Below, in pieces: positions 1 to 64,000 of a stretch of 64,000 nt of DNA. The position numbers and the translations under genes were made by a program. The stretch is from Brettanomyces bruxellensis (Eukaryota > Ascomycota > Pichiomycetes > Pichiales > Pichiaceae): NCBI RefSeq assembly GCF_011074885.1, contig NC_054684.1, positions 496,001 through 560,000 of the forward strand, written 5' to 3'. How positions within the stretch are numbered: the first letter of the stretch is position 1; the number at the start of each line of letters is the position of its first letter. The notes under the pieces were generated by a model. That model had not been told where the DNA came from, searched no databases, and was given only the letters and a program-made list of their open reading frames with translations.

Positions 1-39
1 AATAAAGTAAAGAAAAATATTATATCATATTATACTTAC
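1..39 (-). other. RPL7 intron 2, 5' end (partial)
   Basis: A GTAAGT donor begins at 39 directly after a GCC codon, at the same protein position (after RKARKA) where S. cerevisiae RPL7 has its second intron. The acceptor is outside the window. Confidence 0.75.
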
Positions 40-866
40 GGCCTTTCTTGCCTTTCTCTCAGCGGCGATCTTCTTAAGATCCTTCTCCTGCTGCTTTTCC
101 TTCTTGATCTGGGTTTCTGGTTTTGGAACTCTAAACGCAAATAATGAAGTTGTTAGTAATGGACTCTTTCTAAAATGAACCTAGCTATATTCCGAACTGA
201 TCGAAAAAGATCATTCAGAACAATTAAGCATATACTCAGAGGAAACAGTAGATTATTTTTTGGAAAGTAAACCTGATATCAGCAAAAGCTGGAGGAGGAT
301 TGCAAGTGTGAAAGAATAATCAAATTTATTCTTTCTTTCATCTACCTAATTTCCCATGGAATAGCTTTAATTGCAATCTCAAATTGTTAAAATTAATAAG
401 ATACGCAACAGTACCATACCCAAAGGTATGAAATAAGGCAGTATATCCAACGAAACGAAGGATTACACATATAAAAAGCCTTTCCATTTAGAGACAAGTA
501 CGAGTCGGACAACCGAATTTGTAATAGTCTCACCACCACATCCAAGCTTGCGACAAGAATGTGAAAGCACAATCCAAAAGTCTGTACAAAGTACAGCTCT
601 GAATTTAAGTGCCCGTTTTCAAAAAGACCGGAGCTAATGCCCCAGAAATTCTGGTTAGGTACAATGAACGAGCAGTCAGCCCAAAGATTGCATCATCATC
701 ACCAATTATCCTGCTAAATTTAATGTTTGCCGAAATGTGTGTTCCTATGATTTATTCTCTACCAAGATGAATGTCGGCCCCCTTTGATAGAATATGAATC
801 CCGTCATACCAAGTGATTTATTCTCCAATCTACCCATCCTTGACTCTATACATACGATGCGACCAT
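1..866 (-). CDS. RPL7: Ribosomal protein uL30 (Rpl7), 5' part, spliced, runs off the left edge
   Basis: Large-subunit ribosomal protein uL30. The coding parts seen are an 11-nt first exon (866-856, encoding Met-Val-Ala plus two bases of a Ser codon) and a 91-nt second exon (130-40). Exon 2 encodes a lysine-rich segment with PETQIKKEK and AAERKARKA, matching the N-terminal tail of yeast Rpl7 (PESQLKKSK, AAERAARKA). Intron 1 has a GTATGT donor at 855-850, a TACTAAC branch point at 158-152 and a TTTAG acceptor ending at 131. A second GTAAGT donor starts at 39. The two-intron layout with a tiny first exon is the one known for S. cerevisiae RPL7A/B. The rest of the gene lies outside the window. 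It is divergent from the DUF1771-Smr gene, as RPL7B and YPL199C are in S. cerevisiae. Exon joins are inferred from consensus sites, not from transcripts. Confidence 0.88.
131..855 (-). other. RPL7 intron 1 (725 nt)
   Basis: Spliceosomal intron bounded by GTATGT (855-850) and TTTAG (ending 131), with an exact TACTAAC branch point at 158-152, 21 nt before the acceptor. Long first introns are typical of yeast ribosomal-protein genes. A GTGATGA (box C-like) occurs on the same strand at 702-696, but no convincing paired box D was found, so no intronic snoRNA is called. Confidence 0.85.
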
Positions 867-1279
867 CTTTACTGTTTATTTGTTGAAACTAATATGGGAA
901 TCACGAATTGTAGGATCTTTCAAGGACATGTAAGTAAGGGATAAAGCTTTAGTACGAGACTTCTTTTACAGGGTGAAAAAAAATTCATGCATTTTGAAAA
1001 ATGTTTACCCTCAGGGGGAAAAAATTCGAGAGTGAGTAAAAAGAGGGTTATTTACGGGCATGTGAGGTGTGAGGTGTGAGCATTTTCACGCAACAGCTTT
1101 TTGCAGACGCGACCTTAAGTCGATTTACCAGGGTTGAAAGTTGGTTTGTGTGGCTGAAAGATGCGTGGCTGAAGCAAACAGATAAGGAAGGCCTGTTGGT
1201 TTAGCTCATTTAATAGAAATTAGTCTCTGCTACGAATTTCGTGTAACATTTATTCATATTTTTAGCGAAATTGAAGATT
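867..1279. promoter_or_regulatory. Divergent promoter region, RPL7 / DUF1771-Smr gene
   Basis: A 413-bp intergenic stretch between two divergent start codons. It holds direct repeats of GTGAGGTGT around 1062-1079 and an AGGGTTA at 1044-1050 that resembles a Tbf1-type site. Tbf1 drives ribosomal-protein genes in several non-Saccharomyces yeasts. The factor assignment is inference. Confidence 0.45.
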
Positions 1280-2209
1280 ATGAGTGGTGGAGTCCAGGTT
1301 CAAGCCCAGAGGAGATATAATCCCAAGGAAGGTAAGTAAACAGAGTAAACATGTGCTAATGGTGATTGTGACTAACCCTCCGATAATTCCACAGATAAGG
1401 ACTATAATCACGCAAGTGATAAAGAATATGTCATTTATAGGAGGAGAGCTAATGATGCAAGGTCGAAGTACTCTATGTTATCTCAAAAATCACAGAATGC
1501 ATTCAAAAGAGGAGATAAAGCAGAAGCAAAGCGTTTATCCAATGAAGCAAAGCAAGTGCTGAATGAGGTAGACAAGTGGAATGCAATGGCTGCGGAATTC
1601 GTTTTTGTAGAAAATAACCGGGATTCGGATGAGAATGATATCGATCTTCATGGATTGTATGTAAAGGAAGCGGAATATATCCTTAAGCAGAGGATTATCA
1701 ATGGTGTTCAAAGAAACCAGTCGAGTCTTGATTGCATTGTTGGAAAAGGTAAGCACTCGGCAGGGGGAATAGCGAAGCTCAAACCTGCAGTTGAGCAATT
1801 GTGTACTGAAGCTGGAATTCGATGCGAGATTGATCGCAAAAATACTGGGGTCCTAATTATATTTCTAGACGGCTTTCGGATCCCATCATCTTGGTCAAAC
1901 ATTAATCCAAATGGAATTGGTGCAATGCTCGAGAATCAGAATGTTCCTGATAGGAGGACTGGGAAATTTCATGGTCAACAGCAAGGACAACCGCTATATC
2001 AACAGCAACCCTCATATCAGCAGTCCTATCAACAGTCTTCTTATCAGCAGCCCTCTTATCAGCAGCCCTCTTATCAGCAGCCCTCTTATCAGCAGCAGCA
2101 ACAACAACCGTATTATTATCAGCAGCAGCAGCAACAACAACAGCAGCAAAATGTGCCACTTCAACAGATACTCTCTCTTGTTATCAAACTTGTTCGGAGC
2201 TGCTGCTGA
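1280..2209 (+). CDS. DUF1771-Smr domain protein with Gln/Tyr-rich tail (YPL199C-like), one intron
   Basis: Two exons, 1280-1331 and 1395-2209, join to 288 residues. The spliced frame gives an N-terminal DUF1771 helical segment (RRRANDARSKYSML through AAEFVFVENN), then an Smr domain starting DIDLHGLYVKEAEYIL with the GKGKHS loop and ending near LIIFLDG. A tail of SYQQP repeats and poly-Gln follows. This order matches S. cerevisiae YPL199C (about 240 residues); the glutamine tail is extra. Smr domains bind or cleave RNA, but the job of this yeast family member is not settled. Unspliced reading would force an internal ATG at 1475 and lose half of DUF1771, so the spliced start at 1280 is preferred. 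The divergent RPL7 neighbour matches S. cerevisiae order. Confidence 0.85.
1332..1394 (+). other. Intron in DUF1771-Smr gene (63 nt)
   Basis: Donor GTAAGT at 1332, branch point GACTAAC at about 1370-1376 and acceptor CACAG ending at 1394. Removing 63 nt joins the Met-Ser-Gly-Gly exon in frame with the downstream domain. Confidence 0.85.
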
Positions 2210-2594
2210 AAGAACTCACATATTTACATGCGGAATTGCCATTGATTACATTCAAAACTTTATATACTTTTTGTACTATTAGTCTAGTTGTTTACTGCTC
2301 TCTATTTAAATCGTCAAACAAAGTCATGTTCTTATTGGCTTCGGTTGATTCTCAGGCATTCGCTCGGTTACCGAATAATGCACGAACCACTAATCGGTAA
2401 TGTGACAATACGGCTGACAGAACTTTTTTTTGGCACCCGTACAATGTCAGATTAGAAAAATCAACCGGCTCGCTATTTAGTGCTTGCTGATTACAACATT
2501 ATATCGAAGGGTTTAACTAGCTGGAAATTTTAACTAAAGGCGTGCATCTTTAAATCGCATTACAAGAAGAATTACAGGGATACCAAAATCGGCC
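2210..2594. other. Intergenic, no gene seen
   Basis: A 385-bp stretch between tandem genes. It serves as 3' end of the Smr gene and promoter of the UBX gene. No RNA gene or repeat was recognised. Confidence 0.6.
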
Positions 2595-4367
2595 ATGGAT
2601 GGAACGCATGCGGATGCACTCCGCCAATTTCAGATGATATCTAACGCCTCTATTCCAGAAGAACAGCAAATAGATCTTCTTGAAGAAAACAATTGGAATG
2701 TGGAACTTGCTTTACTCTCATACAATGATCAATATCCGGATGAAGCAGCGAGAAATCTGAGAAATGAAGTTCGATCTACTGAGATTCGACGAAATGCCTC
2801 TTCGGGAAGCCAGCTGCTAAATGGCACAAACAGTAATTCTGCTAGTGGAAATATGTCAGGTGAACGGGATGCAAACGGAAGCGGGCAAAATGGTGCTAAC
2901 AATGGTACAATTACTTCGGAAGCACCATCACTGTTTGGAGCAGGTGGTATGTTTTCGCGTCTAATGGGTGGAAATCGGACAGGTGCATCATCATTAGGTG
3001 ATCCTGATATACCGGGTGGTTTTCCGTATACGCATGATGGATCTTCTTCACCATCCTCCTCATCTGGTGCATTTACACGCGGTGAGCCGTCTAAATTGCA
3101 TCAGATGGTGAAAAGGGGGGCGAGATTTCTTCTAAACAGTGCTATTTATGCGATAGTAGTTCCATTCTATGTCATATACAAGCTCCTGGGACTTCTACTT
3201 CTGGTTCTTCTCGGATATCTTACACCCTTATTTCGTCGGCTATATCGGGGTAGGAACTATACACTAATCAGAAGCCGATTTAAGGACCCAAGCGACGTTG
3301 CTCGGTCTTTTGTGGAAGGATTTGACGTTCTTGTGTGTACAATTATGGGAGTTTCGCATTTGAATTCTCCGGACGAATCATCCACGAACAGTCAAAGTGA
3401 GCAACTTCCAAAGACACGGGATGAGAATTTGATAGAGCAACCCGGAAATATTGGAGTTGCCAAGCCGGACTTTTTGGAATGTGCATATTCCGATGCCCTT
3501 TATCTCGTTAAGAAAGAAGCCCGCTGGTTGATCGTTTACATTCACAGCACTCAGCACGAGGATACAAAGGCATTTATCCGGGATGTGCTGATTGATGAGC
3601 GGTTTATTTCATTTGTCAGGCAGCGCAAGATTCTCTGTTGGGGTGGAGATGCCTTTGAAAGCGAGGCGTACCAGGTTGCAAATCAGTTCAAAGTGAACAA
3701 GCTACCATTTTTGGGTCTTCTATGCTTAACAGTGAATGAGACACCTACTGCATCTGGAACAAGGACGTCTGCACCAATTTTATCCCTAGTTTGTAAGATT
3801 CAAGGATACACGCCGCTGGAAGAGGTTCTCTCAAGAATGAACAAGGCATATAACAAATTTAATCCAAAGGTGACTATTTTACGTGCTGAGTACGAGAGAC
3901 AGTCACAAGCTCGACTAATGAAAGAGCTCCAAGATCAGGCTTATGAGAAATCCCTAAAACGAGACAGAGAAAGGCGAATTGCACGTGAAAACAAGCAGAA
4001 AGCAGAAATATTGAAGAAGCAGTGGATTCGGTGGAGAAGGTCTGTGTTAAAGTCTGAGATTACGGAGAGTGGGCAGTATGCACGGATTGCAATAAGACTT
4101 CCTGATGGTACGAGGATTCAGCATAAATTCGGAAAACAGTATCCTCTTGAGGAAATTTACGCATTCGTTGAATGCAATTATATCTCGAAGCAAGATACTT
4201 CTGGTAGCTCTGAAGCAGCTTGTGCAAAACCTCAGGATTATCATTTCAAGTATCCTTTCAAAATTGTGACAATTATGCCAAGAAGAGAGATACCGGCAGA
4301 CGAAACAGCTTCAATAGAAAGCTACGATACCATTTATCCAAGCGGTAACTTGGTGGTCGAAAAGTAA
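2595..4367 (+). CDS. UBA-UAS-UBX membrane protein of the Ubx2/Ubx3 (FAF2) family
   Basis: A 590-residue protein with the FAF2 layout: a UBA-like segment (about 8-46, NNWNVELALLSYND), a low-complexity Ser/Asn/Gly linker, a hydrophobic hairpin (about 178-213) for ER or lipid-droplet insertion, a thioredoxin-like UAS domain (about 285-430), a charged coiled coil (about 435-480) and a C-terminal UBX domain that would bind Cdc48. Family members recruit Cdc48 to membranes for ERAD and related quality control. Length and the tail ending PSGNLVVE resemble Ubx2 (584 residues). The neighbour SRP14, convergent here, flanks UBX3 in S. cerevisiae. I therefore do not choose between UBX2 and UBX3. The family assignment is secure. 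Confidence 0.88.
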   Translation: MDGTHADALRQFQMISNASIPEEQQIDLLEENNWNVELALLSYNDQYPDEAARNLRNEVRSTEIRRNASSGSQLLNGTNSNSASGNMSGERDANGSGQNGANNGTITSEAPSLFGAGGMFSRLMGGNRTGASSLGDPDIPGGFPYTHDGSSSPSSSSGAFTRGEPSKLHQMVKRGARFLLNSAIYAIVVPFYVIYKLLGLLLLVLLGYLTPLFRRLYRGRNYTLIRSRFKDPSDVARSFVEGFDVLVCTIMGVSHLNSPDESSTNSQSEQLPKTRDENLIEQPGNIGVAKPDFLECAYSDALYLVKKEARWLIVYIHSTQHEDTKAFIRDVLIDERFISFVRQRKILCWGGDAFESEAYQVANQFKVNKLPFLGLLCLTVNETPTASGTRTSAPILSLVCKIQGYTPLEEVLSRMNKAYNKFNPKVTILRAEYERQSQARLMKELQDQAYEKSLKRDRERRIARENKQKAEILKKQWIRWRRSVLKSEITESGQYARIAIRLPDGTRIQHKFGKQYPLEEIYAFVECNYISKQDTSGSSEAACAKPQDYHFKYPFKIVTIMPRREIPADETASIESYDTIYPSGNLVVEK

Positions 4368-4533
4368 GGGGACTAAGCTTTGCACTTGAACTAACGCTAA
4401 TGTTTATAATGGGGTAATCGCATGGAACGAATATGGTAAATATAAGTAGTCACATCACAATTCCTACTGACAGAAAAGTCTGTTGCACCTCTATTTATTA
4501 TGTAGTATACATACTTTCAGCCCTGTATCGATC

Positions 4534-4938
4534 CTAATTTATTTCACTTTTACCCTGAGTTTGGTGCTTCTTCTTCTTCTTCTTCTTCTTGGATCTCTTC
4601 TTCAAACCTGGAAAGCCGGCCTTTAGTACTTTAGTGTAGGAAGCCCAAAACGACTCCAATTCCTCTGGATCCACGATTGTGCTCAATTTGATCTTTGATG
4701 CTTTGTCTCGGCTTCCGTTTGTCACTCTTATTAGCACTTTATATGTATCAGCCTTATTTTCAGTTGTAGCTTGTTTCAACACGATAGGTTTCACCTCATC
4801 CTGAAGATCATCCATTGGTTCAGACTGGATCATTGATTCCGTACTTGGAAGCCTTTTCTGTGTTATATATATCGACTTTTTCCCGTCATTTTTCTCCAGG
4901 AGTTTTGTCACTTGGCTTAAAAACTGCGCCATCGTCAT
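4534..4938 (-). CDS. SRP14: Signal recognition particle subunit Srp14
   Basis: A 134-residue protein matching Srp14, the Alu-domain SRP subunit that binds SRP RNA and helps delay elongation of secretory proteins in the cytosol. It begins MTMAQFLSQVTKLLE, has the KVLIRVTNGSRDKASKIKLST core, a LESFWASYTKVLKAG helix and a strongly basic lysine tail, all usual for yeast Srp14. It is convergent with the UBX gene and lies head-to-tail with RAM1. SRP14, UBX3 and RAM1 are also close neighbours in S. cerevisiae (YDL092W-YDL090C), which supports the call. The upstream in-frame ATG at 4938 is used. Confidence 0.9.
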   Translation of the reverse strand: MTMAQFLSQVTKLLEKNDGKKSIYITQKRLPSTESMIQSEPMDDLQDEVKPIVLKQATTENKADTYKVLIRVTNGSRDKASKIKLSTIVDPEELESFWASYTKVLKAGFPGLKKRSKKKKKKKKHQTQGKSEIN

Positions 4939-5349
4939 TCCATGTTAGTAATCGGGTTTATGTGGTATAACGCATCAAGTTCTCCTTATTATACATTAAC
5001 TTACCTCCTTATGTGAAAGCCTACCCATTTCTATACTTTCGGTGCACTTAATAAATGCAGATTTCCCTACTCTATGATGATGTAACCTGTCTTATATATG
5101 CACCTGATCGTTTCCTTGGGCTCCTGTTTTTCTCTAGTTATTATTTTTTGGTCGTGCATTTTTTTTTTTCCCGCGGTTATTTTTCAAGTGATCAAAATTC
5201 AAAATTCCGCACTACAGCAAATACGTTGTCTCTCAGCATGTCAGAGGTTCAGAAACATACATTAAAGGCAAGACTCTCTTCTTATCATTAATTCATTACA
5301 AATATAAATCGGATCGAATGTTTATATACACATGCGTGTGATGTTCGTT
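4939..5349. other. Intergenic, no convincing gene
   Basis: A 411-bp T-rich stretch acting as promoter of SRP14 and terminator region of RAM1 (both minus strand). A 78-codon frame on the plus strand (5055-5291) has low-complexity Phe-rich content and no recognisable domain. Confidence 0.6.
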
Positions 5350-6696
5350 CTAACCCTGCTTCAATTCTCTGTAGTAGTTTCGCATCTTTAGTACTGAACC
5401 AGAAGGAGCAACAAATACTGGATCCAAAGCCTCAACCAAGTTTTTCTCATCGATGGTGATCACTTTCTCATCCGGAATTGTTATCGGCCGATATCCGAAC
5501 GCAGCTCCCTCTTTAATCGCCAACTTCTCATCGTATATTTGGTAGTGCTGACATGCACTAAGACCGCATAGTACGTAATTAGTATGGTAAAAGTCCGGGT
5601 ACTTGCCTGGTTTATCCACTAATCCAAATGGCTCCGCCTGACAGCAACAGAGGATGTAATTTTGCAGGGCTGTGCGATTTATCACGTTCCGGTTTCCAGA
5701 TATACACTCCAAAAGAGCCGCTGTTCCCCCACCCCAGTGGCTGTAACATCCGTCCACCAATTTATTGGTTCGGCCGCTTAATCCACCTTCAATTGCATAT
5801 TGTCTATGGCAGAGCCATCTCAGAAGAGAATCCACGTTTATAAGTTCTGCTATTCTCGCAGGAGATTTCAAAATGCAGAGTGAGGCAATTGCACAGAAAG
5901 TGTAGCCACTATGAGCCTCATCCCCAGGATTCCCTGCAAATCCACCTTCATATGTCTGACAGCTCACAATCCAGTCCTCGACACCTTTTTTAAGCTCATC
6001 GTCTAGAATATTTAGCATGCAAGCCGTGCAAAGAGCACAGTAAACCGATCTTGTGTCTGTCTCCGAGTCCTTCGCTATGGCAAATGAGCCATCTTTGTTT
6101 TTGAGGCTCAGTAACAAATGATAAACCTTCTTTCTGTCTATTTGCGACCAGCATTCCTCATCACCCACTATTGCTAGTGTACATAACATGGCATAAGTAT
6201 CAGCCAAATGGGGAGTCTGCATATATCCCCCTCCGAAGCCCTCATCCTCATCATCCTCATATAAATACGACATAGCCATCTTAATACAGTTTTGGCAAAC
6301 GTCACTCTTGATTGATTGAACCCCACCTAGCAATGAAGTTGCATTTATTAACCAGTATAGTATCCAACAATGTGATGCGTCCAACACTGTCATCTGAGAC
6401 GGAAGTGGCTTGTGGAGAAAAATATTCGTGTATATCAGATGACCCTTCCTATTTAAAGCCGGGAAATGTTCCGAGCCTTTCGAAAGCACATCATCGTATA
6501 TTTTCTGAACTGAATCCTCCACCTCAAGCTGTTTCTCAACTGTGTCTGAAATTGGCTCTGATGGCGAAATGCCGTCTGATTCGTCCATTTGTACTAATGT
6601 ATCAAAGCTCAAATTGTTGTTCTGATTCTTGTGTGCACTTAGCTCCACCAAGAATTTCAGCTTTTTAAACTGCTCTTCTAGTGACTCATCACCCAT
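5350..6696 (-). CDS. RAM1: Protein farnesyltransferase beta subunit
   Basis: A 448-residue beta subunit of farnesyltransferase, which with Ram2 transfers farnesyl to CaaX cysteines of Ras and a-factor. It contains the repeated prenyltransferase motifs (GFGGGYMQTPHLADTYA, KDGSF, YEGGFAG, IEGGLSGRTNKLVDGCYS, WGGG). Zinc ligands are visible as Asp315 and Cys317 in VDGCYSHW and His371 in DFYHTNYVLCG. The LSGR-NKLVDGCYS string is typical of farnesyl rather than geranylgeranyl transferase beta chains. Length agrees with S. cerevisiae Ram1 (431). No intron is needed. Confidence 0.95.
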   Translation of the reverse strand: MGDESLEEQFKKLKFLVELSAHKNQNNNLSFDTLVQMDESDGISPSEPISDTVEKQLEVEDSVQKIYDDVLSKGSEHFPALNRKGHLIYTNIFLHKPLPSQMTVLDASHCWILYWLINATSLLGGVQSIKSDVCQNCIKMAMSYLYEDDEDEGFGGGYMQTPHLADTYAMLCTLAIVGDEECWSQIDRKKVYHLLLSLKNKDGSFAIAKDSETDTRSVYCALCTACMLNILDDELKKGVEDWIVSCQTYEGGFAGNPGDEAHSGYTFCAIASLCILKSPARIAELINVDSLLRWLCHRQYAIEGGLSGRTNKLVDGCYSHWGGGTAALLECISGNRNVINRTALQNYILCCCQAEPFGLVDKPGKYPDFYHTNYVLCGLSACQHYQIYDEKLAIKEGAAFGYRPITIPDEKVITIDEKNLVEALDPVFVAPSGSVLKMRNYYRELKQG

Positions 6697-6994
6697 TACG
6701 CTAGCACAAGTTGAGCATTAATTATATATCCTGCAATTCCTGTAAACGATGGGAATTGAACAAGTTTTGCGATGAGCATTGAATTGACCTATATAGGTAA
6801 TACTGCTCTAATCTAATACTTACTTTCTTCTCAAACATTCAATTTCCAATTTCCACCTTCATGTCGATCGTCGCGTCGCTAAACCATATCTTTCTAAGTT
6901 AGTGTTATTATTACCCGCCATCTATAAATTATAATTATACCTATACATATATTCAACCACCTTTCATCACCCAGAACTTAGCCTCAAAAATGCA

Positions 6995-9205
6995 TTAATC
7001 CATCGGCAACAATTCTACCCGATAGTCCGTTCCTAGTGTAGCCCCAATTTCTATGCTTTCTTTGCTGTTTTGGGCTTTAACCCGTAGCACATACATGCCA
7101 GACGGAATTGAATGTTTTTGTGATCCTAAGAAAACGGTTTTGTGCTTTACATTTATCTCATCAAACATTGTTTTCATTGTATCCTTGTTAATTAGCTCAA
7201 TTTCTCTGATGTAAGTAGAAAATCTCACCTTTAATACCACTTTTGAGCTTCTTCTTAGCACGAAACAGTATGCATTATTCCATGAATCATTTTGCAACTC
7301 AGATAATGTTCTTTTCTTCCTTTCCTCGAATACCCCCAACGAAGTTGAAATCCGTTTCACAGTTAAATGGTGATCACATTTCACTCTTAATCTAAATTCT
7401 TCAAGAGTATTGGAGTCGTATGTTGAACAAACAATCACGTATGATTTTCTTGGCTGAAGAGACACCGAAAAAATCTCATACCCTGGTCTATATTCTGTTG
7501 GCTGACCAGCAACCAACAGCCGTTCATCAAAGGAGGTTAAGCATTTAAATTCTGAAAAGTCGTTATCAAAAATTGCGGCATTGATGTGGATATCTTTTTG
7601 GGTAAAAATTCCAATTGTGCAATTCACAACGAATGTACCCTCATCGCAGAAGACCTCGAATTGTGGATTATTGAGATAAGTATTCTTTGTCCAGTTTCCT
7701 CCACTTTCCGTCATTGTCCACAGGCTGTCAAACTGCACTGAAAATGCATCTCTGATCGGCCTCGAGAGAAAAGCAGGAAAGTTCGAGTAGCAGTTTACAC
7801 TATACACAAAAGAGTCCCCTAGATCCCTCTTTATTTCAATCACACCTGTAAGACTGCCTGTCTTTGGTAACCAGACTTTCGAGAGAATAAATCTGGTGCC
7901 ATTTGAGTTGAATGTGGCTATAAGTAAACCCGAATTTGGGCCCCACACCCATTTATCTCCTTCAAACCATCTAATTGACTGTATTTTGGAGTCCAGTATT
8001 TCATCCGTATCCTTCTTTAGATGTTCCTCAACCAGAATCCATGTTTCTCTTTTTGATCCGTGTGGATTAGCCTTCACAACAAACTGAGGATTTTCAATGC
8101 AAGATTCATTATTAAATTTGTGGTTATGGGAGCCAACAAACACGACATTTATCTTGGACGTGAACAGTTTATCGGTGTTCCAATTCATGTAGAGAGTCTG
8201 GAAAAATCGGCACACCTTTGAAAAAACGTATGTGAAAGCACGTGTTTTTGGCTTGGAGGGATCCCGCAACGTAAATGTGTAATCATGATTATTCTTCTCT
8301 AATTTTTCAACGATATAATCGTGGAATGGAAGAAGATGTGTCTGCTTCATTGCATCCAAGCTGAGTTCGCCCGTTCCTAATGCCACCAATGCTGTGTGTT
8401 TGTTTACATAAGCATCAAATATCTGATTCATCTTCTCTTCTGTCAGCTTGTTGATCGATATATATTCAGGAACAAATCCCGAGAGCAGATAGCAGTCATT
8501 TGCAAAGTTAGAGCCGGAAAACAATTGTGGAACTTGGCAATTGTAAATCTGTAGAAAAGCTTTCTCAATCAGTGCCGGCCACTTTAAATTTGGATTCGTA
8601 ATGGATCTTACTTGGCCAATAGAAGTTGAAGAGTCTACGATACAACTTCTCCTTGTACCATTAAAGTAAAATACAACCAAAAATGTTCCTCCTGAGCAAT
8701 TCTGGATTAAACTGCTTACAAATTGGTCTGGATTCATGTAGTAAATGAGAGATTGAAGAGCGCAGACAAACGAACAGGTAGGAAATGTGCCCTGGCAAAG
8801 TTCAAATGCTCCCTTTATATCCCTTATGTCAACAAGAGCTAAATTTCCCACACTTTCCATATGATCAAAGCTACCAATTTGCTCATAGTATGGATAATAA
8901 TACCGGCCATTCGCTTTTGAACTAAGCCATAGTGTCTTCTCGTTTAAGGTCAAAGCATGCTGTTTCTCCTTACCTCCGGCTTTACAGTCTTGATATAGCT
9001 TGATGAGAAGTTCGCATAAATTTCCAAGTCTCTTCTTATCTTCTTTGGGGAGACCTTTCACGTATGGGCTTATCAATTGATTAGAAAGCTTGCCTAGCAC
9101 TGACTTCAGTTGAAGAGTAATGTCTTGGTTTCCTTTGCAATATCCAAGAATAATCCGATGGTACTCTCTGTCAATGGCTGGAAGTTCATGCTGCGAGTTA
9201 TTCAT
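6995..9205 (-). CDS. RIM13: Calpain-like cysteine protease Rim13
   Basis: A 736-residue calpain-7-type protease. Rim13 cleaves and activates the transcription factor Rim101 in alkaline-pH signalling on endosomal ESCRT-III platforms. The protease core has the catalytic cysteine at 144 (QGTFPTCSFVCAL) and the histidine at 295 (PFHDYIVEKL). The residue expected to be Asn in calpains falls in LRDPSKP, apparently Asp315. Two C2-like beta-rich regions follow (about 370-730), as usual for Rim13. The length is close to the S. cerevisiae protein (727). It lies beside NUP53, its direct neighbour in S. cerevisiae (YMR153W/YMR154C), although there the two are convergent and here they are tandem. Confidence 0.92.
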   Translation of the reverse strand: MNNSQHELPAIDREYHRIILGYCKGNQDITLQLKSVLGKLSNQLISPYVKGLPKEDKKRLGNLCELLIKLYQDCKAGGKEKQHALTLNEKTLWLSSKANGRYYYPYYEQIGSFDHMESVGNLALVDIRDIKGAFELCQGTFPTCSFVCALQSLIYYMNPDQFVSSLIQNCSGGTFLVVFYFNGTRRSCIVDSSTSIGQVRSITNPNLKWPALIEKAFLQIYNCQVPQLFSGSNFANDCYLLSGFVPEYISINKLTEEKMNQIFDAYVNKHTALVALGTGELSLDAMKQTHLLPFHDYIVEKLEKNNHDYTFTLRDPSKPKTRAFTYVFSKVCRFFQTLYMNWNTDKLFTSKINVVFVGSHNHKFNNESCIENPQFVVKANPHGSKRETWILVEEHLKKDTDEILDSKIQSIRWFEGDKWVWGPNSGLLIATFNSNGTRFILSKVWLPKTGSLTGVIEIKRDLGDSFVYSVNCYSNFPAFLSRPIRDAFSVQFDSLWTMTESGGNWTKNTYLNNPQFEVFCDEGTFVVNCTIGIFTQKDIHINAAIFDNDFSEFKCLTSFDERLLVAGQPTEYRPGYEIFSVSLQPRKSYVIVCSTYDSNTLEEFRLRVKCDHHLTVKRISTSLGVFEERKKRTLSELQNDSWNNAYCFVLRRSSKVVLKVRFSTYIREIELINKDTMKTMFDEINVKHKTVFLGSQKHSIPSGMYVLRVKAQNSKESIEIGATLGTDYRVELLPMD

Positions 9206-9460
9206 TAGCGTGAAAGAATGTTGAGCAGAGTTTAGCCTTCATAAAAAATCCACGATAGCACGAGGAAAAGTGTATTTTCAGATTTGTTGAAAGGAAAGTT
9301 AGATGCATCAAAAAAATTAAAATTGAAAGTTGAAAAAGTACAATAATAAAAGCGAAAATAGATGGGCCGTTTAAACCTTAAGGCGCGGAATAGATGATTC
9401 ACTACAAAAAGAAAAACTCAAATATTTATCGACTCCGAAACATTTATTTTATATACCAAT

Positions 9461-11008
9461 TCAAACGGTACCTCTTCCAAAAAAGAACTGAACGGAGTTC
9501 TTTACAATACCTCCTTTGCTCTTCTTCGGCAGGTTTTTCTTGGATTTGATAAGTTTGGAGCCATCCTTAAGCTTGGTGAAACCAGAGTTTATCGTTTTAC
9601 CTGTTTCATCTTCTCCGGATGACACTGTACCTGATTCAATTAGGCATTTCTTCAATATCTCACCCACACCATTTGCATCATCCTCAAACTTCAAATCCTC
9701 TGGGTTGAAATGCAAGCTGGAAAGACCATTACCAACATCTAACTCGTCGGGTATTTGTCTTCCTAGTAAAGATTCAATTTCCTTTCTTGTGTATGGAACA
9801 ACACCAACAGTACTTCCTTGGTCATCTCTCGAGCCGTTTTCTCTCAATGCTCTAATTGCAGCAGCTGTGCTCATGTATGTAATTTTCACCCAGCCCTCAC
9901 CTACAAAAATTGGATAGTTTTTCATCCTCATTATAGGATCCCTGACTGTATTAGTTTTTTCATTAGATGAACCGATGACACTTGATCCGGCAAATAGTTT
10001 TTTTCCTTTCTGAGATGTATCGCTACCCTTCTCCCTCTCCAATTGCTCGTTCATTATAATCATCGGGAGAACGTACTTTGTTCTGGCAGCTCCATTTTCA
10101 GCATTATCGAAATCTTCCACGATCGTACCGAATTTTGCAAAATGCTCTACTATCAAGTCAAAGTTTGAGTCCTGAAATCCGTACACGATCACCGCACACT
10201 CTTTGAAACGTTCATAATCTTCTTTCGATCTACCATTGACACTTTTGTTGCTTATTTTAGCATTAAATGCGCCGTTGGGCTCCGATTCGGACGCTTTATC
10301 TTTAAGTTCAGCAGACGTACTATCACTGTAAACAAACGGAAGGTTTTGCCGCTTTTCTGATTTTTCTTTCGCCACTGGTGTCACTACCCTGCTTCTTGAA
10401 TACCTGTTAAATGCATTCATGTAGTCGTTGGGCCTATCTGTAAGGTTTAAAAAGTCTGGATTGTCAATCACTAGTCCATCCTCTAACTCATTCTCAACAG
10501 GACCGTTTAAATCCAAAAGCGATTTCTTAGGTGGCATGTCCACGTTTTTATATTCGTCGTCCCATCTCTTTTTGTTCTTCTCAACAGATGTATTCTTTCT
10601 GGCTCTAAATGGTAATGCTGCAATTTTTCCTTTCTCCTCTTCTAACGATTCATTTTCCGTCTTATGGACACGTTTTATTAGTTTTGTCGGTATCTCTCTT
10701 CTTTTTATATACACACCCTCTTTGTCCTCTAAGTCCATACCTTCGTTATTGGTATCGGGCCGCTGTGGATTACCATTAAATGCAGTTGAATTTTGTGCTT
10801 GTGTATAACCATTTATTTTCACGCCTTCGTTTGAGAGCCACTTGGGGTTCTCCATCTTTAATGAGTATTTAGAAAGCAAAGAATTCTGCTGAATTCCAAT
10901 ATCATATTGTTGCTGCTGCTGCTGTTGTTGCTGCTGTTGCTGCTGTTGTTGTTGTTGTTGTGATTGTAAAAAACTACCTTGATTTTGAAACGAAGTTTGC
11001 GAAAACAT
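9461..11008 (-). CDS. NUP53: Nucleoporin Nup53/Nup59 family
   Basis: A 515-residue nucleoporin of the Nup35/Nup53 family, a membrane-associated linker in the nuclear-pore inner ring. A glutamine tract lies near residues 17-34. The RRM-like Nup35 domain spans about 271-412 (CAVIVYGFQDSNFDLIVEHFAKFGTI through GEGWVKITYMSTAAAIRALREN). The C-terminus ends VQFFFGRGTV, consistent with the membrane-binding amphipathic helix of this family. The open frame extends upstream to a TTG at 11065, but the first ATG is at 11008. Its place next to RIM13 matches S. cerevisiae NUP53. The poly-Gln tract is CAG/CAA-coded and probably length-variable. Confidence 0.9.
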   Translation of the reverse strand: MFSQTSFQNQGSFLQSQQQQQQQQQQQQQQQQQQYDIGIQQNSLLSKYSLKMENPKWLSNEGVKINGYTQAQNSTAFNGNPQRPDTNNEGMDLEDKEGVYIKRREIPTKLIKRVHKTENESLEEEKGKIAALPFRARKNTSVEKNKKRWDDEYKNVDMPPKKSLLDLNGPVENELEDGLVIDNPDFLNLTDRPNDYMNAFNRYSRSRVVTPVAKEKSEKRQNLPFVYSDSTSAELKDKASESEPNGAFNAKISNKSVNGRSKEDYERFKECAVIVYGFQDSNFDLIVEHFAKFGTIVEDFDNAENGAARTKYVLPMIIMNEQLEREKGSDTSQKGKKLFAGSSVIGSSNEKTNTVRDPIMRMKNYPIFVGEGWVKITYMSTAAAIRALRENGSRDDQGSTVGVVPYTRKEIESLLGRQIPDELDVGNGLSSLHFNPEDLKFEDDANGVGEILKKCLIESGTVSSGEDETGKTINSGFTKLKDGSKLIKSKKNLPKKSKGGIVKNSVQFFFGRGTV

Positions 11009-11309
11009 TCTCAAATTCGGATAGATGCTTTCTTTAGCTCCCGATACACAAGATGTTATCCACAATATAACTATATTCCCTATATTTCGCTATATACTCT
11101 GAATACGACAAGCCATGTCATTCCACCTCAAACGATGTATTTTTTTTGTTTCGTAGTGAGACTTTTTTTTTACTTTGTTTTTTTTATTTTTCATGTATAC
11201 AGATCACCCGTTGTGGAAGGTGCTTGCTGAAATGTGCACTAAACTTTATATATGCAGTTGACACTTTCCAAATTATTTCATTAAGCCGCATTCTACCTAA
11301 GGCATGACA
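11009..11309. other. Intergenic, T-rich
   Basis: A 301-bp promoter region for NUP53 and 3' region of GPI11, both on the minus strand. It has poly-T runs near 11160-11190 and nothing else recognised. Confidence 0.55.
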
Positions 11310-12227
11310 TCACAAAAACCTTCCGGCAAAGTATCCAATAAGATTTCCTACAGTCGCACCCACATAAGTTCCCACAAGTAATGTGATTGGCCAGGCCTGC
11401 CAAGGTCTATCCCAATCTAAAGGAATAGGAATAACTCCCAACCAGCATCCAACCATTGCACCAACCGCCATCATATAAATCTGATTTTTGTAAAACTTAT
11501 CCACCTGGAAGGTAAGCAAGTTCACCCAACAGTAATGAAAATCGGATGATGCCACTCTGTATGTGCATAAAAGTGGGAAAGTAGCGATTATTGAGATGTG
11601 AAGGGCAAGTAAGAACGTTAAGGATGTGTATGAACTTATTGGTGCGCCAAACAATATGAGGACAATATATATTGGAACAGATGCTAGTATGCTAATAAAG
11701 AACGCAAACAATATACCCAAGATATCGCCATTGTCCATGGAAATATGCGTATTTTTGCGGGACTCGGTTATTTTCTTGCTGTTAACATTCTTCGTCTTCT
11801 GTTTTAATTTCCATCTGCTCCGCTTCATATTCACAGTAAGGGCAATTCCATAAAAGGAGAAGCACTGTAAGATGATTAATATAATCAATGTTCTTTTCAT
11901 CCTTCCATAAATATCGCCCTTTGCATCGGCCGGTCCAAACGAAAAATAAAGAATAGGTAGTAGATGTATCGGCAACGATGCAATTGAAGGCTCTGGAGTG
12001 AAGATCGAAGGCTTTGGAGTATCTGTAACATTCCTGTGTGGCCCTCTTCCAGTTTTACCCTTAAATCCCTCACCCAAGAATCCTCCAACGTCCGAATTAT
12101 CATCACTTGAATCGTTTTTTTCAACAGGTTCATTGGCGACTGTTACCAGCTCCGAGTTTGACCCTGGTCCCGAACCATATTCTTTCCTTTTACTGGAAAA
12201 TGACACTTTTTTACCCTTCTTCTGCAT
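11310..12227 (-). CDS. GPI11: GPI-anchor ethanolamine-phosphate transferase subunit Gpi11 (PIG-F)
   Basis: A 305-residue multi-pass ER protein of the PIG-F family, which partners Mcd4-type enzymes (Gpi7, Gpi13) adding phosphoethanolamine to GPI precursors. The signature C-terminus is clear: VPIYIVLILFGAPISS, then an LLALHISIIATFPLL helix, then IPLDWDRPWQAWPITLLVG and a glycine-rich last helix. The basic N-terminus with KKVSFSSKR resembles the KKTVSFSD start of S. cerevisiae Gpi11. At 305 residues it is longer than Gpi11 (219) because of an N-terminal acidic/serine linker. An upstream GTG at 12296 opens the frame, but a TGA lies just before it; ATG at 12227 is the start. Confidence 0.92.
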   Translation of the reverse strand: MQKKGKKVSFSSKRKEYGSGPGSNSELVTVANEPVEKNDSSDDNSDVGGFLGEGFKGKTGRGPHRNVTDTPKPSIFTPEPSIASLPIHLLPILYFSFGPADAKGDIYGRMKRTLIILIILQCFSFYGIALTVNMKRSRWKLKQKTKNVNSKKITESRKNTHISMDNGDILGILFAFFISILASVPIYIVLILFGAPISSYTSLTFLLALHISIIATFPLLCTYRVASSDFHYCWVNLLTFQVDKFYKNQIYMMAVGAMVGCWLGVIPIPLDWDRPWQAWPITLLVGTYVGATVGNLIGYFAGRFL

Positions 12228-12558
12228 TTCCAATCTGTGTTCTTGATCAGAAGCACGTTTAATGATGAAAATAACCAATGTTCCAAATGTGTCCACGTTT
12301 CATGTGTGGGCTTTATTGAGGTTCTTTCTTCGGTATTTTTTTTTTTTTTTTTTTTAACACAGTGCTGTTATTTTGCACTATGGTATTTTTAAGTCGCGTT
12401 CCTACTCCATTCGGATTTTCACACCAAAGAAACGCATCACTTCGGCCGATCGGAAGTACTACCATCACAATTATATTTACACGTGGCATTAAATACCGGA
12501 TCCTTCACTAATATGCAATCATCCGGCAAGTAAATAAATATATATATATGCACCAAAG
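12228..12558. other. Intergenic
   Basis: A 331-bp stretch containing a long poly-A:poly-T run near 12338-12356 and the 3' flank of OMS1. No gene seen. Confidence 0.55.
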
Positions 12559-14046
12559 TTAAGCGTTTTTTTCGTCCTTTGGCTGCATACTCGTACTTTT
12601 AGCGGTCTTACTACCAAAAGCTTCATTTGGACCAAGCGAAGAGTCAAAGTTCTTCATTCTATTGACACTAAAGTACTTTTCAAAGAAGTTCAATTCATCG
12701 TAGTCAATAATATCCTCAGGCCGTTTGCAAATAACCATCCAGTTAGTTCCCAAGTATGCTCTTTTCTCTTTCGTTATTTCCAAGCCCGCATCATCAACTA
12801 TCTCCCCTATGTCCAAGTTCCATCTGCATCCCCACTTATCAGAGTGTCTCTGCGCATCCTTATCCAATTTCTTGTTCACCAAGTCCCATGAAGAGCGTCC
12901 ATGTTCAAGAAGAATGATTCTTCCTCCCTGTTTAAGGAGTGCTTTCATGTTCTTTAATGACTGCACTGGATCTTTCTCTGAGCATAATCCAAACGTCTCC
13001 ACAATTGTATCGTATTTGAATGGTTCATTCTTGTCTCCTGCCGAAGAAATCTTCTTTAAATCTTCAGCCTTGCCTACCACAAATTTCACCTTTGAGAAGT
13101 CCGGCCACCTCTTTTTGAATTTTTCATATGCCTTTTTCATCATCTCCTTCGATGGATCCAAGAAAGTATACGATGTTACCAGTGCCGGATTCATCCATTT
13201 ACAGTTTCTCCCCGTTCCAGATGCCACCTCCAAGACATCACCTTTACACTGTCTCATGACCCACTTTCTTTTTCTACCCATACCCATCATCAATTCCTCT
13301 CTTCCAACTTGCCTGTCGTATTTTTCTGCTATTTTATCGTAAAATCCGGATAAATCCCGTGAAGGAAGAACGGAACGATCCAACCGGCGATCAATGACTC
13401 CCTCGATATCCTCAGGTTCGGGATCGAACTTTCCTAATGCCTGTTTTTCTTCTTCAGTTTGGCACTTCTTCAATTTCTCGTCGTAAATGTCCTTCAACTT
13501 ATGGTATGCATCCAATTTCTCTTGGTCTCTGGTTCGAACCAAATCCCCAGAAAGTTCCCTCACTCGCAACCTCTCCCATTCAGAGATAAATCCCTCCTTG
13601 TCTCTCTTATCCAAAATGGCCTTCTTCTCTGTTTCTTTTGAGTATAGCTTCTTGAAGTAATACATTCCATACACAAGAAATACACCATATATGGCAACAT
13701 ACCATTTGGTCGCTTTCTTATTAAATTTGTGCGTCGAAGCTATTGCTCCCCATTTTTTAATTAGAGAACCAGATTTGGTAGCTTTGTCAACTTTTACTTT
13801 ATCTTCCTCATCATCCAATTCCTGCTGACTTCTAATTCTTCTTTTCCCCTGCTTGTAATCGTAAGTTACAGCCTTGGAACGGCTTTTCTTCATAGCATTC
13901 CAGCTACTGTATCTCAATGACTGATATGTGACATTTCCGCCAAGTTTATATTGAATGAAGTGATTTCGATATAAAGCCGGCACTAAAAAAGTATGCCTAA
14001 TTATTCCACAGCCCCGCCGAACCCCAACCCCAAATCCAGCCGGCAT
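12559..14046 (-). CDS. OMS1: Mitochondrial methyltransferase-like protein Oms1
   Basis: A 495-residue inner-membrane protein of the Oms1 family, named as a suppressor of oxa1 respiratory defects. The N-terminus is basic and lacks acidic residues, consistent with mitochondrial targeting. A single membrane segment lies at about 115-131 (WYVAIYGVFLVYGMYYF). A conserved SGFYDKIAEKYDRQVGREE region precedes a class I SAM-methyltransferase fold with motif I at about 271-280 (VLEVASGTGRN) and a post-motif ILLEHGRSSWDLVN. The methyl acceptor is not known to me. It is tandem with GPI11; both sit on S. cerevisiae chromosome IV right arm, but not adjacent. Confidence 0.9.
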   Translation of the reverse strand: MPAGFGVGVRRGCGIIRHTFLVPALYRNHFIQYKLGGNVTYQSLRYSSWNAMKKSRSKAVTYDYKQGKRRIRSQQELDDEEDKVKVDKATKSGSLIKKWGAIASTHKFNKKATKWYVAIYGVFLVYGMYYFKKLYSKETEKKAILDKRDKEGFISEWERLRVRELSGDLVRTRDQEKLDAYHKLKDIYDEKLKKCQTEEEKQALGKFDPEPEDIEGVIDRRLDRSVLPSRDLSGFYDKIAEKYDRQVGREELMMGMGRKRKWVMRQCKGDVLEVASGTGRNCKWMNPALVTSYTFLDPSKEMMKKAYEKFKKRWPDFSKVKFVVGKAEDLKKISSAGDKNEPFKYDTIVETFGLCSEKDPVQSLKNMKALLKQGGRIILLEHGRSSWDLVNKKLDKDAQRHSDKWGCRWNLDIGEIVDDAGLEITKEKRAYLGTNWMVICKRPEDIIDYDELNFFEKYFSVNRMKNFDSSLGPNEAFGSKTAKSTSMQPKDEKNA

Positions 14047-14396
14047 GTCTTGTAAAATCTGACAATTCGTAAGAACAAATTAAGTAGACGTAAGATGTTG
14101 TTCAAGAAAATATATGGGAAATAAATTGAAATAACATTTTTCACACATCGATTCATTTATTTAAAGCTTCTCGATGTTTAGTTAATTTCTTGATTTACAA
14201 AATAAATCAGATTGAAATAAATGGAGTCACATCCCTACATACGAATAGTAAGAAAAATGACACGCCGACAATAATGAGAATGAACACACTGAGTCTCGAG
14301 ATTAAGCGAAGAAAGGATGATACGAAGGACACCAGATCAACAAAAAATCATTTTATTATCCTGAATCAGGACACACCGATGTATCTTGATTTATTC
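14047..14396. other. Intergenic
   Basis: A 350-bp stretch upstream of OMS1 and downstream of the small minus-strand gene. A 71-codon plus-strand frame here (14190-14405) has no recognisable features. Confidence 0.5.
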
Positions 14397-14699
14397 CTAT
14401 CGTGATAAACGCCGGAAATTTTGTATCAGATAGGCGTCCGCTCTAATGGTTGCAGCCACTTCCCACCAAGGAATTTTCAAAAATACTATCTCAGCCATTA
14501 TCTTATCTTTTTCCGTTGGACATCTTAGAATTTTTTTTTCTTTCCTTCCGAACTGCATTATTCGGACCCCCGTGGTTACGAAAACGGTGAACGAGATACC
14601 GTATAAAAAAGCTTTCTCCGGGGCGCTAAGCAACGCCCTTACCCCAATAGTATGTTCAGCCACACATACGGAACCCATTTTTTTATTTTCATCACTCAT
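14397..14699 (-). CDS. Small single-pass membrane protein, unrecognised
   Basis: A 100-residue frame starting at the ATG at 14699 (the frame itself opens at a GTG at 14711). One hydrophobic segment (about 34-52, FLYGISFTVFVTTGVRIMQF) is followed by a basic RKEKK patch and an amphipathic C-terminus ending RADAYLIQNFRRLSR. I do not recognise the family. The size, the single membrane span and the basic flank would fit a small mitochondrial or ER subunit, but this is a guess. A GTAAGT lies 10-15 nt upstream of the ATG, so a spliced 5' exon is possible. It lies tandem to OMS1 and divergent from MSN5. Confidence 0.45.
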   Translation of the reverse strand: MSDENKKMGSVCVAEHTIGVRALLSAPEKAFLYGISFTVFVTTGVRIMQFGRKEKKILRCPTEKDKIMAEIVFLKIPWWEVAATIRADAYLIQNFRRLSR

Positions 14700-15454
14700 C
14701 TCGCGGGCCACTTACTTCCTTGGCAATGCTCAAGCACCGATGATTCATTGTGCGGCCATGAGGAAAAAAACATATTTAGTTAGTGTTTGCGAAATAAATC
14801 CACCAGTCATTTCACCCCCATTTTCCTGAGTTTTGATACATATTTTACTTCTATTTACCTTTATATTCTGACCTTTTTTTCATCGCCGGATCTGCCTCTA
14901 AGGTACATTTTATTCAGCACGTTATTATGTAGCATTGTTATTATTATTCCCCAGCCTAATTCTTCTGTAAATATTTCATACATCTGTCCCCTTCCCTATG
15001 TTAACGGACTTTACTCCAGCATCCCTCATTTTAGCTCTCTATTTTCCTTTTTTTTTTTTTTCGCAAATTTCCGTTCCCATTCTTTTATTCTTTTTAGGTC
15101 CATCAATCCTACACTCGCTCCATCTCCATAGTTGATTTCACACTAGTGTTTTCTTTTTAGCTCCTTCAACTTGAAATTGGTCTGCTCCTTTTATTAGCTC
15201 TACATACGAAAGGCGAAGAGAGTATACAAGGAAACAGAAAGTCAGGCAATTAATCACAGCTCTCCTTTACCGCTTTTTTCGTTTAAAAAAAAAAAAAAAA
15301 AAAGAGCGCTCTCGTTGTTGTTGTTGTTGTTAGTCAGTTTTAATTGCAACATTAACTGGACCTCAGTACATATTCCTAGAACTGGTTATTATTTCATTCC
15401 TGGCTTTTTCTCCCTTTTTTCTTCCTTTCTTTCCTTCCTTTATCTTATAACCTA
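14700..15454. promoter_or_regulatory. Long 5' region of MSN5
   Basis: A 755-bp region rich in homopolymer: poly-T near 15046-15061, poly-A near 15286-15302, a GTT trinucleotide run near 15313-15330, then a pyrimidine-rich tract up to the start codon. Such tracts are common in yeast core promoters and 5' leaders. No gene seen. Confidence 0.5.
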
Positions 15455-18400
15455 ATGAATTCGGACGGTGTGAACCAAATTGTTGGCTCTTTGCAAGTCA
15501 TCTATAACCCCCGATCATCAAATGATGATCGTCATAAAGCTGAGCAATTTCTAGAGAAAATCAAGCAAATACCTGAATCTCCATTCTGGGGCTATCAGTT
15601 GGCTCTTCCAGATAATAAATACGACTATGTTGTTAGGCACTACGGTCTTAATCTTTTGCTCGACGCCATTACAAAAGATTACTTCACGTGGGACCTTGAA
15701 AAGAAACTTGCTGTTCGCCATTGGGTTGTTGAACTTGCCAGCAAAGCATCACCTCAGGATCCCCACTATATGAAAGAGAAAGTCGCGTTTCTTTGGGTTG
15801 AAGTTGCCAAGAGATGCTGGGGTCAGTGCCTAGTCAAAATGGACACATCATCAAAACCTGTTGGAAAAAGTAAGGATGATGGTATATCTTCCAACCACAC
15901 GGATGGAAAGCTTGAGTCAGCAGATACTGCCAAGCAGGCCAAGGACTACTCTGAGCAGGAAAAACAGGAATCCTGGTCTTCCATGGATTCGAACTTGTTG
16001 GAATTGTGGAACCACGGAAATGTCACCAAGGAGCTCACGCTGATAATCTTCAGGACATTGTTTGAGGATGTGTATCTTCTTGATGACCCTATTGTGTCAC
16101 AAAGAAGTAACGTTCTCTCTTCCCTTTGCCCTGAAGTTGTTACTTCTGAGGAAGTTCTACTTATGAAATACGAGCCAAACGAGCCACTTAGAATGTTTGC
16201 AGCCTCCCAGGAGGGTTGGCTCGTCCGCTGGTGTCAATTATTGGATCAATGCATTGATTTTCTTCTTGAAAACAGTGCGACACAATCAAATCCCGATCTC
16301 CGTTCAAAATGCAGCACGTACACATCGTTTGCGACCAAGATTCTAGAAGTGTTTAAAACAAGTCTTTACTGGATTTTGCCTGTGGCGTTTAGGCAGGTTG
16401 GAATTTTGGCAAAGCTTAGTTCACTTTTGAAAGTTGGTAACGTCAAGATACAGACCCTTTCGATCGATTGTTTCCAGGTTCTTTTTACGAGATCGTACTC
16501 AGAAGAGGAAGATTTTAATGAAATAATTGGCTCTATATTCAGCACGGATGGCCTAGCGATGTTGTTCAAACTCTACAAATCGATAAATTTGAATCCGGAT
16601 GATATAGATGAAATCAGGTACACCTTATTGAAGAAGCTCGTTGAAATGATTGTTGGTCTAAGTGAATACTTACAAGCAACCTCCGGCTCTCAGAGCTTTG
16701 CACTCCCGAAAAATGTGGATATAGTTAATTATTACAAGTTGGTGCTTGAAACAACCAAGCATGAATCATTGGTAGTTTCTGGTCTTTCTCTTCAGTTTTG
16801 GTGCTCTGTCTTGAGAATCGACGAGCTATCCGCAAAGCATGATTTTGAGCAAGTCATGCCCGAATTACTTGAAGTCAGTGCCAATCACCTAATTAATTAT
16901 GCTGATTATGATCCTGACTGCGTTGCAAACAAATATCTTGAAATAGATTTCGAGAATCAGCCCGAGCACACCACTTTTTTGACTAATTACCACAAGCTTA
17001 ACGATGACATTGTGCGAATAATCGTCTGTAAGAAGCCAAAGGAAGGACTCCAATGGTTGGCCAATAGATTGAATCAGTTTTATTCGTCATCCTTGGGAGT
17101 AGAATCTCTTAATAATAATAGTTTGACCTACAAGGATAAAGGATCGGAGCCTTTTATATGGGGCTATGCTCAGCTAGTTACAATAGAGGCTTGTGTTCGT
17201 GGTATTTCACGTTGGCTCATCTGGTATACCGGATCTAATTTCGATGATGAGAAGGCCTTTTTGATCCATGAGGTGGATGATCTCTGTAAAACACTTCTTA
17301 CCATTGAAATCAAGGATCCCGTTCTTCTCAGAAAGCAAATTCAGACTCTCGTGCAATTCACACCCCTTTTGAAGGATGTCTCGGGTACTATGTTCAAAGT
17401 TTTGGAAAAGGTTATGACATCCTGCACATTTGAATATCCAGATAACGCTGATGATGATGAGAGAGAGTTGATTAGAGACTTGCGCACATCTGGAGGAACT
17501 GAGTTGAACAGACTAGCTTATTTGATGCCAGAATCATTGAAAAGCATTTTGCCTCAACTTGAGGAGGCAATTGCCGGTATTCTACAATCTGGAAAGTTGA
17601 GTCAGCATGAGTCTGTGGCATTTAAATCGTTCCTGTTGGTTGTGTCTCAAAGATCATCTATTGACAACAAGGCCGAACGATTCAGTCGTATAGTTGATCC
17701 AGAACTTCTGGCATGGTCTGATCCAGCAACAGAAAAAGGATTGCTGGAATTACATTGGTTCATGGAAAGACTCGGAATTGTGAAAATTGCAAAGTATTTC
17801 CAATCGAGGGGAATAACTGCAAACACGAATTTACTTGAGGCACCGATGGATGAGCCTGGAAGACAGTTGAAGAATGAATTGAAAGAGCAGTGGTCATCCA
17901 TATTCCCTATCAGAGCCACTCGTATTTTTATTCAATATTCAATCGAGAAACTTGATCACCGTTCAACCACATACAAAGATCTCTTGAAACTTTGGAAGCC
18001 TCGTGTGAAGCCAATCTTACCTCATATTCTTCAGCTTATATACCAGATTCAGGCATACCACAATCCAGCCAATTGGGCCGATCTTCCAAGCGAAGTTCAA
18101 AGCTTTGTGAAATATAGTTGTATGGAGAGATTCTGGCAGCAAGGAGTTTCTATCCAGTCCAAGGAATCGTTTATGGATGAAAGTGTGAAAGCTATGCACA
18201 CATTGCGAGACTTTGCAGACAGTGTTGGCCACATAGTAAGGTATACCAGAGAATACGCATATTTAACGATCAGCTCAATATCAGAGTTAGAGGAAACTCT
18301 GTATGAAATTCCAAACTCTGCTTCTCTGCTTTGGAAAGCTCTTACTGGAGAATCTGTGGGAATAACTCTACATTCCTGGAGGCATATGCTTAATCTGGTC

Positions 18401-19276
18401 ATTAGGAATGTGATTAAGAACTGCCCTTTGAATTACATCGATACGTTTATGGCCGAGTTAATTCCTCAGATGTTGAATACCATAGATAGTCTTTTAATGA
18501 GTCGCTGGAATATTGTTTACAGGAAAGGTCTCCAGCTTGAAGGCAACGAGTCTGATGCACAGCTCAGTGAGGAAATGATGGAAGAGCACATGTTAAGACA
18601 ATTGACGGCCGTTGTTGACAGAATGCTTATTGACTTGGTTGGACAGCAATCACCTTCAAACTTAAAAGAGAGACAATTAAGGACGCGGAAGCTGATATTT
18701 GGCAATTTGGTGTTACTTGCACCCTTGCTTACACTTCTTTGTCACATCATAGAGATTAAAGACACGCGTTGTTCATTTAATGCGATATTAATACTCAAGC
18801 ACATGCTTCCGGATCTAATTGCCTTGGAAGATTCCGAAGTCGATAAGTTCATGAGTGAAAACCTTATACACACTTTGCTAACAGTTTTAACCGACAAATT
18901 TTTTGCGGATGTGCATCCGGAAGCTGCATATGCACTCACAATTTTGTACATGGGTTTGCGGTACAAATCATCGTATCCGGCAGTTGTCTTGCAACAGATA
19001 TTGAACTTGGAAACAAAGGAGTTACAACAGTTTGAAGCTCTTTTAGCTGATTGCAAGAAATTGAGGCAGAGAAGAAACTGCTTCTTAGAATTAATCTCGA
19101 ACTCTCAAAAGAAGATAAATGGGGAGACGGGAGATGATGAGGAGGCTAAGAGAAGAGAAAGAAGGAAGAGGTTGGATGCTTCGCGCAGAAGCAAACGTAA
19201 TACTAATGGAGGAAGTCTAATGGATGATCCATTTTCTGAAAATAACGCTTTAAGTACGTTATTTGGGGACGAATGA
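15455..19276 (+). CDS. MSN5: Karyopherin Msn5 (exportin-5 type)
   Basis: A 1273-residue HEAT-repeat karyopherin. Msn5 exports phosphorylated cargo (Pho4, Mig1, Far1 and others) and imports RPA in a Ran-GTP-dependent cycle. The N-terminus has the exportin-5 pattern: VNQIVGSLQVIYNPRSSNDDRHKAEQFLEKIKQ, then PFWGYQLAL and VRHYGLNLLLDAI. Alpha-helical repeats continue to a basic, Arg/Lys-rich C-terminal tail (about 1220-1255) and a closing acidic segment. Length is close to S. cerevisiae Msn5 (1224). The single long ORF begins at an ATG after a pyrimidine-rich leader and is convergent with NSE3 (193 bp apart). Confidence 0.88.
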   Translation: MNSDGVNQIVGSLQVIYNPRSSNDDRHKAEQFLEKIKQIPESPFWGYQLALPDNKYDYVVRHYGLNLLLDAITKDYFTWDLEKKLAVRHWVVELASKASPQDPHYMKEKVAFLWVEVAKRCWGQCLVKMDTSSKPVGKSKDDGISSNHTDGKLESADTAKQAKDYSEQEKQESWSSMDSNLLELWNHGNVTKELTLIIFRTLFEDVYLLDDPIVSQRSNVLSSLCPEVVTSEEVLLMKYEPNEPLRMFAASQEGWLVRWCQLLDQCIDFLLENSATQSNPDLRSKCSTYTSFATKILEVFKTSLYWILPVAFRQVGILAKLSSLLKVGNVKIQTLSIDCFQVLFTRSYSEEEDFNEIIGSIFSTDGLAMLFKLYKSINLNPDDIDEIRYTLLKKLVEMIVGLSEYLQATSGSQSFALPKNVDIVNYYKLVLETTKHESLVVSGLSLQFWCSVLRIDELSAKHDFEQVMPELLEVSANHLINYADYDPDCVANKYLEIDFENQPEHTTFLTNYHKLNDDIVRIIVCKKPKEGLQWLANRLNQFYSSSLGVESLNNNSLTYKDKGSEPFIWGYAQLVTIEACVRGISRWLIWYTGSNFDDEKAFLIHEVDDLCKTLLTIEIKDPVLLRKQIQTLVQFTPLLKDVSGTMFKVLEKVMTSCTFEYPDNADDDERELIRDLRTSGGTELNRLAYLMPESLKSILPQLEEAIAGILQSGKLSQHESVAFKSFLLVVSQRSSIDNKAERFSRIVDPELLAWSDPATEKGLLELHWFMERLGIVKIAKYFQSRGITANTNLLEAPMDEPGRQLKNELKEQWSSIFPIRATRIFIQYSIEKLDHRSTTYKDLLKLWKPRVKPILPHILQLIYQIQAYHNPANWADLPSEVQSFVKYSCMERFWQQGVSIQSKESFMDESVKAMHTLRDFADSVGHIVRYTREYAYLTISSISELEETLYEIPNSASLLWKALTGESVGITLHSWRHMLNLVIRNVIKNCPLNYIDTFMAELIPQMLNTIDSLLMSRWNIVYRKGLQLEGNESDAQLSEEMMEEHMLRQLTAVVDRMLIDLVGQQSPSNLKERQLRTRKLIFGNLVLLAPLLTLLCHIIEIKDTRCSFNAILILKHMLPDLIALEDSEVDKFMSENLIHTLLTVLTDKFFADVHPEAAYALTILYMGLRYKSSYPAVVLQQILNLETKELQQFEALLADCKKLRQRRNCFLELISNSQKKINGETGDDEEAKRRERRKRLDASRRSKRNTNGGSLMDDPFSENNALSTLFGDE

Positions 19277-19469
19277 AGCATTTCCCTCAACGAGGTTACT
19301 ATGTATGTATTTTGTGCAAGGTGTGCGGTTCTTAGTTAGGCATCGCACCTTTTGCAGTAATTTTATCTTTCTTCGTTGTCGTTACTTTTCGTTTTTTGCA
19401 TTCTCCATATACATTATAAATTCAAATGAAATCGAAGAAAACAAGATGAGCTTTAATCCGATTCAGCTT

Positions 19470-20582
19470 TCAATGGTCTGTACTCTCTGTAGTTATTTCA
19501 CCACTGTCGCCCCATATTCCTTTTAAGGTGTATTCAGCTGATTTCTGTAAGTCATCATCCCAGTCACCGTAAATGTTTTTAAAAAATGCTATAAAACTGT
19601 CTTTGGAAAACTCAGTAAGCGCTCTCCTTCCCAAACCATATATGAGAAGACTGTTATCGGCATTGACCGCTGTTGACACTTTCCGGCGTCTACCATTGTT
19701 TGCATTCTTTTTCTTCGACCGTTCATCCTTCGTAGTCGAAATTTGTATATATTCCTGCTGTGTCATCAAGGAGATGAATTGGGAAATTGTCAAATTCCCT
19801 AAGATATCTATTGGCTTCGTCTCCTGGAAATGCAAATTAAAATTCACGTCTAAAACATTAAGCAAATCCGCCTGCGAAATGTTGTTGTTATGTAGTAGTA
19901 TCACTGATAAGATCATTAACTTGAACCCCTTCTGAATGGCTTCCGTCGCAGGCTTTACCTCTGCCTTGCCAAAAGTGGTAACTTGTCCTTTTTCTGTTGC
20001 AAGATTCAGTCTAAGATCATCAATTGAGTTTAACCGTCCAGTGTATTGTTTAAAAAATTTATATGTCCGTTCCTTCATTCGCTCAGAGAGTTTATTAACC
20101 ATGATGTACTCTTCGTTTGAGTTTCTTGTTTCCTCTCGATTTGAGGCCAGTGGTACAAGATACATGGCAAATGTTGGTCGAAGAATGTTATTCACACGAA
20201 TTAAAATATCCCTTTTAAATTGGATTCCTGTACCCTTCTCTCCTTCCGTCTCTAGAACCTTGGATATAAAGTTTTTATTGAGTATCTGGTATTTGTTCTC
20301 CAACCCTAAGATAGCTCTTACAAATGAAAATGCAAGTTCGTCCATTCGACCTGATTCATTTCTCAATTGCGATGGCATCCCATATTCTGGTGTTGTTTCC
20401 TCATTTGTGCTGCTTCCAACATTTGATATTTCAATACCCTCTGACTCATCTTCACCCTCTCTCGAAGAAGTAGCACGTATTTTCCGGTGTTTTCTATGTC
20501 TATGATCTCTCAAATCATATATACTATCTTCATCTGTATAATCCTCATCCTGTGGTATACCTGAAGAACTTCTAGTACTCAT
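19470..20582 (-). CDS. NSE3: Smc5/6 complex subunit Nse3 (MAGE domain)
   Basis: A 370-residue protein with a MAGE homology domain at about 75-345 (LAFSFVRAILGLENKYQILNKNFIS, then KGFKLMILSVILLHNNNISQADLLNVL, then ILGNLTISQFISLMTQQEYIQI and GLGRRALTEFSKDSFIAFFKNIYG). Nse3 pairs with Nse1 in the DNA-binding arm of the Smc5/6 complex. The N-terminal 70 residues are charged and disordered. The tandem winged-helix pattern, with KGFKLMILSVILL as a core helix, is characteristic of this family. S. cerevisiae Nse3 is 303 residues. Confidence 0.85.
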   Translation of the reverse strand: MSTRSSSGIPQDEDYTDEDSIYDLRDHRHRKHRKIRATSSREGEDESEGIEISNVGSSTNEETTPEYGMPSQLRNESGRMDELAFSFVRAILGLENKYQILNKNFISKVLETEGEKGTGIQFKRDILIRVNNILRPTFAMYLVPLASNREETRNSNEEYIMVNKLSERMKERTYKFFKQYTGRLNSIDDLRLNLATEKGQVTTFGKAEVKPATEAIQKGFKLMILSVILLHNNNISQADLLNVLDVNFNLHFQETKPIDILGNLTISQFISLMTQQEYIQISTTKDERSKKKNANNGRRRKVSTAVNADNSLLIYGLGRRALTEFSKDSFIAFFKNIYGDWDDDLQKSAEYTLKGIWGDSGEITTESTDH

Positions 20583-22668
20583 TTCCGCCTTTTTTTAACG
20601 TATTTATACTGGTGAACTCAATTTGACTTAGGATATGGGTGCTGCCCTTTAAATAGAGACTAGATAATCGGAAAGTTAGTTCATTCGATATTTCTAATAT
20701 CTTATGCTGTGACGACGCGCTACGCGAAATTTTTTTTTGGACGCGCCAACCAACCTGATGGTGCATTTCAGGAAAAAAATGGTATTAAAATCCTTAAGCA
20801 CTGAACTATCATGAAAGTATCAGCTGGTATGGTTCCTGGTTTCATATACATATTTTGTGTATTGTCTTTTTTTTTAATCGTTTGCTGGTATGATTTCCTA
20901 GTCCCCACAGATAAATGTTTTGAATACCAGAATAACTACACATGATATGCAAAACCTTTCAAAAATATCTTTCTCTTACAAAAATTATTTATCTACTTAT
21001 CTCTGCAAATTTCGAATAATATTACTGGTATCTGAAGAAAATATGAATATCAGTGTGATCTTTGTGCTGATAGTATGTTCTTTCAAAAAGTTATCTGAAT
21101 CTCTCAAAGCAATAATAATATCTTTTATATTATGAATATTTATAGGAATCATAACAGAAGTCAACTTTGACATGCCGACTAAACTATATATTGGCCTACT
21201 ACCTCAAATTGATCTTGATCAGTGACATTTATTATTAAAACTCATCCGTACTGGAATTATAAAATACGATAACCACTTAATGGTATTTGAATATTTTACC
21301 GACAAATTTATACGTTTCATACTTCATTGATCAAGCATTTTTTGTTATTCATGAGTGTGATGCCAAATATTTACAATGAAAATTATCAACCAATTGTGTG
21401 TTTTTAAAACCAAACAAAATTATAAAAAGTATTTGGAACAACAAGTAAACGATAATGATAATAAAATAAATAAAGAGTGATTATTCATGCCTGAATATCT
21501 ACAATTCTAGTGAATGAATATCTTCAAAGTATGAAGCAAGAAAGTGTAATTTATGATAAGGTTATCAAAAGATAGAATACTCTGGTTATGGTAATATGTG
21601 TGTATTCAACACATCGTGCTCTTTAGAAGCATAGTACGTAAATTGATTTAGGTATTCTAGAAATTATTATTGGTAGCTGGTTTAATCGTGGTTTATTTTC
21701 TGGATGTGTGATAATGCCCACTTATTCTTTTCGTCCAGATTCTTGTTCTTCCTTTAGTCTAACGCAAGATTATTTTATCTTAAGTCAATAATCTCAAATC
21801 AATCGTCAATAGGTTTATCGAAATACAATACATGATTAAAGAACGAACATCCTACAATGCTTTTTTCGTTCTTTTTATAACTTCTCGAAATATAAATTGA
21901 AATCCTTGTGTAACTAAAGAGGCCATTATCGAACAATTATGCTCTTTAATGATTGAGTATAACTTTTAATCTTAAAATGATAATTCGCTTTTCATTGAAT
22001 TCCAATGACCTTTACAAGATAATTATTTTAAAATCAATGCATCCACCAACGAACTATTATACATTTACTTAATTATCTTGCAACGTACAAAAACGTTGCA
22101 TCACGACTAACAAGAAAAAAAAAGCCTAACCCGTACACCTGGACCCAAATTTTGATGCCGCGATTTTGAGATTAACTCCAAATATTTTGCAGGCCGGGGA
22201 CAAAAACCGCTTTATTCAAATACCAGAACTATTTACTCCCGGATCCTGATCTGAAGCCATTGTTCGGAGAACTTCGCGATTCGATAAGGGAAAAATGATT
22301 ATCCATTGAAATTGATACGCTGTAATGCTATTGGTTAAAATAAACTTTTGGTTTGAATGAAGGTCGGGACCCCGATATACATGATAGGAAATGAGCCTGG
22401 CAATTTTTTTTATATTTTTTGTATTTCTTGTATTACTTGATGTTTATTCATTCCGCTTTACTCGATTTCTTTTTTTCTTACTATAGTTTTAAGTTTTTGA
22501 AAAGACTTCCATTTTATATGTATACTGCCTAGGCAATAACATGGGAGATTTAGTCGATCGCATTTCTATACGATTTCGTGATATTTGGTGAAATACGATA
22601 AGACGCAAGTTTCAGGCAATCGAAGAAACAGGAAATTTCCATTCTTACATACATCTTTAAATCTACAC
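20583..22668. other. Long intergenic region without a gene
   Basis: About 2.1 kb, very AT-rich, with no ORF above 71 codons on either strand that shows a domain. It contains the divergent promoters of NSE3 and the MFS gene. The frame preceding the MFS ATG (22585-22668) lacks an ATG and is leader. No tRNA or repeat was recognised. Confidence 0.5.
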
Positions 22669-24924
22669 ATGGCTAACTTACACAGAAAGAAGATCATTTC
22701 TTTGGTGGTGTCTTCATTCGTGGCATTAGCATCAGGAACGCCATATTTATATGGAATGTATTCACCTCAACTTATTACTAGATGCAACTTTTCAGCCCTA
22801 GCATCATCATATTTATCCTTAGCCAGTAACATCGGCTCATCTATTGGTGGATTTTTTGCTGGCTTGCTTATAGATAGCTACGGAACACAGGTTGCAACAG
22901 CTCTTGGAACCTTGATGGAGTTCAGTGGATTCTACATTCTTTATCTTAGTTACAAACATGCTTGGCATAAATTTCCACTTCTTCTGCTAGCCATGATAAA
23001 TGTAGGGTTTGGTTCCGTCTTGGCATACTTTTCCACTATTAAAGTGTCCACAATCAATTTTCCCCAGTGCAAGGGGATGGCAAATGCTCTCCCTGTTTCA
23101 GCGTATGGGCTTGCTGCCTTATTCTATGCTTTAATTGCTGGGTATTTCTTTTCTGACAACACACAGGGTCTGCTCCATTTCATATCAATATTTGCAGGCC
23201 TTATCATTGGAGCTGGCACATACTTTGTTAGGCTATACGAGGATGAAGATGAGAACAAACCAGGTCAAAATTCTTCGGCATTACCAAATGACACGGAGGC
23301 TATACTCGTGCAAGAATCTCCAATGGAAGCGAGAGCGGATACGGAAGTATCAAAACCTCAAAAAGCACTTTCATATCTTTTGAAAGGCCACCGTGGCTCA
23401 ATGGCTCAGGTCAATTTAATCAGAACCGAATCTTCAGGATCACTTTTTTCAACTGCATCTGAAGTCTCTTCTCTCGCGTCATCGATGTCACGATCTTCTT
23501 CGTACATGTCGGTGAATTCTGATTCACAATCGTCAAATGATGGATTTGCATCATCAAATAGCGTAACACCTAACACAACCGGTGGAAAACCACACGGAAG
23601 TCGTGCTTTCCCCATTGACATGCCTCACCAACGACAATCATTTACGGATTTGTCGATGTCGGCTCCGGATAATCTTGTTGCTCTATCCAGACGCTCGTCA
23701 TCCCATCCATCAGTCTTTGCACACTTGCACTCAAGATCATCATCGCAGTCTCATGAATCCTCTCCACATCACTTTCCTGCATCGTGGATTGGCTCTGCGG
23801 CACATGAAAGAATGACATATGGCCAATTTTCTGCTCCTAAGAGACATAGCAGCAACAAAACCAGTAGTGGAATTGATGCAAGCTATAAGGAGTCGCAACA
23901 TAAACTTCAAAGAGCTGGTTCGGATGCTATAAGCTTTTCAGCTGATGCTCATATCACATCGCAGGAAGAGAAGAAACTAGATTTACAACAAATTTCTAAC
24001 GGTAGTCCAGAGTATAAGATTTCGTCGCCGGAAAGTGGAAGTTCAGATGAAGATATGTCCAGATTTTTGGAAATTCTGAATAAGCGGAAAGCCGAAATCA
24101 ATAAGATAGAACATCACCATCATGGAAAGCATAGAAAGAAAAGAAAGCATACTTCTGTCAAAGAGCACGTTCTTGAACTTATGAAGAATAAACTATTTAT
24201 ATCTCATTATGTTATGAATGCAATGTTTTGCGCTATCGGTCAGGTGTATATTTTTGGTGTCGGCTTTATTGTCAAAGCGCAGTTGAACAACCAGAAATTT
24301 TCATCAACGTCCGTATTAGCAAAATTGATATACGTATTTGGTGCAAAGAAACCAGATGAAGATCTTGCCTCACCTTTTCAGGCACTTCAAGTGTCTATTA
24401 TTTCTTTTGCCAACTTTTTGGGTAGACTTCTGGCTGGACCAATGAGCGATCTTTTCTCAAAGAGCCTTAACTTTAACAGGATGTGGGTAGTTGTGATTGC
24501 ACTAATATTATCAACGATAGGACAACTTTCTCTCATATTTTTTAATGATCTTAATGTACTTTCGTTGTCATCTCTGCTCATTGGAATGGGCTATGGTGCA
24601 GTCTATGGAACACTTCCTGCGGTGGTGGCTGAAACATTTGGTTCAGGTAACTTTGCGACAACTTGGGCTTTAATGGGTACAGGTCCAATTATGGCTTTTC
24701 TGGCCCTCAGCGACTATTTTGGAAACGAGTATGATAGACATAGTCAATTAGCAGATGACGGTCATGGGGAGCTGACAAGAGTTTGTCTTAGGGGCGGATT
24801 ATGTTATAGAAATGTCTTTATTTTTAACACTTTCCTATGCTGTTTGGCAATGATGGGTTACTTGGCTATAATCAAATATTGTCCTAATAAAATGAAGGAA
24901 GATGAAAATTCGAAGGGGGTTTGA
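22669..24924 (+). CDS. Nodulin-like MFS transporter with long central loop (YMR155W-like)
   Basis: A 751-residue major-facilitator protein from the ATG at 22669 (the longer frame opens at TTG 22585). Six N-terminal spans (about 8-190) begin with the nodulin-like pattern ISLVVSSFVALASGTPYLYGMYSPQL. A cytoplasmic linker of about 300 residues follows, rich in Ser and His (residues about 205-500, including a HHHH and a KHRKKRKH patch). Six C-terminal spans contain FLGRLLAGPMSDLFSKS and GMGYGAVYGTLPAVVAETFG. The family includes YMR155W and Mch1; substrates are unknown, though monocarboxylate relatives exist. YMR155W borders RIM13 in S. cerevisiae, and RIM13 lies 13 kb to the left here, supporting YMR155W orthology. 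Confidence 0.85.
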   Translation: MANLHRKKIISLVVSSFVALASGTPYLYGMYSPQLITRCNFSALASSYLSLASNIGSSIGGFFAGLLIDSYGTQVATALGTLMEFSGFYILYLSYKHAWHKFPLLLLAMINVGFGSVLAYFSTIKVSTINFPQCKGMANALPVSAYGLAALFYALIAGYFFSDNTQGLLHFISIFAGLIIGAGTYFVRLYEDEDENKPGQNSSALPNDTEAILVQESPMEARADTEVSKPQKALSYLLKGHRGSMAQVNLIRTESSGSLFSTASEVSSLASSMSRSSSYMSVNSDSQSSNDGFASSNSVTPNTTGGKPHGSRAFPIDMPHQRQSFTDLSMSAPDNLVALSRRSSSHPSVFAHLHSRSSSQSHESSPHHFPASWIGSAAHERMTYGQFSAPKRHSSNKTSSGIDASYKESQHKLQRAGSDAISFSADAHITSQEEKKLDLQQISNGSPEYKISSPESGSSDEDMSRFLEILNKRKAEINKIEHHHHGKHRKKRKHTSVKEHVLELMKNKLFISHYVMNAMFCAIGQVYIFGVGFIVKAQLNNQKFSSTSVLAKLIYVFGAKKPDEDLASPFQALQVSIISFANFLGRLLAGPMSDLFSKSLNFNRMWVVVIALILSTIGQLSLIFFNDLNVLSLSSLLIGMGYGAVYGTLPAVVAETFGSGNFATTWALMGTGPIMAFLALSDYFGNEYDRHSQLADDGHGELTRVCLRGGLCYRNVFIFNTFLCCLAMMGYLAIIKYCPNKMKEDENSKGV

Positions 24925-25379
24925 ATTGTTTTCATTTATTCAAATTTCAGACTTGAGATCCGTGTTATAAATTGCTCGCTCCTCGGGGATTATTTAATTT
25001 ACCTAGCTGTTCCATCAATCATTATTGCACTTATATAACTTTATATTTCAATTATAAGTTAATTAAATTTGAATTTATACATGCCTGCACTTTATTATTC
25101 TCAATTTTCAAGGTATATTCATATATGTGGATATCTTTAATGGAAGAATTCTGGGTTGTGCTACCATCGTTTTTGAAGAAAATTTGTACTCTCCAAAAAT
25201 TCCTCGGAGATGAGCTGAGAAGAGAAGCGAAATTTGTGATCAGGTCTGATTCTTTCATTATTATTTTTTTCCCCTTCGAACAACAAAAAAAAAACACACC
25301 CTACAAAGGTCATTTGCATCACTTTTCATGGCTCATTACCAGTAATTAAGGATCATTAATTCTTTTGCTTTGTTGATTC
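24925..25379. other. Intergenic
   Basis: A 455-bp gap between tandem genes, with one short A run (25285-25294). No gene seen. Confidence 0.5.
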
Positions 25380-26702
25380 ATGTTTTGGTTGGATCAGAGG
25401 CGTCACTTGTGGTTAAAACCACGACAGATCATAGGGGTATTTCACAAGTTTAACTTAGCAGTGTCAAACAATTATTTGGAGAATAACGTAAGATATCATT
25501 CAAATGCTGCCAGCTATAACTCCTCTTCATTCAGAAATGGGTTATTGAAAAGTATTCCTGAAGCTTCTGACACAGACACATCTACTGAACCCATAAGATA
25601 TAATGTTATAGGTGATTCATTTAACATTTTGAATGTTAAAGTTCCGAGGTCGGCGATATTTAATATTAGATCGGATACCAATAGACAATATCTCATAAGT
25701 AGTACCGGGGAAATTAACAAAATGAAGGTTGATAAATTTATAATAAACCAGAATGAAGGTTCAAGAAAAACAATTGAATATCAAAGCTGCATCAACAACT
25801 CAGGCCCAATGTCTCTTCTACTTGGCTTGAACTCACAACACGCTAATTTCTCTGTATTGACTGCAAGTGATCAAAAGCGATGGATGATAAGACAGGATGA
25901 ATTAAGCGTGTGGCAAGATGATGCGGTAGAAATACATTCTGTGCGGTTTCTATCCAAGTTTGTTCAAGTTTCTGGTAAGGGTAAATTTGCGATTTCGTCT
26001 CCAGGAAAAATAATTGAAATTCAGCTTGCCAAAGATGAAAACATATTTTTAAATCCGCGTGCCATTGTGGGATATACAAATGTTGTAGGGAACGCAAAAC
26101 TAGGCAATGAAATAGAGAACGCAGCAAGCGAGCTTATATCAGGATTACATAGCATTGCGAGTGTCAAACTTTCACAAACCAGAAAAGTTGATACGTACTT
26201 GAAGAATACGCAAAATGCTTTTAGAACAAGCACAAAATTCGGGGAAAAGGCAATACAGAAGGTTATAAGCCTTTGGAAAGAAAACGTTACTTCAAAGATT
26301 AAACATGAAAGGAACATCAGCTTAATTTCAGAAAAGAAGACAGAAGGACAAAAAAACGATGTAAGGATGAAAACCGAAAGTATTAATCGACAAAATACAA
26401 AGAAGAGATCCAGTGTCATAGAAACAGAAAAAAGCAGTAAAGCGGATTGGATGAGAACTTTGCGTACAATTTGGTGGAAAACGAGAAACTTCTTACACGC
26501 ATTTGGAAGTGTGGCATGGCAGACCTTAAGTAATTTATTTCGTGTAGTGCAGAACTCCATAATTGTCTTCTTCACTGGTTACCATGGGAATTATTTGGTA
26601 CGTATGAAGGGGCCAAAGACAATATTGGTTCATGATGCGATAAATATCAGGAGCCGGATTATGACAAAATCTGAACTAAAGAGGCTAAAATCCAGAAAAT
26701 AA
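25380..26702 (+). CDS. AIM24: Mitochondrial protein Aim24
   Basis: A 440-residue AIM24-family protein. Aim24 is an inner-membrane protein needed for correct MICOS assembly and respiratory-chain integrity. The N-terminus (MFWLDQRRHLWLKPRQ) is basic and fits a mitochondrial presequence. The AIM24 domain spans about 70-255, with SRFxxxF-like beta strands and the signature FVQVSGKGKFAISSPGKIIEI followed by NIFLNPRAIVGYT. The remaining C-terminal region is basic and helical, with a FLHAFGSVAWQTLSNLF segment. S. cerevisiae Aim24 is 394 residues. Confidence 0.9.
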   Translation: MFWLDQRRHLWLKPRQIIGVFHKFNLAVSNNYLENNVRYHSNAASYNSSSFRNGLLKSIPEASDTDTSTEPIRYNVIGDSFNILNVKVPRSAIFNIRSDTNRQYLISSTGEINKMKVDKFIINQNEGSRKTIEYQSCINNSGPMSLLLGLNSQHANFSVLTASDQKRWMIRQDELSVWQDDAVEIHSVRFLSKFVQVSGKGKFAISSPGKIIEIQLAKDENIFLNPRAIVGYTNVVGNAKLGNEIENAASELISGLHSIASVKLSQTRKVDTYLKNTQNAFRTSTKFGEKAIQKVISLWKENVTSKIKHERNISLISEKKTEGQKNDVRMKTESINRQNTKKRSSVIETEKSSKADWMRTLRTIWWKTRNFLHAFGSVAWQTLSNLFRVVQNSIIVFFTGYHGNYLVRMKGPKTILVHDAINIRSRIMTKSELKRLKSRK

Positions 26703-28420
26703 AGCACACAGAGAAAGAAACCAAAATATGAATAGGTGGAGTACTTCGCATTAGGATACAAAAAATTCCAGGTTTATTTATTTATTGACTTTTATAGTAA
26801 AAATATAATTAGCCGTAGAGCTAGTATTATTGACAAACACTAAAACCGATCGATGCGAGTGGATGCAATAATATAGAGCTATAAAAGGGGTTGCAGCATC
26901 GTTTCAATTGAATTCAATAATAAAAAATATGTGGAATGCTGGAATGTAAGTATCAAGAGGTTTGGTTGCCAAGCCAGGGGTAAAAAAAAAAGTCAATCAA
27001 CCCACACTATCAAATTTCAATTGATGGAATTTCATGATTTCAATTCAAGATGTACAATCGAATTAATATCTAGTTTCGGATACAGGGTTGGGGGTTTGCA
27101 TATAAACTGAAAAACACAATGGAATTGCCGATGCAATGAGATGTAAGGGGACATCGAAACTAAGAAACAGAGATGCAGAGTGGTAACGTGTTAAAACAAA
27201 AGAAACCGAGAACAAGAACAAAAAAATTTTCAATTCGAGACTTTAAAACACGGAGGAAAATAAAGTAAATAACGGAGGAAAGCGGATGTAAGAAGAGTCA
27301 CATACTTGCTATGAATATTCATCATGCTAATTACACTGGAATGACTTGTGTAAACACAAGGTAGAAAGCTACACCCACAATAACAACATCAATGAAGTAC
27401 AAAGTAGTAATCCCTTCTGCAACGCTTTTTCTGCGATACAAATAAAAACTAGTTGCGTCTAAATTTCTAGGACCTTTGTGCATGATGACAGTGAACTGAA
27501 GGTGGAGTGGCGTTATGTTTGTATTCATAGTGTATGGACTACCTAAATGTAGTTGCAAGGATGTTGGATGTGGTACATATAATGTAATCGATCGTGTTGA
27601 GATTGTATGAATAATAGGCGACGTTATTTTTTTTGGGATACTCACATAACTCTGAGCCGAGAACAGCACTACTTCTTTCGTACTTCGCATGACGAGAAAT
27701 GTATTAATAGATTAGTATTGAAACATCAAAATGTGCCGTTTGCATCATTGAAAACTTCGGAGTCGAATACTGTGCATTATTCCTTACACATCTCCCTATT
27801 TCCTGTGTGGTATTTCATAAAGGCAAAGGTATCAATTTTATTTCATTACTACCTTCGTACTGCATCTGGTGTCTTACCTCCAATGTCTAATGCGGGTGAG
27901 TAATGAATATAACAAGCAATTTTTATTTTCTGCGAACACGAACAATTTATCCTATTGCAGAATAAAGCATATGCACATACACCTAACGTTGCTTTATACC
28001 AATTTATTTCATCTTCGGTTTAACGGAATACTATGTTCCTACATTTAGATTCAAGGTTCAGTCGACAGTTTGCGGCCAAAAATTGTCGCTATATTGAAAA
28101 TAATTTAACGCTGATGAGAATGAATACAAGAATAAAAGAAAACTAACCTAAAAACATAACCATTGTCAACGTACATGACTTTCTCTTATCATCTGAAATA
28201 CCCAATTCTTTCAGCAACTGGAAATAGCCATTAAAGCTGGTGGCACATTTGCTGAAATTGAAGAAATTATATGTGATTTAATTGTTCCGAGCTCAATCAG
28301 TGTTACCTTGTATCAAAATATGACGAGTCAGATTTTATCACACAATATCGACTCAATACACAAAAATAAAATATAAAGAAAAAGGGTAACAGAAGAAAGG
28401 GGAAAAGGGATGGAGAACAT
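26703..28420. other. Intergenic region, one doubtful small frame
   Basis: About 1.7 kb between AIM24 and the zinc-finger gene (convergent). Apart from the doubtful minus-strand frame at 27331-27690, no coding or RNA feature was found. Confidence 0.5.
27331..27690 (-). CDS. Doubtful 119-residue frame with C-terminal membrane segment
   Basis: An ATG-initiated frame ending in a hydrophobic segment (about 98-116, YFIDVVIVGVAFYLVFTQV) preceded by a basic YRRKS. I recognise no family. The tail-anchor-like end is the only support; the N-terminal half looks like translated non-coding sequence, and a splice acceptor-like CTTCAG lies inside it. A small spliced membrane protein is possible. It could equally be chance. 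Confidence 0.22.
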   Translation of the reverse strand: MRSTKEVVLFSAQSYVSIPKKITSPIIHTISTRSITLYVPHPTSLQLHLGSPYTMNTNITPLHLQFTVIMHKGPRNLDATSFYLYRRKSVAEGITTLYFIDVVIVGVAFYLVFTQVIPV

Positions 28421-29362
28421 TCAAACTCTCCAAAATCGAGGATAACGAGGTGTACATTTAGGTGTGGACACTAGCCTGAATGCTGGAGTTGGTGATGGGG
28501 GCAATGCTCCGGGAAGGTAATTATAACCCATGTTATACCTGAGATTTGTATTAGGTGGACATCCCACAGAATTTGGGGGTGTTATTATTTGTGTTGCAGG
28601 TGCAACATTAGTAGGAGAAACCGGAGGTGGATATCCAACAACGGGTCCTATTGGATTGAACCTGGTTGGAGCACAGCAGTAATTATCGGACGCCGGAGTT
28701 GGTATACCGGTTGGAATCCACCTATAGTTTGAACTGACTGAGGGTGGCATAAGACCAGGATGATAAGAACATATGGGAGCTTGTGGCAAGGCTATCTGAA
28801 GTTGTGGTCTTGGATCAAATGGTGGCAATCTATTATACAGTTGATTCGCAATGTATGTATTTCCATCAATTGGAGATTGCATTCGTTCTTGCTCTTGATT
28901 TATTCGTCTTATTTCTAGTCTTCTTCTTAGTTCTTTAAACTCCGAAGGAAGTCTTTTCCTTCCATGCTTTTTTCTTAATATATGGCAGTTAAGGTGGCCC
29001 AAAGTACCATAGGCCTTGTTGCAATTTGGATAATTGCACATATAGAAACGTTCTACCTCATAATACTTCTTTCTTCTTCTTTTCTTTTTCCCTAAGGATG
29101 AGAATTTGATGTGCTCTGATGACACCGATGTAATTTTTGATGATTTGGGTTTCATATGGTAAGAATTAATTTGGTCACTCTCGATGGATCCACTGTTGCT
29201 AGATCTCAAGCTGATATCGCTACGTTCATCTGAATTTTGCTTTTCTAATGCTCTTTCATAACTCTGATTGCTTCGTGGTATTGAAACATCCTTCAATTTA
29301 GAAGGATGTTGCTTGGTCAAAGAAGGATAGCTCACTACGGAGCTTATTAAAGAATTAGACAT
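28421..29362 (-). CDS. C2H2 zinc-finger protein, KAYGTLxHLNxH type
   Basis: A 313-residue putative transcription factor. A serine-rich N-terminus is followed by a basic stretch (GKKKRRRKK, 91-99, a likely nuclear signal) and one C2H2 finger with Cys109, Cys114, His127 and His133 in the context CNYPNCNKAYGTLGHLNCH. A conserved HGRKRLPSEFKELRRRLE extension follows. This finger plus PxEFKE tail defines a fungal family that includes S. cerevisiae YPR022C, YPR013C and YPR015C. The C-terminal half is proline-rich and low-complexity. The exact orthologue and the targets cannot be assigned from sequence alone. Confidence 0.78.
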   Translation of the reverse strand: MSNSLISSVVSYPSLTKQHPSKLKDVSIPRSNQSYERALEKQNSDERSDISLRSSNSGSIESDQINSYHMKPKSSKITSVSSEHIKFSSLGKKKRRRKKYYEVERFYMCNYPNCNKAYGTLGHLNCHILRKKHGRKRLPSEFKELRRRLEIRRINQEQERMQSPIDGNTYIANQLYNRLPPFDPRPQLQIALPQAPICSYHPGLMPPSVSSNYRWIPTGIPTPASDNYCCAPTRFNPIGPVVGYPPPVSPTNVAPATQIITPPNSVGCPPNTNLRYNMGYNYLPGALPPSPTPAFRLVSTPKCTPRYPRFWRV

Positions 29363-31456
29363 ATGCTCCTCTTCTATGTTTTATCAACGAGCTTGTGAAT
29401 ATTTATAATAATTGAAAGTCGAGTAATTAGGATGGAAACTTATACTAGAAAGGTGGAAACAACATCTAGACAGGAAGAAAATGAAAGTGAATAATTACAG
29501 AGGTTTTGAACCGAAGTTTTAGAAAATGACCAAAAAGAAGGAAAATGGAGGTAATCGTCAAACATAACTTTTTTTTTTAAAGTTCCATCATGCATAAGGA
29601 ACACGGGCTGTGAGTGATATTGAGTCAAGAAATTTAGACAATACGGAGATTGTAAATGCGGCATATTTGAGAAAACACAGTTTCTATTCAAGACAAGAAA
29701 AAAACAAATAGGCTGGAAAGGTCTTTCTTTTTTTAAGTCGACCTGCACCATTGTCTAATTCTAATGAAAAGAACAATTGGGAAATAAAAAATAGTAAAAC
29801 GTATTTTAAGGGCCTGTACAAAATCAATCGATTTAAATAAATATGTTAAGCAAGGACTCTATTCGTTGAGAAAGCAAATATTTAAGGAATGTTGAGACTT
29901 GTAAAAAAAAAAAAGAGAGAGAGAGATACATTAAAAGAGGTATATACTCATATATGCATTTCACCTTTGAGGATCGACAACACAAGTTTTGAGCCTGCAT
30001 ATGATAATCTTTACGGCAAAATTGCTTCTTTTCACATTTGTCTTGAACTTTTTTTTTTGACAATAACCACACTACAAGGGGAAACAAAGTAGGTCAAGAA
30101 TAATCATACTCCTGAAGCCTTCAAAGAATATTTATGGTTACCAGGAGTTCCAATGAAATATATTGCTGCACGATAGATATTTGAACACTGAACAATGCCA
30201 CCTAAATAAAATTATTTTTCGAAGAAGTAAGAATTTCTGGACAGAAATATATGTGTGTATGGAAAAATTCTGATATTTCTAAATCTTAGTTTGGAAATGC
30301 TAAGATAATAGAGAAACACGATTATACAAAATAAGATTTGCGAACCCAATTTGGGCAGTGATCCGATTTGAGCGGCAGTGCAGCATGCTTATGCACCTCT
30401 GCGTCACACACACAAAAAATGAATATTCCACGACTTGCACAATATTTACATTAAGCAATTTTTTTATTTTTCCTTCACCTGGAACTTGCTAACGTGTAAC
30501 ACAATACATAATTTCGAAACAAAGGACTTTCGATTGCTCTCAGAAGGGGCTTTACCAAATATGGCACTTGACATATGGCAGACACAATCGTTGATGACTG
30601 ATTCTCTAAGGCTCACAAAATTCCCAATAAAAGTGAGGTACAGCAATTTCTTTTTCAGTACCGCGTTCCCCATCTCCTCCCTCTACGTCCATGTGTTCGT
30701 ATTGTTTTGATGCATAGGGATACATCGCCTTCCAAATTTGAAAAATACAGTAAACACAGCGTAAATATCAATTAAATAAGGTTGTGCGCAATGAATAACA
30801 ACTTACCAATGATTCCGACAGGCTTATTAGAGTTCCTTAAAATTCCTATTGTACGGATTTTCGGTTCGAAGAAGGCGCTGCCGAATAGTTGCTCACTATT
30901 CAATTAAATGAAGAACCTATTTCAGAGCATGAAAATGCCTCTTTTTGAAAGGTTTAGAGTACAAAGGGGGCTTTTATTGTTGATATCATATTCTTTGAAA
31001 GCTGTGAACTTTGCAGTTTAGGAAATATCGATTGCTTCATTCGTTCATATAAGTGTATTCAACAGCTTTTCATCTTACAAAAAGGATAAACTTCATTGAA
31101 GTGCTTTGAGTATATACAAAAGTAAAGATCTGCAAATCTGAAGAGTAACAAAGATCAGCAGTTATTGATTTACGACCGTGCTTTTGCAAAAACAATGCTA
31201 CATAAGATTGAATAGTGCAACCATTACCTCCATAAAAAGTTTCTTTTCTTCATGAGTAATCGTTACTGGAAAGGCTCCTTTGACAATAACAATAAATATT
31301 TCGATAAAGAAACAAATAAACATGTTTACACTTGTATACCTACCAATATATAAAGCTGTAATTACCCTGAAGTAGATGCAAGAAGAAACAGTTTCTTGAC
31401 TTTTGGTTTTGATTTTCTTTTTTATTCAGACAAAATTAAACACCTTCATTACCAAG
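29363..31456. other. Intergenic region without a supported gene
   Basis: About 2.1 kb of AT-rich DNA with GA and A/T runs near 29900-29930. It contains the divergent promoters of the zinc-finger gene and the cell-wall gene, including TATATAAAG at 31347-31355, about 100 bp before the latter's ATG. Short frames (67-91 codons) show no domains. Confidence 0.5.
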
Positions 31457-33829
31457 ATGATTTTTTCAAACGTTGTTAGAGTTTTGGCCATAACTTCCCT
31501 TTGCACAAAGGGTATGGCTGCTCCATATCCAGTAGCAAAAGGTGTAAAAGTTTACGAACGTGAGGCTGCACCAATTGCAGATCCAGAGCCGGTTGCTTTT
31601 ACCTACAATGAAGAATTGCTAAAGAGAGACGGTCTTGCTAGTGCAATCAGTGCTCTTCTTACTGATGCTGTGAGCACAGTAGCCAATGGATTGCTTGGTA
31701 CTCTTAACACATTGGTTCAAGGGCTAGTTAGTGATTTGACAAGCTGTGATGGTGTTCTTAATGATTTAGGTGCTGTTCTTGATGGTATCCTTACCGATGC
31801 TGGTGAAGGTGCTGACTCATCTGTTCAGGATGTTGTTACCCTTATTCAAAATCTTGTTGATGCCATCATTTCAGGTGCTTCCAGTGCAAATATTCTTACC
31901 GATTTATCTAATCTTCTAAGTGGAATTGTCTCAGCAGTTGGAACTGGTGGTGATGACGTTCTAACCACAGTGGGAAATCTTCTTGCAGAATTGGTTGAAA
32001 GTTTAACAACTGCCAAAGGTCAATGTTCTTCTACCGCCGCTGTTACCCTTACTGATGTTTGCGGAAATGCCATATCTTCTAGCTCTAGTACTTCTACTAA
32101 TTTCGATGCAGAGGGCATTCTTGGAGATGTTGCCGAGATCATTAACGATGCAATCTCTTCTTTGACTTCAAGCACAGGCTCTGGAATACTTGGAGACGTT
32201 CTTGATTTGATTACAGAACTTATTGACGACTTGACTGACTGTGATGGTGTTTTGAATGATCTTGCTACTGATATCCAAAGCATTCTTTCAGAAGCAGGCT
32301 CCTCAGGAGATGATGTTCTTAGCGAAATTGCTAGTTTGCTTGGAGACCTCGTGACAGATATTCTTACCTCTGCCACTTCCCTTAATATATTAACTGACTT
32401 GAGTAACTTGGTCGGAAAAATCTTGAGTTCAGTTGGATCGTCAAGTAGTGACGTTCTTAGTGACATCGGTGATTTGCTTGAAAGTATTTTGAATACGCTT
32501 GCCAATGGTAGTGCATCTTGCTCATCAGAATCTTCTGCAAAGTCATCATCTTTATGTACCAGCTCAACAAACTCTCTTTCCAGCGCAAGCTCTAGCTCTG
32601 TGACTTCCTCCAGCTCTTCTGCCTCTACATCTTCTTCAAACTCCTCTGCTGAAACCACATCTGTCTCAAGCTTGACTGAATCTTCATCTGGTTCGAGCTC
32701 GACTGAGTCTACATCTGGTTTGAGCTCCGTTAGCGGTTCAACCGAAACATCATCTGCTACTGGTTCTAGCTCAGTTACTGAGTCAAGTGGATCAGCAAGT
32801 TCTACCGGCTCTAGCACTATAAGCGGATCGAGCACCGCATCGGGATCTGTCAGTGGATCGAGTATTACATCAGGTTCAGTTAGTGGATCAAGCACTGCCT
32901 CAAGTTCAGTTAGTGGATCAAGCACTGCCTCAAGTTCAGTTAGTGGATCAAGTATTACATCAGGTTCAGTTAGTGGATCAAGTACTGCATCAGGTTCAGT
33001 CAGTGGCTCTAACTCATTGACAGCTGCCACTGGTTCTTTAACCAAAACAAATGAAAGTGGTAACGAAACAAAGACATCATCAGGTGCAAATGCTAGTGCC
33101 TCAGGTAATGGATCTGGTTCTAGTGGATCAGGATCTAATTCAGGAAACGGTTCTAAGAATGGCTCGGGAATCGAATCAGGAAATGGATCGGGTTCAGGTT
33201 CAGGCTCAGGTGCTAACGGTAAGAATGTTGAAACAACTGTCATTACTGTTACATCATGCTCCGATCATGTCTGCACTAAGACTCCTGTTACTACTGGCGT
33301 TTACTCTTACACTACAACCGAAAATGGTGTTGAAACCGTTTACACAACCTACTGCCCATTGACCTCTGAAGAGACTAAAGCAACTGTTTCTGCTTATCCA
33401 GAAGAGACTACTGTCATTACTGTCACCTCATGCTCTGATAATGTCTGCACTAAAATCCCTGTTACTACAGGTGTCTACTCTTACACAACAACCGAAAATG
33501 GTGCAGAGACCGTTTACACAACTTACTGCCCATTGACTGCCGAGGAGAATGAAGCAAGTGTTTCTGCTTCCCCAGAAACTTTAGCCTCAGTTTCATCATC
33601 CGCAGCTACTCAAATTGCCGCAGGCTCTGTTAGTGAGTACACAGGTGCATCTTCTTCGGCTCAATTGATTAAATCCTCAGCTTCATCTGTTGCTGCAGTC
33701 TCGACTTTGGCCTCATCAGCCGCTACAATTCAGCCTTCTGGCTCTGTTAGTGAGTACGAAGGAGCTGGCTCATCTATTCAATACGGAAGTCAGCTACTCT
33801 TAACATTGCTTGCTGTTTTCTTGTTATGA
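31457..33829 (+). CDS. Secreted GPI-type Ser-rich cell-wall protein with duplicated helical domain
   Basis: A 790-residue protein from the ATG at 31457 (the frame opens at TTG 31403). A signal peptide (1 to about 21) precedes a propeptide ending in a Kex2-like Lys57-Arg58. Two related helical blocks follow at about 60-190 and 220-355. They share CDGVLNDL (97 and 262) and NILTDLSNL (145 and 310), an exact 165-residue offset. A Ser/Thr stalk with tandem ten-residue [13 protein letters not shown] repeats follows, then a Gly/Ser/Asn spacer, then two copies of a TSCSDxVCTKxPVTTGV...TTYCPLT module found in yeast flocculins and mannoproteins. The end is a hydrophobic GPI-attachment tail. Likely a wall-anchored surface protein or adhesin. 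The helical block matches no family I can name. Confidence 0.85.
32817..33005 (+). repeat. 30-bp coding minisatellite (about six units)
   Basis: Tandem 30-bp units of the form TCAGTTAGTGGATCAAGCAC followed by ten variable bases, encoding the ten-residue Ser-rich repeat of the cell-wall protein. Several adjacent units are nearly identical at the nucleotide level, as expected for a length-variable array. Confidence 0.8.
33230..33540 (+). repeat. Two copies of the TSCSDxVCTK...TTYCPLT module
   Basis: Two consecutive blocks of about 135 bp (about 33230-33363 and 33403-33540) encode near-identical modules. A third copy, in another gene, lies on the minus strand at about 44443-44575. Confidence 0.8.
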
Positions 33830-36800
33830 GTATATTGATTCAGTTCTGGCTTGTTTGACTTCGGATAGCTAGACATTATTAGTATTACTGGTTTCGGTAG
33901 TAAATTTGTTTTTAGACTTTATTGATATCTAAGAGGTACAGTGCTTTGATTCTAGTGCCTCAACTTCAAGAAATTAAATTCCGAATTTCAGAAAGTGAAT
34001 AAGATGTAGAGAATAATGTATTTGTACTCTGGATCGGTAATTCTAAAAATAATACTTTTAGACAGAAGATAAGGTTCAATTTATGTGTGCCTGAAAATCC
34101 GTAATTCTTTTTGTTCGACCGTTTAGTAACGTTCACAATTATCGTCACAGAGAACAAAAATACGATATATATGAAGGACGGAGCTGCATAAATTTGTAAT
34201 CGAGAACAATCATCTAGATGTGAAATAATAGTCGGGCCTAAAGCAAAAAACATTACGTATTGGTTATACATTGAAATAGTGAGCACATGCTGCATATTTT
34301 TTTTTTTGGGAAAAATATTACGCGTATTGATTGATCTAACCACAAAATTAAATGATTAGGATCATACACTGCTAGTGACTCCTTCCGAGATGATGTAACA
34401 GGTAATTTTGAGTTGGCCAAAGTTACAAGTCATTATACATGGAGTAAATTTTTCCATACTAAAATGAAATGTTGATGAAGTAAATATAAGTCCATTCGAC
34501 TGAAGAACTCCCAACTTCCATGCGTCCTAATTCTTAGTGCAAAAATACTCAGCAGCAACGCAGTTATTACTCTAGAATATTTTTTATACCGTATGCAAGT
34601 TTCACTGCTTCTTGGAGAAAAACGTTCACATCCGTTTGCTCAAATAAATGAGTAGTACTTAATAACCTATTGTATTCGCATTTATTATGTTCGTAGTGTG
34701 CGTATTCTGTTTTCCGCCCTTCGGTAATCACAATTTTTTACACGTTTTTTTTTTTTCATATTTCTTCTATATGCTACTTTACTTTATCTTTTATTGCCAT
34801 TGTGTTCAGAGATCGATTTTCCGCATTCTTTTTAAGCATTCCTCTTAACTTTAAAACTTTAAAAGTTGTGAGATTCCTTGTCTAAGGCACTACCCCCAGA
34901 ATCAATTAACAAATTCCTCATCCAATCTGTTATTTCCGGCTCTTTTCTCACCTTTCGTACCTTAGTGCTTGCACTATCTTGCTATGGAAACAATGTCCGA
35001 TTATTAAACGATGCGACCTGAATTATTATTCAATTTATTCATTTCTGTAAAATTTTGTGTGTAAGGAATAGGTAGTATACCGAAAATAAGGTTCCCAACT
35101 GGATGGTACATTCGTGCGGCTGATCAGAAAATAATGCAATATGGAAATGAAAAACGAAGTGTTCGCGCAAGGGAAATGGGATGAATACTCTTTATATCTC
35201 GCAATATGTAAATATTGGCAAGAATAATAACCGATAACCATGGAAACATAAATCTGTTCTATGCCATGACTTCTCCGTAGCTCTATGACATTAACCTAGA
35301 TTTTGTGACGCGAATACAGTTTCTAACAAAGGATATACAACAGTTAAACTAAATCACATTCAATGATTAAGAAAAAAAACTTTAGGAATACTAATGTATT
35401 TCTTTAGCTAGGACAAAACAGGCCATATTTGTCAGCTGAACAGAAAAAAATATTAGATCGGTCGATAATACTAAGCACGGAATCCGCCTTTTCTTGAGCT
35501 GCAAATTACTCTTTTTGCAATACCAACACAAATGATTTTCCTATTTGGAAAATAATACTTTGGGCTAGGATCTAAAGCCCTAAAGCCGATTCTAAAACTT
35601 AGTATCATTACCAGGGTAAGATACTATAGCAAAAATCAGGCCCCAACTTTAAGCAATTTGTTTCAAAACTTCATAGTCATGAAACATATTCTTATTGAAA
35701 AAAAAAAAAACACATTTAACTAATTATTGTTTTATCGGTTGTACTAATTGATACCGAAAGTTCGATTTGGCTCGCGGAGAGAAATAGTAATTCACAAAGC
35801 TTCTTTATATTCCTGATTTAATCATCCTTTCTCGTATTTAAAGAGGTGGCGAAATGCAATATTTTATAAGGATAACGCCTGCAGGATTCCTTTAAATATT
35901 TTAATAAAGTAAAAGCGAAGGGACGAGATTGAAGATACAAGATGAACACTTTCAGGAAAAATAAACAAGAACAATCTAGCCAAAATTCTTCAAAAGAATG
36001 ATGGCTATTTGTTTAAAAACAGAATAAACTGCATGTACTTTTTAACGTAAGTAAAGAAGGCTAAAACAACAATCTTGAGTAAAACTGCTTTATTTCTAGA
36101 AAATTTAAAGAAATTTCTGGTTTCAAAAAAACTACGCAATGGGAAATGAACGTGAAAGGTCAAGAATCAAAGTAAGGAAAACTGAAAATTCAACATACAT
36201 ATATTTTTTTAGGTGTGGCGCCAACTACGTTATAAGATTCAAGAAGAGGGTGCAAAAAAGGAGGAGTGAAATGTTATGAGACGGAGAAATACACATGCTT
36301 GGATACCTGTAATCCTATTTATAGAGCTTTCTTAGGTATAAAGGAAGGCAGAGTAAGCAGTTTTTGGGTACGGCTTGACGAGTATATTACAAATTTTTCT
36401 TGTACTCGTTCTTACAACTAATCATAGGTAAGACGAAAGAGTGCGCGAGGATAAATTTATAGCTTTGCGAAACTCCACCCACATACGGATTTTCAAGATA
36501 TTTTGTAACAGGATACTTTTCTTGGCCTATTAGCATCTTCTGATGTAAAAAAAGCTAGTTGTAAAATATGAATGATGAATTCTCAAAAATTGATTAAATC
36601 ATCTGACAAGGTTTGATACTATTTACCGCGTAATATTTATGGTTTATTGGAACAGGTTATTACACTATTGTTAAAGTATACAGTTGAATGAATATTCAAG
36701 CACTCAAAAAACAGATGACGCTGGATCGAAAAACATCGTGTTTGGTCCGGCTATAATAGGGACACCTTTCTGTTTTTCAGAAATAAAAAAGGCTTGTATT

Positions 36801-37732
36801 CGAAAAGGCGAATATCGACTAAATTTTACATCCTATTAAACGTTTTGGAATGGTCGGGGTTTTCCGACAGATTCCATTGGAATATAGTACAGAAAGAAAT
36901 TACACAGTCGGATTATTATTAAGATTGAAACATAGGGTTCCGTTCACCCTCAATTTTTCCGCAGTCGGTGTCAAAAATAACAATAGAGCATTAAAGATAA
37001 ACGAGCCTGGCATGTAAAGGTAGAATTGGTGGAATTGCTGATCGAACATCGTATGGAGGGGAAAAAGTGAGTCTGGTTAATTGTTGAACGGAAAATACGG
37101 AAAAGTCGAACGGGACAGTCGGGGAAAGCTAAGCGCGCGGAAAGACGGAGATACAGAAATTGACCAACCAACATCATTTTTCACTCTTTTTCATGTACCC
37201 CGCACCACAAAAAATTCCCTTCAAAATAAGTTTACCGAATAGTGGGATACTCAATACACAATATATCTTCTCTATTTTTTCATATGAATGAATGTATGGA
37301 TCATGTGTCCAATCGATAAAAAATTGCCGTGTTTGCTTCGAAAGTTAACCAATGAAATGAGAAGGAGGAATATCGGTGCTCATTTCCGCTTGTCATTTGT
37401 TGGAACAGAAAAGATATGCTTTTATTACGTTTGGAGATCTTTTCCCAATTAACTGCTTTTTTTTTTACTTGAAGCTCGGATATTAACAAATCAAAACCAA
37501 TGGAAGAACCGGGAGCAATATTCAATTAGTAACAGAAGGTAAGCGGGTCCATCATTGTGTATTATGCTCAACACATAACCTTGAGAAAGTGTATCTGGTT
37601 GTGTATAAAATGGGACCGTGCGCCATAACAGTTTGACAAAAAAACAAATGTTACAGGGAGTGCAATTAATAACATTTATCAAATTTGTTAACCATTCCTC
37701 AGAATACAATATACCAATTAAAAGAAAACAAA
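33830..37732. other. 3.9-kb stretch without a supported gene
   Basis: The longest gene-free interval of the window. ORFs are short; the largest (33966-34343, minus) opens at GTG and has no domain. Poly-A and poly-T runs occur at 34744-34756 and 35700-35710. I found no tRNA, repeat array or degenerate gene. The last few hundred bases should contain the formate dehydrogenase promoter. Confidence 0.5.
37604..37610 (+). promoter_or_regulatory. TATA box of formate dehydrogenase
   Basis: TATAAAA, 123 bp upstream of the ATG at 37733, a normal yeast spacing for a strongly regulated promoter. Confidence 0.6.
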
Positions 37733-38818
37733 ATGAAGTTCGTCATTGTCCTCTACGATGCAAATGAACATGCCAAAGATGAGCCAAAATTGTACGGTTG
37801 CACTGAAAATGCTTTGGGCATCAAGGACGAACTAGAAAAACAAGGACATGAAGTGATTGTTACTTCTGATAAGGAAGGCGAGAATTCAGAATTCGAAAAG
37901 AACTTGCCTGATGCAGATATAGTGATTACTACTCCATTCCACCCTGCATATCTTACCTCAAAGCGTATTGACAAAGCCAAGAAGCTCAAGCTTATCATTG
38001 TTGCTGGTGTTGGATCGGATCACATTGACTTAGACTACATCAATAAGAACAAGCTCAAAATTTCTGTTCTGGAAGTTACCGGATCTAATGTCGTCTCAGT
38101 GGCGGAGCATGTGATTATGACAATGCTTGTTTTGGTGAGAAACTTTGTTCCTGCCCATGAACAAGCAATCAATGGTGAATGGGATGTTGCCGCAATCGCC
38201 AAGGATGCTTATGATATTGAGGGAAAGACAATTGCCACAATTGGTGCTGGTAGAATTGGCTACAGAGTCTTGCAGAGACTTGTGGCCTTCAACCCTAAGG
38301 AGTTGTTGTATTATGACTACAATCCTTTACCAGCAGAGGCAGAGAAAGCTGTTGGTGCAAAGAGAGTTCTTGATCTGAAAGATTTAGTTTCTCAGGCTGA
38401 TATTGTGACCGTGAACTGTCCTTTGCACGCAGGAACTCAAGGAATGATCAACAAAGAACTTTTGAAACACTTCAAGAAGGGAGCATGGTTGGTTAACACG
38501 GCTCGTGGCCGCATCTGTGTTGCCGAGGATGTTGCTGAAGCTGTGAAAAATGGTCAGCTTAGAGGTTATGGTGGTGATGTGTGGTACCCACAGCCAGCAC
38601 CTAAGGATCATCCATGGAGATCATTTAGAAACAAGTATGGTGCTGGAAATGCCATGGTTCCGCACTATTCTGGTACAGTTCTTGACGCCCAGATAAGATA
38701 TGCTGAGGGTACAAGAAACATAATTCATTCCTTCCTTTCTGGAAAGCTTGATTATAGACCACAAGATGTCATCTTACTTGATGGTGAGTACCAGACAAAG
38801 TCTTATGGAAAGCATTAA
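37733..38818 (+). CDS. FDH1: NAD-dependent formate dehydrogenase
   Basis: A 361-residue cytosolic enzyme oxidising formate to CO2 with NAD+. It is very close to the Candida boidinii type: [46 protein letters not shown], then the NAD-binding GAGRIG at 171-176 with Asp195 setting NAD specificity. Active-site residues Asn119, Arg258 (NTARG) and His311 (PHYSGT) are present. The frame opens at TTG 37685, but ATG 37733 gives the family N-terminus ([10 protein letters not shown]). It ends ...SYGKH without a peroxisomal signal. It is convergent with the class III ribonucleotide reductase gene, an enzyme whose best-known reductant is formate. Confidence 0.96.
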
Positions 38819-39250
38819 GTTTATAGTTGAAGAAAAGTAACGCTGAATATATGTGCTTGTGTCATATAATAGTACGAATGCTTTATGTAACTTTGAGAAA
38901 GTGTTTTTGTATCGCTAAAGAATTCAAACGGTCGAAAAAATGCCCAAGTTTACCACATTTGAGAAGTTTACTTTTTTCGGATATCGCCTACTACGCGTGT
39001 AGTTCAAATAGTTTATTCACTTTGCTTAATCCTAACACCAAAGCTACAATTTTTTTGGTTAAACAAAAATAAAATTAATTGGGGGGGGGGGGGAAAAAAA
39101 AAAAATTCGATAAAATTAAATTTAGAAAAGAAAAGAATCATAACTAGAACCGATGCGAAAGCGTAAAACGCAATAGGAATAAAAAAAGAAATGAAATATA
39201 AAAAGCACCAACGAAACGACCAAATAAAAACAGATCCAAACCCAACGTAC
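38819..39250. other. Convergent intergenic region with a G13-A12 tract
   Basis: A 432-bp gap between the stops of FDH1 and the NrdD-NrdG gene (taking its frameshifted stop). It contains 13 G followed by 12 A (39081-39105). No gene seen. The apparent C-terminal extension of the NrdD-NrdG frame runs through this tract. Confidence 0.6.
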
Positions 39251-41757
39251 TTAAACAAGCACTGCCTGCTTTTCAGCAGTAACATCAATTTCCTCGATCT
39301 TCTTCCTCTTGACATCAAACTGCTCCTCAGTATCTTCCATATGGGATGGTAATCCTCAGAAAGGATCGTATTACCCTTACGGAACTTCTGAAGCTTCAAG
39401 TTGCCACCAGAAAGCTTCTTGCACTGGACAAGATCTTCAAGATCAACCAATCCAGGGACAACGGTGGTTCTAAATTGATATGGAACACCCGAGTTCTTAA
39501 TCATCTCGATACTGCGCTTAAGGACTTCAGGTTTGACATATTTTCCTGCTATTTCCTTGTATCTATCAAGAGAGCCTTTGATATCCATTGCAATGTAGTC
39601 AATCAAATGCTCATTGAAGATTTTCTCAAGCACTTGTGGGTTTGTTCCATTTGTGTCCAACTTGACGCTGATACCACTCTTCTTTAGTAATCTCAAGAAA
39701 GGAATTAGACCACGCTGAATAGTTGGTTCACCACCAGATATAACAAGATTTTTGTGCTTTGAATTCTCAACATAATCAAAGACATTTTCAATTGGGATTA
39801 ATGGAGATTCTCCCCTAACGACTGGTCCGTTCTGACACCATGGACATGCCAAATTACAAGTTGAGGTAAACATAATGGATGCCATTTTACCAGGGTAATC
39901 AATTAAAGTCTGCTTCATGAAACCTCCAATAGCGAGTTTTTTCTGGTCGTATGTTTTCCTTTTCTTGAACTCATTCTTTTTTCCAATGTTCCAGTCTTTT
40001 GTTGGCCTATAGTATCCAACAATTCGAGAGTAGACAAGTGTATGCTCGTCACACTTTGGACAAATAGGAACTTCTCCCACAATGTAACCGTGATTGCTGC
40101 AAATGCTGAAAGTTGGCGTCAAAGTGATATATGGGATTCTGAAATTCGTGGTGATCATTTTAACTAATTTCTTTGCTTCATCACCAGACGTTAACTTTTC
40201 ACCCAAAAATGTGTGGAAAACAGTACCACCGGTATAAGTACACTGTAGACTTTCCTGGTGATCGGCAGCCATCAAAACATCATCAGTGTAATTAACTGGA
40301 AGCATAGTGGAGTTTGTGTAGAAAACGGGAATATCATCGGTCTTGAAAATTTTCCTGTCATTACGTGCAAGACTATAGCATGCACCTTCTGCTGGTGTAG
40401 CTTCCAAATTGAATAAATGTCCAGTTTCCTGTTGGAAAGCTTCCAAACGCACCTTAATGAATTCAAGCACTTCAATAGCAAATGGCTTATCGTTGGCAAT
40501 ACCATGACCCAAAAGAGTTAGCATAGCTTCATTCATTCCAATGACACCTATTGTGTTGAAATGGTTTGCCCAGTAAGAACCTGTTTTCTCGTAGACGGAG
40601 CGAAGATAATGGGTAGCATAAGGAAATAGACTCATGTTAGAATCAACAACTTTTCTCTTAGTCTCAAGACAATCCTTGGCAACCTGCAATGTATCATCCA
40701 ACATTTCATGAAATTTCTTGATATTACCATCACTACGATGGGCAAGATTTGGGAGGTTAATAGTGACGACACCCAAAGAACCTGTCAATGGCATAGAACT
40801 AAACAATCCACCACGACTCCGAAGCTTACTGATATCGAGACGAAGCCTGCAGCACATGGATCTGAAATCGGATGGATCTAAGTCACTGTTGATAAAATTG
40901 GCAAAATATGGAACACCGTACTTTGCTGTCATTTGCCAAACGGGCTTCATTCTTGGCGCATCCCAATCAAATCCCTCATAAAGATTGTACGTAGGAATAG
41001 GAAACGAGAATATATTTCCATTTCCATCTCCTCCATACATGACCTGACAGAAAGCTTTATTGAACATGTCCATCTCCTCCTGAAAATCATCATAGACCCA
41101 ACTTTCATGATACTTTCCTCCAATGATAACAGGATGACCTTTCAATGTTGGGGGACAAACCAAATCCATTGAGACATTTGTAAATGGTGCTTGGAAACCG
41201 GATCTTGTAGGAATATTAAGCGAATAGATAAAGTTTTCAACCGCTTTGTAGACTTGCTCGTAATCCAAATGATCATATCTGATAAATGGTGCAAAATAAG
41301 TGTCAACATTTGAGAGAGCTTGTGCACCAGCAAGCTCACCTTGAAGGGTGAAAAGAAAGTTGACAGCTTGATTCAAGGCAGCTGAAAAGTGCTTTGGTGG
41401 CTTTGCCTGAATTTTGTTTTCAACACCTCCAAAACCTTGGGTGAGTAAATCTTCAAGACTCCAACCCGCACAGTAGGCGCTTAGATATCCAAGATCATGA
41501 ATATGGAATCTGTTTTCCTTGAAGTACTGCTGCACCTTATCGCTGTAAACGCTCAACCAATAGTCTTTAATGACATTGTTTGAAATATACTGCATAAGAC
41601 CCTGAAGAGAATAAGTGGAGTTAGCATTTTCCTGTGCTTTCCACGTCTTCTTTTCCAAGTACTTACGCACAAGGTCTGCATCTGATTCAGGTTTACTTTT
41701 TAGTTCACCTTGCTTGCTTGTAATCGAGGCAAGAATAGTTGCAAGTGTTGCTGACAT
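39251..41757 (-). CDS. Fused class III anaerobic ribonucleotide reductase and its radical-SAM activase (NrdD-NrdG)
   Basis: An oxygen-sensitive glycyl-radical ribonucleotide reductase fused to its activating enzyme. The NrdD part (about 30-600) has the thiyl-radical Cys96 (HIHDLGYLSAYCAGWSL), a MCCRLRLD motif (301-308), zinc-site cysteines 553, 566 and 569, and the glycyl-radical loop with Gly581 (SRIVGYYRPTKDWNIGK). The NrdG part (about 607-805) has the radical-SAM CX3CX2C (Cys634, 638, 641) and GGEP (675-678). An N-terminal ATP-cone is absent. The open frame runs to 39013, but its end is junk translated from a G/A tract. Shifting by one base at the GGG of 39343-39345 gives a short acidic/basic tail stopping at 39251, so a frameshift or homopolymer miscall is likely. 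Bacterial-type enzyme, no introns, in clearly yeast DNA. Confidence 0.93.
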
Positions 41758-41841
41758 ATTTGTTTTTATATACGTAGAGTGTTAAAGATAACCTATATTG
41801 ACGTGTAATTGAAAGAATGGAATATAAATTTGTCTCAAGTC

Positions 41842-41848
41842 TTATATA
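41842..41848 (-). promoter_or_regulatory. TATA box of the NrdD-NrdG gene
   Basis: TATATAA on the minus strand about 85 bp upstream of the ATG at 41757, suiting a yeast RNA polymerase II promoter. Confidence 0.5.
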
Positions 41849-41965
41849 AATTTTTAAGAAATGAGGGAAACCGTCTCCTTTTATGCTTAGAACTTTGCGC
41901 TCTTCAGTTTCACGGGACGGGGATAGTTTCTAGACTGCACATTTTCCCGATTAATGGGCAAGCTT

Positions 41966-42030
41966 ACGCGTCTGTATTCCGGAGCACTGATTCACGCGTA
42001 AGTTTTGGCGTCTTTTAACTAAGCACGCGT
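41966..42030 (-). promoter_or_regulatory. Triple ACGCGT (MCB-like) cluster upstream of NrdD-NrdG
   Basis: Three exact ACGCGT hexamers at 41966-41971, 41994-41999 and 42025-42030, 209-273 bp upstream of the start codon. ACGCGT is the MluI cell-cycle box bound by Mbp1-Swi6 (MBF) and marks G1/S genes for DNA synthesis, including yeast ribonucleotide reductase. In DNA this AT-rich one copy is expected only every several kilobases, so three in 65 bp is unlikely by chance. That MBF acts here is inferred. Confidence 0.75.
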
Positions 42031-43761
42031 TTCGTGGTCCTTCTTCTTTTGGATAATTTATTCTTGAAATTTGTTTACATTTAATCCATTCGTAACTCCT
42101 ATAAATGTGCCCGACAAAACACAATGGCAGGATTTATGAGTTCGGTACTTTCGCCGAAGTTTTCCAAAATTCAAACAATACAATTTGGAAAAAATTGATG
42201 ACAAAAAAATTTGAGGGCAAGATTTGTTTACTTTTTACTTTCGGCCTTTGATATACGAGTATTTAACAATACGTGGAAGGGCTGGTATAATATTATTTTC
42301 TACATAAACCAGCCACAAAACCGTCCCAGAATAAACGTATGAACGGGTATGAAGCTCAGGACAGAGGAGATTTGATGTCAGTTGTGTGAATATCAGAAGA
42401 AAGCGGTTGTTTATTGTGGTTGCTTAAGGAAGTACAATCATGCTTCATTCTTTATTGTTGTTTCATTTGAATTCTATTATGGAAATGTTCTCATTTTAAT
42501 CCAAAGATCATGAAGATAATTCAAATGCATAGCAAGGGACACAAAAATAGAATAAGAACTAAACTGTACTATGCCCTGTTGTGAGCTTGTTAACTGACGG
42601 CAATTATATTCTCCGTCTGTTCGATCTTGCAAAGAAATGTACAAATTTTTTCTGCCATCAGATTCGGAGATTTTTAGAATTTGTGGATACTTCAGTCTCA
42701 ACTTATGAATAAATTCATATTGCTATTTAGATAAAATCCCATCCTCTCCGTTAGCGAAGATAAAAGCTCGAGCATTTAAATTCGGCGATACACTTCGGTA
42801 ATTGAAACAATTTTTTTTAATGTGTAATCCACTATTTGAAACACCTCTGTGTCTAATGTTAAGGTTTACATGAAGGTCAACATTTACTTGGTTTTCAGTG
42901 TGATGCGGTTTAATAAGAAACAATATCAAAATTAATTTTTTCCCGATCCTTGTGAATGTTCTTTGAAGCTTATTAAGTGAGACCATCTGTAATTTGAGAA
43001 GCTTTCACCTTTGGGTTGTTTATAAGGAACGTGTGCTTTAAAAAATTAGCAGTTAATTGATCCCTAGATCGCGATATATTTCTCGGGAATAATACATTCG
43101 AAGCTCCCATCCACCGGCACTCGTCCTTTATATCATATAATAAATTCATTTCTCGTCACATCAGGATTGTCAGGTATTTACGAGAATGTGAAGGTTTAGC
43201 ATGTCCTCCGAAATTGGACCAAGGAATTCTACAATAAAACTTCGTAAACCTTAAATAAGCAATTAAATCATCTCGTCTTTACTTTTTGGGCTTTTATTGA
43301 TTGAAGAGTAATTACCAATACACATTCGGGCAGACTAAATATTGCTTCACTTTCGCCTGAATTTTGCTCACAGCAAGCGACTCTTTAAAATTGCCATAAG
43401 GACTCCAAAAGTTTCACAATTCTGGCAGCAGAGATTGTTTTAAGAAAAATAAAAGAAAATCCTATAAGTTTAAAATGTTTTTTTGAGTAAGACTATCTGG
43501 CATTTTAGCACAACGTGTATTACGGTAGCGTTAACTACATAAATACAACTCAAGAGGGAAAAAGTATGCGCATAATCGTGACATTTCATATCCTTTTTCA
43601 CAATTAATTTTCATCCTCTTTACCTGTGCCAGATTTCGATCAAGAATACCATATTGCTTCAAAATTCACTCTTTCATCACTTGATACACTATCTATAAGA
43701 CAAACATGGATGATAGATATATTGAGTGAGCTTATTGTTGGTGGTACTGAATTCACAATGG

Positions 43762-43985
43762 TAATAACTCAGTCGATAGTCGCGTTCATATAAAACTTCC
43801 TCACCTTGTTTTATGACCAAGAAATCATCACTCTTAAGGATTAAAGGTATTTATTTAGGCAGGCATGTGCATTTTCCTTTTTTTTTTTTAACTGATCTCT
43901 TTTATACTTTCTTCTTTACCCCTTTTACTTTTCATTTGAAAAAATTTGATATCTTGTCCTACAAAAAGTCGTATTTATATACATA
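43762..43985 (+). repeat. Diverged copy A of a TIR-element family
   Basis: Begins TAATAACTCAGTCGATAGTC and continues with AAGGATTAAAGGTATTTA and GCATGTGCATTT, both shared with copy B at 47531. Similarity fades rightwards, and no right terminal repeat is visible. The right boundary is approximate. Confidence 0.5.
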
Positions 43986-44227
43986 CCACTCTGGGATGCT
44001 GTGGTCGCAGCACGAACATTGAGCTAATAGTAAGTAGTTCAATGAAATTGCATTTGTCATTACAAGCAACAAATATCACATACACTATTTACAATTTTAA
44101 CAAACCGTAACAAAAGCGTGTTCATTTCTATATGTATTCTAGGAAAATGTTCAAATGAAAACAAAAGACTTCATTTCATATCAAAAACTTGACTGACCGC
44201 ATAAAAAACTTATCATCATTAATTCAG

Positions 44228-45577
44228 TCACAAAAGCAAAAGAGCAGCAGCAGCGGCCATGAGATTGGAACTGTAACCAAATTTAACAGCAGCACCCTCG
44301 TAGGTAGAAACCTCTGCAGCCTCAGAAGCAGTCGATTCTGAAGAAACCGAAGTCGAGACAGCCGGAACGGCAGCAGTGGTTTCAGTTGCTGGTGTGCTCG
44401 AATAAGTAGCCTGAATAGCGGAAGTTTTACTGACTGAAGAGAGAGGACAGTAGGTCGTCAAAATGGTCTTTGTACCATTCTCAGTAGTAGTGAAGGATTT
44501 CACACCTGTAGTAACTGCTGTCTTGGTGCAAACATGGTCGGAACAGGAGGTGATGGTAACAATAGTAGTGACAACATCGGCGGATCCTGAAGCAGCAGCA
44601 GTACTAGCATCAGAAGTGGCCGAGATCGAAGTACTGTTCGAGAAGAGAACGGAATTAGAATAGCTCGAAGTTGCATTCACAGGAACGGTAGCAGCAAGAT
44701 CAGTGCTAGAAGAAGCAACACTTGTAACAGCAGCTGCCGAAGAGTTTGCAGCGGAAGTAAAGTACAAGGTCGAAGATAGCGACGAATCAGCTGAGGTCAC
44801 TGCATCGGAGCTAGTAGCAGAACTCGAAACTGCAGATGTTTCCAAAGCCGAAGATGATTCAGAGGAACTTGTAGATAATGATGTTGTTGCTTCAGTAGTG
44901 GTTTCGGATGAGCTACTAGACGATGACGTAGTTGTCTCCGTAGTAGATTCAGAGGAGCTAGTAGATGAAGCAGCGGATGAAGTAGTAGAAGACGTAGTCG
45001 ATGGCGTAGTTGTGGATGAGGTAGATGAAGTTGTAGATGGAGTAGTAGTGGATGAGGTAGATGAGGTAGATGAAGTAGTAGATGGGGCACTAGTAGAGGA
45101 AGTAGAAGATGGGGTAGTAGTCGTTGATGTTGTCGTTGTCGAGGTGGACGAGGTGGTGGCTGAGGTGGATGTTGTCGACTTCACAGTAGTTGGGACTGTC
45201 GTAGATGAGGAAGAAGTAACAGGGGTAGAGGTCGAAGATTTTGACGAGGTCACTTCAATAGTGATCTTTGGCAAGATTCTAGTTGAATACCATGGAAGTG
45301 CGGTTTCCAACGACTGAATCTCGTCGTACTCTGACTCGGACATGGTGATGAAAAGAGTGGTGAAAGAGTCATCAGTGTAAGTTGCGATTTGAGTAAACAA
45401 TCCAACCAAACCATCAGGGAAACTGACTCCCGGGTTTAACATAAGATACTGGATATAACCATTGATGTTATCTTCAATATCAAGGAAAAGAACCTCCAAA
45501 CTTTCAACCTGTCTGGCATCAAGGTCGGCTAATGCAACACCTGCAAGGGCTGCGAGTGATAATGCTCCAAATCTCAT
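44228..45577 (-). CDS. TIR/DAN-type GPI cell-wall mannoprotein (SRP1/TIP1 family)
   Basis: A 449-residue secreted protein from the ATG at 45577 (the frame opens at TTG 45583). Signal peptide 1 to about 18. An SRP1/TIP1 domain spans about 22-108 (VESLEVLFLDIEDNINGYIQYLM, YTDDSFTTLFITMSESEYDEI, ALPWYSTRILPKI), as in Tir, Dan, Tip1 and Pau proteins. A long Ser/Thr stalk, one [17 protein letters not shown]...TTYCPL module and a C-terminal hydrophobic GPI signal follow. In S. cerevisiae the Tir/Dan members replace aerobic wall mannoproteins during anaerobic growth and are required for it. The promoter carries an exact AR1-like site. The wall module is shared with the larger GPI protein 11 kb away. 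Confidence 0.88.
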   Translation of the reverse strand: MRFGALSLAALAGVALADLDARQVESLEVLFLDIEDNINGYIQYLMLNPGVSFPDGLVGLFTQIATYTDDSFTTLFITMSESEYDEIQSLETALPWYSTRILPKITIEVTSSKSSTSTPVTSSSSTTVPTTVKSTTSTSATTSSTSTTTTSTTTTPSSTSSTSAPSTTSSTSSTSSTTTPSTTSSTSSTTTPSTTSSTTSSAASSTSSSESTTETTTSSSSSSSETTTEATTSLSTSSSESSSALETSAVSSSATSSDAVTSADSSLSSTLYFTSAANSSAAAVTSVASSSTDLAATVPVNATSSYSNSVLFSNSTSISATSDASTAAASGSADVVTTIVTITSCSDHVCTKTAVTTGVKSFTTTENGTKTILTTYCPLSSVSKTSAIQATYSSTPATETTAAVPAVSTSVSSESTASEAAEVSTYEGAAVKFGYSSNLMAAAAALLLL

Positions 45578-45834
45578 TTCCAAGTTATAAATTCGTGTAA
45601 CCTTATGAACTGTCGTCCTAAAATGAAAATAACATAGTAAAACCTCTACTTAGACCCTGAATTTGAATCCGAAACATCATGAAGATGTAAGTGTATTATA
45701 TATATTCAATTTACGCCTTTACATTTCCGACATGAACGCGATGCATACGAAGTAAGAGATGCATGCATTTTCGGAACGATACGTGCTAAAATGGTCTCTC
45801 ACCTGTATAACCATTGGTGCATTTTTCTCACCTA

Positions 45835-45842
45835 TCGTTTAG
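45835..45842 (+). promoter_or_regulatory. TCGTTTAG (AR1/Upc2-like) site upstream of the TIR-type gene
   Basis: An exact TCGTTTAG 258 bp upstream of the mannoprotein ATG, matching the AR1 consensus TCGTTYAG that confers anaerobic induction on S. cerevisiae DAN/TIR genes through Upc2. A related TCGTTTA lies on the opposite strand at 45873-45879, and two more occur near 46446-46462. Function is inferred from the motif. Confidence 0.5.
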
Positions 45843-47530
45843 TAAATTGACAAAATTTCTCATTTCTTTGTATAAACGAGTCCCCTCATAATAAATTCTT
45901 TCCAAGAAGCACTAATTCATCTTTTTTTTTTCCCCCCCCCCTTCTTGGATCTTGACGGAAAGCCGCTCGCTTTTTAGGGCTTCACAATATCCTTTATAGG
46001 CAAGATTTCTCGCCGTTGCCGACCTACTTCATTATCTTAAATTAGAAAAAAGTATACATCTCCTTGTTTTGTTTCCATTGCCATCGTACAAATTGACAAA
46101 AGACACCATTACGTATATTTTAGAATACTTGGGGAACCATAAACTCCCGGAATGATTATATTTTTCTTCGGTGTTAGACCTGATAATACATCAAATTGAT
46201 TTCATTGCAATAGTTAGCAAGGCATTTCGTACTAAAATAAGATATAAAGTAATATCTTGGGAACTTTTATTTATTCCTTCTGCTCGTATATTAGTTTCAG
46301 TAATATCCTTGAAACCCCGAATTATATAGATCATAAATTTTAGAAGTGCTCTCCACAGCGAGCAGTGCTTTTTTAACTTTTTCGCACCCTTTCCACTCAC
46401 ATCCTATTACAATTACTTGTGCAAATTTTATTTTGTTAATGCTTTTCGTTTATCTTCGTTTATCGAGAGGTATAAATCAGCCAGATCTTCTTGGGCGTTC
46501 AATATTTTCCCTTTTTGGTGAATTCTGTCGTACGACGGTGATGGTTTTGGCAAACTTCAATGAAGTGAAATTTTATACGAGCTAAGGCTGAGAGAATGAT
46601 GAAGAGCATGAATAGCTTGCACAGTCATTCGATACATTTGGAAGGTTAGCATTAGCAGTAAATCAATTAAGAACCAATAAGGTTAATTTAGGCAGCGTTA
46701 TTCCTATTTCTTTGTGTTCATATGGGCATTATTTGGTACCAAATTTATAAATCACTCCTTATATTTTAAGTAATATCCAATGTAGACCGGGCTTATATTT
46801 TTCTTCAACACTCTCCTTCACGTCACTAGTTCTCTAAGACCGAAGGTTCTATCTTGGATTAATACGAAACGAAAGCACCTATATACAATAGGTACTGTTG
46901 TGAAAATACCATTTTGCGCATTCTCCGGATTCCAAGCCATCAAAAAATGAGCATTCAAAGCCCTAGAACGGGAAGGATGCATCATTAAGAAGTATAACAC
47001 ATCGCAAATAGGAAATTTTAACATATTTTTTAGTAGCTTCTCATAGCTGTAATTTAATGCATCGGTTAAGATAATGTAATGGTGCTTCATCTTGAAGTTA
47101 ATGACAATATCTTACCGCACTCTGGGTTTGTGATGTCATAAAATGTAACCGATTACCGCAAATACAATCAACATTTCTTTAGAAGTCCCCAATTACTGGA
47201 ACGAGTACCCGTTATTTTATGAGCTTCTAAAAATATGAAGCTCGTATTATGAATTCGAGGAACTGAAATGTACATAGAATACGAACAGGACAAAACTGCA
47301 ATTGTCATTTATATAAAATTTTGTAAGCATGTCTTATTTTTGGTTTGAAACCCCAAACTTGTTTCATGGTTAGTTGTTATGGAATCCACCGGCCTCAAAA
47401 AAGAACCAGTTAAAGCTTTCAAACTACTAAAAAGAGAAGCTCTTGGAAGATTTCTAGATATTCTTACGTAGTCCGATCGGTACTTGTTGAACAATATTTT
47501 TGTTTAAAATCTGAAAAATATACCTTTACG

Positions 47531-47790
47531 TAATATGCGAGTCGACAGTCGCGTCTACATAAGGCTGCTTAGTCCTGTTTATGCACAAGGAAACCGCGCT
47601 GATAAGGATTAAAGGTATTTAAGCATGTGCATTTCCCCCTTTTTATCCTGTTCATTCTACCTTCTTACTTAGTTCTTTCACTTTTATACTTTTCCTTTCT
47701 TTAGTCTTAAAACACTCGATACTAGTTATAACAAAAACTTCATAAAGTAATCGGCGTCACACTTAAACCAATTAAATGAATTATTACAAA
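47531..47790 (+). repeat. Copy B of the TIR-element family, right end missing
   Basis: Shares GTCGACAGTCGCGTCTAC and most internal blocks with the complete element at 53692, in the same order (CTTCTTACTTAGTTCTTT; ACTAGTTATAAC; ATAAAGTAAT; GGCGTCACACTTAAA). Similarity stops near 47790, before the right terminal repeat. Confidence 0.7.
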
Positions 47791-48235
47791 TGTACTGATT
47801 TCTTTTCTGTACTGAAGGACGTGCTGCTGGGAACGTCCAGTGCCATTCTAGTTTTTATATATTGGCGGACAACATGCGATCACTTTGTCAGTAGTTTTTC
47901 TATCTAAATGTATGTTCAGTATATTTTTTTTCAGCACAAACACTTCCCCTTCATTTTATTCTTGTTCTCTTTTCTTACCTTCTATTTATCTCTTCTATTT
48001 CTAGTATTGGAAACAATATCTATTCTAAAAATTACTATTACAATGATTAACAGGTAAAAATTTAACATAAGGAAACCAATTAGCATTATTTCAATTGCTT
48101 TATGCGTTGAGTATTTGAATCGTGTAGGGTCACCACTTAGTGAAAATGAAATACTAAAATTATTATGAGTGATTGTCATTGAGTACGAGGATGCAAATTA
48201 CACTTCGAAAGAAATTATATTACATTTGCTCTTAA

Positions 48236-49102
48236 TTAATTGGAAATCTTGTTATCTATGGGATATATTGTTGGATCCCAGCAGAAACATATATTTTCCT
48301 CTCCATGATCCATGCTAACGAGTTCCTTTTGAGTTAGACTAAAATCAAACACATCATAATTTAGTCGCATTCTGGATACGTGTGTCGTTTTTGGAATCGG
48401 AATAAACCCTTGCTCCAAAGACCAGCGAAGTAGTATTTGAGCAGTGCATTTATGATATTTTTTGGCAAGAAGCTTTAGGTTAACATCATTCAATTTATTT
48501 CCTTGCGTCAACGGTGAGTATGCCTCAACAGTTAAATTAAATTTCCGGCAAAATTGAACAAGCTCTTTCCTTGTAAGCCAAGGATGAATCTCCAACTGGT
48601 TTACAGATGGAATAATTCGTAAATCAGGGTAGGACAAAAGCTCTTTCAAATGATCTATACCATAATTCGAAACACCAATGCTCTTAACAGAACCTTCTTC
48701 CACTGCCTCTTGCAAAGCAATCCATGTTCCGTGCCTTCTTTTGTAATCAGACTGTGGTGAATGTATTAAAATAAGATCAATATATCCAATGCATTCTACA
48801 TTTCTAAGAGATTTTTTGATCACAGCTTTTGACTTTAAATATCCATGATCTTTGTCATCTATCTTTGTAGTGAAAAATACATCGCTTCTTTTGTGATATA
48901 TTTTATCCTCTTCCAACCATTTATGAATACCCTTCGCTATTCCTTTCTCGTTACCATAGTATTCAGCAGAATCAATTAGACGATAACCCGCTTTTAATGC
49001 ATTGTACACAAGATCTGGAGCAGATTCTTCAGCGATCGGCCAGGTGCCAAATCCAATTACCGGAATAGTGTTCCCTGAATTGAGCTTTATTCGCTTTTCC
49101 AT
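48236..49102 (-). CDS. Aldo-keto reductase
   Basis: A 288-residue NAD(P)H-dependent aldo-keto reductase with the complete catalytic tetrad: Asp44 and Tyr49 (LIDSAEYYGNE), Lys80 (FFTTKIDD) and His114 (LILIHSPQ). Also present are GFGTWPI near the N-terminus, SIGVSNYGIDHLKELL, the VNQLEIHPWL strand and the cofactor-binding IPIPKTTHVSRMRLNYDVFDFSL. It resembles the fungal 2,5-diketogluconate-reductase-like group (YDL124W, YJR096W). The substrate cannot be read from sequence. It is divergent from the THI7-like transporter, with 533 bp between the starts, so shared control is possible. Confidence 0.9.
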   Translation of the reverse strand: MEKRIKLNSGNTIPVIGFGTWPIAEESAPDLVYNALKAGYRLIDSAEYYGNEKGIAKGIHKWLEEDKIYHKRSDVFFTTKIDDKDHGYLKSKAVIKKSLRNVECIGYIDLILIHSPQSDYKRRHGTWIALQEAVEEGSVKSIGVSNYGIDHLKELLSYPDLRIIPSVNQLEIHPWLTRKELVQFCRKFNLTVEAYSPLTQGNKLNDVNLKLLAKKYHKCTAQILLRWSLEQGFIPIPKTTHVSRMRLNYDVFDFSLTQKELVSMDHGEENICFCWDPTIYPIDNKISN

Positions 49103-49635
49103 CTAATCCTGGTAAATGCTATTTTACTTTCAATCTTACTTTTAAATGAGAATCTGAGCGATATTCTACGTTTAAGATCATAGTTTATTTAAATTTATTT
49201 TATCGTTCAGAGGAAACCTCTCTTCCTTTTGCCAGATTTAGCCTAATAATCGCATATTATTCCGTTCGATGGCCAGCTTCTGAAGATCGAGGGAAAAACT
49301 TTCCCAACAATGCTAATTTAAATTTTTCTTTTATAATTATGCGGCTGAGTTGCAACGAAGAACTTTTTCGTGGGATACATTTTAAACTTCATTGTTTTTT
49401 TTTTTTTTTTATCACAAACTGCGTAGGCCAATTTCGATTTGTTCCCCGCCGCGCAATCGCACAAAATTTATCGAACTGTATTTAAGGCGCTACAACTGCT
49501 TATCACCGAATGCTGATAATCTGGACCGTTTTTTTTCTTGTTATTTCCTTATTAAGTATTCATCGGTGAAACAAATTAACTGACGTAGTAGTACCCCCAT
49601 ATACTACTACTTATAGCCCTATTAAGAACTTAAAT
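49103..49635. promoter_or_regulatory. Divergent promoter, aldo-keto reductase / THI7-like
   Basis: A 533-bp region with a poly-T run at 49396-49411. I looked for a eukaryotic TPP riboswitch core and did not find one. Confidence 0.45.
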
Positions 49636-51324
49636 ATGAGCCAGGAAAACGAAGAGACTTGTGATAACAGAGGAACTTTTAAAAAATGGTTTTCATTTCT
49701 AGAAGTTCCACATAAAGGTGAAGAGAAGCCATCCTTTCTAAGAAATGATGATTTATTACCCATCAGAAAAGAAGACCAAACTTGGGGGTTCTGGTCCAAT
49801 TTTGCGTATTGGGGAATTCTTTCATTCAACGTAGGAACATGGATGGCGGCAAGTAGTGCTCTTACCTACGGTCTTAGCTATGCAGATATTATTGGAGCAT
49901 TCATTTTGGGGGATGTTGTGACAATAATCTTTACGCTAGCAAATTCGTATCCTGGATGTGATTGGAAAGTTGGCTATACTGTTACTCAAAGACTTGTGTT
50001 TGGCATCTATGGTTCGGCTATTGGTGTTTGTGTCAGGGTTCTTGTTTCTATTGTGAATTACGGTTCTACGGCATGGGTTGGCGGTTTATGTGTTAATATT
50101 GTTCTTGATTCTTGGTCAGATAAGTATCTCAATATGAAGAACACGCTCCCTTCAAATGTGAACATGACTTCAAAGGAACTTATTGGTTTTGCAATATTTC
50201 ATCTAATTACGATTTTCTTTTACTTTATGAAGCCAAGGAAGATGAACTATGTTTTGATATGGTCATGTGCTGCTTGTGGTATCAGTATGCTTGGTATGGT
50301 GATTTATCTCTGTACTAAAGCAGGAGGAGCTGGTTCATCCTTTTCCGCACCTGCAACAATTCATGGCTCACAATGGAGTTGGATGTTTTGTTATATGATA
50401 TCCTATTGGTTTGGCTCCGTCTCTCCTGGATCGACAAACCAAAGTGACTACTCTAGGTTTTCTAGTAACAAGACAGGCCTTTGGTTGGGAACTATAATTG
50501 CTTTGTTAATTCCTACAACAATCGTTCCAATATTTGGTGTTTTGGGCGCTTCTGCTTCTAAGCAACTTTATGACCAGAATTGCTGGATGCCCACTGATAT
50601 TTTAGAGCATTGGATGAATGATGGTTACTCTTCAGGTGCAAGGGCGGCTTCATTTTTTTGCGGATTATCATTCATGTTTACTCAGATAGGTTATGCAATT
50701 AATGCATGTGGGTTTGCGGCAGGTATGGATTTGTCCGGTTTGCTTCCAAAGTATATAAACATTATTCGGGGAGCAATATTTACTGCCTTACTTTCCTGGG
50801 CTGTACAACCGTGGAACTTTTATAATTCCAACTCTACATTTCTAACGGTTGTATCCTCGTTTGGTGTTATTATGACTCCAATTATTTCAGTCATGATAGC
50901 AGATAATTTCTTGGTTCACAAGAGGAGGTACGCTATCAGTGAGGTTTTTAAATTGAAGGGAGAATATTATTACAGTTATGGCTTCAATTGGAGAGCCATC
51001 ATAGCTTCAATTTGTGGAATTGCACCAGGAATTCCAGGAATTATCTGGCAAGTTGATCAAGATGCTTTTAACGATAATGGAATTGTCAATTTTTACTATG
51101 CTGATTCCTTTACGTCATTTGCAATTTCCTTTTTTTTGTATTGGGTACTATGTATTTTGTTTCCTTTCAAAATTGGTAAAGAGCAAGACGAAGAAGATTA
51201 CTATGGCTCTTTTACCAAAGAGGTTGCCATAAAAAAAGGAATGATACCTTATGATGATTCTAAGGATATCAGTTTTACCGACGTTGAGCCAATAGACAGG
51301 AAGAAGAATACGCACAAAAGTTAA
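49636..51324 (+). CDS. THI7: Thiamine transporter of the NCS1 family (Thi7/Nrt1-like)
   Basis: A 562-residue, 12-span NCS1 permease. Long stretches match the Thi7/Thi72/Nrt1 group rather than Fur4 or Fcy2: FLEVPHKGEEKPSFLRN at the N-terminus, QTWGFWSNFAYWG, SVGTWM-like NVGTWMAASSAL, ANSYPGCDWKVGYTVTQR, WVGGLCVNIVLDSWS, MISYWFGSVSPGSTNQSDYS, CGFAAGMDLSGLLPKY and PWNFYNSNSTFLTVVSSFG. In S. cerevisiae these import thiamine (Thi7) or nicotinamide riboside (Nrt1). The specific substrate is inferred; the neighbouring TenA genes favour thiamine or its degradation products. The ATG at 49636 gives the family N-terminus. Confidence 0.88.
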   Translation: MSQENEETCDNRGTFKKWFSFLEVPHKGEEKPSFLRNDDLLPIRKEDQTWGFWSNFAYWGILSFNVGTWMAASSALTYGLSYADIIGAFILGDVVTIIFTLANSYPGCDWKVGYTVTQRLVFGIYGSAIGVCVRVLVSIVNYGSTAWVGGLCVNIVLDSWSDKYLNMKNTLPSNVNMTSKELIGFAIFHLITIFFYFMKPRKMNYVLIWSCAACGISMLGMVIYLCTKAGGAGSSFSAPATIHGSQWSWMFCYMISYWFGSVSPGSTNQSDYSRFSSNKTGLWLGTIIALLIPTTIVPIFGVLGASASKQLYDQNCWMPTDILEHWMNDGYSSGARAASFFCGLSFMFTQIGYAINACGFAAGMDLSGLLPKYINIIRGAIFTALLSWAVQPWNFYNSNSTFLTVVSSFGVIMTPIISVMIADNFLVHKRRYAISEVFKLKGEYYYSYGFNWRAIIASICGIAPGIPGIIWQVDQDAFNDNGIVNFYYADSFTSFAISFFLYWVLCILFPFKIGKEQDEEDYYGSFTKEVAIKKGMIPYDDSKDISFTDVEPIDRKKNTHKS

Positions 51325-51929
51325 TCGTGCTTTTTTATTTCAATTTTTATTTTTTCTTTCTTTCTCTAGTGTACTCCACCATCGGGACATTGGTGGTTGG
51401 ATGCTCGAGAAAGATGTTTAATAATAATACTCATAGACGGATTACTAATGCTTTTATGTGGCGGTGTAAGGGGATTGTTGAAGTATAAAATTTAAAAACT
51501 TAATTTCATGCTTCTCTTTTTCTTATGTATTAAAACGAAATCATACGCAATTTGATGAAGAGTGATGAACACAGGGTATACAACTAATAGAGATATCACT
51601 GGACATGAGAGTATAGTTGAATATATGTAATAATGGAATCGTGACTGCGTACAGATTTTGCAAAAAATAATAGATCAAACATTAATTGAATTCTAAACAT
51701 AGGAGTGAACATTCAAAATATATATACAACAAGTAACAAAGTGTTCTTCAAGATTGATTCATAAATTTGCTTTGCTCTTTTAATTTTTCGTTATTTGGTT
51801 CATCAAAAGTATAATTACAGACCTCTTCTTTTGTGCTTCATCTGGATAGTCGTATTGTACATTCGTATTAATTTTCATTTTAAGAATATTAATATCATCT
51901 ATGGTTTTTTTTAACCAGTCCCTACAAGA
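51325..51929. other. Intergenic
   Basis: About 600 bp between the transporter stop and the start of recognisable TenA remnant sequence. No gene seen. It may have been the promoter of the dead TenA copy. Confidence 0.5.
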
Positions 51930-52449
51930 TAGAATGCAAGAAGGTGGTCAATTATACCTTTTCAAGAAAGATACTGCTCTGGAATAATTTCTAAGAAAGT
52001 ACTTTGCCTATACCTTGATCAAGACAGAAAATATGTTTTGGCGGCATCCAAAGCGATACTGAAGGCATTTTATTTATGTCCAGTTCCTGGTGAGAGTGTG
52101 AAGATTAGCAAATATATTGAATATTTTGCTGATAAAAATATGGATTGTTTTTCCTTAACTATCAAGGAAATTAATTCTTCAAAATAGAAAAATCGCTTGA
52201 GAAATATTTAATGTCAGATTTGATCATTTCAGAAGCAAAGAATACACCAAATTTCTTAAAGACATCTCCATCAAAGCTAGCCAATACGATTACGCCAAAA
52301 TAATGGCATTTTTATGGGAAAATGACTTCCTACGTCTGAAATGGGTTGAACGTGGGTTAAATTACTCATACATTGCTTCAGAGTCACCAGAAAAATACCA
52401 ATTTGTCCGGCACGAAGAAATGGTTGCTTTTGGAAAAGTGAGTGAGTGA
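51930..52449 (+). pseudogene. Degenerate TenA paralogue
   Basis: Conceptual pieces in shifting frames align with the intact TenA gene 500 bp downstream. CSGIISKKVLCLYLDQDRKY matches CAGTLSDKILCIYVSQDLKY. LKAFYLCP matches LKTAYLCP. SLEKYLMSDLIISE matches SLKKYLKADFILPE. YDYAKIMAFLWENDFLRLKW matches FNYGQMVTFIWANEKIYLQW. The start region is not recognisable. A TAG stop near 52184-52186 and a frame change near 52235 interrupt it, and the 3' quarter ends early at a TGA near 52447. This is a tandem duplicate that has died, with limits approximate. It lies between the THI7-like transporter and the live TenA. Confidence 0.85.
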
Positions 52450-52838
52450 ACAGACCACTTCCAGCCGAAAAGAGATCAATCTGAGATTGAAAATGGTTAT
52501 CTATCATGAATATCAAGTTTTCGAATGCTGTAATAAATATGCTTGATCAATAAATTTGTTGGGATTATGACTCCGAGGACTATTTTTTTAATTATACGCT
52601 GAAAAGAAATTTATGACATTGTGAGTACAAAAAGAGGAGTCTAATAATAATAATAAATAATAAATATAAATTAAATTTTATCCCACGTAGTACATTCGTG
52701 TATATCTGCGTGTCGGAGCTTTGTTTGACGGATACGAGATACACGGGATGATTAAGTGGTGCGTACAAATTAAAGTTGCTCCGAATTTTTTAGGAAATTG
52801 TGAAAAATCCCTGTTGATTACCTCTCTTTTCCGTACGA

Positions 52839-52846
52839 TATAAAAA
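52839..52846 (+). promoter_or_regulatory. TATA box of the intact TenA gene
   Basis: TATAAAAA 74-81 bp upstream of the ATG at 52920. The 390 bp between this gene and the pseudogene otherwise show nothing recognisable. Confidence 0.5.
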
Positions 52847-52919
52847 TGCAGCTTAAGTTGATTCTACCTTAAGAAAATAAAATTTGATATACATATTTAA
52901 CAGCCAATAACGATCTGGA

Positions 52920-53588
52920 ATGAAATTTACAGAGCAACTTCTTGCAAAGCATAGAAAGCATTTCGAGAGGGCAACACAGCATCCACTTGTTAAACAATTA
53001 TGTGCAGGTACCCTCTCGGACAAAATTCTTTGTATATATGTCTCACAGGATCTCAAATACTTTTATGATTGTGGAAAGGCCATGCTTAAAACTGCCTACT
53101 TATGTCCTGATGCAAAAGATGTTGTGACATTTAACAAACAGTTGGGCTTTTTCGCTAATGATGAGCATGATTACTTTGGGGAGACAATTAATTACTGCGT
53201 AAAGCATGATCCATCTTTGAAAAAGTATTTAAAAGCAGATTTTATTCTTCCAGAAGTTAGAAATTATATGGCATATATTAAAAGAATTTCCTCAAGAATT
53301 GATGACTTCAATTATGGACAAATGGTAACATTCATCTGGGCTAACGAAAAGATTTATCTTCAATGGGCCCAAAATGCTCTAAACATACCGGATTCCATCC
53401 CTGAAGATTTACACTGGCGATTTAAGCAATGGATAACTCTTCATAGTGGAAATGCATTTGAACAATGGGTTGAATTCTTGGAAGGTCAGGTGAACAAGTA
53501 CGGTAGAATAAGCGAAATTGAACCAATTTTTCTTAAGGTTACCGATTTAGAATTTGGGTTCTTTGAGGGGTGTTATACATGCAAGTGA
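52920..53588 (+). CDS. TenA-family thiamine-salvage hydrolase, Glu (TenA_E) type
   Basis: A 222-residue stand-alone TenA/THI-4 protein; in S. cerevisiae TenA is only a C-terminal domain of Thi20-type proteins. Recognisable positions are Asp44 (VSQDLKYFY), the acidic cluster ANDEHDYF (79-86) and the C-terminal Glu211 (VTDLEFGFFEG). Classic TenA has a nucleophilic Cys in LxPCxxxY; here the corresponding stretch reads FIWANEKIYLQW with Glu143, as in the TenA_E group typified by plant At3g16990. That group removes the formyl and amino groups from N-formyl-aminopyrimidine breakdown products to recover thiamine pyrimidine. It lies next to the THI7-like transporter. The catalytic class is read from sequence; the substrate is by analogy. 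Confidence 0.85.
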   Translation: MKFTEQLLAKHRKHFERATQHPLVKQLCAGTLSDKILCIYVSQDLKYFYDCGKAMLKTAYLCPDAKDVVTFNKQLGFFANDEHDYFGETINYCVKHDPSLKKYLKADFILPEVRNYMAYIKRISSRIDDFNYGQMVTFIWANEKIYLQWAQNALNIPDSIPEDLHWRFKQWITLHSGNAFEQWVEFLEGQVNKYGRISEIEPIFLKVTDLEFGFFEGCYTCK

Positions 53589-53691
53589 AGGAAATTGATT
53601 CCTATGTATGAACTTTTCATGGGGAAATTTGTTTTCTCAACTTCATTTATAAATATCATTTCTTTCACTGATAGATTTTAAAGTGATCAAG

Positions 53692-53991
53692 TAATAGATG
53701 TATCGACAGTCGCGTCTACGTAATGCTGCACCGCCTTAATAATGCGCAAGAAAAGCTTGTTCATAGGGATTAAAAGTAGCTGAGCATGGGCATTTCCTTT
53801 TTTTATTAAGTTCATTTTACCTTCTTACTTAGTTCTTTTACTTTCATAGTTTTACTTTCTTTAGCCTTAAAAACACGCAATACTAGTTATAACATAAACC
53901 TCATAAAGTAATGGGCGTCACACTTAAATCAAATAACTAAAACATTACAGATCACGTATTATTATAGACGCGACTGTCGACGTATCTATTA
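53692..53991. mobile_element. 300-bp terminal-inverted-repeat element (MITE-like), complete copy C
   Basis: Bounded by 27-bp inverted repeats: left TAATAGATGTATCGACAGTC... (53692-53718) and right ...GACTGTCGACGTATCTATTA (53965-53991), differing at only a few central positions. No coding capacity. Two diverged partial relatives lie at 47531 and 43762. Size, long inverted ends and lack of ORF suggest a miniature inverted-repeat transposable element mobilised by a transposase encoded elsewhere. A solo LTR would have much shorter inverted ends. Confidence 0.78.
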
Positions 53992-55872
53992 TAGATCAAT
54001 ACATATAAACAAAATTCTGATAAATAGATGAAAAGTTACCTGAGCTCCCCCCAATTTCTAAATCATGCTAAATGAATTGAGTATTCAAGATCAGCACCGA
54101 AAATAATAGTATTTAAGAAATTGAAGTACTTTGTTAGGTTACAGTAAGAAGCTTAATGAATTTCCTTGCCGTTGCTTTCTACGTTAGGTCATTCCAGTTT
54201 CCGTCTTCCAACACTTATATGATATGTTGCTCCTAAATTACTTTTTATTAAATTGATAAAAACAGATCAAATCACGCAGCATTTGACGCCGCATTAGCTT
54301 GCTTGGGGGTGAGCTATTGGCCAAAATACTTGTCAAAAATTGGGGAAACTTTGACAGGTTTCAAAAGCGTCTGAAGAGATCTATGAAATATAATTTCTGG
54401 AATAAAAATTGATAAAACAAAACGCATCAGTATGTTGAAAATGCTTCATAAATTGGGACTAAAAGCAGACTCGTGTTTTGATACGTGAGAATAATAGAAG
54501 GACTCTGAAAATATGAAAAAAAAAAAAAAGGAGCTTCAAGGTAGTATAAAAAAGTGAATATTGGGCGTAAAGATATTCATTGCATATATGATTCAGTTTA
54601 AATGTCAAACCTAGAAGAATAAAAATCATTCTCAAGTGACGGAATCACGCCAAACGTTTCTCAGAAAGCTGAACAAGCAGCCTCATTGAGATACGATATT
54701 CTAAGTTACCTATATTTAGTTGTATGTTAGTACACATTCCCATAGTATTGTAGGGTGGCCAAATTCATGGGTCAATCCACTCACTCCATATGAAGTGCTC
54801 ATATATGCTAAGACTGTAAAGTACCTGATATGTCTGTCCCAGTATACACCCAGGAAATTTATGTCTAAGTGTAATGCCAAGCCTTAACCACCCTATACAA
54901 AAGCACAATGACATAAATAAATTGCATTTTCTTTGCGCTAGTCCTAACTAGATCAAGTTCTGCCGTGTTATCTCAGCCATGCCCCAAATATTTCCAGGGA
55001 AAATGGCACCGGCAATGCAAGGAGAAAGATGAGAATCAATTCAAATATTTAAGTTTTCACTTTTCAATCCTTAAATGATGTAAATATTGATAAAATCGTA
55101 AAAGTAATTTAAAAAAAAAAGTTTCCAACCCCAACTCTGAAGCATCTTCTATTGATATTGAACTTCGAAGACTGTTTAAAATGCAATTTTCTTCCACTGG
55201 CACTAATACTGCTCACATCTTGCCTGAATTTTGGAAACTTTTCCTCAAAAAAAGTTTTGATGATTTATCACATTTCAGTAATTAGACTTCTTTTGTGATT
55301 AAAGTAAGCCCCTAAAGTTAGAAGAAAATGGACATTTACACCGTTATATACTTCAAATTTTTTTTCGTTTATCAGATATGAATTGAATTGCATTCTCCGC
55401 GTGGGCATTTGTGCTTTTGAAATTTGAGGAACTGAGTAAAAGCGTGGGATATTTGGATCTGACTCATCTTCAGATAAGATGATGTCCGAAAAAAAAAATT
55501 CGCATTGCTACTTTTTTAACTTTTTCTTTTCATTTTATCATTATTGTTTACAGGAAAAGCAGAAATTGTTCATGCGTTAACTGATTGAGCAGAATTATAC
55601 TTTCGAGCACTTGAGCCGACAATAAAACATAAAGATAGACACTTCAATTGAAATTGCAAAGAGCCTTATATATTTTGCGAAGTAGAACGAACAACACTAC
55701 CACCAGTATATTATAGGTGGCTTTTTGCAGTATATTAAGATCTTTCGCCGAAATGTAAAATTGTTATTATACATTTAAATTAAATAAAAACACAAATCAC
55801 ATTTATAATTTTCAAAAGTAATGCTGGTGATGTTTGTATAGCCCAAAGCTTAAAATGCAAATGTTCACCCCC
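53992..55872. other. Intergenic region without a supported gene
   Basis: About 1.9 kb of AT-rich DNA between the repeat and the 3' end of the first zinc-cluster gene. No ORF of note, no RNA gene recognised. Short A runs occur at 54517-54529. Confidence 0.5.
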
Positions 55873-57966
55873 TTATTGTTGGAAATCGAAGTCAAATGTG
55901 TTGACGTCCATTGAATCAAAATAGTTGAGCCCATTGAACTCATTCGGATTAATTACATTGAGACAATCTTCGTACTCTCCAATACCATAACCCACTATGC
56001 TCTTTTGTGTTAATGTTTCGTCAAACGAGTCCATACTAGGGAGATAACTACATGGACATCCACTTTTGTCCGTAAATTCTTTCTTTCGAGCAGAACTACT
56101 GAGACAACATGCACACCGACGGCATATTATGGTGTCATATTTTTTCGTCTCGGCTAAAGGTAAAGACTTCTGAACTGACTTAACATAGTGATCCCAAATA
56201 TTATTGGAATCATTGACATCGACACCCCATCGTCTCGATAGGGCAAAAAGAATGCATATATCCTTGATTGCGGTGTCCCACACCAATGCACATCCGTTTA
56301 ATGCTTTAATAAACTCGTTAAACCGTACACGAGCACTTTTATGTAGTGTCTTATCCTTGTATGCCAATAGGAAAAGTTCAAAATGCGCACATTGAAAAAT
56401 CAGATACGGAACAAAGTAGGGAGAATTCTCAAATCCAATATGAGTTCTGTATTGCTGAATAATTTTGGAAGCACAATTTGAATGATTAACCATAATTTCA
56501 AGGATCTTTGTGGGATTCTGGACCAAATATGATCTATGAAGGAGCATAATGATAAGATGAAAAGAAAAATGCAAAATAAGAATCCTTCTATCCGTTGTAT
56601 TAGCTCCAATTTGAACTTCACTAGGAAATGAGTTGAAGAGTGCCCTTAAACTATCGAGACCCTGTTTAAGAAGCATTCTTTTGTGTGATTCGTGTAAATA
56701 GTCGGCCTTAAATGAGTATATCTGTTGTGTAATCCTATCATGAATATACCAAAGGCGCGAATGGAGCGAAAATGTGAGCTCGCTGATGTAGCGATCATAA
56801 AGCTTGGGTTCTATAGTACCGTTTGGTGTACATTCTTGACGATTGAGTAATGGAACATAAAATGGCATAGTAATTCGGAAATATTGAATACGACATCCTC
56901 TTCCTAAAGCGGTCGTTAATATACGATCTTGCATCACTATAGACCAGAATAGACTAATTCTAGTAGGCGAAACGCTAACAAGATTGTCAGCCATCAACGA
57001 TAATGGTTGAAAGCCAGCGCTTCTACCGGTTCTAAGATGAAGTCCCATATACTGAGCCTCTGCTGAGCACATTGCATTGTACATCCACGATGAATGTTCA
57101 TCACCTGTTCCAAATTTTATACATGATATAATCAAAAGGGCCTGTAATGTGTTTCGACCAATATGGTCCCTGCATGACCTTAATATATCAGATTCTGCAA
57201 GGTCAAGAAAACTGGCCGAAACGTCCTTTTTTCCCGGAATATATGCAAAAGAATATGCAAATATTGAACAAAGAAGGCAATGCTTATCTAGGTCCGGTGA
57301 TGGATACGGCCAGCTTTCTGCTTCGTTTAATGAGAGCATTGATGTGTAAAAATATGATGCAAAATTAAGCCTAAAAATCGCAAAAAGCCTCTTCCTAAGT
57401 TCTAAAGACATAAAACTCAAATTAAAATTGCTTGTCGGTTCACAGCTAGTATCTGCCATCACGTCAGAGAAAGTGAATGCAGGTGGAATGGTTTTCTGAA
57501 TACTCTGTTTTCCCGAGAGTGGGCCGTAGAATACAGCCCCATCTCCCTCATTTGTGACCCTCCATGCGGTTGAAACAATGTCTTCAAGTGCATCTGTATT
57601 GACCTTGAGGCCCTTTGTGCGTTTGAGTTGAGAAACATCATTGTTTTCTGTTAGTTTTGGGGGACCAGGCAAGTACTCTTGTAAGTCAAAGTCAGCAAGC
57701 TCAGGGCGTGACTTCATCAAACTCAACATATGCTGCTCCAGTGCATCCATCTTCAACTCCAAAAAGTCGATCTCCGCAGAATCATACTTCTTTTTCCGCC
57801 GATCTATCGTAAAATCATATGTGCATTGGGAGCCAACGCCATGCTTTTTGCACATGGAACATGGCTGATTACCATCACATTTGCGCTTCCGTTTTTTGCA
57901 AAAAAGACAAGCAGTTGACTGAAGCTTTGACTTTCTCTGTCTCTTCCCGTGCTTTTCCTTAGCCAT
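55873..57966 (-). CDS. Zn(2)Cys(6) transcription factor
   Basis: A 697-residue fungal zinc-cluster regulator from the ATG at 57966 (the frame opens at GTG 57981). The cluster is canonical: Cys20, 23, 30, 36, 39 and 48 in ACLFCKKRKRKCDG...CSMCKKHG, with strongly basic flanks. A short coiled-coil-like segment (YDSAEIDFLELKMDALEQHML) follows, then a fungal_trans middle homology region with TLQALLIISCIKFGTGDEHSSW and AEAQYMGLHL. The C-terminal part has a cysteine-rich patch (CRRCACCLSS...GCPCSY). Target genes are unknown. Its neighbour at 58315 is a diverged paralogue. A role in controlling the adjacent thiamine genes is conceivable because S. cerevisiae Thi2 is also a zinc-cluster factor, but nothing in the sequence proves it. 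Confidence 0.88.
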   Translation of the reverse strand: MAKEKHGKRQRKSKLQSTACLFCKKRKRKCDGNQPCSMCKKHGVGSQCTYDFTIDRRKKKYDSAEIDFLELKMDALEQHMLSLMKSRPELADFDLQEYLPGPPKLTENNDVSQLKRTKGLKVNTDALEDIVSTAWRVTNEGDGAVFYGPLSGKQSIQKTIPPAFTFSDVMADTSCEPTSNFNLSFMSLELRKRLFAIFRLNFASYFYTSMLSLNEAESWPYPSPDLDKHCLLCSIFAYSFAYIPGKKDVSASFLDLAESDILRSCRDHIGRNTLQALLIISCIKFGTGDEHSSWMYNAMCSAEAQYMGLHLRTGRSAGFQPLSLMADNLVSVSPTRISLFWSIVMQDRILTTALGRGCRIQYFRITMPFYVPLLNRQECTPNGTIEPKLYDRYISELTFSLHSRLWYIHDRITQQIYSFKADYLHESHKRMLLKQGLDSLRALFNSFPSEVQIGANTTDRRILILHFSFHLIIMLLHRSYLVQNPTKILEIMVNHSNCASKIIQQYRTHIGFENSPYFVPYLIFQCAHFELFLLAYKDKTLHKSARVRFNEFIKALNGCALVWDTAIKDICILFALSRRWGVDVNDSNNIWDHYVKSVQKSLPLAETKKYDTIICRRCACCLSSSARKKEFTDKSGCPCSYLPSMDSFDETLTQKSIVGYGIGEYEDCLNVINPNEFNGLNYFDSMDVNTFDFDFQQ

Positions 57967-58314
57967 TGTTAAATCCTTCACTGCTATATACCGAGTTAGC
58001 GATCTTCAAAAGTAGAGAAAGTTATCTTAACTTAATCAAGATCCGCTTCAATAATTTTTAGACTATTATGTAAGGATGTGAGCATCACCCAGTTTCGCTA
58101 AAATCGATCAATGTCAAAAGCAGAGCTTTTTTCTGTAGTGTAGTTACACTATTAGGAGAAAAAAAAATATCTATATAGAGAAATAGGCACTCTATCAAAA
58201 AAAGGTTATACTTAAAAAATATTATACGATTGTTGAAAATAGCACTGGTTTAACAATGCGGAAAGAATGCAAGCAACGAAGTCAATTTCACTGAACATTT
58301 GACTAAACTTCATA
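57967..58314. other. Intergenic between tandem zinc-cluster genes
   Basis: A 348-bp promoter region of the first factor and 3' region of the second, both on the minus strand. Nothing else recognised. Confidence 0.5.
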
Positions 58315-60060
58315 CTAGATATTCAAATCTTTTTCGAAGATATAGCCTCCTCCTTGGCTATTGCCGGATTCCAAACTTTGGATATTTGTATCCTCTTCTG
58401 ATATCGCAGCATTACTACGTCGTAAAAAAATGCCATGATCCTCGGCTAAAGTAAGCAATCTCTGGGCACGACCAGTTGAACGTTTCCAAGATGCCCCGTG
58501 AGCATTCAAGACATCTATGCAACATTGAAGAAGCGGCAAATGGGTTGGGCATACCCGTTTGTTTTGAAAGCATAACACTAAGTGCACAATGCCCGCCATA
58601 TAAATAAGAAAGCCAAAGTATCCGGGTATTTTCAAAATGTATCCGAAATTTAAAAGTAAGTCACACAACTTCGTCAACCGGATTGCTGCAGTAATACATC
58701 TGCTCGTCGCAGCTGTCTCCGAGTGCCCAATAAAGCTCTTCTCAAGAATAATTATACAGGCTTCATAGTTCATCTGGAAGCAGACAGCGTTAAAATTGAA
58801 ATTGCCGTTGCATGTCTGATCATCCACGAGTAATAATCCTGATGGAAAGGCCTCTTTCAACCTTTTCAACGACTCTTCAGCTGTGTGTAGTAATTTTGTT
58901 CTCTCTTGTGTATCACCCAAATCTGATTGAACTGAAAATATTTGATCTGTAAATCGGTCGAGAATGTACCATAATCTTGATGTAGTACTAAAGCATAATT
59001 CCTCTATGTATACATCTCCTTCATCCGGACTATGCTGTACCTTGTAAAATGGCGAAATTATTCGTTTGAAATGAATGCAGGCAGGAACCCCCAAATAGTT
59101 CGTGACAATTCTATCTTGTGTGCAAACAGACCAAAGAACTGCCGATTGATATGAATCTATTTGAGGAGCAAATTTTGCAGCCGATCGGTTGGAGGAATCA
59201 TAAGAAATATGTAAACCCATATGTTGAGTTAAAGAGCACGCCATAGATATAAATAAGTAAGACATTGAGTCAGATCCCCCGCCAAATTCGTAGCATGATA
59301 GAACAAGTAGGGCCTGAATAATGTCTAAATCCAATGTCTGATTAGAGGCTGATATGACAAGGTCAGAGGCATCCTTAATAAGCGACCGGCCCATTTTCCG
59401 TAAATCTTGATCTTTTGAGAAAAGACATCCATATCCACACACTGCAAGCATTAATGATCTGTATGTCGGTTTAAGGGAGGATATAGCTCTTCGCTTACGT
59501 AATAGTGGAACTGCATACTTCAAACAGTATAAGGTATCCGGGCAATTCTCCTCGCAGAGTGTCAACAACTCGTCAGATGATTCCAGATATTTGAAAGAAT
59601 ATGGCATATTTCCTGCTTCATCATAACAATATTCGGTTTCAACTTCCCGTTGTCCTTCGGTATTTGTATTATCATCCTCCTCATCATATCCATCGTCAAT
59701 GTCCATTTCCTCAAATTTCGCCACTAGATTACAGAATCTATTTTGAGCTATTCCAGACTCGCCAGCTTGCTGATCAAAATTCTGAGATTCAGTTTGTTGT
59801 AGACGTACCAACCACTCGGGATCATACTTTCTGATCAAAGTCTCAAGCTTCTTTATTCGTTTTTCAAGATACACAATGTAATCACCATTGTATTTTCTTC
59901 TCCTCCGATCACTCTCAGATGTATAAATGCATGTTCTGTTAGCATGTAAACAGTTAGAGCATAATGGTAATTTCCCATCACAATTTGTGAGTCCCAGAAA
60001 TTTGCATGCAGTGCATACAGTTGAAATACAACTTGCTGATGTTCCCTTCCTTGGGGGCAT
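58315..60060 (-). CDS. Zinc-cluster factor paralogue with atypical cluster
   Basis: A 581-residue protein from the ATG at 60060 (the frame opens at GTG 60174). Cysteines 16, 19, 27, 34, 37 and 44 keep six zinc ligands, but the first loop is one residue too long (CX2CX7C instead of CX2CX6C) and reads KFLGLTN in place of the usual DNA-contacting basic run. Basic residues appear only after the cluster (SDRRRRKYNG), followed by a coiled coil (YLEKRIKKLETLIRKYD). The middle homology region (IIQALLVLSCYEFGGGSDS, LTQHMGLHISYD, SAVLWSVCTQDRI) is clearly related to the neighbour at 55873, showing a tandem duplication. It may have altered or lost DNA binding. Confidence 0.8.
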   Translation of the reverse strand: MPPRKGTSASCISTVCTACKFLGLTNCDGKLPLCSNCLHANRTCIYTSESDRRRRKYNGDYIVYLEKRIKKLETLIRKYDPEWLVRLQQTESQNFDQQAGESGIAQNRFCNLVAKFEEMDIDDGYDEEDDNTNTEGQREVETEYCYDEAGNMPYSFKYLESSDELLTLCEENCPDTLYCLKYAVPLLRKRRAISSLKPTYRSLMLAVCGYGCLFSKDQDLRKMGRSLIKDASDLVISASNQTLDLDIIQALLVLSCYEFGGGSDSMSYLFISMACSLTQHMGLHISYDSSNRSAAKFAPQIDSYQSAVLWSVCTQDRIVTNYLGVPACIHFKRIISPFYKVQHSPDEGDVYIEELCFSTTSRLWYILDRFTDQIFSVQSDLGDTQERTKLLHTAEESLKRLKEAFPSGLLLVDDQTCNGNFNFNAVCFQMNYEACIIILEKSFIGHSETAATSRCITAAIRLTKLCDLLLNFGYILKIPGYFGFLIYMAGIVHLVLCFQNKRVCPTHLPLLQCCIDVLNAHGASWKRSTGRAQRLLTLAEDHGIFLRRSNAAISEEDTNIQSLESGNSQGGGYIFEKDLNI

Positions 60061-60321
60061 TTCTTTTTGCTTTCTGCCTAAGAATACGGTATATTTGACG
60101 AGTGTTTCTGCTAATAAAATCCTTAAACTTTCTTCAATCCAAAAGTAATCATTGCTGAAAATGTTCAGGATCACACTCTACCATGGCAAATTTACGTTCG
60201 ACCGCAAAATATGGAACCACGATCCTATCATAACAGAAAGGAACCGCAAACCAAAAATGTGGAAGAAAAATAAATAAAGTTTATATCTAAGAGTGCTAAA
60301 AAAAATTTATTAACCGATAAC

Positions 60322-60754
60322 TGTTGTTAGTATGTGCTAATATTTGGTTGAGTTACGTAATCTGGAATGTGAATTTGGTGAACGGATGTGATTCTGATTT
60401 GTATGGTGATTGGTCTTTAATACGGATTGAAGAGGAAAGTGAGAAAGGTTAGTTAAACGAAAAGATGGTTGAGAAAAAGGTATTTCTCATTGGTTGATTA
60501 AGTAATCAAACAATGAAAATTAAGGAACTCAGGAAACCATCAGAGAAAAGTTTTTTGTTTATAATTAAGGGCTTTGCCACTTCTGTGCAGATGAAATATG
60601 CATGATGTAAACGGTCATGTGGAATAACGAAGTTAAGCTAGTTATTAAGGGACCAACCTACTGATATTATTTCTACTACATAGGATTAGTATTAGCTGCT
60701 TATTTACGTAATTAGTATATAAAGGAAGCTTTCAATAAATCTCGGATTACAACA
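60322..60754 (+). mobile_element. 5' long terminal repeat of a Ty1/copia element
   Basis: A 433-bp block bounded by TGTTG and CAACA, the usual copia-type LTR ends, with a TATATAAAGG box at 60716-60725 and the gag-like ATG 22 bp past its end. The 3' LTR is outside the window, so the boundaries rest on the terminal motif and position only. No initiator-tRNA primer site was recognised after it. Confidence 0.6.
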
Positions 60755-60776
60755 GATTTCCAATCTTTATTCCAGA

Positions 60777-61361
60777 ATGTCTTTGTCATTTATTGATAGC
60801 AGGGAGAATAGAACTCCACCAACTCAAAGCGAGTGTATTGAGCTCATAAGGATTTTAGAGTTTAATAATGAGGATGTTCAGAAGATCTTCAACACTAAGA
60901 ATTTTACTGAACCGAAAAGGAATTCTCTTTTCTTTATTTTAAAGTTTAAGAGATGGTTTTGTCAGCAGTTGCATGGTGTTAGAACATCAACGACAGAACA
61001 GATTAGGGCGGTTGATATGTTGTTTGATCTGAAGACAGCAGAAGGATTGCCGGTTTAGGCAATCTCGCTTACTTGAAGTAAGGCAGTTAATCTCTTCTTT
61101 GATGGTTATATCAGAGAGTAATTTAGAGGTGTAACTGGTTGGAGTATTATTACGACAATGAATGCTTTGTTGAAAAATATTCAGGGCCCAGGATGCATTA
61201 CCTTTGAAGTGGATGCGTATAACGCATACAAGAATACTACTTCAGGTGAAATTATTGAGATTGTTGAGTTATTACTTTACGATTACAGTGAGCCAATGAT
61301 TTTGGTTAAGGTTGCAAAGATGCTAGGAAAAGATTTGAGAATTTATTCTTCATGGAGCTAA
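60777..61361 (+). pseudogene. Broken Gag region of the copia element
   Basis: Two ATG frames (60777-61058, 93 residues; 61158-61361, 67 residues), separated by about 100 bp with stops, lie where Gag is expected. Neither has a domain I can name. Position between the LTR and the zinc-knuckle frame is the evidence. Confidence 0.55.
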
Positions 61362-61534
61362 GGTTTCTAGGATCTATGCAGGATATGCATTGGGCAGATA
61401 ATGTCAATAACATTAGAATCGTGTTCTATTGTCATAAATGGAGCGCATCCGGAGTTAATGTTAAACTTGAATCGGCTAATAGGATTGTGACCCAAGGTAA
61501 AAAGGGTACAAAAAGGGTAGCCAGATGATTCGAA

Positions 61535-62620
61535 ATGGCATTCAAAAAGGATAAAGAAGATGATTTTTTTTTTTTTTGCCGAAAGAATGGTCACTTCAAA
61601 AAGGAATGTTCAGAGTACAAGAAATGGAAGGCCAGTAAGGCCAAAGAAGGAGTTCAGTCTTACAGTACTGAGGAAACTCATTGTATGGAAGTAATTGAAC
61701 TTTCAGAAGGAACAGTGGGTGAACTCCCTAAGGAAGTTTTCTTGTTGGATTCAGGTGCATCATGTCATTCGGTTACAGACGTGAACATACTTGAAGAGGT
61801 CAGAACTAGTGCTAAGCGGATAAAGACAGCAAACGGAAGTTCTGAAGTTCAACTTGTTGGTACAGCAAGGTGTGGTAATTTAGTCTTAGAAGATGCAATT
61901 TATCTAGAGCACGGTACACATAACTTAGTCTCGTTGTCAAGGCTTTTGAGGAAGGGTTTCAGGATTGTCTGGAATTACGACAAAGCATTGATATACGGAA
62001 GAGATGATAAGGTTGTGACTGTTGCCCATGAACGCAATGGTGTTTACGTCATGGATAATCCCGGTTTGGAATTAGTTCTAGAAGTCAGTGTCTCTTCTAA
62101 GCATAAGGATTTTCTTGCAAGCGTGCATGCCAGTTATGGCCATGCGTCTGTGAACAAGATGTTAAAGATAGTTGAGTCAATTTCGGAAAAGAAATTCTCT
62201 CAGGATCAAATAAGGAAAACTGTACAAGAATGTGAAGTGTGTTTGGGTCAGGTTAATTTGACTCATGGTAAGCAACACTTGGAAGTGGTTAAGAAACCCG
62301 GACACGTTCTTTGTGCAGATGTAATTGGTCCAATTAAGGGAAAGTACGGACTTATTGTTACAGATAAGTTCTCAACTTTCATGATCGGGAAGGTTTTGGA
62401 GTCAAGGTCTGAAGTGTCTCTAAAAACGATCGAAACAGTAAAGGAATTCATTAGCTTATTAAAGCTAGGAGGTTACAGGCCAATCTTCTTGAGGACAGAT
62501 AATGAATTTGCAACTAAAGCTTTAGCCGCGTATTACAGGGATATGGAATTGTTGAACAGTTTAATGCTCAATGTAGTTCTTATCAGAATGGGCGTGCAGA
62601 ACAAAGCGACTGGGATATAG
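61535..62620 (+). pseudogene. Gag zinc knuckle, protease and integrase fragment of the copia element
   Basis: A 361-residue frame with a CCHC-like knuckle (FCRKNGHFKKECSEYKKW, its first cysteine apparently lost next to a poly-T run at 61564-61576), the aspartic protease DSGASCHSV, and the copia integrase HHCC zinc finger (HASYGHASVNKM...CEVCLG). Two of the DDE catalytic positions follow, Asp in CADVIGP and Asp in RTDNEF. A frameshift before 62570 removes the third, and the frame ends soon after. Confidence 0.88.
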
Positions 62621-63334
62621 AGACTAGTATAGAGAGACTCATGAAATGGGCACGGAAGCAAATGGACTTATGGACGGAGGTGTTTCGTCATGTGATCTTT
62701 CTTCACAGCAGTTTAGCATAATGGAAGAAAGATGGTTGTTCATTTGTTGTGCTGGGTTATATTGAGTTGGATTGTCTAAAGGGTATGTTACCTTTTAGAT
62801 ACAGAATCATTTGCAATCACTATAACAGGACCCAGAAGGTGTAAAAGAATAGTATTGAAGGTATCTTTCTAGGTTATTCTGATAAGAAAGTTTATCTGAT
62901 ACGGATTCTAGAGGTTTGTCTACAGCTGTCAAGTGAGAAGATAATCAGGAATTTGGCATTAAAGTAATGTCAAGAAAGTATTCATTTCAGGAAGGCCTCA
63001 GGTGGACTTGAGACCAGATTTGGATAAGGATTACTTGCTCGAAAAGTCGTCAGTTAAAGATGAGGTCCAGCGGGATGTAGATTTCAAACCAATAGAAGGA
63101 GAAAGGAAAAATGCGACAATGCGGTTTTAGAAGTCTCAGGTAAGCTGCAGGACATACTCTGCATAAAGAAACTCCCTTATCTCAAAGTAGAAAGGGATTT
63201 GCAGAGAAAGCAGTGAGACAAGCATTATCGATGTAACATAGTACATGTATCTTAACTAATTCGGGAAGATCCAAAGGATCAATCTATTAGTTACGGAAGG
63301 GAAATATATTGTTCCAGGTACATATAAGGAAGCT

Positions 63335-63904
63335 ATGGAACATAAGGAAGCAGTAAACTGGAAAAAGGCCTGCGATAAGGAAATTCAATCATTCCGGGAA
63401 AGCAATGCATTTGAGGTTGTTCTTAAAAGCTCGATACCGAGAAGGGCTAAGGCCATTGATAGTCGTTGGGTTTATAATGTTAAGAAGGAGCCCGATGGTG
63501 AAAGGTTCAAGGCCAGAATAGTTGCTAAAGGTTCTAAACAGGAGCATGGAATGGACTATACAGAAACTTATGCACCGGTAATGAAGTTGGATAGTTTTAG
63601 GTTTGTCTTGGCATATGCAGCACAGCAGGGCTGGCGGTTAAGACAGTTAGATGCTAAAAACGCATTTTTAAATGGTGATATTGATTGTGAAATCTATCTC
63701 CGGCCACCTCCAGGTGTTCACCTAAAGCATGGAACTGTGTGGAAATTAAGGAAAAGTGTTTACGGACTTAAAGCAAACACCAATTGTATAGTATTAGACA
63801 ATCAGGAAAGTGTTAAAGGAAGGGAAAACCCCTTATTTGCTGCATCTGATAAAGAAGGTTTGAATTATGCATTGAGATGCTTATTCAAAAAGGTTTTCAG
63901 ATGA
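63335..63904 (+). pseudogene. Reverse-transcriptase fragment of the copia element
   Basis: A 189-residue frame with the Ty1/copia RT start (NWKKACDKEIQSF, SRWVYNVKKEPDGERFKARIVAKG, YTETYAPVMKLDSFRFVLAYAAQ, LRQLDAKNAFLNGDI, VYGLK). The sequence then jumps from VYGLK to ASDKEGLNYAL, omitting the segment that contains the catalytic YVDD. A stop follows, and RT resumes in another frame at 63901. Integrase C-terminus and linker between 62620 and 63335 are present only as stop-ridden remnants. Confidence 0.9.
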
Positions 63905-64000
63905 AAGACCTTGGTAAGCCAGAAATATTTCTTGGCATGACATTAAATTGTTGCAAGGGCTTTATAAAGTTAACAGCGAAAGGACACTATTGATAGGATA

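Follow-up and report, generated by a model that had tools for sequence, protein, structure and literature searches.

The window analysed here, a 64,000-nucleotide stretch of the Brettanomyces bruxellensis genome (contig NC_054684.1, positions 496,001 to 560,000 of the forward strand), carries a single open frame that encodes both an anaerobic (class III) ribonucleotide reductase (RNR), NrdD, and its radical-SAM activase, NrdG. Typical yeast genes surround it, including those for exportin-5, PIG-F, a Nup35-type protein, a prenyltransferase, Zn2Cys6 factors and a purine permease; as the original prediction had stated, they lie on both sides of the fused gene within the same contig. The main features, in window coordinates, are the following.

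15455..19276, plus strand: exportin-5/MSN5 gene (PF19273), used for synteny
37733..38818, plus strand: NAD-dependent formate dehydrogenase gene (NF005750), convergent neighbour 3' of the fused gene
39013..41757, minus strand: fused NrdD–NrdG open frame in this assembly, 914 aa
39949..41631, minus strand: NrdD (anaerobic ribonucleoside-triphosphate reductase) domain, residues 43–603 (PF13597, 583–585 bits, cut-off 26.2)
39442..39873, minus strand: NrdG2-type radical-SAM activase domain, residues 629–772 (PF04055, 73.8 bits, cut-off 29.5)

The fused frame and its domains

That a budding-yeast nuclear genome carries a class III RNR fused to its activase, originally proposed from the letters and an open-frame list, was confirmed by the suggested profile check, in which both domains matched above their cut-offs within one frame (583 bits for PF13597 and 73.8 bits for PF04055). 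Curated models gave 484 bits for TIGR02487 (NrdD) against a cut-off of 326 and 166 bits for TIGR02495 (NrdG2) against 131, while the best NCBIfam match was PRK08270, at 830 bits against 548. The predicted structure model contains the RNR/glycyl-radical barrel fold and agrees with solved NrdD and PFL-activase structures; its pLDDT is below 50 at residues 308–323, the finger-loop tip, and the entering cysteine cannot be read from it. A Pfam search returned no ATP-cone (PF03477) in the window protein, whose NrdD match begins only some 40 residues from the N-terminus. Among the listed homologues, Pfam places this domain in 52 of the 53 proteins P0068–P0120 and in none of the 67 proteins P0001–P0067. 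The window gene is an intact-looking, host-integrated class III RNR gene of a budding yeast, whose activity is predicted from its sequence.

The interval first assigned to the gene, 39251..41757, is right in its end point, which matches the stop at which the near-identical, intact protein P0001 (835 aa, 19 member sequences) terminates. As a single frame it fails, since its 2507 bp are no multiple of three: the stop at 39251 belongs to a different frame, the change occurring at about residue 804, and the frame of this assembly continues to 39013. The shift relative to P0001 affects approximately the last 30 codons, beyond the radical-SAM core, and may be either an assembly error or a strain allele.

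Other features of the window include a flocculin type 3 repeat protein, which is adhesin-like, at 31403–33829, and a match to Pol_BBD, a part of retrotransposon polyproteins, within a plus-strand frame at 61535–62620. Adjacent T and C homopolymer runs (minus strand), of a kind prone to slippage and sequencing error, lie just 3' of the fused gene at about 39080–39105.

Promoter boxes and G1/S genes

Yeast MCB and SCB boxes are the sites of G1/S factors. A motif scan upstream of the fused gene's ATG located three MCB boxes, one of which overlaps an SCB-like sequence.

42025..42030, minus strand: MCB box ACGCGT at −273, overlapping an SCB-like CACGAAA at 42030–42036
41994..41999, minus strand: MCB box ACGCGT at −242
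41966..41971, minus strand: MCB box ACGCGT at −214

In 5000 promoters of 1 kb simulated with a first-order model, ACGCGT occurred 0.093 times on average and never three times within 100 bp. When 24 palindromic hexamers of equal composition were compared in the window, ACGCGT was the only one with three copies inside 100 bp. Across the genome, an MCB triple of such spacing is found once, at the fused gene, against six occurrences of a reversed control pattern, and spaced MCB pairs number 19 against 46 for the control. As the reversed control is commoner than the real pattern, the promoter signal lies in the placement of the boxes rather than in their number. Two of the 19 pairs are at the fused gene, 13 fall inside frames of at least 90 aa, one of them (L190) within the second class I large-subunit gene, and four are intergenic. 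One intergenic pair is upstream of a dUTPase gene and another upstream of the gene for an RPA subunit; the other two (L185, between DnaJ and Alba genes, and L186, with no clear gene) precede no DNA-synthesis gene, and neither supports a DNA-synthesis reading.

MCB boxes also occur upstream of one class I large-subunit gene (L002; −284 and −233), the class I small-subunit gene (L174; −281) and the thymidylate synthase gene (−139), and are absent upstream of the other class I large-subunit gene (L003). No MCB box was present within 500 bp upstream of 19 other genes of the window, five of which are preceded by the half-sites ACGCG or CGCGT, nor within 800 bp upstream (357 bp for one) of eight other genes of the genome. 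Two encoded proteins combine KilA-N with ankyrin repeats, the architecture of Mbp1/Swi4. Given that MCB boxes are shared with one class I large-subunit gene, the small-subunit gene and the thymidylate synthase, dUTPase and RPA genes, the foreign gene seems to have been drawn into the G1/S programme. The promoter suggests that it is under host cell-cycle (MBF) control, and we infer that the acquired gene would be expressed together with the DNA-synthesis genes. It would thereby be a tangible example of a metabolic gene gained by horizontal transfer and seemingly brought into a eukaryotic cell-cycle programme. An Upc2-like TCGTATA at −501 was dropped as a likely chance occurrence (one 7-mer in 1 kb).

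Catalytic residues, reductant and proposed role

The residues expected of both activities can be placed along the fused protein; where counts are given, they refer to an alignment of 67 proteins.

41470..41472, minus strand: Cys96 codon, preceded by that of Tyr95; aligns with T. maritima Cys125 (C96 and Y95 each in 67 of 67)
40846..40857, minus strand: MCCR motif, M301-C302-C303-R304, the NrdDh signature (66 of 67, one gap)
40801..40803, minus strand: Phe319 codon; its aligned T. maritima counterpart is Ile359 of the finger loop (F in 43, Y in 23, one gap)
40051..40101, minus strand: presumed zinc site, C553, H556, C566 and C569 (kept in 65–66 of 67)
40015..40017, minus strand: Gly581, predicted glycyl radical, in RIVGY; aligns with T. 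maritima Gly621 (G in 65, two gaps)
39835..39858, minus strand: [4Fe-4S] motif C634-x3-C638-x2-C641, from translation and alignment
39724..39735, minus strand: GGEP SAM-binding motif, from translation

Cys96 and Gly581 had been named correctly at the outset, as they align with the T. maritima NrdD residues Cys125 and Gly621, whose roles have been described (PMC4493059), and the CX3CX2C and GGEP motifs are likewise present. The zinc cysteines held up in part: C553, C566 and C569 belong to the presumed site, but its fourth putative ligand is a histidine, H556, giving three Cys and one His.

Three traits define the NrdDh subclass: the motif (S/M)CCR, hydrophobicity of the residue at the tip of the finger loop, and a Tyr that precedes the conserved Cys; its group NrdDh4 carries MCCR together with Phe (PMC4493059). 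All three traits are found in the yeast protein (Tyr95, MCCR and Phe319), of which the M301-C302-C303-R304 motif, passed over in the original prediction, decides the assignment, while its MCCR and Phe resemble those of NrdDh4. T. maritima NrdD is also an NrdDh enzyme, although its NrdD and NrdG are separate proteins and those of the yeast are fused. The finger-loop motif of the formate type (T4, E. coli), MGCR, which occupies positions 288-MGCR-291 in T4 NrdD (PMC4493059), is absent from the yeast protein, where MCCR stands instead. Thioredoxin use has been reported for the NrdDh member from N. bacilliformis (cited in PMC4493059 and PMC4390871), and T. maritima NrdD needed a protein fraction of cell extract and did not accept E. 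coli thioredoxin (PMC4493059). By analogy of its motifs with those of NrdDh, a thioredoxin-like reductant is more likely than formate for the yeast enzyme. In a distant fused NrdDG protein (P0067), an intein-like insert of about 200 aa (PF14890, Pfam) lies exactly between the two MCCR cysteines.

The reading that we prefer, and regard as probable on the sequence evidence, is that of a host-integrated, oxygen-independent fused NrdDG, activated within the fusion, reduced by thioredoxin, controlled by MBF and serving dNTP supply under anoxia. When oxygen is absent, the C-terminal activase would cleave S-adenosylmethionine at its [4Fe-4S] cluster and generate a radical at Gly581, either in its own chain or in a partner chain; ribonucleoside triphosphates would then be reduced by Cys96 and the MCCR cysteines, which a thioredoxin-like protein rather than formate would restore. 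Lacking the ATP-cone, which mediates dATP feedback in many relatives, the gene would instead be governed by the host G1/S (MBF) programme via the three MCB boxes, and dNTPs would be made in S phase without oxygen. It is plausible that the fused gene frees dNTP synthesis from oxygen in this manner. More tentatively, and with slightly less than even confidence, we envisage a bacterial oxygen-independent RNR that has been rewired, with no ATP-cone, a fused activase and a host S-phase MBF switch, such that two parallel RNRs, one per oxygen regime, may share one cell-cycle control; this would make B. bruxellensis an anaerobically self-sufficient replicator among budding yeasts.

The activase needs a low-potential electron donor, and the original prediction that yeasts usually lack one is overstated. 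Five radical-SAM matches were found in the genome (MoaA, lipoyl synthase, biotin synthase, Elp3 and the fused gene), along with five flavodoxin-domain matches (three diflavin reductases, one short FMN-reductase-like protein and L011, a 1459-aa frame) and three Fer2 matches (one short ferredoxin and L176 and L177, frames of 723 and 1458 aa). Encoding four other radical-SAM enzymes and three diflavin-type reductases, the genome already feeds enzymes of this kind, and the preferred candidate for the electron donor is the diflavin reductase that we presume to be Tah18-like. Most yeasts have a further radical-SAM enzyme, TYW1 (wybutosine), which these five radical-SAM matches do not include. A genome search for PFL-like glycyl radical enzymes found none. 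One full squalene-cyclase-type gene (L178, with both squalene-cyclase domains) and one weak match below the cut-off were detected; L178 is presumably a normal lanosterol synthase, and read as such it leaves the squalene-hopene cyclase route of S. japonicus not evident.

There is no settled account of how yeasts produce deoxynucleotides when oxygen is absent. The difficulty is that the class I RNR radical forms at an iron–oxygen centre (PMC3019208). Anaerobic growth of D. bruxellensis has been reported (PMC8520639, PMC3596373). A budding yeast with both class I and class III RNR makes the question testable by simple gene removals, and the gene could be tried for engineering strictly anaerobic industrial yeasts. 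The alternative that survives best, although we judge it unlikely, is that the gene has been inherited but is dispensable or decaying, with class I supplying dNTPs and class III kept as a relic or stress reserve. Two large subunits and one small subunit of a class I RNR are encoded in the same genome. S. cerevisiae has been grown anaerobically with class I RNR alone, so that, with class I encoded here too, the fused gene may be dispensable. Its 3' frame is disturbed in this assembly, and NrdDG identity to Brettanomyces relatives (69–71 %) is below that of exportin (77–82 %). However, the catalytic residues are kept in three relatives at this 69–71 % identity, two of them B. nanus and B. naardenensis, P0001 is a near-identical copy with an intact frame, the frame change spares the radical-SAM core, and the only MCB triple of such spacing in the genome stands in this promoter, all of which count against this alternative.

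That the enzyme depends on formate, like E. coli and T4 NrdD, and is functionally linked to the adjacent formate dehydrogenase is a less probable alternative still. The dehydrogenase gene does lie 3' of the fused gene, and the best-studied class III enzymes use formate as donor (PMC4390871), but the NrdDh traits, with MCCR in place of MGCR and Tyr95 in place of T4 Asn78, argue otherwise, the two genes are convergent with no common promoter, and formate dehydrogenase occurs in many yeasts and other fungi. With a thioredoxin-like reductant favoured, the neighbouring dehydrogenase, which has a 99 % relative (P0121), carries less weight and is probably unrelated in function.

Origin, inheritance and known relatives

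The fused gene gives the single NrdD match in the 13.1-Mb, nine-contig genome, and its GC3 of 0.379 and codon-use correlation with the rest of 0.735 compare with 0.311–0.445 in 14 other window genes and 0.662–0.882 in the other window genes, respectively. The same fusion is found in B. nanus (P0003, 70 % identity) and B. naardenensis (P0004, 71 %), with which the window exportin-5 shares 77 and 82 % identity, respectively. In B. nanus, the exportin gene (FOA43_002632) and the NrdDG gene (FOA43_002636) are four locus numbers apart, the contig of each being listed at 1,427,540 bp, and in the window the two are separated by approximately 20 kb. This shared neighbourhood was not seen in B. naardenensis, where NrdDG and exportin are on different contigs (1,746,572 and 266,723 bp). 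We read these arrangements as one old insertion that was inherited within Brettanomyces, with the two genes separated later in B. naardenensis. A contaminating or recently inserted bacterial segment, for which the bacterial enzyme family and bacterial relatives 42–57 % identical to the window protein could speak, is extremely improbable and was ruled out by the host-like codon use, the yeast genes on both sides in one contig, the Brettanomyces orthologues with the exportin neighbour common to B. nanus, and the position of the gene inside a fused, largely eukaryotic clan.

This clan was delineated among 120 homologues listed of 7996 scored, 64 of which are fused; the named fused homologues are mostly from Pezizomycotina, plus Phytophthora and two Brettanomyces, while S. 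japonicus appears in the list with an unfused copy. The NrdD tree comprised 157 rows, namely all 67 proteins P0001–P0067, 10 of the 53 proteins P0068–P0120 and the 80 best of at least 585 prokaryote loci, with 80 viral loci left out. In it, 67 rows (64 fused and three NrdD only) fall on one side of a branch with support 100. The NrdG tree was built from 140 of 142 stretches, those longer than 120 residues, and likewise separates 63 of the 64 fused rows with support 100. Both trees, the phylogeny originally called for, thus set the fused clan apart, and the same split indicates that the two domains share their history. In a more careful tree of 38 of the 67 rows, the window copy, P0002, B. nanus and B. 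naardenensis group together at 98/89. AU tests, whose groups were picked after viewing the tree, allowed these four to group with 18 rows, the named ones mostly Pezizomycotina (p 0.575), rejected their grouping with seven rows around Phytophthora (p 0.013) and gave p 0.058 for a grouping with Phaeoacremonium and S. japonicus alone. A Pleurotus record (P0014) is placed among Hypocreales and may be contamination.

No specific prokaryote sister of the fused clan appeared in the 157-row NrdD tree, and an ultimately bacterial origin of the fused gene is supported. Of the proposed horizontal acquisition from an anaerobic bacterium, bacterial ancestry is upheld, whereas a direct, recent gift conflicts with the place of the gene inside a fused, largely eukaryotic clan. 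Fused eukaryotic NrdDG has been described in S. japonicus, F. oxysporum, two Gibberella, N. haematococca and Phytophthora by Lundin et al. (2010), who proposed one eukaryotic clan, a single bacterial transfer and spread among eukaryotes (PMC3019208), and a 2015 review again mentions the fused enzymes (PMC4390871). That such a fusion is unprecedented is not supported, since it was published in 2010 (PMC3019208) and is present in 64 of the 120 listed homologues. The window gene, likewise a single-ORF NrdD–NrdG of bacterial ancestry within one eukaryotic clan, is a budding-yeast member of this known family, whereas the list of eight given by Lundin et al. has no budding-yeast member, and the MCB promoter, the NrdDh signature and the missing ATP-cone do not figure in the accessible portions of that paper (PMC3019208). 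The anaerobic gut fungi (Neocallimastigomycota) resemble B. bruxellensis in having gained a class III RNR by horizontal transfer, which has been tied to their anaerobic life and for which TM6 is the reported donor lineage (PMC6712302, PMC10978972).

A search of the open-access literature found no report of class III RNR in Brettanomyces/Dekkera, although 'unreported' is a weak claim. The accessible text of PMC8520639 credits only S. japonicus with an acquired RNR, which it calls class I; the main text of a D. bruxellensis transcriptome paper, as available, lacks the string 'ribonucle' (PMC3596373); and of the twelve transferred orthogroups of Roach and Borneman, the ten shown in their table do not include the fused gene (PMC7052964). 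Relative to the open-access literature, budding-yeast membership, the MCCR/Phe NrdDh signature, the missing ATP-cone and the MCB triple may be new, a claim that we make only weakly.

Bacterial and archaeal nrdD–nrdG pairs encode the same two domains in the same order, mostly in separate frames where those of the yeast are fused. Among the best 80 of at least 585 prokaryote loci, the two genes occupied separate frames in 77 and were fused in one (L057), nrdG not being found in two. At 26 of the 80 loci, the nrdD frame opens again directly past its stop and contains nrdG, an arrangement that the search favours; loss of one stop codon plus the following stretch would create a fusion. Both trees place the exception, a 989-aa fused NrdD–NrdG frame of Anaeromyxobacter terrae, on long branches among the prokaryotes, and this suggests that the fusion arose separately in bacteria. 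Several IMG/VR loci in the range L142–L173 carry viral NrdD frames that reach about 3 kb or more, a length suggestive of inteins or other insertions.
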